Assembly: GCA_003116975.1 (NCBI GenBank)
Contig: BGKB01000027.1
Location: forward strand, 186,001 to 250,000
From: Aurantiochytrium sp. KH105
Taxonomy: Eukaryota; Sar; Bigyra; Thraustochytrida; Thraustochytriidae
DNA: 64,000 bases
Reading direction: 5' to 3'
Under the pieces are notes generated by a model that saw only the letters and a list, made by a program, of their open reading frames with translations, ran no database searches and was not told where the DNA came from. Both the position numbers and the translations under genes were made by a program. Below, in pieces: positions 1-64,000 of this stretch; within the stretch, counting starts at the first letter, position 1, and each line of letters starts with the position of its first letter.

Positions 1-1
1 C

Positions 2-967
2 ACCACAACAGCTAGCTCTGTACCTCCGCGTGGACTTTCGTCCCCTGTAATCCGCGCGGGCCAAACTCCAACTTCTCACGCTGTGAACAATCAACGCACA
101 CTTCTCGAAGCCAACAATGTGGTCAAGGCTCCTGCTTCCGCAAAATACGGTAATGTTGCCAGTGCACCAGCACAAGCAAGCTCTCCAGCAAGAAAAGAGG
201 CGACGTTGCCAGCGGCGGGAGAAGCTGTCTCGGATGAGGTGGACATCGTGGAAAGTACAGAAACGAGCAAATCTGCGTCAAAGACATCGAAAGCGGTGAC
301 CACGACTCACGCAATGAGTTCCCCAACAAAAACTGGGGCGGTCGCTGCTTCGAAGCAAGTCGGAAAGAAGGACAAGAACCCTGCGCCAAGCAAGAATGGA
401 ACTCTACAATGGCCGACGAAAAGGCCACTTGCAGCCATGCCTGCGACGCCCGCAAAGAAGCGAGCGGTCATCAATCTCGATCTTGATGATGAGGAAGAAG
501 AGAGCGGGAGCGACCTGAGTGATGTTGTGGCGATCGACTTGTCCGCCTCAGAACCCAAGAGTCCAGCACCTGGAAGCAAACGTCCGCGCATCGCTAATAA
601 ATCTTCCATCTCCGAGAAGGATGCTGGCGTGCATCCTGCGCGACCAGTGACTCTTGAAAACTTGCCAAGCCATATTTTCGACCCAAAGTTCATCGGCCAA
701 GCCCCAAATCACCCAACACTGACAGGATTAGTTGGCTCCAATATTAAGATTCGCTGGAGCGCCGACAGCCCTGAGGTAGCGTACACAGTAGCTGCGATAA
801 AGAAGCAGGCGGTATGGTACTTTTTACTCAAGGCAGCAAACCCGGAGACTGTGCCGAAGGCGATCCGGCTCCGGCTCGACGGTAAAGGCAAGGTTTACCA
901 CGTCCATCTCTACGATCCGTTTGTGTCGAGAACGGTAACGGCCGAGTCTTCGTACCGCGTTGTATGA
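2..967 (+). CDS. Unknown low-complexity protein, 3' part only
   Basis: The reading frame is open from the first bases of the window without an in-frame ATG near its start, so the gene begins upstream and only the C-terminal ~320 residues are present. The first two thirds are rich in Ala, Ser, Pro and Lys with an acidic stretch near the middle (Asp/Glu run around nt 478-510) and a basic segment after it (GSKRPR), an arrangement common in disordered nuclear proteins. The last ~100 residues look folded (aromatic and beta-prone, ending just before the TGA at 965-967). I do not recognise the family. Nuclear location is inferred from composition only. Confidence 0.6.
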   Translation, partial: TTTASSVPPRGLSSPVIRAGQTPTSHAVNNQRTLLEANNVVKAPASAKYGNVASAPAQASSPARKEATLPAAGEAVSDEVDIVESTETSKSASKTSKAVTTTHAMSSPTKTGAVAASKQVGKKDKNPAPSKNGTLQWPTKRPLAAMPATPAKKRAVINLDLDDEEEESGSDLSDVVAIDLSASEPKSPAPGSKRPRIANKSSISEKDAGVHPARPVTLENLPSHIFDPKFIGQAPNHPTLTGLVGSNIKIRWSADSPEVAYTVAAIKKQAVWYFLLKAANPETVPKAIRLRLDGKGKVYHVHLYDPFVSRTVTAESSYRVV

Positions 968-1554
968 TCCATGTATTGCAGCATTGGACATCGATTGACT
1001 TCTAGGTAGGATTTATTTTTGTGAATTGAACGCACGGCGGAGGCCTACTTTTGATTTTCTTTGTTTAGGCCGCGACTGGGTCCGTCTTGCACATGATTGT
1101 AGAAACGAGGATATTATTGGCTGATGGTTGGCCGGCTTGGCCTATTTCTTCTTCAAATTCACATTGCCTCATACATAAGACTGTAGGCGTGTCAAATACT
1201 TTTTTTTTCTTCCCTATATGTCAGTGAGTGCCCCTTGTGTGTCTCTGTCATTCGCGGCTAATCTTGATGCCAGCTGAATTATTCAACACATGGGCGAGCC
1301 AGAGCGATCTTGCTGTTCTCTGCATCGGTTGTTTCTTCATTGCGAGCAGAAGCAAGGAGAGAAAGGCCATTCTTATAGAAGCAACCAGCCAACCGGGTAC
1401 CACTTTCGAGGACGAGGCAGATCCGAACAGAGCGCAGAGCCCCACAGGACTAGTTCCCAACCAACCAAACAAGCAAACCAATACTGCCACTGCCCAAGGA
1501 AACGAGTCTCTGGACACATTTCAGGAAACAGGAAAAAGAAAACGTAAACGTGAA
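968..1554. other. Convergent 3' spacer
   Basis: The 587 bases between the stop of the upstream plus-strand gene and the stop of Sec63 on the minus strand are richer in A and T than the coding regions and hold short T runs. No ATG-initiated frame here has coding character. It presumably carries both 3' UTRs. Confidence 0.5.
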
Positions 1555-3597
1555 TTACTTGCTCTTCTTGGTGTCCGCCTCAATAGTCTCAAAGTCATCA
1601 TCGTCGTCGTCGTCCACGGCAAGGTCATCTGCCCCACTCTTCTTTGCGGCCTTTGCCTTCGTCACGCGCTTGCGAACAGCGTTGGCCGACTCGGAGGCTG
1701 CGTCAGTCTCATCGGCATCCTCTTCGTCGTCGCTGTCTGCAAAATCAGAGTCCTCGGACTGGACGGCCTTCCCAAAGGCCTCCTCGAACAAGGTGGGTTC
1801 GTTGTCGAGCTCAAGATCCTCGGGGTGGATCTCTTTGGGCTTGACAAAGCCTTCCGGCTGGATCGACACAGTTTGCGTCACCTTTTCGTCAAAGTCGACA
1901 TAAGCGTGACAGAGCAGCGTGAAGCCGAACTTGTATTCCTGTTTGGGTTTGAGAAAACCCTTGCTAGGAAACTGTGTCCGGCCGCGCAGCGTACGCGAAG
2001 ATCCCTGGAGAAAGACGTGCGCCATGACCTGCATGTCGCCCGGACGGTGGAAGATGACAGACCACTTTTCCAGCTTCGTAAAAGGAAGAAATGGCGCGTG
2101 AACGGGAAAATCGGCCTCGTCGTGCGGAACGTGTAACCTTTCGAGCTCAAAGTACGCTGTCATAATATCACCCTCTTGCGCTTGATCTTCGAACTCAAGC
2201 GTACCGTCCGGGTTCTCGTGCGAGATGACACCAATGGTAACTTTGAAGTTGACGTCTGGAAGCAAGCGAGTCACCTCTGCCACATCGTGGACCTGACTGT
2301 CCGAGAGACTTGACATTCCCTTCTTTCTGCCGGGCCCAAGAGCCGGTTGCTCCGGGGCCGCCATAAAGTCCTTGATGGTTTTGATGGGCGACGAGCCGAG
2401 CGAAGCTTGTTTGGCCTCCAGCCTACCAAAGTGAGGAAGCTGCTGCAGCGATGAGTCGAGTACCCAAAGTGCTTGTGTGATGCGCTGCTCGAATTCGACG
2501 ACCACACGCACGCCCTTGAAGCTGCGACGTACCAGCACAGTGTCGTACATTGCATCAATGAGCATACGCGACTGCGTCAAGATGCGATCAATGTCCCCAC
2601 GCTGTCCAGACGAGAGCTCGTCCGTGAGTCTGTTAAGGTGAGCGTGGATGAGCGTCTTGGCACGAGCGCAGCCCGGCCAGCGCTCAAGCATCTTAGCCTT
2701 GGCCACAAGTGGCAGCGAATTCCTCTCCATGCGGCCTTCGGAGACCATGCGGTCGCGAAGGGCATCGAGCGCTTGCTCTTCTGCTGCAGAACGAGCCGGC
2801 AGGTCCCTGAACTCTGCGGAAAGCGCGAGAATCTCTGGCATTTGCTCGAGTGTGACCTTGTTGTCCAGCAAATGGATAAAGAGATTGTACGAGTCGTTGA
2901 GAATAAGCTTGTCGCCAAACTTTTTCGAGTTCGAGTACCAGCGGCCAACCACCACGGGGATGGCCACGACGAGCATGAGAAGGTACACGACAAGAACCAG
3001 GTTTTGGTACTTTTTGTCGAGGAGGGCCGACGGCAGACCAACAGACACCTCCATCATCTTGGAACCGTCAGGGCTGCCGGTGCTCATGTAACGCTCATAG
3101 GCCTCCTCATCCGTGAGAATGCTGTAGGCGTTTTGGACCTTTTCCAACATGGTTGCTGCAAGGGCCTTTTCGTCAGCGGACTTGCCTAACTGACGATCCG
3201 GATGGTACTGAAGGTTCATGACATGGTATGCCTTCTTGACTTGCTTCTTGGTGCTTCCCTGGCTGAGGCCGAGAACCTCCCATGGGTCGAACTGCTGGAT
3301 CTGCTCTCCCGTCTGGCTCACCAGGAACACCAGCAGCAGCCAGCCTGCGGCGAGAAGCGCAAGACGCGTGAGAAAGGACTTGTCGATGATCTTGCGCGCG
3401 CTGTGGTCCTGCGCTATCTTCTCTAGCTTGCGTTTCTCTAGCGAGGATCTCGGCTTGAAGGCCGAATAGCTGGCTGACCCGGACAACTTGTGCAGCGTGG
3501 TGCGCACGAACGAAAACGTTAGCGGCACCAGCGCCGAGAAGATCATCATGATCCCGAAGTACAGCGCTGCGCTGTCATCATACGCGAGACGCGGCAT
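1555..3597 (-). CDS. SEC63: Sec63-like ER translocation J-protein
   Basis: This 680-residue protein has the Sec63 layout. A membrane segment lies at ~11-31 and a second at ~77-94. A J-domain (~104-168) carries the HPD tripeptide at 132-134, a third membrane segment lies at ~199-219, then comes a long cytosolic Brl region and a very acidic C-terminus with an Asp run. In the known family, Sec63 sits in the ER membrane with its J-domain in the lumen. It recruits the Hsp70 BiP to the Sec61 channel for post-translational import, and the acidic tail binds Sec62. The length fits the family (yeast and human are ~660-760). The start ATG directly precedes the first membrane segment. Single exon. The 5' side faces a long GC-rich divergent spacer. 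Confidence 0.93.
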   Translation of the reverse strand: MPRLAYDDSAALYFGIMMIFSALVPLTFSFVRTTLHKLSGSASYSAFKPRSSLEKRKLEKIAQDHSARKIIDKSFLTRLALLAAGWLLLVFLVSQTGEQIQQFDPWEVLGLSQGSTKKQVKKAYHVMNLQYHPDRQLGKSADEKALAATMLEKVQNAYSILTDEEAYERYMSTGSPDGSKMMEVSVGLPSALLDKKYQNLVLVVYLLMLVVAIPVVVGRWYSNSKKFGDKLILNDSYNLFIHLLDNKVTLEQMPEILALSAEFRDLPARSAAEEQALDALRDRMVSEGRMERNSLPLVAKAKMLERWPGCARAKTLIHAHLNRLTDELSSGQRGDIDRILTQSRMLIDAMYDTVLVRRSFKGVRVVVEFEQRITQALWVLDSSLQQLPHFGRLEAKQASLGSSPIKTIKDFMAAPEQPALGPGRKKGMSSLSDSQVHDVAEVTRLLPDVNFKVTIGVISHENPDGTLEFEDQAQEGDIMTAYFELERLHVPHDEADFPVHAPFLPFTKLEKWSVIFHRPGDMQVMAHVFLQGSSRTLRGRTQFPSKGFLKPKQEYKFGFTLLCHAYVDFDEKVTQTVSIQPEGFVKPKEIHPEDLELDNEPTLFEEAFGKAVQSEDSDFADSDDEEDADETDAASESANAVRKRVTKAKAAKKSGADDLAVDDDDDDDFETIEADTKKSK

Positions 3598-5094
3598 CGT
3601 CTTTCGTTTTGCCTCTCCTCCTCCCGCTGCTTCTTCTCCTTCGAGGCCCCTCGGAGCTGCTCCTCGGCCTTGCGCGCGCCCGCCTGCTGCGGCGCGAGCT
3701 GCGCGTCGTCGATCTCAATCAACAAGAAGAAGCCGCGCTTTTCTGCCTTTCCAGCTGCCCTGCCCACCTGCCACGTGGAAGGCGCCTCTTGGCCCTCCTC
3801 GCGCGCCGCAGGTCGCGGGGCCTGCTGGCGCGGGGCTGCGGCGGCGGCCGTCTGCGCGCGGGCTCCGCTTCCGCGCGGGCGAGCGTGTCCTCACGCGCGG
3901 GGCGGCGGCGCGGGCGGCTGCTGGCGAACGGACTCTGCCGCTGCGAACTTGCCTCGATTCCTGCTATCCCCCCGCGGGCCCCCGATTCCCGCCTTTTGGG
4001 GGCCCCGTCTCCTCTCTTTCTTTCTCGAACTTCGTTCGTTCGTGCGCGCCGAGGAGGACTCCGCCTTGCGTGAACGAAGACCGCGCGGCGCATCGATCGA
4101 TCGGCCGTGGTGCGGCGAGCGCGCACGAAGAGCAGGACAAGCTTGGACGCTGTCTTCGTAAAGAGATCTTTGCGAGGGCGGCCACACAGACAACAAGCAC
4201 GGGTCGCCGTCGGGAGCCGATGAAGGATGGAGCGCTGGCTCTGCCCGTGTATAAAGTGACGAGTGCGATGGTTCTTTGTTGGCGATGGGCCCGTGCTCAC
4301 TGTGCAGATAAGTATGGCATGTAGTGTAGCACTGGCGGTGCGGCAAAGCAAGAGTTCTACTTTTTGGTGGATGATGGTAGTAGCCTAGTAGTACTACAAC
4401 AACCATGCAAGCATTATCGTTCTCTCTCGCTCGCCCCTATAAATATTGAATTCACTAAAAAATCTTTGGACTCTTTTTCTTTTCTCGCACTGCCTTGCCA
4501 TGCTGTCGAGAATCCTCATCACACTGGTGCTCTCTAATCATCTCGCCCAGAAAGCCATGCTACCGGCAAAAGATGCGCTTATCGCACACCATTTCCTGCT
4601 CCGGGTCCTTTCCCACGCTTCTCCCCTTCAGAACACAAGTTCTGCGGCCGCCGCCGCACCCGCTATACCGTCACCTCTGCTACGACAACCTTTCCCTCTC
4701 CGTCCTCTCCTGCCTGGCACCCCATGCTCTGCGCTTGCTTGCTTGCTTGCTTGCTTGCTCGCCGTCCACCAACCAGCCACGCAAGTCATCGTGGTGCCAG
4801 CGGCCATCCTGACAGTGAATGCCATCCTGTATGTAGTATGACAGCGAGAGAGTCTTTGTGGCCTGGGGCAAGTTCCTGACCTATGCTTGTGCCGGGGCAA
4901 GGATACAAGTTGTCCGTCCTACGCCTTGGCGAGACCCGCGAGGCGGCGACAGTCCGCTTTTACTCGGCGCCAGCGAGCTCGGAGACAGCGCACGCCGGAG
5001 ACCCGGAGGCGCGGCGGACGCGGGAGGACGCAGAGGCGAGGCCGAGGGCCCGCGCGCGCAGCGGAAGGCACGCGGACGCAGAGGGGGCGCCAAG
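3598..5094. promoter_or_regulatory. Divergent spacer between SEC63 and the HIBADH-family gene
   Basis: This ~1.5 kb spacer separates two divergent genes. Its left half is extremely GC-rich and open in several frames on both strands, so the long frames here are not evidence for genes. Visible elements are a GATCGATC motif at ~4092-4102, a TATA-like TATAAATATT at 4438-4447, and a (CTTG)n repeat at ~4733-4759. No frame has both an ATG and coding-like amino-acid composition. Confidence 0.45.
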
Positions 5095-6018
5095 ATGACG
5101 GGCAAGGTGGGTGTCATCGGCCTGGGCAACATGGGGTTCCACATGGCGTGTAACCTGCTCAAGAAGGGCTCAGGCGGCGTGGTCGGCTTCGACGTGGCGC
5201 AGCAGGCGCTCGAGCGCCTGCGTGCAGAAGGCGGCACGACGGCATCCTCGCCGGCAGAGCTCGCGGAGCAGTGCGACACGGTCCTGACGATGCTCCCCAA
5301 CAACGACCACGTTCGCACCGCCTACCTCGGCGACGAGGGCGTCCTCAAGACCTTGGCCAAGGGCTCTCTATGCATTGACTCGAGTACGATCGATCCCATT
5401 GTGGCCCGCGCACTGGCAGACGAGGTGGTGAGCAAGGGCTCAACGTTTATGGACGCTCCTGTTTCGGGCGGTGTCGGAGGCGCCGAGCTTGGAACGCTCA
5501 CATTTATGGTTGGAGCCAAGCCCGAGGAGTTCTCCCGCTGCGAGCCTATTCTCTCGCTCATGGGCAAGAGCACTGTCCATTGCGGCGACATTGGCACAGG
5601 CCAGGTTGCCAAGCTTTGCAACAACCTTGTTCTTGGCATCTCCATGTTGGGCGTCAGCGAAGCCATGAATCTCGGATCGCGCCTCGGCATTGACCGCAAG
5701 GTTCTGGCCGGCATCATGAACACCTCCACCGCGCGTTGCTGGAGTAGTGACACCTACAACCCTGCACCTGGCGTCATGGAGGGCGTTCCTTCGGCGCGGG
5801 ACTACGAGAACGGCTTCGGCTCCGCACTTATGCTCAAGGACCTTGGTCTCGTCGCGGATGCTGCCAAGAAGATTGGTGCGCCCATCCCCATGGGTGAAAA
5901 CGCTCACGCTCTGTACCAGATTATGGTCGCGCAGGGCTATGGATCGAAAGATTTTGGCATCGCTTTCAAGTTTCTCGGCGGCACGGACTCGGATGAGGAG
6001 ACCCGCGGCCCACTTTGA
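5095..6018 (+). CDS. 3-hydroxyisobutyrate dehydrogenase / beta-hydroxyacid dehydrogenase family
   Basis: This 307-residue NAD(P)-dependent beta-hydroxyacid dehydrogenase has every family signature: an N-terminal Rossmann motif GLGNMG, the substrate-binding DAPVSGG, and the catalytic-lysine block TGQVAKLCNN followed by the all-alpha domain with KDLGL. In the family this is the valine-degradation enzyme HIBADH or a close relative such as glyoxylate/succinic semialdehyde reductase. Sequence alone does not separate them. I chose the ATG at 5095 because it sits directly before the Rossmann strand and gives the usual ~300-residue length. The frame stays open upstream to 4858, but that extension has GC-rich spacer composition. 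A short mitochondrial presequence there cannot be excluded. Confidence 0.88.
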   Translation: MTGKVGVIGLGNMGFHMACNLLKKGSGGVVGFDVAQQALERLRAEGGTTASSPAELAEQCDTVLTMLPNNDHVRTAYLGDEGVLKTLAKGSLCIDSSTIDPIVARALADEVVSKGSTFMDAPVSGGVGGAELGTLTFMVGAKPEEFSRCEPILSLMGKSTVHCGDIGTGQVAKLCNNLVLGISMLGVSEAMNLGSRLGIDRKVLAGIMNTSTARCWSSDTYNPAPGVMEGVPSARDYENGFGSALMLKDLGLVADAAKKIGAPIPMGENAHALYQIMVAQGYGSKDFGIAFKFLGGTDSDEETRGPL

Positions 6019-6462
6019 AGTCCTTGCTACTTCTTTTCCAATAGGATAAAGTCTTTTTTTTTATGTACCTCCTTTTCATCCGAATTTTGGCTTTGCTCAC
6101 GTCCAAGAAATGCGAGCGAGTGTTTTTATTTTATTTCCGACATCATGTGGAGCTTGTTTTGCGGACGTATACATAACTTCTTTGAACAGTTGGGAACTAG
6201 CCTATAGTGTAAAAATGCCTTTGTTACGTTGCTTGCGACCATCACGTGCAAAAAAGGCGTGAATCTTGCTCGCGGTTGATATATTTTGGATCTTCTTTCC
6301 GGCAACCGCGGAGCCTTGTTTTGGGAAAGTAAAGTTTGGGAATGTCAGAGTAAAAGTGCCAAATTTGCCTTGCTCGCGGGAAAAGCCTTGCTGACCATCG
6401 TCATAAAGATAATTCGTCCTTGCAAGCACCGTGTTCAAGGTCACACAATAAAGATGCACATT
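6019..6462. other. Convergent 3' spacer
   Basis: These 444 AT-richer bases lie between two converging stop codons. They contain T-rich stretches after 6045 and no supported gene. Confidence 0.45.
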
Positions 6463-8133
6463 TTACAAAACTGCTTGTTCAATTTCGCGAATTTGCGATG
6501 GGGGAAAACGCATCTCGCGCGCTCTGGCCGCAAAGCCCTCCTTCGGATTCGCTGCGGCAGCCTTCATACGTGCGAAGGCTTGCTCAAAGTCGCTACGCAA
6601 GAGAGCACGACGATTATCATTCATGAGTGTGAGCACGATTGCCACGACACCAACCCACCCACGTTCGAAAAATAAGGTCCAGGCATCCTGGAGCGCGTCG
6701 AACGGGAAAGCGCCAGCGAACAGCGTGCAAATCCATTGATATGCAAAAAACAAGTCTTCAAAGCCAATGTCGCAAAAGTGTTTGTGCAACTGAGCGTCGC
6801 GCGAGCGCAATATACTCTGCAGCACTGCCGTTAGCTTTCGCAGGCTTGGAAGACCTTCCATGAAGACGTTGCGCATGTTATATCGAGGATTGGCCATAAG
6901 TTCCACGGAAAGCCGAAGCGTGTCTTCTTCAGTCTTCGTGTGCAACATGAGGTAACCCACGAGAAAGTTCATTCCCTGCACGTAGCCAACTTCCGGAACA
7001 ATTACAGCCGTGCCGCGCAAGACACGTCGCATTGACATGAGTACGGCCGGGTCATCAAAGTACTCCATGTCTGGAAAGGTGCGTGGAAGGTCCATGTTGA
7101 TTTGGTGCTCGAGGTCTTCGTCCAACTCGACCTCGAACGCGAACGAAAAGTCTGCGTCCGCATCCAGAACGGAGCTATCCATGGCGAGCTCGAGCCAGCG
7201 GCGCCCCTCGGGCTGCATATTGTCAATGTACTCGTTGGACCGCTCGACCCATCGTTGCACAACGTCCACGCAGTCGCCATGGTCGTCAGAGTCGTAGCCG
7301 ATGTCTTCGTCGTCGTCAATGTCGAGCGCGAGCTTGCCAAGGGCCAGAAACGTCTCGAACATGCGCCGTGGAACGGCGCGCCCGGGCTTGTCGAGCTTTT
7401 CACGCGTTGCGTCCACCAAAGCACCTACGAGGGCGCCGCCGCGCGTGTTGACCTCGTTCCTAATTTGTCTGCGAAGCGTGTCGACGAGGCCGGCATTGCT
7501 CATTTCGTTGCCATCGTCCTCGACACCGACCCTTTCCAGGACGGCGGCGCGAGCTCTCAGCAGCTCCTCCTCGGCGCGTGATGAGACGGCGCTTCTTGCA
7601 AGCTTGACCTGCCTTCGCGCGAGGCCCACGGCGCGTGCGCCCACGAGGCCCGCAGCGCCACCCGGAAACCTTGCGCCGCTGTTCGCGCTCGCACTCGCGC
7701 CACTGGCGCCTCGGGCGTCTTGGGCTTCCTCCGCCTCGGAACTCGCGGTTCCGCGCTCGTGGCTCATCCCAGGACCGCCGGTTCCTCTTTCTCCTCCTCC
7801 TTCTTCTTCTTCTTCAAAGACCAGGTTGCCGTTCTCGTCTACGTCGACGAGGCCGTCCTCGTCTACGCGGGCTGCGCCCTTGGTCTCGCCGTCGACGTCC
7901 TCCTCGCCCTCGATGTCTTCTCCTTCTTCTGCGAGAACCTCGTCGACCGCGCCTCCGTCAGCGTCGTGGTCCTCGCGCCTCGGCTCCGACCCGCCGGCGC
8001 CGTCCGCATCTCCCCGCGCCGCAGCGCCGGGTCGCCCGCGCGCCGCGTCTCCGCTGCCGGCGCCGGCTTCCGCGTCGTCCTCGCCGCCCGCGCCGCGCGC
8101 CGTGTACTCCATCATCGCGGCCCCGCGCGCCAT
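6463..8133 (-). CDS. TBC-domain Rab GTPase-activating protein
   Basis: This is a 556-residue protein. The N-terminal ~130 residues are acidic and disordered, residues ~160-300 are helical, and a TBC domain fills ~340-540. Both catalytic fingers are visible: the arginine finger in INMDLPRT (Arg351) and the glutamine finger in GYVQGMN (Gln386). This predicts an active dual-finger GAP that speeds GTP hydrolysis on a Rab in membrane traffic. The Rab partner cannot be read from the sequence. The domain sits at the extreme C-terminus, which ends four residues after the last predicted helix. The start could be the first Met or Met7/8. Single exon. Confidence 0.88.
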   Translation of the reverse strand: MARGAAMMEYTARGAGGEDDAEAGAGSGDAARGRPGAAARGDADGAGGSEPRREDHDADGGAVDEVLAEEGEDIEGEEDVDGETKGAARVDEDGLVDVDENGNLVFEEEEEGGGERGTGGPGMSHERGTASSEAEEAQDARGASGASASANSGARFPGGAAGLVGARAVGLARRQVKLARSAVSSRAEEELLRARAAVLERVGVEDDGNEMSNAGLVDTLRRQIRNEVNTRGGALVGALVDATREKLDKPGRAVPRRMFETFLALGKLALDIDDDEDIGYDSDDHGDCVDVVQRWVERSNEYIDNMQPEGRRWLELAMDSSVLDADADFSFAFEVELDEDLEHQINMDLPRTFPDMEYFDDPAVLMSMRRVLRGTAVIVPEVGYVQGMNFLVGYLMLHTKTEEDTLRLSVELMANPRYNMRNVFMEGLPSLRKLTAVLQSILRSRDAQLHKHFCDIGFEDLFFAYQWICTLFAGAFPFDALQDAWTLFFERGWVGVVAIVLTLMNDNRRALLRSDFEQAFARMKAAAANPKEGFAARAREMRFPPSQIREIEQAVL

Positions 8134-8454
8134 GGTCGTCGCCGCGTCCGGCCTTCACGTTGCTTGTTGCGGGTCTGCTTTGCTCTGGCTGCTTGATTTG
8201 CCATGGTTGAATTTTTGGAATTTTTTTTGAATTGATTTGAATTGATTTGACAGTGAATTGATTTGAATTGTTTTGAATTGTTTTGAATTGTTTTGAACCC
8301 CGAGCCAAGTCCAAACCGTGTTTCGCGCCAATGCCGGGTTTCGGATTCCCGTGTTTCGAAGCCCAGCTGATCACAGTGGCGCTCCGAAGGCGACCGCGAC
8401 GAAAGCTCGCGACGAAGAAACAAGCGGGCGCGCAGACCCGACCCGGACCGCGCT
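8134..8454. promoter_or_regulatory. 321-bp bidirectional promoter region with TTGAATTGAT-type repeats
   Basis: This spacer separates the divergent starts of the TBC gene (8133, minus) and the TauE-like gene (8455, plus). From ~8227 to 8297 it holds about seven imperfect copies of a 10-mer (TTGAATTGAT or TTGAATTGTT), interrupted once by CAG. The block is strongly AT-rich inside an otherwise GC-rich neighbourhood. A regulatory or nucleosome-depleted role is inference. Confidence 0.5.
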
Positions 8455-9886
8455 ATGTCCAGCCTCGTGCTCGCGGCGCTGGCCGGCTGCACGGGCGTGG
8501 CGAGCGCCTCGCTCGCCGTCTCCGCGTACAGCACACTGCTCCCGGTACGTATACGCCCGCTCGCGGGCCCGCTTGCTTGCGTGCTGGCGCGCATGCGCGA
8601 GCTCGGGGCGAGCGAGAGCACGGAGAGAAATCCGGGCACTTTGAGGCGAAGGCGAGCCGCAAGGTGAACGCCAAGCTCTCGAGGCCACGCGATTGTAGTC
8701 GCTGTGCGAGAAAGGAACAAACAAATGTGAAATGTGCTAACACGAAAGGTGCTCGAATTTGTATTCACGCTGGGACTATTCTTTACCTCTTTTTTCCTGG
8801 CAATCGGCGCAGGTGCTCGCTACAGGATTCGGGGTCCACGTGCTTGATGCACTCTTTGTCTGCTTTGTGGTGGACTGCGTCAATGGCGCACTAGTCTGTG
8901 CGCGCTACAGACAGCGTCTCACCGCAAGGACGATCTGGCCCATGCTCTCAGGGGCCTGCATTGCCGTAACGGCTGCCGTTTTGGTGGCGACTTCATTTGG
9001 CATTGAGCTCCTGCGATCCCATGAGGGCAAGCTTAAGGGAGGGGTTGCCATTACTGATTTCATCATGGGCTTTGGCTTTATGGTGCGCTACTATCGTCAT
9101 CGTAACGGAAGCATCTCGAACAGTGACACAGCGTCCATGGATATGGGCAGCGCTCTCCTGCATCACGAGGACGAGGCCGTCGAGCTCATTGAGTCCGAAA
9201 GCACTACCTCATATGATGCAAACGAAGACTTACATGAGCATAACGTTGGTGCACTCGAAGACGCCACGCCTTCGGCAGACGTGGTGATTGAAGCCAGTGA
9301 CGATGAAAGTGAAGGTGGCGATCATGACGAAGCAAGTGTGCCCTCCACGCGCCTCCCTGCATCACGCACAAACGCCGAGGACGATGCCTTTGTCGAGATC
9401 ATGGACGAGGTGCTGGAGGACGAGGCTTCGTGCGTAAAGACAATGCTGGCAAAGGCGCGCGTATTCACGTTAGGTGTCGCGGAGCCAAAGACGTGTTTCA
9501 CGTTCTTGTATTTGGCTTTTCTTGGAAGCCTTTCCGGCATGATCGGCTTTGGAGGAGGCAACGCCTTTGCAATCTATTACATTATCGTATATAAGTGGAG
9601 CACCATCACAGCAACATGTGCGAGCGCGTTCATTAGCGGATTCATGACATTCGGGCTTTTGCTATGCTTTCTTGCCAGTGGCGTCGTGCACCTGGACCAG
9701 ATTGTTCATCTTTTGATAATTGCGCTTCCGTGCGATATGGCGGCGGTGCTGTTGACAAGTCATTATGCCAAGAACATGTCAGAGCAGGCCATCTGCTTTT
9801 TGGTCTCCATGTTGTTTTTCGGCATTGGTACTTTTGTTGTCATCTTTTCGGCCGTGCACGGGCCAAGTGCGAATGTGCCGCCATGA
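8455..9886 (+). CDS. TauE/SafE-like multi-spanning membrane protein (two exons)
   Basis: Proposed model: exon 1 at 8455-8544 (30 codons from ATG), a 268-bp intron 8545-8812 with donor GTACGT and a polypyrimidine tract ending GCAG, and exon 2 at 8813-9886. Phase 0 joins the frames and gives ~387 residues. The protein has several hydrophobic segments on each side of an acidic ~140-residue cytosolic loop. The second half carries a Gly-rich membrane entry (SGMIGFGGGNAF) typical of the TauE/SafE anion-exporter family; the first half is more diverged. Family members move sulfite, sulfoacetate or other organic anions, and the substrate here is unknown. The hydrophobic reading of nt 8749-8811 in another frame is the polypyrimidine tract, not an exon. 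Confidence 0.6.
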
Positions 9887-10869
9887 TAGGGCGCACAGCA
9901 TGCAACGTGTGCGGTAATGGCCCTTCACCCCCTTTTCTCCCGCTCCTGCCGCTGTCCATGGCGCACCAAGCCTCTCCCCAATCCAATCCTGTGCAGGGAA
10001 GTGAGCACGCCGCCAATTCTTTGTCTCTCCCTCTCTCTCTTTCATCGAGCGTCCAAGTCTGAGATTGTTTTTTTTTAGTTTTTTTTAACCGTCTCCACGT
10101 AAGACCAGGAGACGATTTCCCATATTGGTGTACGGAGATTTGGCACTCGCGATATTCCGCACTTCAGCCAATCGCCTCGCCGGCGCGCAGGCTCGCTCCG
10201 CCGCCGCCTGGCTGCCCAGAACACCCGGCGGCACGGCCGTGCAAGCCTTCGTTGTAAAGTTGTGTCACCCCCCTTTTTTCACCTCATGCGTCTAATCATC
10301 GACGATGGACCAGCGCAGAACTGCGCGAAAGGGCGACTTTGCGCGGGCTTTGCGACCGTGTTTGCGGAGGAGACTGCCGCGCAGCTNCACCCCACGCGGC
10401 CCGCAAACGCGATAACTTTCCGTCTACGAAATTTCGTGGCTCGAAAAGACCAGATTCGCGCTCTCCAGGCCAAGCCGAAGCCAGGCGTCCTCGCCGCGGT
10501 CTGCGAAACGCAAGTGCGGATTTTCGGGTCTGTCAAATCTCCGTATATTTTTGCTCCTGCTCTTATAAAAAGACGGTCTTTTAAAAAAAATTAAATTCAA
10601 TGCTGTGCGTTCATTGCATCAAAATTGTTGTCTAAAAATAAATGATATGGGTTTGAGTGATACAACGATGGTTCGTTAATTTTAACTCATCGCGAGCACA
10701 AGTATGCAACAGAAGCGCGCCACGAGCCGGCCCACAGCAGTTGGCTTCCTCGGTATTTCTGCACCTTTTTTCGTCGATGGAAAACATTGTGCATCGCCTA
10801 CTTTGCCAGTCGCCGGCAAGAAGGCAAGGAATAAAGACGCACGCATCAAGGAAATCAGATTGATGTCGA
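9887..10869. other. Convergent spacer with one ambiguous base
   Basis: The ~980 bases between two converging genes include an undetermined base at 10387, a CT-rich stretch at ~10020-10045 and T runs at ~10068-10088. Frames that cross the ambiguous base are short and lack coding character. I see no supported gene or RNA here. Confidence 0.45.
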
Positions 10870-11277
10870 TCAGTTTGTTGCGAGCACTGCTGCGCAACAG
10901 AGCGCGCCGAGGGCGAGACAGCAGCAGGCCTCCTCGGTGTCTTGTTGCCTTCGGCGCTGTTCGTAACCCATTTGCCGCTCTACATTGTAAGTATGCATCT
11001 CTGCGTTCAGTCGTCGTTGCCGCTCGAGCTCGGCCTCATAGTAGGCGCGCTCCATGCCGAAGTCTGTGTTCGGAGCCGAGGCGCCGTACGCAACGTAGAC
11101 GGGCGCGACGGGCCCACTTTGCTGCACGGGCTGGGCCACGTACGCGGGTGGGATGTAGCCATTGTTCGCGTTTGCGTTTGCGAGCGAGGCGTACGTATAC
11201 AGAGCAGGCTGCGGGTTCACGGGCGCCTTCACCGGCTGCGCATACACCAGCGGCGTGTTCCCCTCGTTCGGAACCAT
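10870..11277 (-). CDS. Small protein with Cys-rich C-terminal membrane module (CYSTM-like)
   Basis: A 135-residue protein. The first ~75 residues are rich in Pro, Ala, Tyr and Gln, a helical charged linker follows (ERQRRLNAEMHTYNVERQ), and the last ~20 residues form a hydrophobic Cys-rich segment (EACCCLALGALCCAAVLATN). That order, a Pro/Tyr/Gln-rich head and a Cys-rich tail at the extreme C-terminus, matches the eukaryotic CYSTM class of small tail-anchored, stress-associated proteins. Palmitoylation of the cysteines is likely but inferred. No other domain is visible, and an unrelated palmitoylated tail protein is the main alternative. Confidence 0.6.
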   Translation of the reverse strand: MVPNEGNTPLVYAQPVKAPVNPQPALYTYASLANANANNGYIPPAYVAQPVQQSGPVAPVYVAYGASAPNTDFGMERAYYEAELERQRRLNAEMHTYNVERQMGYEQRRRQQDTEEACCCLALGALCCAAVLATN

Positions 11278-12414
11278 TTTGAAATGAATTAAGGTCTGCT
11301 TCGTCGATCACCGTCGGTCGGACTTCGTTCAGCCACTCTTCGTCCGCTCGCTCGCTCCTCTGCGTCTTGCGCGTCTGCCCGCGCGCTCGCCCGCCCGCTC
11401 GCTCGCCCGCGCGAGTGTCTGGCCCGGACTCGCCCGCGTCGCAGCGTTCGCGCAGCTTTTGGCCACCCTCGGGCTGCTCTCCTCGCTCCCGCCTGCGCGC
11501 GCCGCCGCGCGCCGCCACGCGCCGCCACGCGCCGCCACGCGCCGCCGCCGCCCGCCGCTCGCCGCCGCCCGCCCGTCCGCGCGCGCGTCCCGCCGCGGCC
11601 TCGCGCTCCTCGCGGTCGCGATCGCGCTTTGCCGCGCAGCCCGAAAGAGAGCGAGAGACGGCGGCGAGAGGGCAACTAAAAGCGCGCCTCCGAAGCGCCC
11701 GCCTTTCTTTCCCCTCCTCTTTCTTTCTCCTCCTTTTGAAAACCTGCCTCTTTTCCGGGCTGGACGGACGACCGCCGGCCCGTGCCGCTTCTCGGCCCTC
11801 GCGGCCGCGTGCGCCTGCGTCTGCGCTGCTGCTGCCGGCCGGCTGCCTGGGGCGGGCGCGTGCTGGGTCTGCGTGCGCGGGTCTGTCGCGGCTTGGCAAG
11901 TTGAGGTTAGGATAGGTTCTGCCTCTGCCTGCTGCTGAGACCGACTGTTTGCTTGTCTCTCTGTCTGCCAGTTTCTCTGGCCGGGCGCGTGCAGGAGGCG
12001 AAGAGAGCCAGGAAAAGCTGATCGAACTCGCCCGCGGGGCCCGAGCTGGACCTCGCGTCGCGTGCCGCCTTCGCGCGCCTGCTCTCGCGCTCTCGCGCTC
12101 TCGCGCTCTCGCTCTCGCGGCCGCGGCTCCTCCTGGCCGCCGCCGGGCGGTCGCAGCGCGCGGGCGTCGGCGTCGCGCTGGGCTGGGGCGGAGCGGAGGG
12201 CCTTCCTTCCCTGGCTAGCCGCTGCCGGTGTCACGTGGGAGAAAAGAGAAAAGAGCGCAAGTTCCACTTGCCTGCCTGCCTTCCTTCACACGATCATGAG
12301 TGATTGCAGAAAGCTTCGAGCCTTGCTGTTGCGCGCGATCAATCGAGCGAGCGACGGCGCGATCGCCCACGACCCGAGCGGAGCTCAACTTCTCAAGCAA
12401 GCACGACAACCATC
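11278..12414. other. GC-rich spacer with short tandem repeats
   Basis: This 1.1 kb spacer between divergent genes is extremely GC-rich and open in several frames. It holds a 10-mer GCCGCCACGC tandem array (~11501-11540, four copies) and a CTCGCG-type array at ~12081-12120. Predicted proteins from it are Arg/Ala/Pro-rich and shift freely between frames, so I call no gene. Confidence 0.45.
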
Positions 12415-12866
12415 ATGGCCTCCGAGTCGGGTGGAGGCAAACTTCGGAGCCTGAGGGGCGTGCACACGCGCGTCTCCAGTCTTCGCCCTCCTTCGCGTAT
12501 GCAAGTTCGAGTCCGCGACCAGGACCTCCCTCCACCGTGAGCACCCGAGGCTGGTCGCGTCGCCGTCGACGTCGTGCAAGCGGTGCGGCACGGCGGCCAG
12601 GGAGTCGAGCGAAACTTGCAGCCGCATCCATCCATTTATCCGTCCATGTGTCCATCCGCCCGTCCATGCCTCCAAAAAAACGCGCAATAGGAAAAGAGCG
12701 AGACTTGGATTTCTGGACGCACGACCCCTCTTCTCATCCTCAACGCTGCTTCTTCTGCAGGTTTCTTGCGCTCAGAGAAGGGGCGTGCGTTTGCGTGCCG
12801 GGATGGAGGGATGGACGGAGGGAAGGTGAGAGGGAGCCCTCATGGGAGGATTGGGGAAAAAAGTAA
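12415..12866 (+). CDS. Possible small two-exon gene, 75 residues, unknown
   Basis: An ATG in good context (CATCATGG) opens a 122-nt exon (12415-12536) ending at a GTGAGC donor. A strong acceptor (CTTCTTCTGCAG, ending 12760) opens a second exon 12761-12866 whose frame continues in phase 2 to a TAA. The join gives a 75-residue polar protein with no recognisable domain. The splice signals are the main support, because both exons are short and the composition is not distinctive. It lies upstream of RIB43A on the same strand and could instead be part of a longer untranslated leader. Confidence 0.3.
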
Positions 12867-13353
12867 AAATGGCCTATTTGCGGGTCTAGATCCGTTAAAC
12901 CGGAATACGGTCACCTGCCAGCTGACCTGACGAGGAGGTGGTTCTTGAGGGAGCAACTTGAAGGGTAGGAGCGCTGCTTGTGCTTGTGCTTGTTAGGAGC
13001 TAGTGCTGAGTTTGTCTTCCGTGCCAGCGCTTTGCGGAGCGAGCATTCATTCTCGAGGCGAGCAAGAGCCGGCGGGGGCCAGGACGCTTGAAGCGTTGTC
13101 GGAAACGGAAAGACAGCTGCGCGGCGCGTTGAACACGCGCGGAAAGAAGCTCGCACGCACACGTAGGAAAGAAACGTGACTGCAATTTCTGGCAGAATCT
13201 CCAGCTGGACATCGCCTTCTTCTTCTTCTTCTTCTTCTTCTTCTTCTTCTTCTTCTTCTCGAGCTCGCAAAGGTCTTTGATATTGATTAATCGGTCGATC
13301 GATCAGGCTCACGCATTCTTTTCTGCACCCAATCCCCGAGCTCGAGCACGAGA
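12867..13353. promoter_or_regulatory. RIB43A upstream region with (TTC)n
   Basis: This spacer holds an uninterrupted (TTC)n microsatellite at ~13216-13259 and a GATCGATC motif at ~13294-13304, about 50 bases before the RIB43A start codon. On the minus strand the (GAA)n gives a Glu run in an otherwise unconvincing frame. Confidence 0.4.
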
Positions 13354-14478
13354 ATGTTTCACTCATGGCCCGCCGAGTCGTCGACGGAGCGACAAGCTGC
13401 TCTGCGTCTCGAAGCCAAAAAGAGCGCCAAGGAGGATCGCCGCACGCGCTTCCTTGCATCCAAGCAGCGCGCTATCGGCATTGATGTGCACGGCCTCGAC
13501 CAGCAGCTCGAGGATAAACGCAGACGTGAAGAGGACGAACGACTTGCCAAGGCCGAAGAAGATGAACAAACCATCAAGATCGCCAACGCGCTCAAGGCAG
13601 CTGCCGCCGCCGAAGAGGCCGCGCGACGCGAGCACAGACACGGTCTTCAGGAGTACTGGACGCTGCAGCACAGAAACCGCATGCGCAGACCCGAGGCGGA
13701 CCTCAACGATCCCTGCATGCTCCAAAAGGACCGCGTTCCTACCATCGAGACCGTGGGCACAAGCGCAGCTCAATTTTTCGAAGGCGACAAGGAGCTTGTT
13801 GAACGCGCCGAGCTCGAGGAGAAAATGAGGGAGCAGCACGCCCTCATTGACGCCAAGGTTGCAGACAACAAGCGTCTTCTCGACCTTGAGGCCCAAGAGG
13901 AAGCCATTCATGCCCAGATCGTGAAGGAGCAAGTTCGTCTGCGTACCCAGGCCGAGGCTGAAGACGCTCGCAACCGCCGTGAGCACAACCTCGAAGTCAG
14001 GCGCACCAACGAGCGACTCGATGCTCTCCGCAAGGAACAAGCTCGCTTGCTACGTGAATCCGACGAAGAGCGCGCCAAGCTCGAACACATGACGATTTGC
14101 ACGTCCATGCATCTTCGAGAGGACCGACGTGAGCGCAATGACGGTCGAGGCGGCGTGCGTCAAGAGTGGAAAGGTATGACGCCAGCTCAACTTGCCGACG
14201 TCAAAAACGAGCTTGATCGTCAAGCCGCAGAAAATGCTGACTTGCGAGCCACCGAAGCCAAGGAGGAATGCGAGCTCGATGAGTCCATTGAGCGCATGCG
14301 TCAACTCGCCGTAAGAGAACAGCACAGGCGCGACCAAGAGTATCGCGACGATGCAATCCGCAGGAGACAGTTTCAGGAGTCTCAAAAGGCCTTTTATGAT
14401 TCGCGACAAAAGGAGCAAAAAGATTACGATACCGAGGTCCAGCCTGAATGGTGGCCTTTCGGTCGTTCTGACAGATAA
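13354..14478 (+). CDS. RIB43A-like flagellar ribbon protein
   Basis: This 374-residue, almost wholly helical, charged coiled-coil protein matches RIB43A/RIBC family proteins in length (~370-390) and in its conserved N-terminal block, where KQRAIGIDVHGLDQQLEDK follows a basic helix. The family forms a filament inside the doublet microtubules of cilia and flagella, near the protofilament ribbon. Conserved Trp/Tyr positions such as EYWTLQH and a C-terminal aromatic patch (EWWPFG) are visible. The start ATG is the first in frame after the (TTC)n. Single exon. Its presence implies a flagellated stage. Confidence 0.85.
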   Translation: MFHSWPAESSTERQAALRLEAKKSAKEDRRTRFLASKQRAIGIDVHGLDQQLEDKRRREEDERLAKAEEDEQTIKIANALKAAAAAEEAARREHRHGLQEYWTLQHRNRMRRPEADLNDPCMLQKDRVPTIETVGTSAAQFFEGDKELVERAELEEKMREQHALIDAKVADNKRLLDLEAQEEAIHAQIVKEQVRLRTQAEAEDARNRREHNLEVRRTNERLDALRKEQARLLRESDEERAKLEHMTICTSMHLREDRRERNDGRGGVRQEWKGMTPAQLADVKNELDRQAAENADLRATEAKEECELDESIERMRQLAVREQHRRDQEYRDDAIRRRQFQESQKAFYDSRQKEQKDYDTEVQPEWWPFGRSDR

Positions 14479-14777
14479 AACCTCTTCCTTTATTTCTTTT
14501 TCTTCATTCATTCATTCATTCATTCTTTCTTTCTTTCTTTGCAAACGTGCGGTAGCGAGGTTCTGACGGAATTGTATTTGAAGAGTGAAATATGTTTTTC
14601 AATAAATCTAAATCGAAGGCTTTCTGCAGCGTATTCCCACGGATAGCGAGCGTTGCACGCTTTCATGCCTGCGCACCTGTTATACATGCCAACGTGAAAT
14701 ACGCGTTGCGATCTTCATCATCACGCACAAAGGCGAGACATTTTGGGGATCGGCCTCGATTCGTGACGTTTTCCAGT
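14479..14777. repeat. Convergent spacer with (ATTC)n/(TTTC)n
   Basis: A short tetranucleotide tract at ~14504-14540 changes from ATTC to TTTC units just after the RIB43A stop. The rest is an AT-richer 3' spacer shared with the converging Aurora-like gene. Confidence 0.5.
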
Positions 14778-16724
14778 TTAAGCGCTTGTCGCAGTGAGTG
14801 CACCTGTTTGCGAAGGATGCGAAGGCCCCACTGCACCGGAGCCTTGTGACGGCGGAACGGCTCGAGAAGGTGCCGTTGCGGACAAAGAGGAACTGTGCAG
14901 GCTTTTCGTCGTCGTCTTTACGGCGCGCGGTGCTCGGGCGTACTTGGCAATCCACGGGTGCGTGGGCACGTCCTTGAGCTGCATTCGGTGATCTGGGTTT
15001 TTGCGCAAGAGCGCGCGAATAAAGTCTTTGGCGTCGTCGGAAATGCCATGCGATGGGAAACGCAAGTCAACACGCTTAATGCGCTGGTATGTCAGCGTCT
15101 CCGACTCCTCTTCAAAGGGCGGACTTCCAACGAGAAGCTCGTATGCGAGGACACCAAGGCTCCAGACGTCCACGCGGGCGTCGTGTTTCCTGCGCATGAC
15201 CGCTTCAGGCGCCAGATAGTCAATGGTGCCACAAAGAGTCTCGCGGCGCGTTTTGCTGTGAACCGACCAGCCAAAATCGGAAATGAGAACGGTCCCGTTG
15301 TGACTGAGCAAAATATTCTCCGGTTTGAGGTCGCGGTGAATGACATTCTTCCCGTGACAGTAGCGCAGCGCGTCTGCAAGGTCACGAATGTATGTTGCAG
15401 CGCGTGGTTCCGGAAAACGTTTCTTCAGCTTGAGTTCCTTGTACAGTTCGCCGCGCGAGGCAAACTGCAAGACGAGAAAAATTCGTTTGTCATCGTGGAA
15501 GAACGTAAAGAGCCGAAGAATGTGCTTGTGTCGCAACTGCGACTGGATCTCGACTTCGCGACGCAGCTGATGCTCGACGCCGGCCTTTTCCAGCTGCGAT
15601 TTTTGCAGGACCTTAATGGCGACCACAAAACCGCTCTTACGTTCGCGCGCAAGGTAGACGTTTCCAAACTTGCCCCTACCGAGTTTCCTGCCAATATCAA
15701 AGTCTTGCAGCGACCACACACGCGTCTCCTCGTCCTCGTGACCTTCCTTTTCTTCGTCGCCCGTTGCCTGGTCTCGCAAGTCCTTGCAAACCTCTTCATC
15801 ATCATCACGATTGCCGTCTTCGTTCGCATCATCAAAGATGCTTTCAGGCTGTCTTTGCACAGCCGAACAGTTGGCCTTGTTTTGCAGCGAGCCAACTGTG
15901 GCACCTTGGCTCTCTTCTTGAGGCATGCACTTTTTGCCGTGATCCACGCGGCAGGTCAAGGGGGTCAGCATGCTTCCCCGGCGACGAAAAGCTTGCACAG
16001 CAGTGGTGGCGCGAGACGCTTGTTCGGCAACATTGACGTTCTGGTTTTCATCTTGCTCGCTCGATTTTGTAACAGTTTTTGCCTTGGTCTCCACACCAGG
16101 CATGGCCTCCTCCCAGATTTGGCCCACGGACTTGGCAGTTCGCTTTTTGCGCGGAACTTGCTCGGTGCGTACGAGTTTCGCATGTTTGCTATCTTCGCTT
16201 TCATGAGTGTTTGTAATGCGAGAATTACTATTGGCCATCAATCCTTGGCCTCCCGCCCTCGCGCGAAGGGCAGTTTTAGCCGTCTTCCATTCGTCCGACC
16301 CGGGTCTCGCTGACGATGCCAAGGTTTTTGTGTGCAAAGACTGCGAAGTAAACGATGAAGATGAAGACGACGTCGACGACGACGACGACGAGGACGACGA
16401 CGACGACGAAGTCAGCCTCGGGTCATTAGCAGCCGGTGGTGTAATTTGGCGCTGCTTGCGCGGGACGCGCTTGGCGCCACCTCCGAGCTGCGTCTTCGCC
16501 TTGTCGCCGTTCGCGCGAGCAGACTTGGCGTCGAGCGCGCGTTGCAGGATCCCGCTGCGCGCCGTTTCTCCACCTTCGCTCGCCCAGAGGACGCCGAGCG
16601 AGGCCGGCGTCCTTGCCGACTCCCTGCGAGCGTCCGCGAGCCCGCTGTCCAGGACCTGTGCCGTCGTCGCTTGCGCCACGGACGGCGACGGCGACCTCGG
16701 GGACGACGAGGACGAGAAATCCAT
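14778..16724 (-). CDS. Aurora-family kinase 1 (long N-terminus)
   Basis: This Ser/Thr kinase has Aurora hallmarks: glycine loop [17 protein letters not shown] lysine, [13 protein letters not shown], and the Aurora activation motif RRETLCGT with the activating Thr kept. It departs from the usual PPE after the activation loop (DYLAPEAV). The residue that separates human Aurora A (Gly198) from Aurora B (Asn) is Thr here (RLFTFF). I use the ATG at 16722-16724, which gives 648 residues. The frame continues upstream to an ATG ending at 16940, but the extra 72 residues are Arg/Ala-rich. The N-terminal ~370 residues are disordered with a Ser run (~16360-16410). Aurora kinases act in spindle assembly and chromosome segregation. 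Single exon. Confidence 0.9.
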   Translation of the reverse strand: MDFSSSSSPRSPSPSVAQATTAQVLDSGLADARRESARTPASLGVLWASEGGETARSGILQRALDAKSARANGDKAKTQLGGGAKRVPRKQRQITPPAANDPRLTSSSSSSSSSSSSTSSSSSSFTSQSLHTKTLASSARPGSDEWKTAKTALRARAGGQGLMANSNSRITNTHESEDSKHAKLVRTEQVPRKKRTAKSVGQIWEEAMPGVETKAKTVTKSSEQDENQNVNVAEQASRATTAVQAFRRRGSMLTPLTCRVDHGKKCMPQEESQGATVGSLQNKANCSAVQRQPESIFDDANEDGNRDDDEEVCKDLRDQATGDEEKEGHEDEETRVWSLQDFDIGRKLGRGKFGNVYLARERKSGFVVAIKVLQKSQLEKAGVEHQLRREVEIQSQLRHKHILRLFTFFHDDKRIFLVLQFASRGELYKELKLKKRFPEPRAATYIRDLADALRYCHGKNVIHRDLKPENILLSHNGTVLISDFGWSVHSKTRRETLCGTIDYLAPEAVMRRKHDARVDVWSLGVLAYELLVGSPPFEEESETLTYQRIKRVDLRFPSHGISDDAKDFIRALLRKNPDHRMQLKDVPTHPWIAKYARAPRAVKTTTKSLHSSSLSATAPSRAVPPSQGSGAVGPSHPSQTGALTATSA

Positions 16725-17373
16725 CTCCCGGGACGCTCTCTTTCGTCTGCGCGCGCGCTGCGCCTCGCTTCGCTTCGCTCCAAACGCGACGAGGACCGGC
16801 CGCGTCCCTCCTGCGCGCCTCCGGGTTCTTGCAGCCCAACCTCTCGCGCGCGCCGCGTCCCGGCGGGCGGTGGTGTGCAAGCCAAGCCAAGCTAATCTAA
16901 CCACGGGGCTCGTTGGAGTTTTGGCGTTGACTTGACTCACTCACTCACCGTCAAAGTCGAACATTGCAAACAACTCGAAGGCCCGGACCCAAACGTCTAC
17001 TACCCAAACGTCCGCCGTGTATGATACTGGAACAAATGCTGGAGACGCGCATTGGCAACGCCAGCGACGGCGGCGGCGGCGGCGGCGACGACGACAATAA
17101 CGTCAAGAATACACACGAACACCTCAAGGCTTCGTGCAACGCAGCGCAGCGGAGAGCATCAAATTTTCTTGCGTCAGGTAGGTAGGTAGGTATACGTATT
17201 TCGTTTTCTTTCATGACACTGCAAGGGCTCGAGAGCACGCTCAACAGCCCATGCACGTGTGACGACAAGAAGACAAGCAAAGGAAGAAGAAAAAAAGGAG
17301 TCTGTTTGTGAATGTGTTGGTTTGCAAAAGAAAATGGAAGGTGGTATATGTATACGGGAGGATGGATCCCCAG
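16725..17373. other. Spacer between two Aurora-family genes
   Basis: This ~650-base spacer separates two head-to-tail minus-strand kinases. It contains a GGC/GAC triplet run at ~17069-17096 and a short (GTAG)n near 17178. I see no additional gene. Confidence 0.4.
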
Positions 17374-18441
17374 TCAAATGGGACCCACCTTGAGATGGAT
17401 GCGCTCGATTTCGTCGGGCGGAGCGTGCATGATGATCCAGGGGTGGTAGAGAATCTTGTGAATGGGCCACAAGCGCAGCTCCGGGTCGGAAACGAGAATG
17501 GAGGACAAAAGGCTCTTTGCTTCGGGAGAAATGTCCTTGGGCATCTCGTAGTTGCACATGCTGACGTTGGTACAAGTGTCGGTCTGGTCTGGCGCGACAA
17601 AGGGGGCGGTGCCGACAAGCATTTCGAAGAGCAAGACGCCCGTCATCCAGATGTCGGCGCGCTCGCTGTACGCCGTCTCTGCGACCATTTCCGGTGGGAG
17701 GTAGTCCACGGTTCCACAGAGTGTCTTGCGCTTGATTTCCTCCTTGGCGCGCGTTGAGTTGACAGACCAACCAAAGTCAGCCAGCTTGATGGAGTTGTCG
17801 CGCGCCACAAGAATGTTTTCCGGCTTGATGTCGCGATGCACAACGCCAAGCTTGTGGCACTGAGTGAGCGCGCAAACGAGCTGGCGAATTACGGCCGACG
17901 CGCGTGGTTCTTCGAACCTTCCCGAGGGGGAATTTTTGAGCTCTTCGAAAAGCTCCCCACCCGGCACATACTCGAGAATCAGGTACACGCGCTCCTTGTC
18001 GTGAAAGTAAGAGTACAATCGAACAACATTTTTGTGCCGGAGTCGATGATGAATCTCAATCTCGCGTTTGAGCTGATGCATGAGATCCGAGTTTTCAATC
18101 TCTTCCTTGAAAAGAACTTTCAATGCCACTACGCGCTTTTCTTTCTTGGTGCGCGCCAGGTATACATTTCCAAATTTGCCTTTGCCGAGACCGCGGCCCA
18201 CCTCAAAGTCGTTCAAACACCATCTCTTGCCGCCGCTGCTGCCAGGGCCGCCTTGGCTTCCAGAACCGCCCAAGAGACCACGCTTGACGTGCTCCGGGAT
18301 GTTGCTGCTTTGCTGCAGGTTCTTTTCCAGGATGCTCTTGGTGGTCTTGCCGCTGAGCACGTCGCTGTTGCTGCCTCGTCGGGCATTTCCCGTGGCCATT
18401 TCATTCTCGCAGCCTGCGGCAGCGTCGCCATCGCGCTCCAT
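17374..18441 (-). CDS. Aurora-family kinase 2 (compact)
   Basis: At 355 residues this is the shortest of the four Aurora paralogs. A ~75-residue Ser/Gly-rich head precedes a kinase domain with [29 protein letters not shown] and DYLPPEM. The activation segment is longer than in the others (an extra charged stretch, TRAKEEIKRKTLCGT) but keeps the activating Thr. The Aurora A/B discriminating position is Ser (RLYSYF). It is the most diverged copy in the C-lobe, with substitutions such as IWMTGVLLFEMLVG. Same strand as kinase 1 and divergent from kinase 3. Single exon. Confidence 0.9.
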   Translation of the reverse strand: MERDGDAAAGCENEMATGNARRGSNSDVLSGKTTKSILEKNLQQSSNIPEHVKRGLLGGSGSQGGPGSSGGKRWCLNDFEVGRGLGKGKFGNVYLARTKKEKRVVALKVLFKEEIENSDLMHQLKREIEIHHRLRHKNVVRLYSYFHDKERVYLILEYVPGGELFEELKNSPSGRFEEPRASAVIRQLVCALTQCHKLGVVHRDIKPENILVARDNSIKLADFGWSVNSTRAKEEIKRKTLCGTVDYLPPEMVAETAYSERADIWMTGVLLFEMLVGTAPFVAPDQTDTCTNVSMCNYEMPKDISPEAKSLLSSILVSDPELRLWPIHKILYHPWIIMHAPPDEIERIHLKVGPI

Positions 18442-19259
18442 CCTGTCTTAGACTTTTGGTGTAGAGGTAAGCAATATCGGGGAAAGACCCAATGGCTGCG
18501 TCTTGGTCGACTTTGCGTCAGCAAGCTTTCGCGCAACGTGCAGGCGCGGGATAGCGTTTGTTGTTATTGCGCGAACCTCGTCGCGACGTCCGATTCTCCA
18601 GGAAGGCTATCTCCTCGTTCGCTGCGGACCACGCGATCTCCACGAGCACGCACGCACGTACGCACGCACTTGCTCTCGCCTCGACCTCTTGCGTCTCGCC
18701 TGTCTGGCGAAACCACACGCGCGCGCGTACGTGGAGAAGCAGCGTCTTCGTTCGCGAGTCCCAGCGAGCGCGAGGTTGTCGCTGCAGCCTCGATTTCGCT
18801 CCGGCCCGCGAGCAGCAGGTCGAGCAGCTCTTTTCGCGACGAAGCTTCGTCGGCCGCGCGTTCCGCAAAATCCCAGACTCCCGCGCTCCCCGGCCTCGGC
18901 CGCGTCCTCGCCTCGGCCCGTCGATGGGCCTCGCCGCGACTGCAAAGCCTCCGCGCGGCCTCGAGCTCGAGGCTTGCGCACCACGTTTCGGGCTCTGACC
19001 CGGGCGCAACGGCGCGCTGCGGTGGCCCCGGTCCCGTACGCCGCGCACCCACCCTGCGCCCCTTCTGCACTCGCACCGGAATCGAGCACCATTTAAGTGC
19101 GCAACCCATTTTCGTCTGCGCCCTCGTGGTGCAAAGTAACAGACCTTGATTTGACATCCAGACCTCTTCGCTCGACCTCGCCGAGCCCGGGGCGGGCCAG
19201 AAGCGATCGGGTGAGCTCGCAGGCGCTCGAGCGAGAGGGGCCGTGCGGACGTTGTGGAG
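18442..19259. promoter_or_regulatory. Divergent promoter region between Aurora-family genes 2 and 3
   Basis: These 818 GC-rich bases separate divergent kinase genes. The minus strand is open through this region and on across kinase 3, but the resulting protein has no domain and mirrors kinase 3 codons. Short ACGC-type repeats occur at ~18648-18670. Confidence 0.4.
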
Positions 19260-20801
19260 ATGGAGTGGTCGGCGAAGAAGAGCGCGAGGAAGCCGTCGCG
19301 AGCGGCGCTTGCGACCATGTCGAGACCTCCATCCTGGGGTCTGCAAACGGTTGCAGCTTCGACACAGCAACATCAGGGCCACGGATACGAGCACGACCAG
19401 GCTCTTGATCACCAGCAGATGCAGCAGCAACAGCAGCAAATGCAAACGCAAAAGACGCTGACCTGGCGGAGTGGAACGAGGAGACGGAAAGGCTCGCGCG
19501 GAGACGCTGATTCGCATTACGGCGGCCAACACCATGGTGGAGAACCAGGTTCCTCGCTGCGACCTCGAAATGGATTGGACAATGATGATAAAGAGATGGA
19601 CATGGATGACGACGACAACTATATGCTCGCTCGAGACGAGGGTGACAAGGAAGTCACCGGCAACGGCGGCCGTTCGAGACAATACGCTGAAGCGGACAAG
19701 GAACAGTTCCAGCGCCAACCCCTGTCCACACCTATTCCCGCCCATCGCCTTGCCAAGGAGCGCGGCCCTCGAAGTGCGCTCAAGAGCGCAGAAGCAGCTC
19801 GCAAAAGGCTCCGGAGCACGCAGACCCCAGCAATAGGCCGGAACGGACACGCAGTCGGTCGACGCGTCTCGACAGACTCCTCGTCCGTCAACGAGAGCGG
19901 TGGAGATCGGCGGTGGACGCTCGAAGACTTCGAAGTCGGCCGCCAGCTCGGAAGTGGCAAATTTGGCAATGTCTATCTTGCTCGCGAAAAGCAAAGCAAG
20001 TATGTTGTCGCCCTCAAGGTTCTTGACAAGTCGCAGTTGCAGCGACAAGGCATCGAGCACCAGCTGCGAAGAGAAATTGAGATCCAACGCCAATTGCGCG
20101 ACCACAACATTTTGCAACTCTACGGATACTTTTTTGACGCGCGTCGCATTTATCTCATTCTCGAGTATGCGCCGGGAGGCCAGCTCTATGAGGCCCTCAA
20201 ATCGGCCAAACGCTTCAGTGAAACGCAGGCCGCGAGCTATGTGCGTCAGCTGGCGCGCGCACTTGACCACTGCCACGAACGTAATGTCATTCATCGGGAC
20301 CTCAAACCGGAAAACCTCCTGCTTGGCTCGGACAATGAAATTCGCGTGTGCGACTTTGGATGGTCTATCCATGCCCCAAGCTCCCGACGATCTACAATTT
20401 GTGGCACGGTACGTTTTCGCTGTCGTCGACGTGTATAATTTTTCTCTTTTTCTTGAGGGCTGACAGATGCATTGTATGCGTCAATTTTTGCTTTGAAACA
20501 ATTGTAGCTTGATTATTTACCGCCCGAGATGGTGGCCGGCGAAACGCACGATTCGCGCGTCGATAACTGGGGCCTCGGTGTGCTTGCCTATGAATTTCTC
20601 GTGGGCAAGCCGCCCTTTGAAGCGGCGAGCATGCAGCTGACATACAATCGCATTCTCAAAGGTGAACTCGATTTTCCTTCCGGGGTCTCGGAAGGGGCAC
20701 GCGACCTCATTGCCAGACTTTTGCGCAACGATCCTGCCCAGCGTCTCGACCTGAAAAGTGTTTTGCGGCACCCCTGGATTCTCGCGCATGCCCAAGCTTG
20801 A
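19260..20801 (+). CDS. Aurora-family kinase 3 (two exons, Aurora A-like Gly)
   Basis: Exon 1 is 19260-20408 and exon 2 is 20508-20801, joined across a 99-bp intron (donor GTACGT, acceptor TTGTAG) in phase 0, giving 480 residues. The intron falls inside the activation segment, exactly between CGT and LDYLPPEM. The join restores a complete Aurora kinase domain: [38 protein letters not shown]. The position equivalent to human Aurora A Gly198 is Gly (QLYGYF), unlike the other three copies. The N-terminus is Gln-rich and disordered. An internal ATG at 19317 is an alternative start. It is the only one of the four with an intron. Confidence 0.9.
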
Positions 20802-21262
20802 TCGACCTCCTGCATCGAGACGCACTACATTGGGAAACAAAGAGAAAGGCAAAAATCAACGGGAGTCGTTTCTCTGAGTCTTTCACGAAGCAGGGGGTGC
20901 AAATGAATTCTAAAAGATGACGCAGAGCGTCGACATGCCCCCTCGTTTTTCCATGTGGCACTTGATTTCTTAGATAAAAGAAAAGTACCATTCATCCATC
21001 GCAACAACGTGCTGGCTTTGAGCAAGTGATCAATCTATCTAACTCTGGAGCTGCTGCTCTCCGATGGGTCCTCCAAAGTAGTTTCTAGACCTTTGGAATT
21101 TCAGACTTGAAATGAAGTTCGCGACTATTTTATTGTTTTTGTTTTGTTATTTTTATATTTGCCAAAAAGTTCATTGCGCAATTTCGATGTTCGGTCTTTT
21201 GCAGCGCAAGTTGTGTCAAGGGCGAGGAACAAGCTTTAACCCCATCGACCAGGAGAAGCTGT
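20802..21262. other. Convergent spacer between Aurora-family genes 3 and 4
   Basis: 461 AT-richer bases with T-rich stretches at ~21125-21160. They hold the two 3' ends and no further gene. Confidence 0.45.
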
Positions 21263-22507
21263 CTACCTTGTGCTGACCTGACTCGGATTGTAGTTGCTGT
21301 AAGACTTCTTCTCGACGGTGGGCACGTTCTTTTTAATCCATGTGTGGTTCGGCACCTCGGTGAGCGGCATCCGATCGTCGGGTTTCTTTTTCAGCAAGCG
21401 TGACACAAAGTCGCGCGCATCCTGAGAAAAGTGTGCAGGAAAGGTGTAGCGTACTGCAAGGATGAGTTGAAAGGTGGCCTCCTGGCCTTCGGTCTCAAAT
21501 GGAGGCGTGCCGGCCATGAACTCGTAGGCAAGAACGCCAAGGCTCCAGTTGTCGACCTTGGCATCGTAAGATGAGCGCTCGACCATTTCTGGCGGCAAAT
21601 AGTCGAGCGTACCACACATGGTGTCGCGACGGCTTGCAGAGTGTGTGGACCAGCCAAAGTCGGCAATCTTGATCTCGTCATTATGCGTGAGGAGAAGATT
21701 TTCGGGTTTGATGTCGCGATGAATGACATTTTTACTGTGGCAGTATGCGAGAGCGCAGGCGATTTGTTTAATGTACTGGGCGGCGCGGCGTTCACGAAAG
21801 CGGCCCTTGCGCTGGAGCTCCTTGTACACCTCGCCGCGGGCCACGTACTCGAGGACGAGATAGATGCGCCTCTCGTCATAAAAGTACGTGTAGAGACGAA
21901 GGACGTTCTTGTGACGAAGGTGTGCCTGGATCTCGATCTCGCGCCGTAGCTGGTGCTCGACGTTGTTTTTCTTGAGCTGTTGTTTTTTCAAAACCTTGAT
22001 GGCGACAATGTACTCTTGTTTTCGCTCGCGTGCGAGGTAGACGTTGCCAAACTTTCCACTACCAAGCTTGCGTCCGATATCAAAGTGGTTGAGCGTCCAC
22101 CTCGAGCTGTTGGTCTCTTCAAAGGGGTCCACGGGCATGAGGCTCTCGCGTGGCTTCTTGCTGCGCACAGCGCGCTCGCTCGGGTCCTTGCTCTCGACTA
22201 CGACGTCGCTGATGCTCTTATCGCCACCGAGCTGGGGCTTGTTCTTGCCCAAGAGGCCATTCGAGTGACTGGCCATGCTCGTCGCTTTCGCGCCGGCGTG
22301 GTTTTGAGGAATGCGCATTGCGCCGCCCATTTTCGTCATGCGTTGCCGAGCCCCATCGATATCCTTGTTGATGCCCGTGGCATTGCCGTTGCTGTTAGCG
22401 CTGCTGCTGCTGCTGCTGCTGGAACTGCTGCTACTGTAGTTGCTCCTATCGTTCTCTTTGAGGCCGTTGCCCAGGCCACGAAAGTCCATTGTGTTCGCGT
22501 TCGTCAC
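21263..22507 (-). CDS. Aurora-family kinase 4 (most canonical)
   Basis: This 414-residue protein has a ~140-residue Ser/Asn-rich head with a poly-Ser run and a kinase domain very close to metazoan and fungal Auroras: [51 protein letters not shown]. The Aurora A/B discriminating residue is Thr (RLYTYF). After the kinase domain is a ~20-residue Ser/Tyr-rich tail. It converges on kinase 3. The first ATG (22507) and an internal one six codons later are both possible starts. Single exon. Confidence 0.92.
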
Positions 22508-22927
22508 ACAAACGCAAGTTCGTGCGTACGTGCGTGCGGAGAAGGCCTAACCGAGCGTGCTCGCTCTCTCGCTCACCCGCTCGCTCGCCTTTGGGTCTTT
22601 GCGGACGATCTGTCCCGAGCAAATAAGCAAGAACAGCCAGCCAGATCAAAGACCCAAGAAAGTCCGCGCGCGCAGCCTTCCCTTCCCTTCCCCGCCTCGA
22701 AGCAAGACGCACGCGCTTCTGCGCGCAGCCGAGCAAACGCGCCGTCCAAGCCAGCCCGTGCGCTCGAGGTCTGCGCGCTGCTTGCTTTGCGCAATGAAAG
22801 TTGACTTGGCTGGGCTCGGCCGTTTCACGCCCCGTGACACTTGGTCTCGGTCCCTCGTGGTCTCTATCAATTATGGCGAGGGCGCCGCGCCGCGACCGCG
22901 TTGGAAACCATCTTAGGAGCAGAACAA
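22508..22927. other. Divergent spacer
   Basis: 420 bases between kinase 4 and the broken locus to its right. The composition is GC-rich with CGTGCG-type short repeats around 22515-22570. Nothing else is supported. Confidence 0.35.
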
Positions 22928-24681
22928 ATGAATGAGCATGCGGATGGAGAGGATAGCACGCTTGTTATGGCACTTGAGCTGGCTCCGCTTGACGATGTCA
23001 TAGGACAGCCATTCACGATCGACATGAGCGAAATTGCCGTGTGCAACGGGCGATGAAGACGATCTGCAAGGTTTGCGGCCATGTGACTCGAATGTGTCTT
23101 GCAGAAGACGAAAATGGTAAGCCTATGCGCGAAAGGTGTCGCACAGCGACTGCGATCGCTTCCCAGCACCACTGGATCAAGCACATGGCCAATGGTTACA
23201 TTCTGCAGCATACTATGGACATGATTTCAATTGAACTTCTCGACGTGTACGAAGATCACTTCGCGAAAACTGTTGGTTCAAAGTTGGAGAACTTGACTAC
23301 CAAGCGCGAGACCCGATAGAGTCATCTTGGCTCATGAGCACAAGTCCCCTTTCAGGTTCCCTTACAAAGCAACGTTTGACGAGATGCTGAACGATGCGGT
23401 CGACTTTCTCGCTGATGAGGATCCACATTTTGATGAGGACGAGGAATATTCTCAGCACGCCACGTGGATGATCGCCAACCGTCTGCATCAGTACTATGCC
23501 GAACACGGCCTCGTGGGCTTTTCTGAAAGTGTTGCCCGCGACTCCAGCATTCCGGCAGGTAGGAAAATCACCCTCCTCTACCCGATTCGTCAGGTCTACG
23601 CATACATGTTGCGAACCTTTTGCCGCTTTGGTGTCCTCAGCACTACGAACATCACCTGGTTTAGTTAGAGCCGGACAATACCCTGAAAATCACCAATGGT
23701 TACGACTGTACCGGCAACACCGAAGCTATGAATCCGAAGTATGCCTACTTCCGACTTCTTCTCAAGGCTTCGAAAGGTTCTCGTCTTACATTGGACAGCA
23801 CAATCCTCGATCGCCTGGGGCGAAACGCAAACCTCAACGTCGTGGGGTCTCCGTGGAGAGCGGTTTTTGATCGGATTGTCGCAGCTAGCGCCGGTACCGC
23901 ACCTGGCTCAGGAGCAGGAGCAGGTGCAGGAGCAGGAGCAGGTGCAAGCGTAGAAGGGGCAACTACTACCTCTCGCCAGGTCTCAGCGGGACAGCCAGGT
24001 AGTGTGGCAGCAGACGTGTCTGGTGGTGGTGCGGCGGGACCAGCACCATCTGATGGCAGCGACGAAGCGCGGCTGAATTTTCTCCGCCAGACACTACCTC
24101 TGGACCAGTCGGTCTTCCCATACTATGGGGGTATGAAGGATCTCCTCTGGGAGGATTCGGACGCGTACGTCCATCTCATGTCCGTCAACTCCGGGGGCCT
24201 GGAGCAGCTGATCGCTGTGAAAACGCCTGAAGTCGACCCTTACCGTGAGCGAGATGACGAAACCGAACAAGAAGAGATGAGGCTTCTTCAAGCTTTCACG
24301 AACGAGATTGAGGTGTACGAGACTCTTCGACCGCTCTGGGGATCGCGTTTCGTGCCTTGGTTTCTCTATGGAGGTCGCCACCTCTTTTCGGACTTTATTG
24401 TCGCAACAACGTGGGAGGGCAAGTCGCTGAAAAGTCACTTTAGGAAACCCAGCCAATACACGAAGGCCGTGGTGGACAAGGCGCAGGAGACTCTTCTCAT
24501 GGTGCATGGGCTAGGTGTCGCTCTTCGCGTGGACGAGCCGGAAGACCTGGCCTCCACTTTCGTCATGGACGACCACGGGGAAGTTCGTCTGACTCGTTTC
24601 AGGAACGCCACCATCAAAGCAACGCCTGTCGAGCTTGCGCAAGACATCCAATATTTCAATGAGCACTTTATACTAGAATAG
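22928..24681 (+). pseudogene. Frame-broken gene ending in a degenerate kinase-like domain
   Basis: Four consecutive coding-like segments (about 22928-23053, 23041-23316, 23306-23665 and 23670-24681) lie on one strand but alternate between two frames. At each junction the open frames overlap by a few to some tens of bases, as single-base indels would leave, and no intron-sized gap separates them. The last segment (318 residues) has a Gly/Ala repeat, then a kinase-fold pattern: a beta-3-like LIAVKT, a helix-C-like EIEVYETL, a hinge, and a catalytic-loop region reading HGLGVALRVDEPEDL with no HRD Asn and no DFG. The N-terminal segments include a Cys/His cluster (CKVCGHVTRMC). The locus looks like a decayed pseudokinase or effector-like gene, or a live gene with assembly errors. 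Confidence 0.55.
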
Positions 24682-24769
24682 TGTGACCGCACAAGCAGTC
24701 ATGCAGGCATGTAATTAATGAACAAATCAAGCTCTGAAATAATTGCATTCTTTTTGGAAGCTAGATTAA

Positions 24770-24954
24770 TTAGATGTCGACTTTCTCCTCGGTGAATGCA
24801 GACATCTTCTTGAGTTCACGAAGCGTCTTTTGCGTCGCTTCGAAATGAGTGTAGATCTGCTTGACGCAAGTGCACTTTTTCCTTTTTGCCACTTTTTCGT
24901 CCGTGGGAGGAGGCGGAGCTGACTCGTTCCAATCGGGCCAGCTCGAGGTGGTCT

Positions 24955-24993
<39 letters not shown>

Positions 24994-25449
24994 ATTCTTT
25001 AACCATCTCACTGCAGTGTCTCGTAGAATGTCTTGTTCCTCCAAGTATCAATCCCCCATTCGGAGGTCGGACGCTTCAAGCTCAAGATCCTCTCTAGCTT
25101 ACTTCTCCTGCTCGTATCGCTTAATGTGCACCGCAATTCTTTCCAGGGTGAATCTTTTGCTGCAGTTTGCGCGCTCCGCCAGGGCCTCCTCCATGCGCTT
25201 TTCGAGATGCTTGTTTTGGTCTCGCAAAGACGCGACCTCTTCTCTCATATTGCTGAGCTCCGAATTGAGCTCAGTTTGTCTTTGTTTAGCCGCCCGGCGC
25301 CGTCCTCTGCTTTCCAGCTTTTTCGCTCTCTTCTTCTCGGGGGATGAGAGGGAGAGGGCGTCCCGGTCTAGCTTGCGTTTCCTGGAGCTTGGGCGAAGAT
25401 CGTAGCCACCACATTCTACTCGCGCCTCCTGTTCATGCCCTGGCTGGCT
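24770..25449 (-). CDS. bZIP transcription factor, spliced, 5' end unresolved
   Basis: Minus-strand exon ~25449-25103 encodes a basic leucine zipper. The basic region is ESRGRRRAAKQRQ, followed by heptads with Leu/Met at the d positions and the classical Asn at one a position (SLRDQNKHLEKRM). The exon can end at a GTAAGC donor (intron 25102-24942), and a last exon 24941-24770 continues in frame to a TAA. Without splicing the protein stops at 25099. The Asn of the usual bZIP basic motif is replaced by Gly, so DNA specificity may differ. The frame opens after a TAG at 25452-25450 with no ATG, so an upstream exon must exist; a candidate ATG lies at 25858-25856. The final exon is Lys- and Cys-containing with no recognised domain. 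Confidence 0.55.
24956..24994. repeat. (TTG)n microsatellite in proposed bZIP intron
   Basis: About 13 TTG units, interrupted once near the right end. In the spliced bZIP model it lies inside the intron close to the acceptor. In an alternative frame it would encode an Asn run. Confidence 0.8.
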
Positions 25450-26511
25450 CTATCCACAACGTCCTCATTCCTGGAGAGGAGCGACGGCGGTAGCGGACTC
25501 CGAGCACGGTTGTTGATGAGGTGGGCATCCAATTGTTGTGAAGCGGTGCATGGGAAAAACACATGGATCGAAGATTGTAAACAAAAATGTAAAAGATGAG
25601 TGCATGCTGGAGCATTCATTTATTCATACATGCATGCATTCATTCACTTGACGGACGAAATGCACGTGTGCGATCTGCGACAAACCCGCTGGAACCTCTG
25701 TCAAGGCGTGAGGAACGCATGCATGGCCACTTTTCGGCTTGGGCGAGTGGGGTCATGCGGGGATCTCTCCCGAGTCCCAGGGACGAACGTCAGCTCTTTT
25801 GACCTGGCCAAGATTCCGCCGACGCCGACGCATTGCGCTCGCATACCGGGGTCGCCATTTATATCCTCCGAAACTAGGAATTGTCAAACCAAGTTCTTCC
25901 CGCCCCATCTCCACAGCACACCCATGCTTGCTCGCCACGCTCTCGAGGCCCGAAATTCCTCGACCCGCCGGCAATCCCCCGTCCATACCCAAACCCATCA
26001 ATGCGGGCCAGCGAAGCCGTTGCAGTCCGGCGTGCGTAGACCACATCGCGGCACGGAGCCTGAAGCTGCAGCTGCTGCTGGTCCCTGTGCAAAAGCGCAA
26101 ACAGCGCTCTCACAATCCATGATGGGGTTCCGGAGTTCTTCGGTGGCGCGGCAGTCCTAGGTTTTCTCTCAGCGCGCCGCTAGTCTCCAAGGCAGGCCTC
26201 GCTGGCGCCTAGGTCTGCTTCTACCACGTCTACAATACGCTGCGCGAGAGCCGTATCCTCGTCAACGCAGGCGCAGTTGCGCGCTCGCACAAGCGCAGAC
26301 CCGCTGCGCAGGACTTGCGCAGCTCCGAGACCGGGGAGCGCGGCGGCAGCAGCGTTCCAGCAGCGGCGCCCCGGAGAGTGCGCGCGGAGGAGGCGACCCA
26401 GGCCGCGCGAGCTGCAGACCGGAAATTGACCGCGACGAGAGCACGAGCGAGAGCTTCTCCGTCCCGGCGCAGGCGAGGCCGAGACGCGCACGACCGCGCG
26501 GCGCGGACAGG
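25450..26511. other. Spacer between the bZIP gene and copine
   Basis: This ~1.06 kb probably holds the missing 5' exon(s) of the bZIP gene (minus strand, candidate ATG at 25858-25856 followed by possible GT donors) and the copine promoter. A CATGCATG-rich stretch lies at ~25618-25650. Long frames on both strands lack recognisable composition, so I do not call them. Confidence 0.35.
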
Positions 26512-28317
26512 ATGCAGGTGCCCATGGCGCAGGTGCTGGACCCGGGTGCAGGGAGCCTGAGCTCGCAGGTGGAGCTCTTTGTCAGCTGCCGCGAGCTCAA
26601 GAATATGGACCTTTTGTCCAAGAGCGACCCCTTTGTAGTGGTCTACGCGCGGGAACGCAACGACGTGCCGTGGAAGGAGTACTACCGAAGCAAGACGATC
26701 TGGGACAACTTGAATCCTGACTTTCCTGACCAGATTCTCCTCAAGTACCAGTTCGAGGTGCAACAGTACCTTCGCTTCGAAATCTATGATCGCGATGCCG
26801 AGGACGAGGATCTTTCCAAGCACGACTTCATCGGAGCAGCCAACACGACGCTCGCGTCGATCATGGGCGGACGAGGATCCGTGTGGAGCAGTGATCTGAC
26901 GAACTCCAAGACCGGTAGACCGGGCTCCGGCAAAGCTCCTGGCAAGATCATTGTGCGAGGCGAGGAGGTCGCCTCGTGCAAGGATGTGGCCGAACTACAA
27001 TTCATGGCAAGAAATCTTGATCGCAAGGACTGGTTCGGTTTCGGACGCTCGGACCCTTTCATTACGATTTCGCGCTCGCGGGAAGACGGCAACTTTGTCA
27101 AAGTCTGGGAAAGTGAGCACATTCTCAAGGAGCTGAATCCCGTATGGAAGCCTGTCACGCTGCCTGTCCAAGTACTGTGCAATGGTGATCTTGACCGTCC
27201 GCTCAAGATTAGCGTTTTTGACTGGAACTCGAACGGAACGCATGTACTCATCGGCGAGTTCTCGGCATCAATGCGCGATCTACAGCCCGGCAAGTCCTTT
27301 ACTCTTGAAGACCCGGAACAACGCAGGAAGAAGGGGAAAAAGTATAAAGGCTCGGGGATGTTCACCGTGCGACATGCGGCGATCCAGAAGCGATTCAGCT
27401 TCCTGGACTACATTCGCGGGGGGTGCGAGTTAAATCTGATGATAGGCATCGACTTTACAGCTTCGAACGGCGCAGTGAGCACGCCGCAATCGCTTCACTA
27501 CCAAGGAGCCTCGCTCTCGCAGAGCATGCGCAATGTGGACGATTTGAACGAGTACCAACGCGTCATCGTTTCCGTGGGTGAGATTCTTCAAGATTACGAC
27601 ACGGACGGCAAGATTCCAGTCTACGGATTTGGCGGCGCCGTTTCGGGTCAGGTGCAGCATTGTTTCCCGCTCACCTTTGACGACTCATACCCTGAAGTTA
27701 CAGGGATCGAGGGCGTAATGACAGCGTACAAGAACGCATTTGATGTGGTTTCTTTGCATGGACCGACCCTCTTTACGCCGCTTCTGAGGTGTGCCAATGG
27801 ATACGCCCGCGAGCATTGCACGCAGGCGAAGCAGAGTTACACGGTGCTGCTCATCATTACCGACGGCGTCATCAACGATATGAGTTCCGCCATTGAGCAA
27901 ATTGTCTATGGATCGGAGCTTCCGTTGTCGATTGTGATCGTGGGCGTGGGCGCGGCCGATTTCACCAACATGGAGACGCTCGACGCCGACGACGAGCCCT
28001 TGCGCGCTGATGGGCGCACAATGAAGCGCGACATTGTGCAGTTCGTGCCGTTCCGCAAGTTTTACAATCAGCATTACACGGCCTTGGCGCGCGAGGTGCT
28101 GGCCGAGATCCCGGAGCAGCTCGTCTCGTACATGTCATCGCACGGTATTCGCCCCAACCCGCCCATGGAGCCATCACGTCGGCATCTCGCCGTCGAGCGC
28201 TCGCAACGCATGATCAATGGCGGCACGCAGGACGATGCATCTGTCTCGGATGCACCGTACGCGCTTCCGGTACCTGCCCCCGACTCCACGGCGCCCTCAG
28301 CGCCTTACCAATTATAA
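26512..28317 (+). CDS. Copine (two C2 domains plus vWA)
   Basis: A 601-residue copine. C2A (~12-140) and C2B (~155-290) both retain aspartates expected for calcium binding (for example KSDPF in C2A and RSDPFITISRS in C2B). The copine-type vWA domain follows (~300-545) with the starting strand LMIGIDFTASNG, where the MIDAS motif DxTxS is DFTAS. A Pro-rich tail ends the protein. Copines bind phospholipid membranes in a calcium-dependent way and recruit partners through the vWA domain. Family length is ~530-600, so this is complete. The ATG at 26512 is close to C2A, and a second ATG four codons on is equally possible. Single exon. Confidence 0.95.
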   Translation: MQVPMAQVLDPGAGSLSSQVELFVSCRELKNMDLLSKSDPFVVVYARERNDVPWKEYYRSKTIWDNLNPDFPDQILLKYQFEVQQYLRFEIYDRDAEDEDLSKHDFIGAANTTLASIMGGRGSVWSSDLTNSKTGRPGSGKAPGKIIVRGEEVASCKDVAELQFMARNLDRKDWFGFGRSDPFITISRSREDGNFVKVWESEHILKELNPVWKPVTLPVQVLCNGDLDRPLKISVFDWNSNGTHVLIGEFSASMRDLQPGKSFTLEDPEQRRKKGKKYKGSGMFTVRHAAIQKRFSFLDYIRGGCELNLMIGIDFTASNGAVSTPQSLHYQGASLSQSMRNVDDLNEYQRVIVSVGEILQDYDTDGKIPVYGFGGAVSGQVQHCFPLTFDDSYPEVTGIEGVMTAYKNAFDVVSLHGPTLFTPLLRCANGYAREHCTQAKQSYTVLLIITDGVINDMSSAIEQIVYGSELPLSIVIVGVGAADFTNMETLDADDEPLRADGRTMKRDIVQFVPFRKFYNQHYTALAREVLAEIPEQLVSYMSSHGIRPNPPMEPSRRHLAVERSQRMINGGTQDDASVSDAPYALPVPAPDSTAPSAPYQL

Positions 28318-28347
28318 TCACTCCTATTTCCAATAGCAGATCTTCTG

Positions 28348-28382
<35 letters not shown>

Positions 28383-29183
28383 CACTCACTCAAGAGAAGG
28401 TGGCACGTATCGGGCTCGGGACTTGAGCTCCCGTGACCGCGGCCCGCGTCCCTCCTCCCGGCCGCCTCGGCTTGCCTTGCCTCTTGCCTTGCCATTTTCT
28501 TCAAGACTTGGCGCGACTCGAGTCGACTTGCCAAAGCTCGGCCGGCCGGCCGGCGCGTGCTCAAGGATTCGATGACGTCGCCGACCGCCGGGGACCTCTG
28601 GCCGTCCGTGCGAGCGTGCGTTTACTTTACGTCAAAATGGTGAGCTCCGCACGTGCGCTCCTGCTGGAGGGGCTGCAGCTCGCGCTTCACCAGCATCATC
28701 TTGTCGCCGCCATCGCCATCCGCTCCTCGGCCGTCCGGCCGTCCGCCTCCTCCTCCTCCTCGTTCTCCACCCTCTCGCTCCGGCTTGCGATGTGCGCCTT
28801 GGCCTCTCGGCGCGAGCGCGCGACTCGCCGAGCGCGCTCGAGGACGCGCGGCACGCGCCTCCAGGATCCTGGAGATCCCTTCTCCATCTGCCATGGCTGA
28901 AAGCAGGAAATAAAGCAGGAGGGAAAGAAGGGAAAGAAGACGGCCGGTTCACAGGTGTGGGCGCGCACACCCCGGTCTCTTCTTCCAAGGCCTCGCGGCG
29001 CGGCGGAAACTCGAGGCCCGGAATCCGAGCGCTAGGCACCGCGAGGGGCGCGGCGACCGACATTGATCAGCCAGATAGCAGGAGCGAGCGAGCGAGGGGC
29101 GCTGCGACGCGCGGGCTGGAGCAGAGCAGGAGGGTAGGTAGCGCGGAGCGGAGCGAGGCAAACCTGCAACCAGCAAACACGAA
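28318..29183. other. Spacer with (CT)n and coding-like minus-strand fragments
   Basis: An uninterrupted (CT)n tract at ~28351-28379 directly follows the copine gene. On the minus strand between ~28620 and 28970, frames rich in Glu, Arg and Ala with high GC at third positions suggest an exon or two of an unresolved small gene, but start, stop and splice sites do not fit one model. An ATG in good context at 28636 on the plus strand opens an 88-codon frame of presequence-like composition. I call neither. Confidence 0.3.
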
Positions 29184-29960
29184 ATGGGAAAGAAATCCAG
29201 CAAGCTTGCAAAGCAGAGCAAGGCCGAGCAGGCGCGTCTCGCGGAGCAAGCCCGTAAGGCAGAAGAGGAGGAGGCCAAGCAGGAGCAGCAGCGAGAGCTT
29301 GAGAAGAAGGAGGAGCAAAAGGTCGCGGAGTCCAAGGAGACCAAGGAAGACGCACCCAAGAAGATGACGGCCAAGATCGGTATCGTGTACTACTCCATGT
29401 ACGGCCATGTGCTCTCGCTCGCGGAGACCATGCGCGACGTCTTCGAGGAGCAGGGCTGCGAGGTCCTCCTCATGCAGGTCCCGGAGACCCTCCCGGAGGA
29501 GGTCCTCAAGAAGATGGGCGCCCCGCCCAAGGCCGATCACCCGATCGCGACTCCCCAGGACCTGGCGAGCTGCGATGGCCTCATGTTCGGCATCCCCACC
29601 CGCTTTGGCATGGCCGCCGCGCAGATGAAGACCTTTATGGACTCGACCGGCCAGCTCTGGGGCGAGCAGGCGCTCTCTGGCATCCCTGCTGGCGTCTTCT
29701 TCGCCACGGGTACCCAGGGTGGTGGCCAGGAGACCACCGCGCTCACCTTTGTTACACAGCTTACTCACCACGGCATGATCTTTGTGCCCCTTGGTTACTC
29801 GAGTGAGTTGCAAAAGGACATGAAGGAGATCCACGGCGGTTCGCCTTATGGCGCCGGTACATACGGTATCGAGAACACGCCTACGGAGCTCGAGAAGGAG
29901 ATTGCATCTGCCCAGGCCGAGCGCATGGCCTCCATTGTCAAGCGTCTCGCTGGTGTGTAA
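29184..29960 (+). CDS. WrbA-type NAD(P)H:quinone oxidoreductase with charged N-terminal extension
   Basis: 258 residues. From ~62 on it is a complete WrbA flavodoxin-fold quinone reductase: FMN-phosphate loop YYSMYGHV, GIPTRFGM, the TGTQGGGQETT flavin loop, HHGMIFVPLGY and GGSPYGAGT. The family reduces quinones by two electrons using NAD(P)H and protects against redox cycling. Unlike its two paralogs in this window, it has ~60 extra residues rich in Lys, Glu and Ala (predicted helix) preceded by MGKKSSK, which fits an N-myristoylation plus basic-patch membrane signal. The extension is read from an ATG in good context (ACGAAATGGG). The internal Met just before the flavodoxin fold would give the usual ~200 residues. 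Confidence 0.92.
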   Translation: MGKKSSKLAKQSKAEQARLAEQARKAEEEEAKQEQQRELEKKEEQKVAESKETKEDAPKKMTAKIGIVYYSMYGHVLSLAETMRDVFEEQGCEVLLMQVPETLPEEVLKKMGAPPKADHPIATPQDLASCDGLMFGIPTRFGMAAAQMKTFMDSTGQLWGEQALSGIPAGVFFATGTQGGGQETTALTFVTQLTHHGMIFVPLGYSSELQKDMKEIHGGSPYGAGTYGIENTPTELEKEIASAQAERMASIVKRLAGV

Positions 29961-31724
29961 TAATTCATAATGATACGGATACTCTTTTTCATTTCGAGTG
30001 TTTTTCCTTGCAACGAGAGCAAATAATTATTATATGTCAACAACAAGCGCAAAACCACAACATGAAGAGGCCTAACGTATACAGTGAACAAGGAATCCAC
30101 CCCACCCTTCAAAGAATGATAAGTCAGCGAGTCTGCAGTGTGACATTAGATTCGTGGCCACTGGAGTGAGCTCTGTTCCGTTCGCAGCTATCGAGAAAAG
30201 TATGGCCGACCGCTAGATGCGCGCTTGGCAACACCAAAGGCTTCACCCATCCTCAAACGCACGCTCGCGCCTCACACTCAATCTCTTGACAAAAGTAAAG
30301 TCGATCAAATGGGGGAAGCGACGCAAGTGAAAGTCAGTGCCGATCATATGAGCATATCTTGACACACAAGAAGCCTCGGAAGTTTGATTCCAAAAGCTGT
30401 TGCGGAAGCAAAATCGTCGCATCAATCGGATCCCGAGCATGGTGTTTCCGAGTTCGAAACGAAACGATCTATCGCGATGAGTCCGTATAGATTCATCGCA
30501 GAACTCCCCTTCCTCCCTTACACGACCGCGGCATCGATGCTACACGTCGCCAGAAAACGAGTGAGTTCTTCGCACTTACGTCCGTCGGGCTCCGCACGGA
30601 GGATTTCCGAAGAAGACGGGGGTGGTCAACCGGCGATTGATCCACGACTGACCCATCTTCCACCTCGAGATGCTTCGCTCGACCGGCACCGGCCCGAAGA
30701 AACCGTGCTGTTCCTAGAGCTCTTCGGTTCCTTGGCATGCCAGCCATGCCAACGGTCGTTTCTTCCCTGCTCTTCATCATCATCATCTTCTTCTTCTTGT
30801 TCTTGGGCCGCATCTCTCCCTCGCGACGCCAACAACCTTACATGCTTCCTCCGCCGTTCGCTTCCCGCCACTTCGTCCGCTTCCCGCCAGCTCAAACTCA
30901 CTGTCAGGCCGAGTCCTTCGTCCTCGGTCTCCTTCTACACGAACCCGACGTGCCGGCCACCTTCAGCCAGAATCCTCAACACCACCATCGCGACGACGTC
31001 ACCGGTGAATCGGAGAAACCTTCACCCTTTCGCTGCGCCCAGTGGTGCCAGAGGCGGAAACTGCGCTTCCCTTTCCGAGCTCGCTCCCGCAGCCTAGCTG
31101 TTCCCAGCCCGCCGACGTCCAGTGGCGCCCCCCTCGCTTCCGGGACGCCTGTTTCCGACGGCCCCCTCGGCGGTTCCCAGAGGCACGGCCCCGCCGCCAG
31201 CTCCCGCTGCCGCGACCTGTGATGGGATGTCGGCGACGACACTGGGGTCGAGATGAAGCCGCGCGAGGGCGGCGACGAGGAGAGCGTCACCGCCCCGGCC
31301 GGGAGCACGCGTGCTGGCGGTCGGCGCGTCGCATGTCGCAGTCGCGGGTGTTGATAAACAGCTTTGCGAACGCGAATGGCCATTGTGGCTTTCGAGAAGT
31401 CTTGTTCTTGCGCCGGGAAGCCTGCCTGCCGGCCGATCGCGCAGGAACGCTCGCCACAGCCAGAGACCATGAGTGGGTTGGAGTTGCCTGCAGTGGTTCA
31501 TTCGATTGTTCACTGCCGATTTGTTCACGGATTCCGCCTCGTTCCAGCGCTTCCAGGGGTCGATCAAGCGATCGATCCTGCAGCTGCTTCTCGGCCCTTG
31601 CGAGGCAGAGGCAGCAGAGGTGGCGGCAAAACCGTAACTTGGGCCTGAGAAGAAGAAGAAGAAGGAGAAGACGAGCAGCAAGAGCGGAGCAGGAGCAGCG
31701 GAAGAAAGAGAAAGACCAGGCAAG
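29961..31724. other. Long spacer between two WrbA genes
   Basis: This 1.76 kb lies between two same-strand WrbA paralogs. Near 30626-30990 the minus strand has a polar, Asp/Glu-run-containing frame broken by a single TAG, and the plus strand mirrors it as a Ser-rich frame. Neither has clear ends. A GATCGATC motif occurs at ~31569-31577, ~150 bases before the second WrbA start. No RNA gene is evident. Confidence 0.35.
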
Positions 31725-32342
31725 ATGTCGGCCCCCAAGATCGCGATCGTGTACTACAGCATGTACGGGCACATCCTGAAGCTGGCGGACACGATGAGCG
31801 CCACGCTCACCAAGGCCGGATGCAGCGTCAAGACGCTCCAGGTGCAGGAGACGCTCCCGGAGAATGTGCTCGAGATGATGCACGCGCCGCCCAAGGCCGA
31901 TCACCCCATCGCGACGCCCGAAGACCTCGCCGAGGCTGACGGTGTTCTCTTTGGCATCCCCACGCGCTTCGGCATGGCCCCCGCCCAGATGAAGGCCTTC
32001 ATGGACATGACCGGTCAGCTCTGGGGACAGCAGAAGCTTCTCGGCAAACCTGCCGGCATCTTCTTTTCGACCGCGTCGATGGGAGGCGGCCAGGAGACCA
32101 CCGCTCTCACCTTTGTCACGCAGCTCACGCACCACGGCATGGTCTTCGTGCCCCTTGGCTTCCCGCACCCTGGCCAGTCCAACCTTGACGAGGTCCACGG
32201 CGGCTCGGCCTACGGTGCTGGCACCCTTGCCGGTGGTGATGGCTCGCGCATGCCTTCGGAGCTTGAGCTCAGCATTGCGGAGATGCAGGCCACCAACTTT
32301 GCCAAGATCGTCAAGAAGCTCGCCGTCAAGGACGAAGAGTAA
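31725..32342 (+). CDS. WrbA-type NAD(P)H:quinone oxidoreductase, paralog 2
   Basis: 205 residues, the standard WrbA length. The motifs are YYSMYGHI, GIPTRFGM, a flavin loop changed to STASMGGGQETT, HHGMVFVPLGF and GGSAYGAGT. The start is directly before the first beta strand, so there is no targeting extension and the protein is probably cytosolic. It is the second of three paralogs in this window, only ~1.8 kb from the first on the same strand, which suggests local duplication, although the spacer sequences show no obvious similarity. Confidence 0.94.
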   Translation: MSAPKIAIVYYSMYGHILKLADTMSATLTKAGCSVKTLQVQETLPENVLEMMHAPPKADHPIATPEDLAEADGVLFGIPTRFGMAPAQMKAFMDMTGQLWGQQKLLGKPAGIFFSTASMGGGQETTALTFVTQLTHHGMVFVPLGFPHPGQSNLDEVHGGSAYGAGTLAGGDGSRMPSELELSIAEMQATNFAKIVKKLAVKDEE

Positions 32343-32529
32343 ATTCGGTTCATTTTTTCCTTGATTATAGTACTAGCAACAAGACTGCTGTCACCAGGCC
32401 GGCAGATTTTTAGTAACAAACTCAAAGCTGTAACCCTTACGATGGATGTGAACTTGATTGATTTCTTCCTTGGTGACACAAACTGTACGTCCATCTATCT
32501 ATTCATCTATTTGAATCTGTTTCGTGGTC

Positions 32530-33192
32530 TCACTGACCGGCAATCTCACGAGACAGACCGAGTGTAAAGGCGAGAAACATGCCATTTTCGAAAACCATGA
32601 CGCCGAGGCCGAGCATGTTCACAACTGCACGCTGCAACGGCTCAAGCTCTGCAAGTTTAGCTGCGCGCACCTGGGCGGTGGTTTTCTCGCCTTCGCTTGG
32701 AACGCCAAGCCTTGCTTCAAGTTTCCGGAGCGAAGCAAGACAAACGCAAAACAAAGCAAAGGACTCCGTGAACTTTTGCTTGTACCAGGCAGCGTGACCT
32801 AAAAGTCGCATGAGAAACCAGTGCTCAGCCATGTAGAGCGCGGCAAAGATGCCGTGGAGCTTATTTCTGCGCTCGTCCGCGCTCAAATGAAAAATGACAA
32901 CGGCAAAGAGCCCGTGCACGTAGGTACCTAGTGTCCGCAATTTTACATCTGTTCGGGCCTTGCGAACGAGGAGCGCGACCTTGAGCCAGCCCATCGTCCA
33001 CAACACATGATGCGCCCACTTCGGCCATCCTTTACGGATCGTGAACGAGATGGTCGCAGGAAACACCGCAGGCTTATCCCCGCCCAAGCCAGCGTAGTAC
33101 ATGGCGCAGGGCACCCACTGCGCCATCAAAAAGTACCTCTGCGAAAGCGCTAGCTGTCGCGCGTCCATGGCTGTCCACAGCCGGTGCACCAT
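32530..33192 (-). CDS. Unknown multi-spanning membrane protein, 220 residues
   Basis: From the ATG at 33192 the protein is 220 residues, with about five hydrophobic segments (for example around MAQWVPCAMYYAGL, HHVLWTMGWLKVALL, VHGLFAVVIFHL, TESFALFCVCLA and GLGVMVFENGMFLAFTLGL) separated by short basic loops. The frame continues upstream for 44 more codons, but these are Arg/Ser-rich like the neighbouring GC-rich spacer. No family is recognised. It converges on WrbA paralog 2 with a 187-bp gap. Confidence 0.65.
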   Translation of the reverse strand: MVHRLWTAMDARQLALSQRYFLMAQWVPCAMYYAGLGGDKPAVFPATISFTIRKGWPKWAHHVLWTMGWLKVALLVRKARTDVKLRTLGTYVHGLFAVVIFHLSADERRNKLHGIFAALYMAEHWFLMRLLGHAAWYKQKFTESFALFCVCLASLRKLEARLGVPSEGEKTTAQVRAAKLAELEPLQRAVVNMLGLGVMVFENGMFLAFTLGLSREIAGQ

Positions 33193-33959
33193 GGTGCGAG
33201 CGCTTGTCGCGGACCGCAGATCGCGCGTACGAGCTGCGCTCAGGCGACGAGCCCTTGCGCTGCACGCGCGAACGCTCGAGCCCAGAACTTCTCTCTTTTC
33301 GGGTTGTGGTCTTCGCTTTCTCACTGCTGTCTCGCACTCACTGACTCAACCAAAGAACAAGAAGAGAGGGCCTCGTTTGTGGTCTAAAAGAGATCCGTTG
33401 GCGATCCGTTAGACCCATTTACTACTAGTAACCCGCGTCGCATGTCGCTTTGGGCGACGGCCACTTTAATGTCATGCATGGGCCTGGCTGGCCTTGTTTA
33501 TTGGTCATAAACCACGGTTCTAATCCCTGACTCTACTTGTATGCGATAGTCATTGTCTGTTTTGTCTGTGTTTTTGTCTGGTTGGCTGCCTGGTGTGGAT
33601 CACCTAGCTCGAGACACACCCCGCCTCATCTACCTCTCTTGACGTTGAGATACGGCTTTTTGCTCCTGATTCCGGTGGGATTCGCGACCTTGGGAACTCG
33701 CTGTCGAGCAGCTGCAGTCAAGTCAACCTAGTTATTTATTGAAGTCCTCTGCGCGCTTGCTCGCTCGCTGGCTGGCTCGCTGGCAGGCAGGCTGGCTGGC
33801 TGGCTGGCTGATTTGCTTGTTTGCTTGCTTGCACGCAGGCAGGTACGCACGTAGGCATTCGCGGTCGACAAACGCGGCTCGGGTGGGCGATTGCGCCCCC
33901 ACGCACCGCGCGTGCGCTGGTGCGAGGGCATCAAGCGCTGCACCCTCGAGTGAGGAGAA
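33193..33959. promoter_or_regulatory. Divergent spacer with GGCT/GCTT repeats
   Basis: 767 bases between divergent genes. From ~33755 to 33845 there is a run of CTGG, GGCT and TGCT tetranucleotides followed by GCAGGCAGG. I found no tRNA-like fold in this spacer by eye. Confidence 0.35.
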
Positions 33960-35852
33960 ATGTCCTCCGTTGGTGAAGAGCGCTCCATGGCAGAAACCTC
34001 GTGGCTCGCCGTGCCGAACCTAGCGGATGAAAGATCAGCCTTGGCGTGGAGCGCTCGAATGCTCGTAACATCCATCGAGGACACCTGTCCGCCTAACGAG
34101 AGCAATGTAGCCATCGTACTCATCATATACATTTGCTTTGGCATCGTATGGATTTTCTATCTCATTGGCAAATGCATCGTGTCGAAGAAGGCACGTCAAG
34201 CGCCTGCGGCTGCGAAAAAGTATGAGAAGGAAACTGAAAGCCAAATGCTCACCAGCAACAAACTCTCCGCAAGCACCAAGGTGAAACGAGGCGGCAGCGA
34301 AGTTCAGGATCAAGCCACAAACATGGCCATCAAACGAATTCTCTTTCAGAAAATGAACAAAGGATATGTCGATGACGACGACGAGGAAGACGAGGACAAC
34401 CTTGCAAAAGCAAAGCAGCTAAGGAAGTCCAAAAAGAATCGGAAGCAGAAGAAACCGAGGCTCGCCAAAAATTCCAAAGGAAGTACGCACTCCTCTTCAC
34501 ACAATGGAGATGACGATGACGACGACGACGAGGGGTATATCGAGGAAGGGAACGTGAACAGCAAGAAACGAGTCGATCCAGGTCGAGAACCGTGGGAAAC
34601 GGACGTGAAGAAAATCAAGTTTGATAAGCGAATAGGAGCTGGAAACTTTGGCGAAGTCTGGACAGGCACGTGGATGCATTCCAAGGTTGCCATCAAGACC
34701 GTGATTCGGGGCATGGCAGACAACAAAGTTTTTGTTGGCAAGTTTGTGGAGGAAATCCGACTCATGAGTGAGCTGCAGCATCCCAACATTGTCATGTTTC
34801 TTGGTGCGTGCATCCAGCCCCCTCACATTTGTCTCATTCTCGAATACTGCGTGCACGGGAATCTTGTCGAGTTTCTCCAGTCGGCGCGAGAGAAAGACAT
34901 TAACATCACGATGCACCTCATTCTGAAAATTGCTCTTGACATTGCACGAGGCATCAAATATCTTCACGACAAAATGAAAATTATTCAGCGCGATATCAAG
35001 GGTCGCAATGTCCTCATTGATGAGAATCTCAATGGGAAAATATCAGATTTCGGGCTCTCCCGCATCAAGAACGAAGACGACGCAGGCCTTACGGCCTGTG
35101 GTACCCCTGCCTGGACCGCCCCCGAGGTTGTCCGCATGGAAGAGTATACTGAGAAAGTCGACGTCTATTCTTTTGCGGTTGTTCTCTGGGAGCTCATCAC
35201 CCAGAGCGAGCCGTACGAAGGCGAGGGCGGCATTCAGGTTGCCTATGCAGCGGCGGAGCAAGGTCTCAGACCGCCGATTCCCAAATTCACCCCTCCTCGA
35301 TACAGCCGGCTCATGCAAGAGTGTTGGGCTGACTCGCCCCACGACCGTCCTCACTTTTCGGACATCCTTGAGCGTCTCTTCCAGATGATGAAGGACGAAA
35401 GCAATCCATTCAAGGCTGCAGAGTTTTATTTTGGGACTAAATCGCAAAACTACGACCCGACCGAGATCGAACGCTTGCTCGACGACAACGAACTGTTTGC
35501 CGGTCTCTTTCACGAGGATTACTCGGCGATTGTTGAAGAGCGCAAGGAGCTTCGCCGTCAGGAACTTGAGCGATCGAACTCGCTCAAGAACAAGAGCGCT
35601 GAGTCTGCAGTGGTCCTTCCGGCGTCGAATAAGGCGACAATTATGGGCTCTCTCATGCCACTCCATCTGAAAAAGCCAAGCACTGTCGAGCTCGAAATCG
35701 AGCATATTGACAATAGCGAAGAGTCTGTCACCCCAGCGAAGAGCGACATCAAATTGATTGATGCAGACGTCGTCGAAGCACCAAGTCTCGACGGGACGGA
35801 AGAGAAGGACCCAATTGACACGACGGACACGACAGGGGAGGGGAAAAGTTGA
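33960..35852 (+). CDS. Membrane-anchored TKL (Raf/DRK-like) kinase with QRD catalytic loop
   Basis: 630 residues. One membrane segment lies at ~50-70 after a short N-terminal region, followed by a basic/acidic linker and a TKL kinase domain (~220-490). The glycine loop is GAGNFGEVWTG, VAIK supplies the beta-3 Lys, and DFGLS and GTPAWTAPE are intact. The catalytic loop reads IIQRDIKGRN, with Gln343 replacing the HRD His, while the catalytic Asp and Asn remain. The protein may therefore be active but with altered regulation. The C-terminal ~140 residues are charged and disordered. TKL kinases of protists act in stress and developmental signalling. There is no signal peptide, so the topology is likely a single anchor with the kinase in the cytosol. 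Confidence 0.88.
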   Translation: MSSVGEERSMAETSWLAVPNLADERSALAWSARMLVTSIEDTCPPNESNVAIVLIIYICFGIVWIFYLIGKCIVSKKARQAPAAAKKYEKETESQMLTSNKLSASTKVKRGGSEVQDQATNMAIKRILFQKMNKGYVDDDDEEDEDNLAKAKQLRKSKKNRKQKKPRLAKNSKGSTHSSSHNGDDDDDDDEGYIEEGNVNSKKRVDPGREPWETDVKKIKFDKRIGAGNFGEVWTGTWMHSKVAIKTVIRGMADNKVFVGKFVEEIRLMSELQHPNIVMFLGACIQPPHICLILEYCVHGNLVEFLQSAREKDINITMHLILKIALDIARGIKYLHDKMKIIQRDIKGRNVLIDENLNGKISDFGLSRIKNEDDAGLTACGTPAWTAPEVVRMEEYTEKVDVYSFAVVLWELITQSEPYEGEGGIQVAYAAAEQGLRPPIPKFTPPRYSRLMQECWADSPHDRPHFSDILERLFQMMKDESNPFKAAEFYFGTKSQNYDPTEIERLLDDNELFAGLFHEDYSAIVEERKELRRQELERSNSLKNKSAESAVVLPASNKATIMGSLMPLHLKKPSTVELEIEHIDNSEESVTPAKSDIKLIDADVVEAPSLDGTEEKDPIDTTDTTGEGKS

Positions 35853-36120
35853 ACTATGGAAATTGAGGAGAGAGCCCCGAAACAAGGATTTAACGATCGA
35901 ACGGACAGCGTATGAGCACTGTTTCGTTCTCGCTAGGCATGTTTGTGAAAGGAACTGCGAGTTCTTATTTGATGTATTTTGTTCAACAGTTGTCTTTGAT
36001 GTGCTCTGACCAGCAGAAGCGATTCTTCTCAAGTGGCGGAAAGGTTCCATCCGTGGATGAAAGCGTATAAATAAAGAAGGTGAACCGCTTCGACCTCGGC
36101 TGGCCGGCGGTTGCCTTACG

Positions 36121-39100
36121 ATGAAGTCCCATTTTTTTCTCGCAGCCTCTCACTCGCCCCTCCATTCACCATGCCATTCAATCAACCCCATTCCCACAAG
36201 CTCCTCACCACCAAATCATCAGAACCTTCTCTTGCGCGCCGGCGCACTTGGTCCCCGTCACGGCGTGCCGTGTGACGGCTCCCGAGAGGCGCCGAGGCGA
36301 CGGCAAAATTGGCGAAAATTGGCCCAAGCAAGCCAAGCAGAACCTGAAGACGCCGGCCCCATCGGCTCGAGGCAACCGCCATGCCGGGCCCGGGCGAGCC
36401 GCCCTGGGCAGCGGCGGCGCGGGGNCCGCTGCGCCGAGCCGGGCCCGCGCGCGCCCGCGGGCCGCGCCTGGGCAAGGCCGCGGATACGATGGCGCGCGGG
36501 GCCCCGACGCCGGCCCCGAGCTGCCGCTGCCGCCGCCGCGCTGGCCTGGGCTCTCGTGGTGGCGTGCGCGGCGCTCGTGGGCTCCGCGAACGGAGGCTTC
36601 TACGACAATGACTTTGGCGGCGGCGGCGGCGGCGGCGACTTTGGCGGCGGCGGCGGCGGTGGCATGGGCATGGGCGGCCTCAACGACTTTGACGAGGCCG
36701 AAGTGAACCTCGTCATCCATGTCGTGCCGCACTCACATGTGGACGCCGGCTGGCTCGACACCGCCGACGTGGCCTATGAGTCTTCGGTGTCTGTCATTCT
36801 GAGCAAAGTCCTCGAGCAGCTCGAGAACTCACCCGACCGCCGATTCGTCTGGGCTGAGACCTATTTCTTTCGACGATGGTACGCCGCTCTGGGCCAGGGC
36901 GACAAAATGCGGGTGCGAAAACTGGTAGGCAGTGGTCGTTTCGAGTTCGTCAGTGGAGGCATGGTGGAACATGACGAGGCGCTCAACTCATGGGACGCCG
37001 TGGTGGACCAAATGACTGCGGGCCACGAGTGGCTGGAGCAACATCTCGGCGTGCGTCCCACTGTGGCATGGCAGGCCGATGCTGCGGGCCATAGCGACGC
37101 CACGCCCGCATTACTTTCGCAAATGGGCTTCGAGGCGCTCTTTCTAGGTCGCGTGCACTTTCGCGTCAAACAGCAATTTAGCAACCAGAGACACCTTGAA
37201 TTTATCTGGCGAGGCAAGGACCTTAGCGGCGCCCGCGAGCGCGGATCAGGGGCATGGCGGCCAGGAGATGTATTCACGCACGTCATGTACAATGGGCTTT
37301 CTGCGCCCGAGGGCTACGACTTTGAAAGCGGCAAGGGCGTGCGCCAGGTGACCAACGCCAAACGCCGGGCCGAACGCCTCGTCGACGACCTTCGTAAATG
37401 GGCCATCAGCTACCGAACACACCACCTCTTTGTACCCTTTGGCGATACAATGCGCTTTATTGAAGCCGACAAGCAGTTCACGAACATGGAAAAACTGATG
37501 GGCTTTATCAACAAAAACATTCGCGACGTGCAGATTCGCTTCTCAACGGCATCCGAGTATTTACGCAGCGTGCGCGAAACTGCGGCGGTGACGGCGCTTG
37601 AATTTCCTCAATACATTGGGGACTTTTTCCCATACGCTGATCACAAAGACTCGTACTGGTCTGGGCTCTTTTCTACGCGGATGCGCTTCAAAGAAAAGTG
37701 TAGGGATGTGCAAGCGCTTGCACGGTCTGCTGAGGTGTTTTTCGCTCTAGCGAGAGCGCGTGCCACAGCCCTTGGCGATGCGCCGCGGATTGGGTCCGTA
37801 AACAACGGCCAGGTGGATGCAGAACCCATGCATGGTCCACTGGAATGGGACACGAAACTCTTTCAGCGCCTTGGCCACCTCAGAGAGGTGGCGACCTGGA
37901 TGACGCATCACCACGCCATTACGGGTGCTAGCCGTGCGCAGGTGATTCAGAACTTCAACATCAATATTGACGACGCCCAAGATAGCGGCAGCAGCGTGCT
38001 CGAGGCTGCAATATCTCAATTGCTTACCAAGCGAAGCGCGGACTTTAAAGCGCAGGGTCCTCGCGTTCGCCCAACGCTATCGAGCGTCCCTTTCAACCTT
38101 GAACAAGACCTTATTGCGCTCGCCGAGGACACAGGCGCCGCAAGTGCCGTCGAGCATCCGATTATCCTCACAAATCCTGACGCGGTGGAACGTGTGGAAG
38201 TCGTGCATATATATGTGGGAAATGACTGGGCAGCTTTGCGGCATGTCCACGTTGTCGATCACGAGGGCGCCGCAGTCGACGCGCAACTGTACCATTTTAT
38301 GGCGTCTTCGCCCAAAAAGGCCCGTGGTGGGACTGGCGGAGGAGGCATGGGTCAGCCATTCGGGGGCCGTGGTGGCTATCCGGGCGGTGGTGGTGGTGTT
38401 GGCGGAGGAGGAGGAGCTTTTGCCGGGGGTGGCATGAATTCTGGGGGTGCAGGGGGCTTTGCAGGAGGTGGTGGGGCTGGCATGGGTGGCATGGGTCAAG
38501 GCCAACCCATGCGCGGAAATCAAGGAGGTTTTGCGCGTGGACAAGGCCAATTTGGAGGCAATTTTGACCCTTATCAGCAAGCTTTTCCCAATGATGCTTA
38601 TGGAGGTGGATTTAACGACCGCACGGGCGGTGGCGGCCGAATGAGCGGTGGGTTCAACAACAACAACAACAATGACGGCTTCGGAGGCGGAGCTGGCAAT
38701 GGATTTGGTGGATCTCCCGGCGCAAACGCCGGCATGGGCGGCAATATGGGCAACCCGAATGGTCGCATGCGTGGCGGTGGAGACAACTATGCCGCCAATG
38801 ACTTTTACGGAGCTGGTGGCAATTTCAACAATCGCATGCAAGGGCGGCGTTTACAGTCGATGCAAATGCCCATGGGCGTCGGTCAACAGCAGCAACAGCA
38901 ACAGCAAAAGGTTCAAACCCGCATCTTTTTGTCCTTTGTCGCTCGTGTGCCGCCTTTGGGCGTTACTACCTTTTTCTGCTACACGTCGTCGCCTCGCGAT
39001 CGTATGAAAAACGCACAACTTGTCGGAGCCGCAACGCCCGTCACCCAAGTGTACGAGCTTGCCAATGGCAAGATTCTCGGGTCGCGCGCGCAGCAAGTTG

Positions 39101-41430
39101 CTCGCGGAGCGGCTAGAAACATGTATGGTGGTGGGCTTGGCGGAGGGGCAAGGGGAGTTGGGGGCGACCCATATGGTGGCGGCTTTCGACAACAAACGCA
39201 ACAACAAATGCGCCAGCCGATGCAAGGTCAACCACAACAACAACTACGCATGAGAGGTGGCGGCGGTGTGCAAAATGCTGGTGCTGGTGGTGGCGCCGCA
39301 GACAAGGGTGCAAACGCGGACAATGCCGCGGATGGTCTCGAGTATGTCTCGGAATTGACTGGAGCGGACCGAACGATCTCGGTCGAAAACACGCTCGTTC
39401 AGGTGCACATCAACACCGCAACGGGTATGCTGCAATCTATTCTGGACAAGCGAACAAAGCGAAATACACTCTTGAACCAACGCTTCCTTCAATATCCAGG
39501 GTCCCGTAGTGGCACTCACCTTTTTCGTCCGGAACCAGTGCGCGCGGTGGATTTTGGAAACAAAATCACGCTCGGCGTCACCAAAGGTCCGATTTTCGAG
39601 CAGGTTCAAGTCATTGGTAGCAACGGACTCGGCCAGACCATCCGCGTGTACAAGGAGGTCAGCGGAAGTGATACCTCTTCGCAAATGCGGGGCGGGGGTG
39701 ATCCTCAAGATGGAGAAGAGGTGGACCCTGCTCAAGACTTGCTTTCTGGGGTGGAACTCGCCATTATGGTCGGCTTTGAGGTCGGTATGGACACGGTCAT
39801 GCGTCTGGAAACGAGCATGGACACGGATGGCGTCTTTTACTCCGACAATGCCCTTGGCGAGCTCATCAAACGAACAACACATCGGGAGGCGCCCCTTGCA
39901 AGCAATGTGTTTCCCGCTACCTCAACGGTAGCACTGCGAGATAATCAAGCCACGGCAGTGACACGCATGGGCCAAATCTTGGCTCTTGTGAGCAAGACTC
40001 CATTCGCCGCAAGCAGCCCCTTTGCAGACTCGGGGACTGGGACCTTGGAAACCATGTTGCACCGCAACCACGAGGACGACGATGGGCGCGGGCTGGACGA
40101 GCCTCTGAACGACTTTTCCACGACTCATTTCGCCTGTACACTCTTGGTGGGCACACCCGGCGAGGTATTGGAGCGGCTTCCGCACGTTCAGCGGCGAACG
40201 GTGCGCCCAGCGCGGCCACTCTATGCTCTTGAGCGCCCGGAGCTCTCCAAGTTGCTTCGGCGCGAAAACTGGGCCTCGCGCTTCAGCACAAGAGTGAGCT
40301 TTGCAGCGGACGTTTTGCCTCGTCAGGTTGAGCTGGAGACTGCTCGCGTGCGGGGGGCGTCAGGGGACCAAGTGCTGCTGCGCTTTCGTAATTTAGGGAC
40401 TGGCTCGCGCGTGACGTTTGATCTTGTGGGAAGGTTCTTTCAAGAGGAGTTTCGCGTGCAGAGCCTTCAGGAGACAAGTCTTGCAGGCGGAGCTCTTGCG
40501 CACAAACGCTTTGGCGCGCCGTTTCATGGATCAAGCTTTGCTTCGCTTGCATCGCACGCCTCCTTCGAGTACATGATACCCCCGCGTGCGTCCACGGGCA
40601 TCGACAACAATGGGGAGGACGGTGAGGTGGGTGCTGATTTAAACACTCAGGTTGTCCTAAACCCGGGCGAGATCCGCACCTTCATCGTTTCACTCTCGGT
40701 CCTTGAGGATGCGGAGCGCGTTGTGTCCATTTACGGATCAGCAACGAAAGGCCCAGTGCCGAAAATGCGAGGAGGCGGCAGTGGTGGCGGCAGTGGTGGC
40801 GGCGGCAAGACGTTGCTGGGGAAAGCAGCCCCGGGAAGCGGAAGTTATAACAGTGGCAGCACTGCACGCACCGGAGGCGGCGGTAGCGGCGGTATCAGCA
40901 GCGGAAGCGGCAGTTCCAGTGACAGCGTCGCCAAAGAGAAGAGAAAGGCCGAACTGGAAAAGATTGCCAAGAGCCACAAGACGAACATTGAGTTTCTGCA
41001 ACAACGGGTGGAGACGTACAAGTCGAGCATTGACGTCTTGTTGGCGCACATTCAGAACATTGACGCTCAGGGCAAAGTTGATGATGACACTGTGAGTGAG
41101 CTCAAGACGCAAGAGCGAAATTTGGACAAGGCCAAGGCTTCACTGCAGTCCGCTCACCAGGAACTTCGCGACGTGGAGATGCAGATTCAGTCGATCGACT
41201 CTTCGTATCAGATTGGCGCAGTCTTTGAGATAGAAGACGAGATTCGTCTCCGCACGGCAGAGGCCACGGTGCACGGTGCGGTTGCGGGCGCTGCAGCGAT
41301 GCTGCTCCTCCTTGTTGCCGGCAACTGGATCTTTGCGGGAGGCTTTCGCCTCGTTCGATCCTATGTGCCCATAAGCATTCGCTTTCACAGCGAAAGCCCG
41401 AACCTTGATGAAGAGTCCAAATTAAATTGA
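36121..41430 (+). CDS. Giant GH38 alpha-mannosidase with Gly-rich insertions and C-terminal membrane anchor
   Basis: 1769 residues if read from 36121. The GH38 catalytic domain starts near residue 195 (VVPHSHVDAGWL, metal-binding His/Asp) and carries the nucleophile region WQADAAGHSD (Asp319). The mid-domain HHAITG is at ~596, and C-terminal beta domains follow. The family trims mannose from N-glycans in the Golgi, vacuole or lysosome. Three Gly-rich blocks interrupt it (~730-930 with Gln run, ~1000-1065, ~1545-1600). A coiled coil (~1605-1700) and a membrane helix (~1719-1743) close the protein, so it is probably a lumenal enzyme with a C-terminal anchor. A signal-peptide-like stretch is at ~134-157. 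The true start is uncertain: the region before it contains an ambiguous base and a better ATG in another frame. Confidence 0.85.
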   Translation: MKSHFFLAASHSPLHSPCHSINPIPTSSSPPNHQNLLLRAGALGPRHGVPCDGSREAPRRRQNWRKLAQASQAEPEDAGPIGSRQPPCRARASRPGQRRRGXRCAEPGPRAPAGRAWARPRIRWRAGPRRRPRAAAAAAALAWALVVACAALVGSANGGFYDNDFGGGGGGGDFGGGGGGGMGMGGLNDFDEAEVNLVIHVVPHSHVDAGWLDTADVAYESSVSVILSKVLEQLENSPDRRFVWAETYFFRRWYAALGQGDKMRVRKLVGSGRFEFVSGGMVEHDEALNSWDAVVDQMTAGHEWLEQHLGVRPTVAWQADAAGHSDATPALLSQMGFEALFLGRVHFRVKQQFSNQRHLEFIWRGKDLSGARERGSGAWRPGDVFTHVMYNGLSAPEGYDFESGKGVRQVTNAKRRAERLVDDLRKWAISYRTHHLFVPFGDTMRFIEADKQFTNMEKLMGFINKNIRDVQIRFSTASEYLRSVRETAAVTALEFPQYIGDFFPYADHKDSYWSGLFSTRMRFKEKCRDVQALARSAEVFFALARARATALGDAPRIGSVNNGQVDAEPMHGPLEWDTKLFQRLGHLREVATWMTHHHAITGASRAQVIQNFNINIDDAQDSGSSVLEAAISQLLTKRSADFKAQGPRVRPTLSSVPFNLEQDLIALAEDTGAASAVEHPIILTNPDAVERVEVVHIYVGNDWAALRHVHVVDHEGAAVDAQLYHFMASSPKKARGGTGGGGMGQPFGGRGGYPGGGGGVGGGGGAFAGGGMNSGGAGGFAGGGGAGMGGMGQGQPMRGNQGGFARGQGQFGGNFDPYQQAFPNDAYGGGFNDRTGGGGRMSGGFNNNNNNDGFGGGAGNGFGGSPGANAGMGGNMGNPNGRMRGGGDNYAANDFYGAGGNFNNRMQGRRLQSMQMPMGVGQQQQQQQQKVQTRIFLSFVARVPPLGVTTFFCYTSSPRDRMKNAQLVGAATPVTQVYELANGKILGSRAQQVARGAARNMYGGGLGGGARGVGGDPYGGGFRQQTQQQMRQPMQGQPQQQLRMRGGGGVQNAGAGGGAADKGANADNAADGLEYVSELTGADRTISVENTLVQVHINTATGMLQSILDKRTKRNTLLNQRFLQYPGSRSGTHLFRPEPVRAVDFGNKITLGVTKGPIFEQVQVIGSNGLGQTIRVYKEVSGSDTSSQMRGGGDPQDGEEVDPAQDLLSGVELAIMVGFEVGMDTVMRLETSMDTDGVFYSDNALGELIKRTTHREAPLASNVFPATSTVALRDNQATAVTRMGQILALVSKTPFAASSPFADSGTGTLETMLHRNHEDDDGRGLDEPLNDFSTTHFACTLLVGTPGEVLERLPHVQRRTVRPARPLYALERPELSKLLRRENWASRFSTRVSFAADVLPRQVELETARVRGASGDQVLLRFRNLGTGSRVTFDLVGRFFQEEFRVQSLQETSLAGGALAHKRFGAPFHGSSFASLASHASFEYMIPPRASTGIDNNGEDGEVGADLNTQVVLNPGEIRTFIVSLSVLEDAERVVSIYGSATKGPVPKMRGGGSGGGSGGGGKTLLGKAAPGSGSYNSGSTARTGGGGSGGISSGSGSSSDSVAKEKRKAELEKIAKSHKTNIEFLQQRVETYKSSIDVLLAHIQNIDAQGKVDDDTVSELKTQERNLDKAKASLQSAHQELRDVEMQIQSIDSSYQIGAVFEIEDEIRLRTAEATVHGAVAGAAAMLLLLVAGNWIFAGGFRLVRSYVPISIRFHSESPNLDEESKLN

Positions 41431-41921
41431 CTTGTGGTTTATGACATAGAGGGACAGGGGCCTGTATTTTGCAAAAGAAGAAGAGAATAGAAGTGCAGAC
41501 ATAATAGTGTTTGGTTGCCATGGCGCAGATGAGATGCATTCCGGCCTTGCACCAATCAGGAGGGGAGATAACGTCTAATTTGCGAGCGGAAGATGTATCG
41601 AACAAAAGGTGCCTTGGCTTGACATGGGATTTGGCATTCGGCACGGTTGGTGGTTCTGATGTGCGCGAAAGATCGATGAATGAGAATCGATCACTGTGGG
41701 TTGAAACTTAATTGGAGGATGAGCGGATGGACGATAGCTCTGACTAAATACAAAGACAACAAAGAAATGAAATGACGGCGGCGGACGGCGGTCGGTCGGT
41801 CGGTCGATGGATGCGTTGAGTTGGTCGATGTGTTGATCGATCTGTAAAATTCCCAGTGAGAGAAAGAGACGAAGAGCGCGCGAGCGAGAGAAAACGTTTC
41901 GGCGATCTCCCCTGCATTCGT
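41431..41921. other. Convergent spacer with GGTC repeats
   Basis: 490 bases between converging stops. A short (GGTC)n lies at ~41790-41806. Nothing else is supported. Confidence 0.4.
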
Positions 41922-43328
41922 TCAGTCTTCGTCTGAATCAGAAACGAGAAATGGTGGCTGGTATCCCTGAATCTCCAAGATATTCCAGTCGACCCATGAG
42001 AAAAAGGGGTGATTTTGAAGTTCTGCGAGACCGGCGGCAAAGCCAAGACGGTGTCGGCGGTCTTTTTGTAAAAGGCAGCTCGTGAGATGGCAGACAGCGT
42101 CAGAAGCTTCTACATCGCTTGGGAATGCAATTGGCGCAGTGCAAATGTCAACAGCACAAGCTTCGCGGTCTGGGTTGGTGAAGGGTACGTCTCCAAAGAT
42201 CATCTCGTAGAGTACGACTCCCAGACTCCACCAGTCGGCCTCGAAGGAATGCAGCATGCGCATAATTTGCTCTGGGCTGGCATAGTCGAGCGTTCCCGAG
42301 GAAGTCACGACGAGCCGCTTGCCTCTCTCGACGAACTGCAGGTCGTCGTCGGGCGACGCGTCAAGTATGCGGGAGGATACGCCGAAGTCGATGAGCCGTA
42401 TGTGGCCATTAGCGGCGATGCAGACGTTTTCTGGCTTGAGATCACCATGCACAATGCCATGTGCGTGGACGTATTCCAACGCGACGGCGATTTCGGCGAC
42501 GTAGAAGGCGATGTCAACCTCGGAGAGGTCTTGCTCGCGGATGAGCGTGAAGAGATCGCCGGCAGGGCAGAACTCGAGTCCGAAGCGGAGAGGCGCGTGT
42601 GGGCCTTCATCGTTTACGAAGAGAAGCTTGATGACAAAGACCCCAATACTTTCCTCGCCGTTGCCGTTGCCGTTGTTGTTGTTGTTGTTGTTGTTGCTAT
42701 TGTTGGAAAGATTCCCTCCCCACAGAATTTGGAGAGCTTCGAGTTCCCGGCGGGACTCTTCACGAGCTTGAGGAGTGTTTTTGAACTCTTTAATGGCGAT
42801 GAGGTCAGCGCCTTCGAGAGAGTTGGGCGCATGCGCGACGAAGATGCGCGCATATGCGCCTTCTTGGAGGGCGTGGGCCGCCCATCCGTCTGGAGTCTGG
42901 TCGTCGCCGTCGAGCCCTTCGCAAAAGGGCTCGGCGGAGTCTGTTGAGGGTGACAGCGCCTGCGCGATTTGGCCAGCGCTGTTCGCCGCCTCGGCTCCGC
43001 TTGGCGTGGCGCTGTCGCTGTCGCCGTCGCCGCTCGCATCGCTCTCCGCGTTGCTCAACTCCTGCTGGAGTTGCTGCTGCTGGAGCTGGTGCTGAAGCGT
43101 CGAGGAAGACGGTTTCCTCTTGCGCAGCATTTCTTTCTCCGCGTTCTTCGCCGGGGCGCTCGCCGCCCCCGTCTTCGCCATCGTCGTTGGCCTCGACGGA
43201 GCCAGCGTCGCCGCCGCCGCCGCCGCCGAAGTTGGGAAGCACGCCGAAGCGCTCGCCTTGGCGGCGGTCGTCGCGGCGGCCTCGGCGCGCCTCTCGCCTT
43301 TGCAGCCGTCCGCCTCGGCGCGCGACAT
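41922..43328 (-). CDS. AGC-like kinase with HGD catalytic loop and degenerate glycine loop
   Basis: From the ATG at 43328 this is a 468-residue protein with a disordered Ala/Gln/Ser-rich head and a kinase domain with AGC-type C-lobe features (DWWSLGVVLYEMIFGDVPF, RRHRLG, an NHPFF motif, then a short PPF-containing tail). The beta-3 lysine is kept (IAIKEF), and DFG and SSGTLDYASPEQ are intact. The catalytic loop is IVHGDLKPEN (Arg to Gly), and the nucleotide loop lacks the GxGxxG pattern (QEGAYARIF). An Asn/Gly run (~42670-42706) is inserted in the N-lobe. Activity is doubtful but not excluded. The upstream extension to 43529 is Arg/Glu/Gly-rich and probably untranslated. Confidence 0.82.
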   Translation of the reverse strand: MSRAEADGCKGERRAEAAATTAAKASASACFPTSAAAAAATLAPSRPTTMAKTGAASAPAKNAEKEMLRKRKPSSSTLQHQLQQQQLQQELSNAESDASGDGDSDSATPSGAEAANSAGQIAQALSPSTDSAEPFCEGLDGDDQTPDGWAAHALQEGAYARIFVAHAPNSLEGADLIAIKEFKNTPQAREESRRELEALQILWGGNLSNNSNNNNNNNNGNGNGEESIGVFVIKLLFVNDEGPHAPLRFGLEFCPAGDLFTLIREQDLSEVDIAFYVAEIAVALEYVHAHGIVHGDLKPENVCIAANGHIRLIDFGVSSRILDASPDDDLQFVERGKRLVVTSSGTLDYASPEQIMRMLHSFEADWWSLGVVLYEMIFGDVPFTNPDREACAVDICTAPIAFPSDVEASDAVCHLTSCLLQKDRRHRLGFAAGLAELQNHPFFSWVDWNILEIQGYQPPFLVSDSDED

Positions 43329-46300
43329 CCGCGGCTCCGCTCCGCGACTCCGCTCCGCGCCTCGCGGCCCCACGCGGCCCTGCCTCGCCTGCGCCTCCTG
43401 CGCTCCCTGCGGCCGCGGTTCTATTCTGCCGCGCGAGTCGCGCTCGTGCGTCTCCGCTCGACCCGCCTTCTCTCTCTCGCCCTCTTTGCTTTGTCTTTCC
43501 CACACCCCCCGCCTTCCGCCCCAAACCACAGTCTGTGCCTGCTGCTGCGCGGGCTTGATCCGATGGTGCTCAGTCAGAGGATCCGCCTGCCTCGCCCAAT
43601 CCTATCGGTCGGCTGGGAGGGAGTGGTGGCTCGCGCTGCCTCGAGTTGGTTGCTTGGTTGGTTGCTTGGTTGGTTGCTTGGTTGGTTGCTTGGTTGCCTG
43701 CTCACCCAGATTCGCTTGGCTTGCTCGAGCACATTTGATTGCTTGAGCGCGATCGCTTGCTTGATTGACCAAATTGCTCAGCCGTCGGTTCGCCGCGTCT
43801 CCACTTGGGACTAACCTCTCCCCGAGCTTTACGGAATCCAGGCTCCTGCGTCTCCTCGACTTGCCTTTTCGAGCGCGCTGATGCTTCTCCTTGAGCTTCT
43901 CTGCCTCTTCGCCCGCGCTCGCCGCGGCGCCGCTACAGCACCTGCAGCTCCTGCAGCTCCTGCAGCGCAAGAACGGGCAGCGGGCGCACGGCCACCAGCG
44001 CGAGCAGCGGCGGCAGAAGCGCGCGAGGCCCCTCAAGAGCCGCGTAAAGCCGCGCGAGACCCTCCCTGCTTCGCAATGCACTTAGGGGGGCCTTCACTGC
44101 AGGCCTTCTGCATACTTGCAGGACTGTGGGCGAACGCCTCCCTTGCCCTTCGCCAGTCAGGATCGCGCCTACCCTCGCCTCGCGTCCGCCGCGAGCCACC
44201 GGCCAGCCGTCCGACTGGCCGCAGCAGCAGTAACCGGTGCCTGAGCTCTTGCGCTCTGCGCTATGCGCTCTGCGCTCGGCCGCGTCGAGCGGCAGCCAGG
44301 CGAGGAAAGTTTGCCGTGCCGCTTTGGCCGTCACAAGCCGCCATGCCCGCCACTCGTCCCCGACCCCGCCGCTGCAATACCACAGCGGGCCCGCCGCACC
44401 GCGCGCCCCCTGCCTGAACCGACAGACCTTCCCTCAGTGCGGGCCCTCGTCAGTGCTTTGAGGCTGTACTGGTGCACCAGGAGGAGCAGCACCAAGATGA
44501 GCACCCCCCGTCGTTGCGACGGCCGCACCAACGGACGGTGAGATCAAGACGCCCGGAGTCGGCCGCCAGGTCCCGGCCGTTTACGCGTCCGCCGCTCCGG
44601 CCGCGTCGCGCCGAAGTGGCCCGCCGGCCAGTTTTAAAGCCAGCGGTATCGAGTCAAGGAGTCAAGATGAGCCTTACCTAAAACTCAAAGGTGAAAATCT
44701 GATCAAGCTACAGCTGTAGTAAGAGTCTTATTTCTTTCGAAGTGGAATGCGTCAGTTACACCAAGTACTCAGGCTGCTATACGTGTAAAAAAAACTGTTG
44801 CCACGGTTTACAGCGTCAAAATGGGTGCCAACACATTTTCCAACTTCCAGTGTAGCTGCCCTTCGTTTATCCGGACAGTCTTCTGCATGTTTCATTTACA
44901 AAGCACTTAATTTTTCCTACTAGCAGTTACATCGCCACGGCAGTAAATGCACTGGCCGTAAGAACGGTGAGAGCGTCATGGCTGGGCAGCAGCATCGGCT
45001 CCCCTCCCCCCCCCCCCCCGCGGGCGCGTCCTTCACAGCCGCCCACAGCGTGTCTTTCCGCCAGTCTGGCGGCCGCAAGAATAGAATTACCTCGTCTCGC
45101 TGCGGGCGGAGGGAGGGAGGCGGCCGCAAGAATAGAATTCCTTCGTCTCGCTGCGGGCGGAGGGAGGGAGGGAAGGAGGGAGGGAGGGAAGGAGGGAGGA
45201 GCGGAGCCTGCGCCGCTGCTCACAGGCTCGCTCGTGCGTCGCACGCTCGCGTGCTGTCGCTCACTCTCCTTGCGCTGGCCGATCCGAGCCACGCCGACGC
45301 GACGGAATGCAAAGGCGACGCTCGCCTTGACGCGCCAACCAGCCAAAGTGACAAACAGCAGCTCGCCTAACAGTCCACGCCGCATCCTGCACCTCAACCA
45401 CAGTGTTTAAGGGCAACGCCGCATGGGGGCCTTCGCGGCGCTTCTGAAGGCTGGCCCTCCCGCCCCGCAGTGCTTCGCGTCCCGCCGGCAGGGAAGGCAG
45501 CTGTCATGGCAGGCCCAGAGGGCAGCGACGAAAGACCCCTCGCTGCTTTCGCGCCTCCCCCGCCCTCCCTCCTGCTCCCGCTCTCCCGCTCCACTCCGCC
45601 GCGACTCGCCCTGCGCGCGCCGCCGGCCTCGCAGCCAGCCAGCCGGCCACCAGTGGCCAATGGCCAGCCAGCCAGAGGCCGGGCCCGCGCCTGACCGACC
45701 GCGGCGCGTCGGCCTGACCCTTTCGGCACCGCCGGAGCCTGCCCCTGGCCTCCTCCCCTCACGGCGGCTGTGCTCGGACCGAGCGAGGCCTCGCTCGATC
45801 GAGGGACGGGCCCGCGGCCGGCAGTGCGGATGAGGCCCCGCTGGGCGGATGGATGGAGGGATGGATGGATGGGTTAATGGATGAATAGATGGACGGACGG
45901 GTGGATGCGGCGCGGGAGATCGTGACCGCGAGAACGGCATGTGTTCCTCGCCTTTCATTTGGTTAGGGGCGACGCTTCTTGGCGGCGCCGGAACAGGGCT
46001 TCGCGAAGCGGCACACGGGAGCACACGCAATACACGACAGAGTGCAAACGACATGTGGGCCCTGCGCGCCGGCTGTGGGCGCAGGCGGAAACAGGCCAGG
46101 TCAGGGACAGGACAGGACAGGACAGGACAGGACACGACACGAATCTCTCAAACTCTCGCGCGCCTGCCTGAGCCAGGAGGTTCACGCCCGGCCCTGGTCC
46201 ATTCAATGATTCAATGCTTGGTCAGACTTCGCGGCTGGGCTGTGCAGCTTCTATTCCGCGAGCCGCGAGCCGCGAGCCGCGGTTTCTTTCCGGCGACCAT

Positions 46301-46860
46301 TTTAGAGTTTGCTTTGGCTGGCCTGATAGACAGGAATCGTATGTTTAGAAACCGAGCGAACGATCGCCTCTCTTCGGCATGTGACTCCTGCGATTGGAAA
46401 GAAAGAGCTCTCGAGAAACTCGTCGACCGCCTCGTCGAGCGAGCTGTCGCAGCTTGTCGGCGCTGTCAGACCGCAGCGCACGCTCACCGCTTGCCTTTTC
46501 TATACCTTCTCCATCGACCAACCGTTCGAGCAAAGTGCAACCCTTGCACGCCCCGAGAAGCTCGCTCTTCTCGCGCACGATGCACACCATTTCTCGACCG
46601 CGGGACGTCTTTCGAACGCGCTTCAAGTCTTCCATCGATCGATCGATCGAACGGCCGGCCGGCCGGCCGTCAACGATCGATCGATCGAGCATCGATCAAG
46701 CAACCAAGCAACCAAGTAACCAATCATTCCATCCATCGATCGATCGATCAATCAATCTGCGTCCAACACCTTTTCTTTGAGCTCGGAACCCCGGGCGAGT
46801 TCTTGCGGCGCGGCGCGTCTGCGCTCGCGCGGCGGTGGATCCCCGACCGGGAGCGGCTGC
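43329..46860. other. 3.5 kb GC-rich, repeat-rich region without a confident gene
   Basis: Visible structures are a (GGTTGCTT)n array at ~43649-43700, a run of 14 C at 45006-45019, a 51-bp tandem duplication at 45068-45169, GGAGG runs to ~45205, a degenerate (GGAT)n at ~45845-45905, a (GGACA)n at ~46105-46135, GAGCCGC repeats at ~46258-46282 and dense GATCGATC/GGCC blocks at ~46625-46755. Several frames are open on both strands because stop codons are rare at this GC content. None contains a recognisable domain. Confidence 0.5.
45068..45169. repeat. 51-bp tandem duplication
   Basis: Two near-identical 51-bp units start at 45068 and 45119, each beginning GGCGGCCGCAAGAATAGAAT. They differ at only two or three bases. 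A G-rich (GGAGG)n tract follows. Confidence 0.85.
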
Positions 46861-46871
46861 GCGGCGAGGAG

Positions 46872-47430
46872 GCCGAAAGCGCTGAGGGGATCGGGTCCTG
46901 GAGCGCGAGGATGACGCCGCGACGAAGAAGCAAAAGCTAGATCCGGAGAAGCTGCAAGACCATTTCCGAGCGCTGCCGCTCGGAACTACGGAATGCGCCG
47001 CGTCGTCCGAGGCGTGAGACCACGTCACGGCGGTTGGCGGCTTCGCTGGCCAAGAATGGCGCTTTGTTGGCGACTGCCTGGCGCAGAAGAATCGGTGGGC
47101 CTCGCCGCCGCGCCTGGTGGCGAACAAGTACACGTACCAGGGAGTTGGGCAAGCTCGATGCGTGAGTGCGGGGCCGATCGCCATCGAGTCAAGAGCAAGA
47201 AAGGCGAGCGGGAGGGAGAATGAACGAATTATATCACATTGTTCCTGCCGGTCGACTGGCAGCGGCACGATGGCTGACGCCTGACGCCTGAGAACGAGAA
47301 CCCGAGTTTGCGTGTGTGTTCGAGGCTCTCGTCCAACACAATTACACAGAGGCTTGACGAGGCTCTTGGGATCCTGGCCATCGAGTATACCGGTCCCATG
47401 GAGAACGCCGAAGGTCACCCAGGCAGTTGC
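46872..47430 (+). other. Coding-like fragments, unresolved gene or pseudogene
   Basis: One frame from ~46884 to 47163 has natural amino-acid composition and high GC at third positions but is cut by a single TGA near 47010. It reaches a canonical GTGAGT donor at ~47161. A matching acceptor (ATTACACAG, ~47350) opens a short frame that ends in TGA near 47429. This could be the 3' end of a spliced gene with one sequence error, or a decayed copy. No domain is recognised. Confidence 0.3.
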
Positions 47431-47457
47431 ACTTGATCGCACATGCTTCTTTCTCTC

Positions 47458-47532
47458 TTTGTTTGTTTGTTTGTTTGTTTGTTTGTTTGTTTGTTTGTTT
47501 GTTTGTTTGTTTGTTGTTTGTTTGTTTGTTTC
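47458..47532. repeat. (GTTT)n microsatellite
   Basis: About 18 near-perfect GTTT units with one TTG interruption near 47510. It lies ~240 bases upstream of the next gene start. Its translation gives a misleading CLFV repeat in an open frame. Confidence 0.9.
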
Positions 47533-47769
47533 CCTGGTGCTCATCGGCGGCCTTGCCTGCTCCCTTTGTTTGGCCTGCTGTGCAGGGTGTTCTTTGGCCG
47601 AACTGCCCTGCCTTTGCTTTGTCCAAGCCGTCTTTCAGCCTCGCGCGAGCATGCTCCGCGCCCTGCCCGCCCTCCCTCCGGCTGCGCGCGCAGAGGCAGC
47701 CGCGCTCGTCGCGCTGGCCAGCCTGAGTCGCGAGAGCGAGCCAAGCTGACTCGAAGAGCGGCAGCCGAA

Positions 47770-49539
47770 ATGCGCAAAGCCGCAACAGCTGCGACCATGC
47801 TGCAGGGCGCAGCGCGTCGCGCAAGCACGGCGCAGACGCGAGGCCTCGGCGCGCGCGTGCCGAGGCCCCGGCGGCCGCGAAGGCAGCTCGCCGCGCAAGC
47901 AGTCGCGCGCGATGGCACCTTGAGTCTTGGGATGGCGGGCGCGCGAATGCTGGCCACCGAAGCGGGCACCACGCGCGAGCACTTCCACAAGACTCTCGGA
48001 AAGGGCGCGGCGGCTGGGACGCTGGACGTGACCAAACCGCTCGAGCTCCTCAAGCTTTTTAGTAGCCGTATGCGCGAAGACGAGGGAAAGGAGGAATTGC
48101 GGGCCTTGAAGGAGGACCTTATGAACCTCAAAGAAAAAGCCTGTGACATCCCGACGCCACTCTCGTCCCGGCCCGAAGTCCGCAAAGCTGTCTTCGGCAT
48201 GCGCAAGGCGCAGACCGCATTCTTGCAACAGTTTCACCGCAGACTCAGCGAGCTCGAAAAGGCCTCCGCGTTCAAGCTCCTCGTCTTGTGGGAACAACAG
48301 GAACGAGGTTCCGAGGACGCATACAAGACCTTTGTGCGCGACATCATGTACCTAGAAAAGCAAATCGAACTTATCCATGATCCCAAGGAGAGAGCCATTG
48401 CGCGCATGGACTGGCGAAAAACCTTTCGTGCGTGGGTGGTCCTCCATCTTCTGCAGGACGAAAAGGTAATTGTTCATTTTGACAAGTCAAGGAACGCGAT
48501 GGAATTCTACGAGTCATCGTCATCAATGGACAAGATGCCACTCGTCTATGCTGCCATCTTCCCGGCATACCATGCCCTCATTCCAAACGCCGCCCCCGAA
48601 ATTCCCGCGCCAGACGACAGTGCAAAGTGGTTTCATGATCGCCTGCCCGTTGCCATCGAGCGCTCAGCAATCTGGATCAGCTCCTCTTTTCGCTCAGTCA
48701 AGGACCAAGAGACTTCCGTTGTCCTTCACGCCGTCTTTCGCTTCGCACTGGGCGCCATCGGTAAGCAGTTGGCACTTTCCCCCACCGAATTCGCAGCCGC
48801 GCTTAGCGAGGTTGCGTCGCGGGCTGTGCACGAGGTCTTTTGGCGGACTCCGGGCCCCAAGCGCTACATTGCACCGCACGCGGTTCCCCAGGTTGAATCG
48901 CACATCAACGCTCTTGGTCTCCCAACCACTAGCATCTATTCTCGTGGACCAGACTCGACACCCCTCAGTTTGCACCATGGCACCTACGCGTGGCCGGCCC
49001 CAGGCGCACCAGGCGTCTCTATTGATCCCAAGGCTTGTCACATCATCATGAGTCACATCATGTTGCGTCGTGAGGATGGCAGCATTGCGAGCTTGCCCTT
49101 TCGAAGTCGCTCAAGAGGACTTCACGCTACGGATGCCGACGACAATGAGGATTTATACAAAGGCGGCTCTCCAGACGACCGGCGATTTGTTTATTCAGCC
49201 ATTGCAGTCTCCTTTACAGTCCCAGTCGAGAACCGCACCCTCTTTGGCGATTTCCTGCCCGGGGTGCCCAAAACCGAAAACGTCGTCTTCAAAAAGCTTC
49301 TCACTGTGGAAATAGACTTGCCGCGAGACGTATTCCTCCCGCGCAAGGAGCTTGATTCGGCCAAGGGCTCAGGCGCCCTTCAACGAGCCCTCTACCCCGA
49401 TGGCGCAGAGGTCTTGAAGGATCGTGCGGACATTCTTGCTCCTCCTTTCAACGCCCGAGTCACGGGCATTTATGCGACAAATGAACCCACCGCACTCATG
49501 AATAGCGCGCGTTCCCTCTTACGGGCATCCCTCTCGTGA
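47770..49539 (+). CDS. Orphan protein, probable mitochondrial, 589 residues
   Basis: From the ATG at 47770 the first ~45 residues are rich in Arg, Ala, Ser and Thr and free of acidic residues, as in a mitochondrial presequence. The rest is a soluble globular protein. A helical part (~80-230) has long amphipathic stretches such as KEELRALKEDLMNLKEK, and a C-terminal part (~300-589) is rich in beta strands and prolines. I recognise no family motif. The frame is open upstream through the (GTTT)n tract, but that extension is repeat-derived. Single exon. Confidence 0.7.
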   Translation: MRKAATAATMLQGAARRASTAQTRGLGARVPRPRRPRRQLAAQAVARDGTLSLGMAGARMLATEAGTTREHFHKTLGKGAAAGTLDVTKPLELLKLFSSRMREDEGKEELRALKEDLMNLKEKACDIPTPLSSRPEVRKAVFGMRKAQTAFLQQFHRRLSELEKASAFKLLVLWEQQERGSEDAYKTFVRDIMYLEKQIELIHDPKERAIARMDWRKTFRAWVVLHLLQDEKVIVHFDKSRNAMEFYESSSSMDKMPLVYAAIFPAYHALIPNAAPEIPAPDDSAKWFHDRLPVAIERSAIWISSSFRSVKDQETSVVLHAVFRFALGAIGKQLALSPTEFAAALSEVASRAVHEVFWRTPGPKRYIAPHAVPQVESHINALGLPTTSIYSRGPDSTPLSLHHGTYAWPAPGAPGVSIDPKACHIIMSHIMLRREDGSIASLPFRSRSRGLHATDADDNEDLYKGGSPDDRRFVYSAIAVSFTVPVENRTLFGDFLPGVPKTENVVFKKLLTVEIDLPRDVFLPRKELDSAKGSGALQRALYPDGAEVLKDRADILAPPFNARVTGIYATNEPTALMNSARSLLRASLS

Positions 49540-50803
49540 ATATTGTGTCTGACTTATTTCCTTAATGCTGCTCCACTGTGGTCGCTCGCTCGCTCGCAAA
49601 GCGTTGCGAGACATTGTCATATTTTTTTCTTTTTAACGTGAACGCATGAATTACCATCGACATTTGCGACGTTCGATGTCTCTCGCACGCTCAGGAAAGC
49701 ATTCATCAAACCTTTGTACCGCTAGCTTGCCCTTGTCCAGACAAGACTTTGCCGCTCCTCTTCCACCGTCATACCTCGCTTTCTCGATTGCCCACCCTTG
49801 GGCACTCCACGTCGGCAACGGTTCATTTCTTCTTCCGTGTGTTCGCTACAGCATCGCCAAAGCTCAAGCTCTTTCCTCTGCACTGCCATACCCTGCCCTG
49901 CCCTGCCCTGCCTTGCGCTCTTCCAGTCGATGCGTTGTCGCCAAGCCATTGATCGCCTCGACGGTCTTTCTCCGTCCAACGAATTCATCCTGCAAAACTT
50001 CCTTTCACGCGTCACCTCCGAAGCCTGGCTGCGCGTGTGTCTAACAAGAAGAGACCATGTGTACTAACTCCTTACGCCCGGTCTGCACATGTCGGCGCAT
50101 GCGCGCCACGCACGCCCGTACGCAAGCAAACAAACGGCCTCCGTTCCTGCGCGTCGTGTCCGCCGCAGCGAAGCAGCCCCGCGAGCTCGTCGCGACGCCG
50201 CGGGAGCGAGAGCGCGAGACGCGCAGCAGAGCGGCGGCGCGGGGCGCGAGAGGAGAGAGAGGGGCCTTCTTTTTCGGGGTAACCAATCGGTGTGGAAAAC
50301 CGCGCCGCCGGCACGCCGGGACGAGCCTTGAGACCCCGAACGAGAGAGGCGGGCGCGCCCCGCTGCAGCACGCCGCCGCCGACGCGCGCGGCGAGGGCCC
50401 CGCGCCGCCGCCGGAGCGAGCGCCGATCTGGCCCCGCGCGCCGCCGACCCGCGCCGACCCGCGCCGGCCGTTGCGCCAACGGCGCAGCTTCGGAAGGCGA
50501 GCCAAGGCGGTTTACGCGCCGGCGGCCGCTGACGCCCAAGACCGACGCTCTCGCCGCCGCCGCCGCTTCCTCGCGCACGCAAGCAGGCAGGCAGGCAGGC
50601 AGGCAGGCAGGCCTGCGCTCGGCCGCGCTGCAGACCCACACCGTCGAGGCGGTCAGCCTGGACGAGCTCGGCCTGGGCCAGGCCGGCTGTGCGGGTCCGG
50701 ACTCGCGCGCACAAGGGGGGCGACGACGCACGTGTTTTTCTCTCTCGCTCGTTTTCGCCCTGCCTCTCCTCAAGGCGAGCGGGCCTAGGCCGCTCGGCTC
50801 AAG
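49540..50803. other. Spacer with CCCTG and CAGG repeats
   Basis: 1.26 kb between two same-strand genes. The first half is near-neutral in composition with a (CCCTG)n at ~49892-49914. The second half is very GC-rich with a (GGCA)n at ~50583-50611. Multiple open frames exist on both strands, but none is convincing. Confidence 0.4.
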
Positions 50804-51592
50804 ATGTACTTCATCGCGGTGCTCGTCAACATCGTCTTCTGCGCAGGACTGACGCTGCAAATGTTCCTTCGTCGCAAGATGAAACCCGAGCCCTTTATTG
50901 GCCTCGACGGCGGCGACCCCACGCGGGCGCGCATGCTGCGCGAGGCAAACGAACGTTTGACCGTGCTGCAATCCGCAATACGAAAACAGACCCACGAGCG
51001 CCGAAGTGTGCACCGAAAGCTCGAGGAGGAGCGCAGGGTTCGCGAAAAGCTGCGCTCCAAATTGGAGGAAGAGAAGCTCCTCCGTGCCAATATGCAGGCT
51101 TCACTACGTGCAGCTCAGGCCAAGCTTCTCAAGGCAGAGGAAGAACGCGACTCTCTCCAAAGTATTGTGTCTCTTCTTTGCGCCAACACGGGCACGCTAG
51201 AAAATCTGGTGACCGAGCTACGCACAGCAAAGACGAATTTGCCCTTGCCTCAGAACATCATTGGTTCAAATACTGCAAATCCCCCGGCAACATCCTCCTC
51301 ATCGTCATTAGCAACATCGCCCACATCATCGCATGACGACATACTCAACACCACATCACATTCGGGCAACAGCACACACCACACCTCGTCAGACGCGCGC
51401 AGCCAAGCCTCGTTTGCCTCTGTGGACTCACTCATGATGAAATCATGCATCTCCTATGGCTCTAGTCGATACCCAACGTCGACGAGCAATGCAAGCGTGC
51501 GTACGGACGAGTTTTTTGAACCAGGAACCAAACAGAGTGACCTGTACAATGCCTTTGAGACTGAGTCCGACTCAGAGAGCATGTCTAATTGA
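50804..51592 (+). CDS. Signal-anchored coiled-coil protein, unknown
   Basis: 262 residues. A hydrophobic segment at residues ~2-20 (YFIAVLVNIVFCAGLTLQMF) followed by basic residues predicts a signal anchor. Residues ~45-120 form a charged coiled coil (RKLEEERRVREKLRSKLEEE and continuation). The C-terminal half is Ser/Thr/Asn-rich and disordered with an acidic end. This looks like a small ER or vesicle membrane protein with a cytosolic coiled coil, but no family is recognised. The ATG follows a very GC-rich leader. Confidence 0.7.
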   Translation: MYFIAVLVNIVFCAGLTLQMFLRRKMKPEPFIGLDGGDPTRARMLREANERLTVLQSAIRKQTHERRSVHRKLEEERRVREKLRSKLEEEKLLRANMQASLRAAQAKLLKAEEERDSLQSIVSLLCANTGTLENLVTELRTAKTNLPLPQNIIGSNTANPPATSSSSSLATSPTSSHDDILNTTSHSGNSTHHTSSDARSQASFASVDSLMMKSCISYGSSRYPTSTSNASVRTDEFFEPGTKQSDLYNAFETESDSESMSN

Positions 51593-52092
51593 GAACACTT
51601 GGCTACGTGCTTGCACAACAGACGTACGTGACGCTTATTTCTCGGAGAATCTCTATCGATTTGACCGTCTCGAGCTTTCGGGCCAAGAGAATCAATCTCG
51701 ACCACTATGTAATTATCAGTTTTATGTTGCTCGCTTTTTTATCCAACGACGACCTTGGCAACCATCGATTTTCAGAAAAAAAGAAATCAGACTCTGCTTG
51801 GAGTGAGTACAAATCAGCAAAGCTAACCAGGGAGATTGTAAGTCTCAATAGCCCAGCCCCCTGCCAATTTCTTATCAGTGGCAGCACTGCAACCAAAAAC
51901 GAACTTTTCAAGAGGCCAATCAGGCGATCATCCATTGTCAAGTTACAAAATAGAACCAAAGCAAGATAATATAGCAGCAGAGCAGCATCAGCAGCAAATC
52001 ATAGAAAACCTCGTTTGTTGTGGTTAAAAGTGCATCTCGCGTCGAGCAGCAACTACATATCCTAGACAGGATGCCGACAGTCGATCGATCGC
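51593..52092. other. Convergent spacer
   Basis: 500 AT-richer bases between converging genes, with a GATCGATC motif at ~52080-52090 immediately past the eIF2-gamma stop. No gene seen. Confidence 0.4.
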
Positions 52093-54041
52093 TTACTCTA
52101 CGGTCTTGGAACCACGGCGAATGGTGCCCCAGCCGACAAGACGCCAATGCTTTTCTACGCGGCGCGAAAGGGCCACCTTCTCTCCCTCCTGGGTACAAAC
52201 CGGATCCATGAGCTGGATCTTGGCCATGTCGCCGCGCATGGCGACAACGGTGCAGCCTGTGCTAGTGGAGCCAATGTTGACAAGAAGAACCTCGTTCTTT
52301 TGCAACTTGTGAACCTTGGCGCCCTTGCCACCGTCAGAAGTCTTGACGCCCAGCAACCTGCGCAAAAGATAAAAGTTGATCTCCACCTCGGTGTACACCT
52401 CGGGCAAGCTGCCCGGGTGGCCAAGCACGTGGCCGACGAGGCGATCAGCACGAGTGAGCGTCGGGTCAATCTTGGTACCCACACCAATGAGACCACCAGG
52501 GACGGCGTAGTTCAGATCGTTCTCCTCTGCGTACAACGAGACCACCTTGCTTCGGATCGGAAGGCACTTGACGGTACCGTCGGCCCGCTTGTTGCTAATA
52601 CCAGGTCGCACCTCGATGTCATCGCCAACCTTGAGGATGCCGTGCAGGATCGAACCACCAGCGACACCACCCTTGAGACTGTCAATGTCCTGGCCGGGCT
52701 TGTTCACGTCAAAAGAGCGGATCACGATCATGTGCGGGCTCGACGTGAAGTCGCGAGGCGGCACCGGGATGTGCTTGACCATGTACTCGCAGATCACATC
52801 AATGTTGTATTTGAGGACTGCCGAGATCGGAATAATCGGCGACTTGTCTGCAACCGTTCCGGCCACGAACCTGTTTTTGTACAATTGAAACAAACATTCA
52901 AGAGAGAACCATTTTCCCTCGCGTGTCAGTCGTCGCTCCTGCATGCTTTTTCTTCACACCCCTCACCGGAATCTCAACTATCGCGCACTTTCCACGCCCC
53001 CGTTTGATCTCTCTTCTCTCTCTCTCTCTCTCTCTCTCGATACACTCTTCCTTTATTTTCGAAAGCGTCTTGTAGTGCTTCTTTGTGGTTGCATTTACGT
53101 TTGCATCAGAGCGTTTGGGCGGGGTGAAATGGACTCGCAAAGTGAGAATCTCGAAACGAGTCCTTGGAATCCGCCCAATAGTAGCATCTAGGCAGCGATA
53201 ATGATGAGCTCGCGCGGTTGGAAAAAATCCGTCGCGACCCCATGGAACAGAGAGCTGCCAATTTGACGCCCAAGGCGCGCACATTCTCTCCTCTCTTTCT
53301 CTCTCCCTCTCTTTCGATGAATTCGGCCGACTTGTGTGACCCAACGTACTGTCTGATTTGCTCGTGCTGCTGGATAGCGGCGTCCTCCTTGACGAGATCG
53401 ATCTTGTTCTGCAGGATAATAATATTCTGAAGCTTCATGATCTCCACGGCGGCAAGATGCTCCGAAGTCTGCGGCTGGGGGCAGCTTTCGTTGCCGGCAA
53501 TCAACAGAAGGGCTGCATCCATTACAGCGGCACCGTTGAGCATGGTAGCCATGAGAATATCGTGGCCAGGGCAATCCACAAAGGAAAGATGCCGGCGCAG
53601 CTCCCAGGTACCCTTTTCGTCCTCAAAGACGTCGGCGGTGTTGGATCCGCGCGAGGTATAGTTACCCGGTTTGGGGCAGTCCGGGTTGACGCATTCGTAA
53701 ATCTTGGCGTTGGCGTAACCGAGCTTGATGGTAATGTTGCGCTCAAGCTCGTTCTTGAAGCGGACCGTCTTGACGCCGGAGAGTGACTTGACCACCGTTG
53801 ATTTACCGTGGGCCACATGTCCAATCGTACCAATGTTGATGGTGGCCTGGCGGCTAATCACCTCTGGGGTCAGCGGGGTCAGCTTCTCCGGGTCCAGGTT
53901 CTCCACATCCTGAAACGCGAGGTGAGTCTGCCGCACGCGTCCGTGGGCATCCCGCTCCACGTTCTCGCTCGTTTCCACGGCGACCTCGCTCTCGTCGACA
54001 CCCTTGACGTCCTCCGCGAACGTCACCGTCTTTTCTGCCAT
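52093..54041 (-). CDS. Translation initiation factor eIF2 subunit gamma (two exons)
   Basis: Exon 1 is 54041-53350 and exon 2 is 52870-52093, with a 479-bp intron 53349-52871 (donor GTACGT, acceptor AAACAG) in phase 2. The join gives 489 residues and restores the conserved [11 protein letters not shown] across the junction. G-domain motifs are [14 protein letters not shown] and NKID. A Cys-containing knuckle ([15 protein letters not shown]) and eIF2-gamma domains II and III ([31 protein letters not shown]) follow. The protein carries initiator Met-tRNA to the 40S ribosome as part of the eIF2 complex. The N-terminus has a ~65-residue acidic extension before domain I. The intron contains a (CT)n tract at ~53015-53038. 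Confidence 0.97.
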
Positions 54042-55077
54042 GATGCTCGAGCTCTGCCGCGCTCCCTTCCCGGCTTCTCCTCCTCCTCCTCGTTCCTCCT
54101 CCCGCTGCTGCTGCTGCTGCGGCTGCTTCTTCGCGTACAGCTCGACCGCCTCGGGCGCCGTGAAGACGACGCTGGGCCGGTCGATCGATGCCTATCTTCG
54201 AGCGACCTCGCGGGCGGCTCCAGCTCCGGGGCCGCGGGGCGCGGGCGCTGGGGGCCGGGGGGCGCGCGGCGAAGGGTCCTCCGCCTCGCTGCGTCTCCGG
54301 GCGCGCGGACTTGCTGTGCCGTCGGCGAGCTGCGCGGGCCTGCTCGCTCGCTCGCTAACTGCAGCCAAGGGTCTGCGCCGCGGGCGATCCACCCGCCTTG
54401 AAGGGCGCAAAGCCACTCGACGCGGCCTAGCGCCGCCTACGCGAAACCCTAGCAGTAAAAGCCAGGATATCCTCGGTCTTGAGCGTCGGTCAGGTTTGCC
54501 TAGGGTTGGGGTTAGGTTTAGCGCCGCCGGGCCCGTTCTGCGACTGTTCCATGGACGACCGATTGCAAGGAACGGCCCAAGAAAGAAAGAACTTGAAAGA
54601 AAGAAAGAAAGAAAGAAAGAGCTTGAACTTCGACGCGGACGCTCGGTAACATGTGTGAGGCCAGGTCCGACGATCGTCGAAAGACAAGAAGCCAGAACAC
54701 AAGAAGGCTTTCTTGGGTTCTTCTTCCGAGGAGGGATGGATAGCGCGCGCTTTGCGCAGCGGTGCTCTGACTATGGATGGTACCAAGAAGGGGTACCACC
54801 AACGGACATTTTTTGATTCGTATTATTACTACTACTTGCTGGAAAAGTTGTAAGGTGCAAAGAGCTGACAGAGGTGATCCATCCTCCCTGCGTGAAAAAG
54901 GGCTTCCGATTCCATGCTTACTGATCCGAAGCAACGCTTGATCGATCCTCTCTGTTTTTAGTAAGCATCGGCAACGTTGCCCCAAGGCAGCAAACGTGCG
55001 AACGCAGAGGAGAAGGACGAGGAGGAGCCAGGGACCTCTCTCCCCTGCCTTCGCCTCTCTCTGCCGCGAGAGGCCGT
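54042..55077. promoter_or_regulatory. Divergent promoter region, eIF2-gamma and PPP1R42-like
   Basis: 1.04 kb between divergent starts. It has GATCGAT motifs at ~54181 and ~54938, a (GAAA)n tract at ~54585-54620, and a G/T-rich telomere-like stretch near 54499-54520. A GC-rich frame on the plus strand overlaps the eIF2-gamma leader and is not called. Confidence 0.4.
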
Positions 55078-56445
55078 ATGTCGCTCGACGAGAGGGTCGA
55101 GGCGAGCAAGATGGAGCATCGTACGCAGTACGAAAAACCTACAGCGCTTGCCATGAGAAACAAGGCAGGCAAATTTCGAGCGCCGAAAAAACGTCATGGT
55201 CTGCCTGCGCATTCGCGGGCCCGCTCGCATGCTCGAGCTGGAGCAGCGCGACAGGCCGCTGCGTCGCGGCAAGACGGAAAGAAAGAGCAAAATTGCTCGT
55301 CTCACGGACCGAAAGAGCCTCAAGGGCAGGACATCACCGAGGAAATGGTTCGCAAAGCAACAACAATGCGCCAGCACTCAACAGAGGAAAAGGCGCACTT
55401 TTTTGAGAAAATTACCAACCTCTCGCTGCACGGGCGCAGGATTCGCGCCATTCGGAATTTGCACATGTGCACAAACCTTCGCGTGCTCTTCCTATACAGC
55501 AATTGTATTGAGCGCATCGAGAACCTCTCATTTGCCAAAAATCTCACGCACCTTTACCTAGAGAACAACCGTATTCGCCGCATCGAGGATCTTGCCAACC
55601 TCGCTCACCTTACCAAACTATCGCTCGACGGAAATTGCATTTCGACTCTCGAGGGGCTCGAGGGATGCTCCTCCTTGACAGAGCTGCACCTGAGCAACCA
55701 GCGACTCGAGCTTGGACAGACGTTCGAGTTTGATCCACAATCTATTGCTGGCCTTGCCGACTCTTTGCAGCTCCTCACGGTCGCAAACTCCCAGGTCGAA
55801 TCAATCGCGCCATTGGGAGGTCTTGCGAATCTGCAAATTCTCAGAGCACCTCACAATCCGCACCTTGCCGGGGGGGTGGACAGCCTCGAGGAGCTCGTTA
55901 AGGGCTGTGTCTTCCTTCAAGAGGTTGATTTTGCCGATACGCCGTTGGCCGCCACGCCCAATTACCGTGACACGCTCATTGCCAAGTCCGAGTATGTGTC
56001 TCTTATTGACGGCAAGCTTGTGCAACCTAACCAGCGAGAGTTTCTGCAAGCTCGCGCGCGGCGAAGGACGCTTGGTCGAACCGTCAAACCGCATTTAGGC
56101 GCCACAGGCAAGGGTTTGACTCAGTCGCTGACCGCGAACATGGACGTCGTCGGAAGCAGCACATTGCTCAGGGGCTCGACCTCTACGACAACGAGCAGCA
56201 ACAACCAGGATTCCCAAGCAAGTTTTGGTTCGACGCCCTCGGTGACGACCCACTTTACAGCATCTTCTGTGCCGGGTGCCTCTTCGGGACTTGCACGCCC
56301 ACGCTTGAGCTTGGTGGCAAGAAATTCGATGTCTTCAAGGCTGCCCTCGAGGACGTTGTCGAGTTCAGCAGAGTCTCAGTTGCTGCAGGCTTCCTTTTCA
56401 GGTTTTCTCAACGCGAAACCCGTGTCTCTTGAGCACTGCAGGTGA
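55078..56445 (+). CDS. PPP1R42-like leucine-rich repeat protein
   Basis: 455 residues. Five to six SDS22-type leucine-rich repeats (~115-290) run from LSLHGRRIRAI through YLENNRIRRIEDL and LDGNCISTLEGLEG. The distinctive LHLSNQRLELGQ block and the NYRDTLIAKSEYVSLIDGK cap are close to those of protein phosphatase 1 regulatory subunit 42 (LRRC67), which in animals localises near centrosomes and basal bodies. The ~100-residue N-terminus is basic, and the C-terminus is Ser/Thr-rich and disordered. The start at 55078 is the first ATG; one ten codons on is equally possible. Together with RIB43A it points to a ciliated stage. Confidence 0.8.
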   Translation: MSLDERVEASKMEHRTQYEKPTALAMRNKAGKFRAPKKRHGLPAHSRARSHARAGAARQAAASRQDGKKEQNCSSHGPKEPQGQDITEEMVRKATTMRQHSTEEKAHFFEKITNLSLHGRRIRAIRNLHMCTNLRVLFLYSNCIERIENLSFAKNLTHLYLENNRIRRIEDLANLAHLTKLSLDGNCISTLEGLEGCSSLTELHLSNQRLELGQTFEFDPQSIAGLADSLQLLTVANSQVESIAPLGGLANLQILRAPHNPHLAGGVDSLEELVKGCVFLQEVDFADTPLAATPNYRDTLIAKSEYVSLIDGKLVQPNQREFLQARARRRTLGRTVKPHLGATGKGLTQSLTANMDVVGSSTLLRGSTSTTTSSNNQDSQASFGSTPSVTTHFTASSVPGASSGLARPRLSLVARNSMSSRLPSRTLSSSAESQLLQASFSGFLNAKPVSLEHCR

Positions 56446-56733
56446 TCGACGCTTTCCTTTTTCTAAGCTATTTTACTTTTGTCGATTTCGTGCAAGCAAC
56501 ATGATGGAAACGATGATATGTGTGACGATAAAAAATCTTCTCAAGCGTCTCAGAGTGCGACGTCGTCTCCATGAGTATTAACTTTAAAGCTCAAAGTTGC
56601 TTGTAGTAGTAGTAGTAGTTTGCAAATGGGAAAGATTACTTGTGTTTTTCTTCTTTTTCAATCAGCGCCATTCGGGCAAGCGACTCGTCGTCGGCGCGTC
56701 ACGCCCGTAAGTAGCTGGGAAAGACTTTCACGC

Positions 56734-57333
56734 TTAGGCGGACATCTTCTTGACAACGGTGGCAAACTTCTCGGCGTGGGAAACGGCGACGTTCTTCTCG
56801 TTTTCGCTGGGCATGCGGCTGCCGTCAGCGCCGGCAAGGGTGCCGGCGCCATAGGGGCTGCCGCCATGGACCTCCTTGAGGTCGAACATGATCGGGTTCG
56901 GGTAGCCGAGGGGCACGAAGATCATGCCGTGGTGCGTGAGCTGGGACACAAAGGTGAGCGCGGTCGTCTCCTGGCCGCCGTTCTGGGTACCAGTGGCGAA
57001 GAAGATGCCGGCCGGCTTGTTGGCCAGCGACTGCTTCTGCCAGCAGCTACCGGTGGAGTCCATAAAGGACTTGATCTGGGCGGCGGCCATGCCGAAGCGG
57101 GTGGGGATGCCAAAGAGGATACCGTCCGCTTGTTCGAGGTCCTCCGGGGTCGCGATCGGGTCATCCGACTTGGGCGGGGCGCCCATCTTGCCCAGCACAT
57201 CCTCCGAGAGCGTCTCGGGCACCTGGAACAGCTTGGCCTCGCACCCGTTCGCCTCCAGCGCCTCCTTCATCGTCTCCGCCATCGTACGGACATGTCCGTA
57301 CATGGAGTAGTACACGATCGCAACGGTGGGCAT
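56734..57333 (-). CDS. WrbA-type NAD(P)H:quinone oxidoreductase, paralog 3
   Basis: 199 residues, complete, no extension. It has YYSMYGHV, GIPTRFGM, TGTQNGGQETT, HHGMIFVPLGY and GGSPYGAGT. It is more similar in its flavin loop to paralog 1 than to paralog 2. It lies ~25 kb from the other two, on the opposite strand, between PPP1R42-like and the zinc-ribbon gene. The role is two-electron quinone reduction with FMN, as inferred from the family. Confidence 0.94.
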   Translation of the reverse strand: MPTVAIVYYSMYGHVRTMAETMKEALEANGCEAKLFQVPETLSEDVLGKMGAPPKSDDPIATPEDLEQADGILFGIPTRFGMAAAQIKSFMDSTGSCWQKQSLANKPAGIFFATGTQNGGQETTALTFVSQLTHHGMIFVPLGYPNPIMFDLKEVHGGSPYGAGTLAGADGSRMPSENEKNVAVSHAEKFATVVKKMSA

Positions 57334-59120
57334 CTTGCTCTGCGCTTCTTTTCTCTGCTCGCTCTGCGTCGTTCGTGGCTTTGCTAATTGCTACAGGGCT
57401 CCAAGTGTTGCGGATTTGCTTGCGGTCTGCCGCGAGCTCGACCTCGGAAACTCGCGGGCAACGGCCGCGCTCTTGTATCTATCTATCTGTTGCTTATTAT
57501 CTTCTTGTCTCTGCGTCCCGCGTCCCAAGATCCGGCCTCGGATCCAGACCTGGGCGTTTCCGAGGCGCGGCCTCCCCACTGTGATCTGCCGAGAGGGTCC
57601 CGGGGGCGCGCCGCAAGCCGCCGTCGCCCGCGCCCTCTGCGGTCCATGTCTATGGTTTGCGGTAGGATCAAATTAGGAGAGGCGCGAAACGGCGGGGGTT
57701 GAGGTCGGCGCGCACTGGGAAATTCGGGGAAACCGGGGAAATTTGGGAAGAAGGCGGCTTGATGGCGATCATGAGGAGGAGGGCGACGCGGAGGACGGGG
57801 AGATAGAGATGGAGGAGGTCGGGAGAAGAAAAAAAAGCTGCCTGAAGAGCTTGCGTGGAGAGAAAACCTTGCAGAAAGCGGGCGAGAGACGCAGCAAAGG
57901 ACGTGGTCGCCGAGAACGCGCTGCTTTGCGTCGCACGGGTTTGTCGGCGAGCCTGCGTAGACAGACGGCTCTTTGTTCACGCGCCAAAGCTATTGCGGGG
58001 AAAGGAGAATCGATTGTGAAGGTGACGTCTGTCGCACGGCCGGGCTGCGGTAGGGATGCGATGGACGATCTTGATAGAAGATCGATCGATCGATCAATCG
58101 ATCTTCGTCGCAGCTTGTCGTGCCTGTGAAAGATGGCAGCCGGGCCACGGTATGCCGGTCAAGGACTGTGACCCTGGCGGGGATTAACCGACCTGGCGAC
58201 CTGGCGACCGACCGACCGACCGACCGACCGACCGACCGGCCGGCCGACTGGCGCTGTCGGCCGGACGTGAAGTGAACTGAAGTGAAGAGGTATGTATCGT
58301 GGCCGCGAGGCAATCGACGCACGGCGTGCGGGATCCCCGGAAGGCCGCAGCGCAGCGGCCTGCAGCAGCCAGACGAATGGATGAGTGCTTGCTTGTATGC
58401 ATGCAGGCCTATGAATGAAGGCGAGAATGAATGTATGAATGAACATTTATTCATTCGTGCGTGCATGACCATTCATGAATGATTTACTGGCTGGTGGGTA
58501 AATCGTGCGTCGAAGAAGGCGAGCAACCCGGACCTGGGACAGGATTGAGGGAGGGACCGCGCTCGCTTCTCTTGTGGGACAACACTCGACGTGGCCCTCC
58601 TCCTGAAAACGCGTCACCCGAGGGGAATCCGCGCTGGTCCAATGAACACGCGGCAAGGGCGAGCACACGGCGTCGGCGTCCTTGCGAGCTCTTCGCCTCC
58701 TTCGAAGCACAACGCGGACTCTTCGTTCGAGTCTTGGCCCGATCTCCTCATCTCCCTCTCCCCCTCTCCCTCTCATCTCCATCTCCTCCTCACACCACTC
58801 TTGGCCGGCCGAGACTCGTCCTCAAGGCCCGTCGCCCGAGCTCGAGCGCCGCGAGCGAGACGGCCTCGGAGGAGAGGCGGGGCGCAGAAGCGACCGTCGC
58901 GAGGCGCGAGCGCGTCTTCTCTCCGCGCCAGTGGTCCTGCCGCGCGAGGCCAGGCGGGCGGCATCGCCTAACTGTAACCACCGCTCGCGCTAGGACCCGA
59001 GACAGAGAAAGCGCGCGGCCAGAGCCCGAACGCGAGCTCGCGCGGCGCGCCCGAGAGCGGCCGGCGCGCGCGGGGCGCGGCGGGAGAGCGGCTCGCTCGC
59101 GGCGGCGCGCAGCGGCGGGC
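57334..59120. other. Divergent spacer with CCGA, GATC and ATTC repeats
   Basis: 1.79 kb between divergent genes. Repeats are (GATC)n at ~58078-58102, (GACC)n grading to (GGCC)n at ~58204-58246 and (AATG)n at ~58405-58480. The last ~300 bases are extremely GC-rich, and the plus-strand frame of the downstream gene is open through them from 58479, but that extension has spacer composition. Confidence 0.4.
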
Positions 59121-61816
59121 ATGCTCGGGCGGCTGCAGCGGCGGAAGCGGCGGCGCGAGGGCGGCGAGGATGACGACGGCGGCGCGGCGGCCACGAAGCG
59201 GCGCGGCGCCTGCGACTCGTGCGGCAGCTTCCAGCGGCGCGTGGACGAGGAGACGGGCGAGGAGGTCTGCGAGTCGTGCGGCGAGGTGCTCGTGCAGGCC
59301 AACCGCACGGCCGTGGAGTCCAGCAACCTCGATCGACGGGAGCAACACTTCGATGACGTTGTGCTTGGCTCCAAAGTGAGACACGTCCAGCGCAAGGGCA
59401 TGTCCGCGCAGATCATCATCCAAGAGCAAACACGAAAGCTCAAGAGAGAGGAGCGCGCCAGGGCGGTCTCAAAATACCGCAAGGCCGTGGAACGCAAGCG
59501 TAAAAGAAAAGTTGCAGGCCTACCGCCTCTGGAACGGGGTCTCCCGCGACATCCCGACGAAGTCCTCAGCGGGCCTGGCAGCTTGCCGTCCAAAGTCATT
59601 GTCGAGAACCAGCCCCTAGGCGCAAGGAAGCTTCGCCCTTACCACTACGACATTGCCGTTGCTGCCGCAAAGCAAGTGGCCATCGTCCCGACTGCTGTGC
59701 GCGTGGAGGAAGGTGCCATCGCCAACCTGCGCATCAACACCACTGACGTGCCCGTCGACCTCACGAATTACGTGGGAAGATCTCCCTTCCGAACTAGCAA
59801 AGTTGGCGTCTTCTCAGCGACCGGACAGTTCCTGACGCGAGCAGACGTGCAAGATGCATACGAACGCGTCTTGCGTCGCCTGCTCAACTCTGCGGTCATC
59901 AGTGCCCACCAGTTCCTAGGCCTTGATGCTCGCACGCTGCACATCGAGTCGCACTCGCTGCTCACGCGATACCTTTACCGAGTTTTCAATGACAGCGACG
60001 TCTCACGGCTTTGTATGAATCTTCCGACCTCTGAAATATCCTATCTCTCGGAAAAGGCCAAGGACAAGCCGCGCGTAAAGTTCATTGTCACGCCACGTTC
60101 CATTATCGCAGCTATCCTCGTATGGTTTGCCTGTAACCGCAAAGGGCTGGGCGCACTTTTCGACGACTTTGCTGCGCTTTATGATGCTGGGCATCTTGGT
60201 AGTCCGGGCACGTCCACCGAAACGCTCGACCTGCTTCCACCAGGAGGCCGACCTGGCTTTGTCCGGGCACAGTCGTTTTCACCGGCGATCGTGAATAAGC
60301 TCCAAGCTTATTTAGGCATCCAGCTACCATCCGTGCACGTTTGCGTTCGTGAGCACAAAATCTACCTCCCGCCCCTCTACAGACTTGCCGTCCGTCTTCG
60401 CCTGGCCAATATTCGCACGCTTTGGCCAATCTTGACGGGAATCTTGCTTTCCATGCTCAACATTCCTGAAGAGAGCGCGCTGCGACGCGGTCATTTCGAA
60501 GCGTCGCTGCTCACACACCAGGGGCTCTGTGCGCTCATCATCTTTGCTTTCTCCACGCTCGGACGATCTCACTGGGCGCGTCTTCGCAAAGGCTGGAACC
60601 CAAGCCACCCCGTTCTTGGTGGTCACCATGACGATCTTTGCACGCTGAATATTGATCGTTTGAGTCATCCACGTCATGCTGTGCGTCTGCACGAACAAAT
60701 TTTGCATTGGCGCAATACGCGATTCCATTGCCAGGGACGCACCCTGCTACACGAGCTCACGCCAGAACTCGACGCGCTTTGCGACATTACGCAAGAAGAA
60801 GCCAAGGTGCAGAGCGAGGCGTCGATGCGTAAATCCGCAAGTCAATCTCACGCCGACGATGGAAGCTCCGATAGTAATTTCGGCGACGACAGCAGCGATG
60901 CGCAAAGCTCGCGGGGTGCAGACTCTGATGGCCATCACCGCGGACAAGGGCCTTCAGGCGGTGACCGACTCGTAGAGGACGAAAGCGAGTTTGCAGCCAT
61001 GGCTCAGTCCCTTGCGCCCAAGAACGCTGGTGCACTCGAGGATTTACGCGTGGATCGCTATCTATCGCGCCTCCCCTATACGGAGGTTTTCCAAGATCTT
61101 GACGATCACCTTTTCCGTGCGGCGCGAATGTGGCGCGCAATTGTTCGAACGCTCGATGCTCCTCGCCCAAGCTTCAGAGACAATCTTGCGGCCACACCTT
61201 TGCGGAGTGTCCTCGACCAGTTCGAAGAGCGCTATCATGCCGAGATTCAGCTCCTTGCTGATGTTGCTCAGGTCATGCACTTTGCCGGCACGAACAGGCT
61301 TGCGCTCTACCTTCGGCGGCTTGCCAAATCTTTTGATCGTTTCGCTCGCAATAATACGGACATTTCCGCAGGTCGAGACTTGTCAAACTCGGAGACGAGG
61401 CGATTTTTGCGAAATGCCATCCGCGAGATTACCCCTGCATCTCGGCGCTCTGTGAGAGACAAAGCTGTGAGGTCCCGCTTTCGTACCTTGAAACGATACA
61501 GAGTTCCAAGCAGGAAGCCGAGCGAAAGAGAGAGGCGGCGCAAGGCTCGCGAGGCGAAGATGAGGGAAGATGAGGAGTCTGACTCGAGCTCAACGGACTC
61601 TAGTTCGTCGACAGATGTGGGGGTCCTCTCGGGCGCATTCGTTTCGGGAGACGAGACGAACTCAGCGGCAAAACTTGCTTCTTCATCAGAGTCGCTCGCC
61701 AACAAACGGGTGACAAGGTCAAAGAAAGACGGCGAAAGGGGCAAGGCTCCGAAGGGTGGGCGTCCGAAGAGTCAATCGTTCTCAAGCTTGACTTCTTCTT
61801 CTTCTTCTACTTCTTC

Positions 61817-61848
<32 letters not shown>

Positions 61849-62132
61849 CTTCTTCTTCTTCTTCTTCTTCTTCTTCTTCTTCTTCTTCTTCTTCTTCTTC
61901 TTCTTCTTCTTCTTTGAAGATCGAGAGGAAGAAACAAACTGGGCAGGTAGAATCGATTTTGAACTCAACAAAGGAGCCAACTGAACTGGACGAGGCGAAG
62001 AGCCGTAAACCTCGGAAAGAAAAAAGCAAGCGAAAGACCAAAAAAAGACAGGTCTCCAAAAGAACGGAAGAAAGCAAAGGAGAATCGTCAGCCAAGAAAA
62101 ATAAGAGAAACCCAAAGAGGACAGATGCGTGA
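59121..62132 (+). CDS. Zinc-ribbon protein, tentative Rrn7/TAF1B-like Pol I factor
   Basis: From the ATG at 59121 this is 1003 residues. An N-terminal zinc ribbon has CxxC pairs at 31/34 and 50/53 (CDSCGS ... CESCGE). A long basic helix (RKLKREERARAVSKYRKAV) and an extended helical region (~200-560) that could hold divergent cyclin folds follow. The tail is acidic and then Lys-rich, with a poly-Ser run (~888-931). A single N-terminal ribbon followed by cryptic helical repeats is the plan of TFIIB-like factors. The size and the absence of canonical TFIIB/Brf cyclin motifs suggest the Pol I factor Rrn7/TAF1B. This is tentative, and another zinc-ribbon nuclear protein is possible. The 640-base upstream open frame is excluded as leader. 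Confidence 0.6.
61783..61914. repeat. (TCT)n microsatellite encoding poly-Ser
   Basis: Over 40 nearly uninterrupted TCT units inside the zinc-ribbon gene, read as Ser. The same tract reads as a Glu run on the other strand. Confidence 0.9.
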
Positions 62133-62303
62133 GTGAGCATTCTCAAGTCTTTCTTTCTCCCTATTTGTGAGCAAAAGCCGAACGCGCGTTGACAGTTATT
62201 ATTGTAATACGATGTATCATATCATAGCAGGATCATTTGGTGAACGCTTTTGCCGCTCACAGGGAAAAGAGACGTTGGGTTACACTGCAGACAAGGGAGG
62301 GTA

Positions 62304-63257
62304 TCATGACTGAAACTCGCCAAAGTCGAATTCGTCAAAGGGATCGCTTGCGGATGCTGTCGCAGCAGTTTCCGCTTGTGATCCCGACGAAACTTCAAAG
62401 CTTGACGTCGTTGGAGGCACAGAGGATGTAACAGATTCTGTGGCACTTTGGGCGAGCGAGAGACCCGCAAATGAGTCGCCCAGGTCAGGCGCAGACGACG
62501 CCGGCGCTGGAGCAGGAGCAGGAGCAGGAGCTGCAGCAGGAGCTGCAGCAGGTGTGGCTGCTGTAGCTCCTGGCGGCGCACGTACGCGAGAAGAAGACTT
62601 GGGGGGCTTGAGCTTGAGACTACCACCCGTCTTAGCTCCGGGCTTTTTTCGTGCAGTGCCAGAACCGCCGATATTGAGCTTCACCTTGATGGTCTCGCCT
62701 TCCTTGAGAGAACGATCAACGGCCGGTGGGGCATCCACCGGCGGCAAATCGTTACTTTCATCGTCTTCAGCGGCGAGAAGGTGTTCCCCGCGCGAGATGC
62801 GGCGAACCTCATCGTCGAGCGCCGCGCGAAGATCAAATGCGCTCTGCCGTTCCTGGAAACCAATTCCAATGTAGGCGTGACGCTTCGAGACCTCGTCCTG
62901 GACACGAATGACAAAGTATCGCGAGCTGTCGACGACGCATTGCACAAAGTAATCAAGCTTGGACGCCGGCTTGCTAGCGTCGGTATCGAGCTTGATGGGG
63001 CAGCTCGCGAATAGCTGCGGCAGTCCGGCCGAGCTTTCCGGCAATTGCAAAATCTGTAGGTACACCTTGTCGCCTTTGCTAATGACGCGCAGCTGGCCCG
63101 TCAGCGCTGGCTTGTCCAGGTTCCAGTCCGCGGCGTGGTGTCCCCGGGATCCTTGCAGCGGCGGGATCTTGTACACGAAGACCTCCTTGATGGTCAGCAA
63201 GTGCAGCACGGCCGCCGTATCTTCATCTTGAGGCCCCGTCGGCTGCGCGCCGCTCAT
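62304..63257 (-). CDS. NECAP endocytic adaptor
   Basis: 317 residues from the ATG at 63257. The N-terminal PHear/NECAP domain (~12-175) includes VFVYKIPPLQGSRGHHAADW, LTGQLRVISKG, FVIRVQDEVSKRHAYIGIGF and the FDLRAALDD helix typical of the family. An Ala/Pro-rich linker and a C-terminal stretch of acidic aromatic motifs (DPFDEFDFGEF) follow. NECAPs bind AP-2 and help control clathrin-coated pit formation. The longer upstream frame crosses a Ser-encoding repeat and is not used. Converges with the zinc-ribbon gene across 171 bases. Confidence 0.93.
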   Translation of the reverse strand: MSGAQPTGPQDEDTAAVLHLLTIKEVFVYKIPPLQGSRGHHAADWNLDKPALTGQLRVISKGDKVYLQILQLPESSAGLPQLFASCPIKLDTDASKPASKLDYFVQCVVDSSRYFVIRVQDEVSKRHAYIGIGFQERQSAFDLRAALDDEVRRISRGEHLLAAEDDESNDLPPVDAPPAVDRSLKEGETIKVKLNIGGSGTARKKPGAKTGGSLKLKPPKSSSRVRAPPGATAATPAAAPAAAPAPAPAPAPASSAPDLGDSFAGLSLAQSATESVTSSVPPTTSSFEVSSGSQAETAATASASDPFDEFDFGEFQS

Positions 63258-64000
63258 GCTGCCGCTGCTGCTGCTCTCGCTGCTGCTGCTACTGCTGCTC
63301 TTGCTGCTCCCGCTGCTCCCGCTACTCTTGCTGCTCCCGCTGCTGCGTTCGCTGCCGCAGACTGCAGTGCGCCGTCGCTGCCTTTGCCTCGACGCGGCGC
63401 TGCTCTTCGCGGCTCTGCTTCGCGATACAATGCGAGCGAAAATGGATTTCGACACAAGAACGCACAAGCAAAAAAGTCCTTCGACGGGACGCGAATCATG
63501 GAGATGATTTTGTTTGAGTGGGCGAAGAGCAAAGCCCAAGCAGCAAGCAAAAGCCAAGGCCGGCGGTATGCGGGCGGCGAAAATGCACGTGCGCGACCGC
63601 CGATTAACGCGTCTCTGCCGTGAGTTTCGGACCCAATGTGGCGGTCCTTTGCCGCGCTCTTCTGACATCCGCTCCGCACGCGAGAGCGGCGCCGCGCGCG
63701 GAGATGGCAATATTCACTCGACCGTCGAGATTCTATGCCTCTAGCAACATTTGCAAAGCGCAGGGACGCAGAGTTATTGCGCTTCGCCTCGCGAGTGTTT
63801 CGCTTGTGGATAGTTTTGCAAAGCAGCAGATCGAAGCTTAACCAGATCTCCACTACTATCTGAAAACGACACCCTCGACTATCACGATTCAGGCCAAGGC
63901 AGCTTGCTGACGTGGATATTGACCCGAGGAAACAAGGCAGAATGGCATTACACGCGAAAGCGCGTCGCGAATGAGGCAGTTCCGGGGAAGCCTCATGCGT
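63258..64000. promoter_or_regulatory. NECAP upstream region with CTG-rich repeats
   Basis: Immediately upstream of the NECAP start is a (CTG)n/(CTC)n tract (~63258-63360), probably in the 5' leader. The remaining ~640 bases to the window end show no supported gene. Confidence 0.4.

Follow-up and report, generated by a model that had tools for sequence, protein, structure and literature searches.

Four clustered Aurora kinase genes and a fifth copy elsewhere in the genome of Aurantiochytrium sp. KH105

Five Aurora kinase genes were found in the genome of Aurantiochytrium sp. KH105. Four of them (A1 to A4) lie within 8 kb, and the fifth (A5) is located on other contigs, outside the cluster. They probably represent a local expansion of the Aurora family that is either old or fast-evolving, with members that apparently work and share out their jobs. 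A haploid genome contains five Auroras, four of them linked, but just one INCENP and one clear TPX2-like locus; with fewer known scaffolds than kinases, such a set offers a natural test of the evolution of partner choice.

Results

Layout of the cluster

The cluster occupies positions 14778-22489 of the window (the whole stretch of 64,000 nucleotides that was analysed), with the strand order -,-,+,-, a tandem array with inversions (Table 1). Its right end was 22507 in a first reading, which is a GTG just 5' of the first ATG of A4, and was corrected to 22489. A preliminary description of this DNA had reported four intact kinases. This holds for A1, A2 and A4, which are single reading frames, but A3 (480 residues once spliced) has an intact frame only if a 99-bp GT-AG intron is removed. 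We consider this interruption to be an intron because its length varies by 1 bp between haplotypes while the exons stay in frame; conservation of both exons on the second haplotype likewise ruled out a broken A3 gene. All five genes were found on two haplotypes. For A1-A4 these are contigs C27 and C56, which are 94-95% identical and share the gene order. A gene for RIB43A adjoins the cluster. Apart from this neighbour, a weak indication, no support was found for the ciliary role that had been suggested for these kinases.

Table 1. Features of the Aurora cluster (positions in the window)
Feature	Position	Strand	Remarks
A1 Aurora kinase	14778..16724	-	648 aa; Ser-rich N-terminus of 335 aa; kinase domain residues 336-595
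A2 Aurora kinase	17374..18441	-	355 aa; N-terminus of 72 aa
A2-A3 spacer	18442..19259		818 bp, head-to-head, from start codon to start codon
A3 exon 1	19260..20408	+	217-aa N-terminus; kinase domain as far as ...ICGT
A3 intron	20409..20507	+	99 bp, GTACGT...TTGTAG, phase 0; 100 bp on C56
A3 exon 2	20508..20801	+	LDYLPPEM... to stop; match at C56:195277-195552
A4 Aurora kinase	21263..22489	-	408 aa; N-terminus of 129 aa

The head-to-head spacer between A2 and A3 is a possible shared promoter region. A motif scan of this spacer revealed no convincing cell-cycle motif. Over the five upstream stretches taken together, motif totals were 1 for E2F (0.5 in mononucleotide shuffles), 4 for CCAAT (3.7), 0 for CHR (0.9), 0 for TATA (0.4) and 5 for MSA (6.2). 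Four 8-mers were present in at least four of the five stretches (0.05 in shuffles); they are GC-rich, and the shuffles were not dinucleotide-preserving. In a degron scan, RxxL was common in all five proteins and hence uninformative, and a single KEN appeared, in A4.

All five copies are Auroras

The four cluster genes all encode DFGWS and an activation motif of the (R/K)xTxCGT type (RETLCGT, RKTLCGT, RSTICGT and RDTMCGT). The Lys of VAIK/VALK, the HRD and DFG Asp and the activating Thr are kept in 4/4, confirming what the preliminary description had said of them, and judging from these residues A1-A4 look catalytically competent. Small departures were noticed: A1 has APE where PPE is expected, and A2 carries a few extra residues ahead of the activation-loop RKT as well as an altered C-lobe. 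A5 contains inserts of 33 and 42 residues and has DFGWA instead of DFGWS, the rest of its activation segment and its catalytic residues being kept.

Each of the five kinase domains was used as query against the PDB, and the best 60 of its about 2770-2800 matches were Auroras throughout. The chains used were Aurora A and C, which we take to be human, and Aurora B, presumably from Xenopus; the best matches of A2 were Aurora C, then Aurora B, with Aurora A close behind. A rooted tree was built from the five copies, three animal Auroras and 14 other kinases of the same genome, a sample in which the five copies alone stand for the stramenopile Auroras. The eight Auroras were set apart from the 14 kinases (none of them known to be PLK4) with a support of 100/98. 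No copy fell outside Aurora in the tree, whereas a placement outside it would, by the preliminary description, have refuted its proposal; a non-Aurora identity of any copy was ruled out by the tree and the PDB matches. Together with the motifs, these bear out four Aurora kinases in the order described.

Among 153 kinase matches counted in the genome, of which the best candidates were scored, the Auroras were 50-100% identical and the others listed at most 43%, which speaks against a chance resemblance. A5, whose match is broken up by its inserts, was separated from other kinases by identity (54%) and not by bit score (186.0 versus 186.8 for the next kinase). Searches in NCBIfam, a library for prokaryotes, returned 13-18 families per protein (exon 1 only for A3), with no Aurora model and all bit scores below the cut-off. 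None of 63 pattern stretches examined on viral contigs was a relative. Prokaryotic genomes gave at least 585 relatives, among 589 stretches listed, of which 80, 27-37% identical, were kept; these are prokaryotic by title and were not used in the analysis.

Selection on the five genes

Alleles from the two haplotypes were compared. Within the kinase domain, the number of changed residues was 0/260 for A1 (dS 0.064), 1/267 for A2 (dS 0.071), 0/260 for A3 (dS 0.088), 0/259 for A4 (dS 0.062) and 0/337 for A5 (dS 0.050). Having no more than one change at a dS of 0.05-0.09, all five Auroras are therefore under purifying selection. The N-termini vary more: changes affected 21/333, 1/72, 18/217, 6/126 and 4/82 aligned residues of A1 to A5, respectively. 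For A5, dN exceeds dS over the 82 N-terminal codons (0.022 versus 0.016), so that constraint is not evident in this part of the gene.

Divergence and origin of the copies

The kinase domains of the paralogues are 46-63% identical to one another and 49-65% identical to Aurora A, A3 being the closest to the latter (65.4%). Being as far from one another as from Aurora A, the copies are therefore old or fast-evolving, and recent identical duplicates, already doubted in the preliminary description, are ruled out. The N-termini are unrelated (best E value of 0.71 in BLASTP between different ones); they are as diverse as had been described, and measure 72 to 335 residues up to the kinase domain (Table 1). 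DNA matches between copies at an E value of 1e-10 were limited to about 118 bp, 76-77% identical, shared by A3 and A4.

A1 and A4 were sisters with a support of 99/97 in the tree with the outgroup and 94/95 in a tree of Auroras only. The deep branches among the cluster genes were poorly supported in both. A2 is the most divergent copy, with the longest Aurora branch (0.63, versus 0.27 for A4). Monophyly of A1-A4, which the preliminary description had named as support for a local expansion, was absent from the best tree, in which the animal Auroras were nested among the copies (83/85). However, forcing monophyly of A1-A4 (p-AU 0.186) or of all five (p-AU 0.101) was not rejected. A3 was not placed with Aurora A, although grouping it with the three animal Auroras cost only 1.2 log units (p-AU 0.284).

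Instead, the duplications behind the copies might have the same age as the stramenopile lineage, the cluster having simply preserved their linkage. We give this a real but smaller chance. It agrees with the low identities between paralogues, no higher than those to Aurora A, with the nesting of the animal Auroras, and with oomycete counts of four Auroras in Phytophthora infestans and three in H. arabidopsidis, as given in an extract of PMC3019232. On the other hand, according to an extract of PMC3718339, species with a single Aurora occur in each major group, which would make duplications group-specific. Published diatom genomes have one Aurora according to an extract of PMC10454807, which ascribes the two genes found in six species to transcriptome errors. 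Physical clustering moreover points to local duplication, and monophyly of the four or of the five was not rejected. We favour a local origin of all four cluster genes as the more probable reading.

Partner residue and candidate partners

At the position of Aurora A G198 (N142 of Aurora B), A1 and A4 have Thr, A2 has Ser, and A3 and A5 have Gly; the Asn of Aurora B was present in 0/5 copies. According to an extract of PMC2806521, the Gly/Asn difference at this residue governs the choice between TPX2 and INCENP in human Auroras, whereas yeast Auroras have Gly, without the Asn, and yet are Aurora-B-like. The residue alone therefore assigns no partner, and lack of Asn is compatible with INCENP binding. 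Identity to Aurora B was 60.1% for A3, 59.5% for A1 and 58.0% for A4, and does not single out A1 and A4 as passenger kinases.

An INCENP IN-box was found at one locus per haplotype (C129/C216, E value 7.9e-18), with a stretch RGSSGIW near the end. A TPX2 domain exceeded the threshold at one locus per haplotype as well (C43/C193, E values 2.4e-16 and 3.3e-16), and a second pair on C173/C20 stayed below it (17 bits). None of the 14 control genomes, those named being prokaryotes, gave a match in the INCENP and TPX2 searches. The genome yielded no match to PF09041 (Aurora-A-binding) or Borealin and a single BIR match below the cut-off. The same control genomes were equally blank for all three, so these missing matches do not establish absence.

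Discussion

Sub-functionalisation of the Aurora copies is plausible from their sequences. The ancestral Aurora jobs would most likely have been divided among the five paralogues, whose activity as mitotic-type Ser/Thr kinases is suggested by their residues and the selection on them. A3, the most conventional copy and one with the Gly of Aurora A, would be the likely partner of a TPX2-like spindle protein. The single INCENP would recruit at least one other copy as chromosomal-passenger kinase, by elimination perhaps A1 or A4. A2 and A5, in which the surroundings of the activation segment are altered, may be specialised.

That A2, and perhaps A5, no longer act as Auroras and have become neofunctionalised kinases with other partners seems rather unlikely. 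The long branch of A2, its altered C-lobe and its Ser at the 198 position, like the inserts and DFGWA of A5, fit such a change; both nevertheless fall with the Auroras (100/98), and their RxTxCGT loop and catalytic residues are retained. Somewhat more doubtful still is a set of five non-redundant mitotic Auroras with a partner code unlike that of animals, in which the Gly copies A3 and A5 would serve TPX2-like activators. Without the Asn found in animals, A1 and A4 (Thr) and A2 (Ser) would then take on INCENP as well as further roles, and the specialised genes would have been kept together for very long, possibly by shared regulation in the case of the head-to-head A2 and A3.

We think it improbable that the copies are largely redundant, retained for dosage or by chance and acting on the same substrates in the same places. 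Their common catalytic and activation motifs speak for redundancy, as does the small number of distinct partners (INCENP and the over-threshold TPX2-like locus are each single in a haplotype). Against it, the N-termini are unrelated, the residues at the partner-choosing position differ, branch lengths are very unlike, and no recent gene conversion is visible, the short A3/A4 stretch being the only DNA match between copies at an E value of 1e-10. An assembly artefact, also raised in the preliminary description, whether by misassembly or by haplotype duplication, can practically be dismissed: both haplotypes are kept apart in the assembly, from which false duplicates can result, but the same four genes in the same order on two contigs differing by about 5% show that the cluster is no artefact, and kinase domains at most 63% identical are not haplotigs.

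The proposed division of the Aurora jobs among the copies has counterparts elsewhere. Described organisms mostly carry one to four Auroras, against which five is a large set. Aurora duplications have occurred again and again; they are a textbook example of one ancestral kinase being split between spindle pole and equator. Our literature search found no report on Auroras in thraustochytrids or Aurantiochytrium. The preliminary description held the number of Auroras here to be exceptional; its four are confirmed and it had missed the fifth, but the number is not as unusual as it had made out, because an oomycete with four is on record (extract of PMC3019232). The five-member set enlarges this known pattern, more than three in a stramenopile being common to P. 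infestans and the present genome; the same extract assigns 66 P. infestans kinases to 23 clusters, each with 2 to 13 members. The five copies resemble Aurora A, B and C in the kinase domain (48-65%), DFGWS (DFGWA in A5), RxTxCGT and the catalytic residues, and differ from them in their number, the clustering of four, mutually unrelated N-termini, the A5 inserts and the missing Aurora B Asn. Side-by-side Auroras are also known from Trypanosoma cruzi, where TcAUK3 has two coding sequences in tandem; that duplication has 98% identical flanks (extract of PMC6445472), whereas here kinase domains reach at most 63% and strands are mixed. In Plasmodium and Toxoplasma, an extract of PMC10499817 describes the duplicates ARK1-3 as split into 'equatorial' and 'polar' kinases, with a passenger complex found in part; these three genes are said to be highly divergent, whereas the A3 domain described here is Aurora-A-like (65%).

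Organisation of the Aurora cluster

In the 76-Mb assembly (367 contigs), four protein kinase genes, A1 to A4, lie between positions 14778 and 22489 of the window (C27:186001-250000; C27 is contig BGKB01000027.1). A2 and A3 form a head-to-head pair, with start codons 818 bp apart, and A3 and A4 a tail-to-tail pair, with stops 461 bp apart. The start of A1 was placed at the first in-frame ATG common to both haplotypes; a longer frame starting with GTG was rejected, being closed on C56, the second-haplotype contig matching C27. Genome-wide kinase matches show many kinase loci twice, as nearly identical copies on two different contigs, which is what an assembly containing both haplotypes would give. 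All four genes recur on C56, their order and orientations unchanged relative to C27, and the two cluster regions are 94.3% identical over 4696 aligned bases and 95.3% over 4148. The cluster is genuine, and it is conserved in both haplotypes.

Positions of the Aurora genes and other features (window numbering unless a contig is named; A1 to A4 are gene models built in this analysis)
Feature	Position	Strand	Length or remark
RIB43A-domain gene	13354-14478		Pfam E 1.5e-33
A1	14778-16724	-	648 aa
A2	17374-18441	-	355 aa
A3	19260-20801	+	480 aa; predicted 99-bp intron 20409-20507
A4	21263-22489	-	408 aa
Further protein kinase	33960-35852		
Repeat-containing putative ORFs	46696-49539	both	
A5 (L040)	C1:214405-215682		425 aa; counterpart on C60
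Kinase pair	C191:19193-21360		
Kinase pair	C235:78675-80839		
Giant frame	C27:303609-314666		5708 aa
Giant frame	C56:295285-306354		5831 aa

A1, A2, A4 and the fifth Aurora, A5, were modelled as single open frames. Exon 1 of A3 ends in RRSTICGT, followed by GTACGT...TTGTAG and then LDYLPPEM. The predicted intron is of phase 0 and measures 99 bp on C27 and 100 bp on the other haplotype; both exons are in frame on both haplotypes despite this difference, and the 100-bp length would shift the frame if the segment were coding. The preliminary description of four intact kinases was correct, with the condition that A3 is intact only if the predicted intron is spliced.

A5 was obtained from genome searches as a further Aurora pair. 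Aligned with Aurora A, it carries two insertions: one of 33 residues, lying between DFGWA and NRRTTMCGT, and one of 42, following PPFE. The inserts fragment the match, so A5 is distinguished by identity, not score: the A4 query gave 186.0 bits (54% identity) for the N-lobe piece of A5 and 186.8 bits (37%) for the next kinase, and the Aurora B query 181.1 bits (54%) and 181.2 bits (37%). The search, which scored the best candidates only, gives at least five Auroras per haploid genome. The 33-residue insert lies within the activation segment, yet the A5 kinase domains are identical between haplotypes. The activation segment usually tolerates little change, and the insert seems odd for such a segment.

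Family membership and divergence

With each of the five kinase domains as query, the 60 PDB matches listed were Auroras throughout. A3 scored highest of the five, reaching 402 bits with an Aurora A entry, and A2 slightly preferred Aurora C (284 bits) and B (282) over the best Aurora A entry (281). A tree was built from the five Auroras, three animal Auroras and 14 further kinases from this genome, the 14 being chosen among loci retrieved by the genome kinase searches and each represented by a single haplotype. The eight Auroras were split from the other kinases (branch supports 100/98), and A1 and A4 were sisters (99/97). A clade of A1 to A4 was absent from the best tree; holding the four together cost 5.7 log units (p-AU 0.186). 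Constraining all five to one group gave p-AU 0.101; grouping A3 with the three animal Auroras gave 0.284. Little weight should be placed on the value of 0.04 for A1, A3 and A4, because larger groups containing them were not rejected. In a tree of Auroras only, deep branches lacked resolution, in agreement with a passage of PMC3718339 describing Aurora sequences as resisting phylogenetic analysis.

Kinase-domain identity among the copies ranged from 46.3% (A1-A2) to 62.5% (A1-A4), and identity to Aurora A from 49.2% (A2) to 65.4% (A3). Such identities point either to very old duplications or to several fast-evolving copies. Cross-gene DNA matches between the haplotype regions were limited to A3/A4 (about 118 bp at 76-77%; BLASTN, E 1e-10), giving no sign of recent gene conversion.

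Between alleles, the kinase domains of A1 to A5 differ at 0/260, 1/267, 0/260, 0/259 and 0/337 residues, with dS of 0.064, 0.071, 0.088, 0.062 and 0.050, respectively, indicating strong purifying selection on all five, the divergent A2 included. The N-termini are freer, with 21/333, 1/72, 18/217, 6/126 and 4/82 aligned residues changed; for that of A5, dN (0.022) exceeds dS (0.016), on few changes.

Potential partners

According to a section of PMC2806521, TPX2 discrimination by human Auroras is set by one residue (Gly198 in A, Asn142 in B), and Aurora A G198N behaves like Aurora B. In our alignment this column holds Gly in A3 and A5, Thr in A1 and A4, Ser in A2 and Asn in animal B/C; it is a hint and no assignment, as yeast enzymes with Gly are described there as Aurora-B-like. 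Profile searches of the genome found the INCENP Aurora-binding box at one locus per haplotype, in a 1148-residue frame with RGSSGIWLKDG close to its end, and the TPX2 domain at one over-cut-off locus per haplotype, with one further pair below cut-off. The N-terminus of the TPX2-like protein includes WEFDCPQYTDF, which we take to resemble the motif by which TPX2 activates Aurora. The family model of that activating region had no match in this genome or the control genomes, and the same held for Borealin. Survivin (BIR) gave a sub-threshold match only, and none in the control genomes, which also had no INCENP or TPX2 family matches; against this background a missing match is no evidence of absence.

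Neighbourhood

The RIB43A-domain gene directly adjoins A1. RIB43A is a protein of flagellar microtubules, so this organism may form cells with flagella. The further protein kinase, outside the Aurora cluster, is perhaps TKL-like (Tyr/Ser-Thr model 225.6 vs Pkinase 184.8 bits). Two opposite-strand putative ORFs overlap, their starts carrying TNKQ and LFVC repeats, which are the two strand readings of one simple tandem repeat. Elsewhere, an adjacent opposite-strand kinase pair on C191 and C235, 30-34% identical to the Aurora queries, indicates that neighbouring kinases in this genome are not unique to Auroras. Both contigs with the Aurora cluster also carry, outside the window, a giant frame in which several stretches match the PfaA model. 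A PfaA-like polyunsaturated-fatty-acid synthase piece scored 930 bits (model positions 6-1035, two haplotypes); the model's cut-off, 1010 bits, was not reached anywhere in the genome. The remainder of the model matched on other contigs, and below-cut-off matches also occurred in 11 of the 14 control genomes. Such a piece in a eukaryote would be consistent with a labyrinthulomycete (thraustochytrid) host, though these matches are a weak pointer; the stramenopile affiliation assumed in the preliminary description is plausible.

Interpretation

The most likely explanation is a mixed tandem expansion of Auroras, after which, we infer, the copies would have divided their labour. Apart from the neighbouring RIB43A gene, nothing supports the ciliary role raised in the preliminary description. 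The cluster offers a good experimental handle. Our searches of open-access papers turned up no report on Auroras of thraustochytrids, nor on Auroras that are diverged yet clustered. Published accounts give four Auroras in P. infestans and three in H. arabidopsidis (PMC3019232), one in each published diatom genome (PMC10454807), and tandem near-identical copies in T. cruzi (PMC6445472). The cluster extends an evolutionary pattern that is already familiar; the system is not of a new kind.
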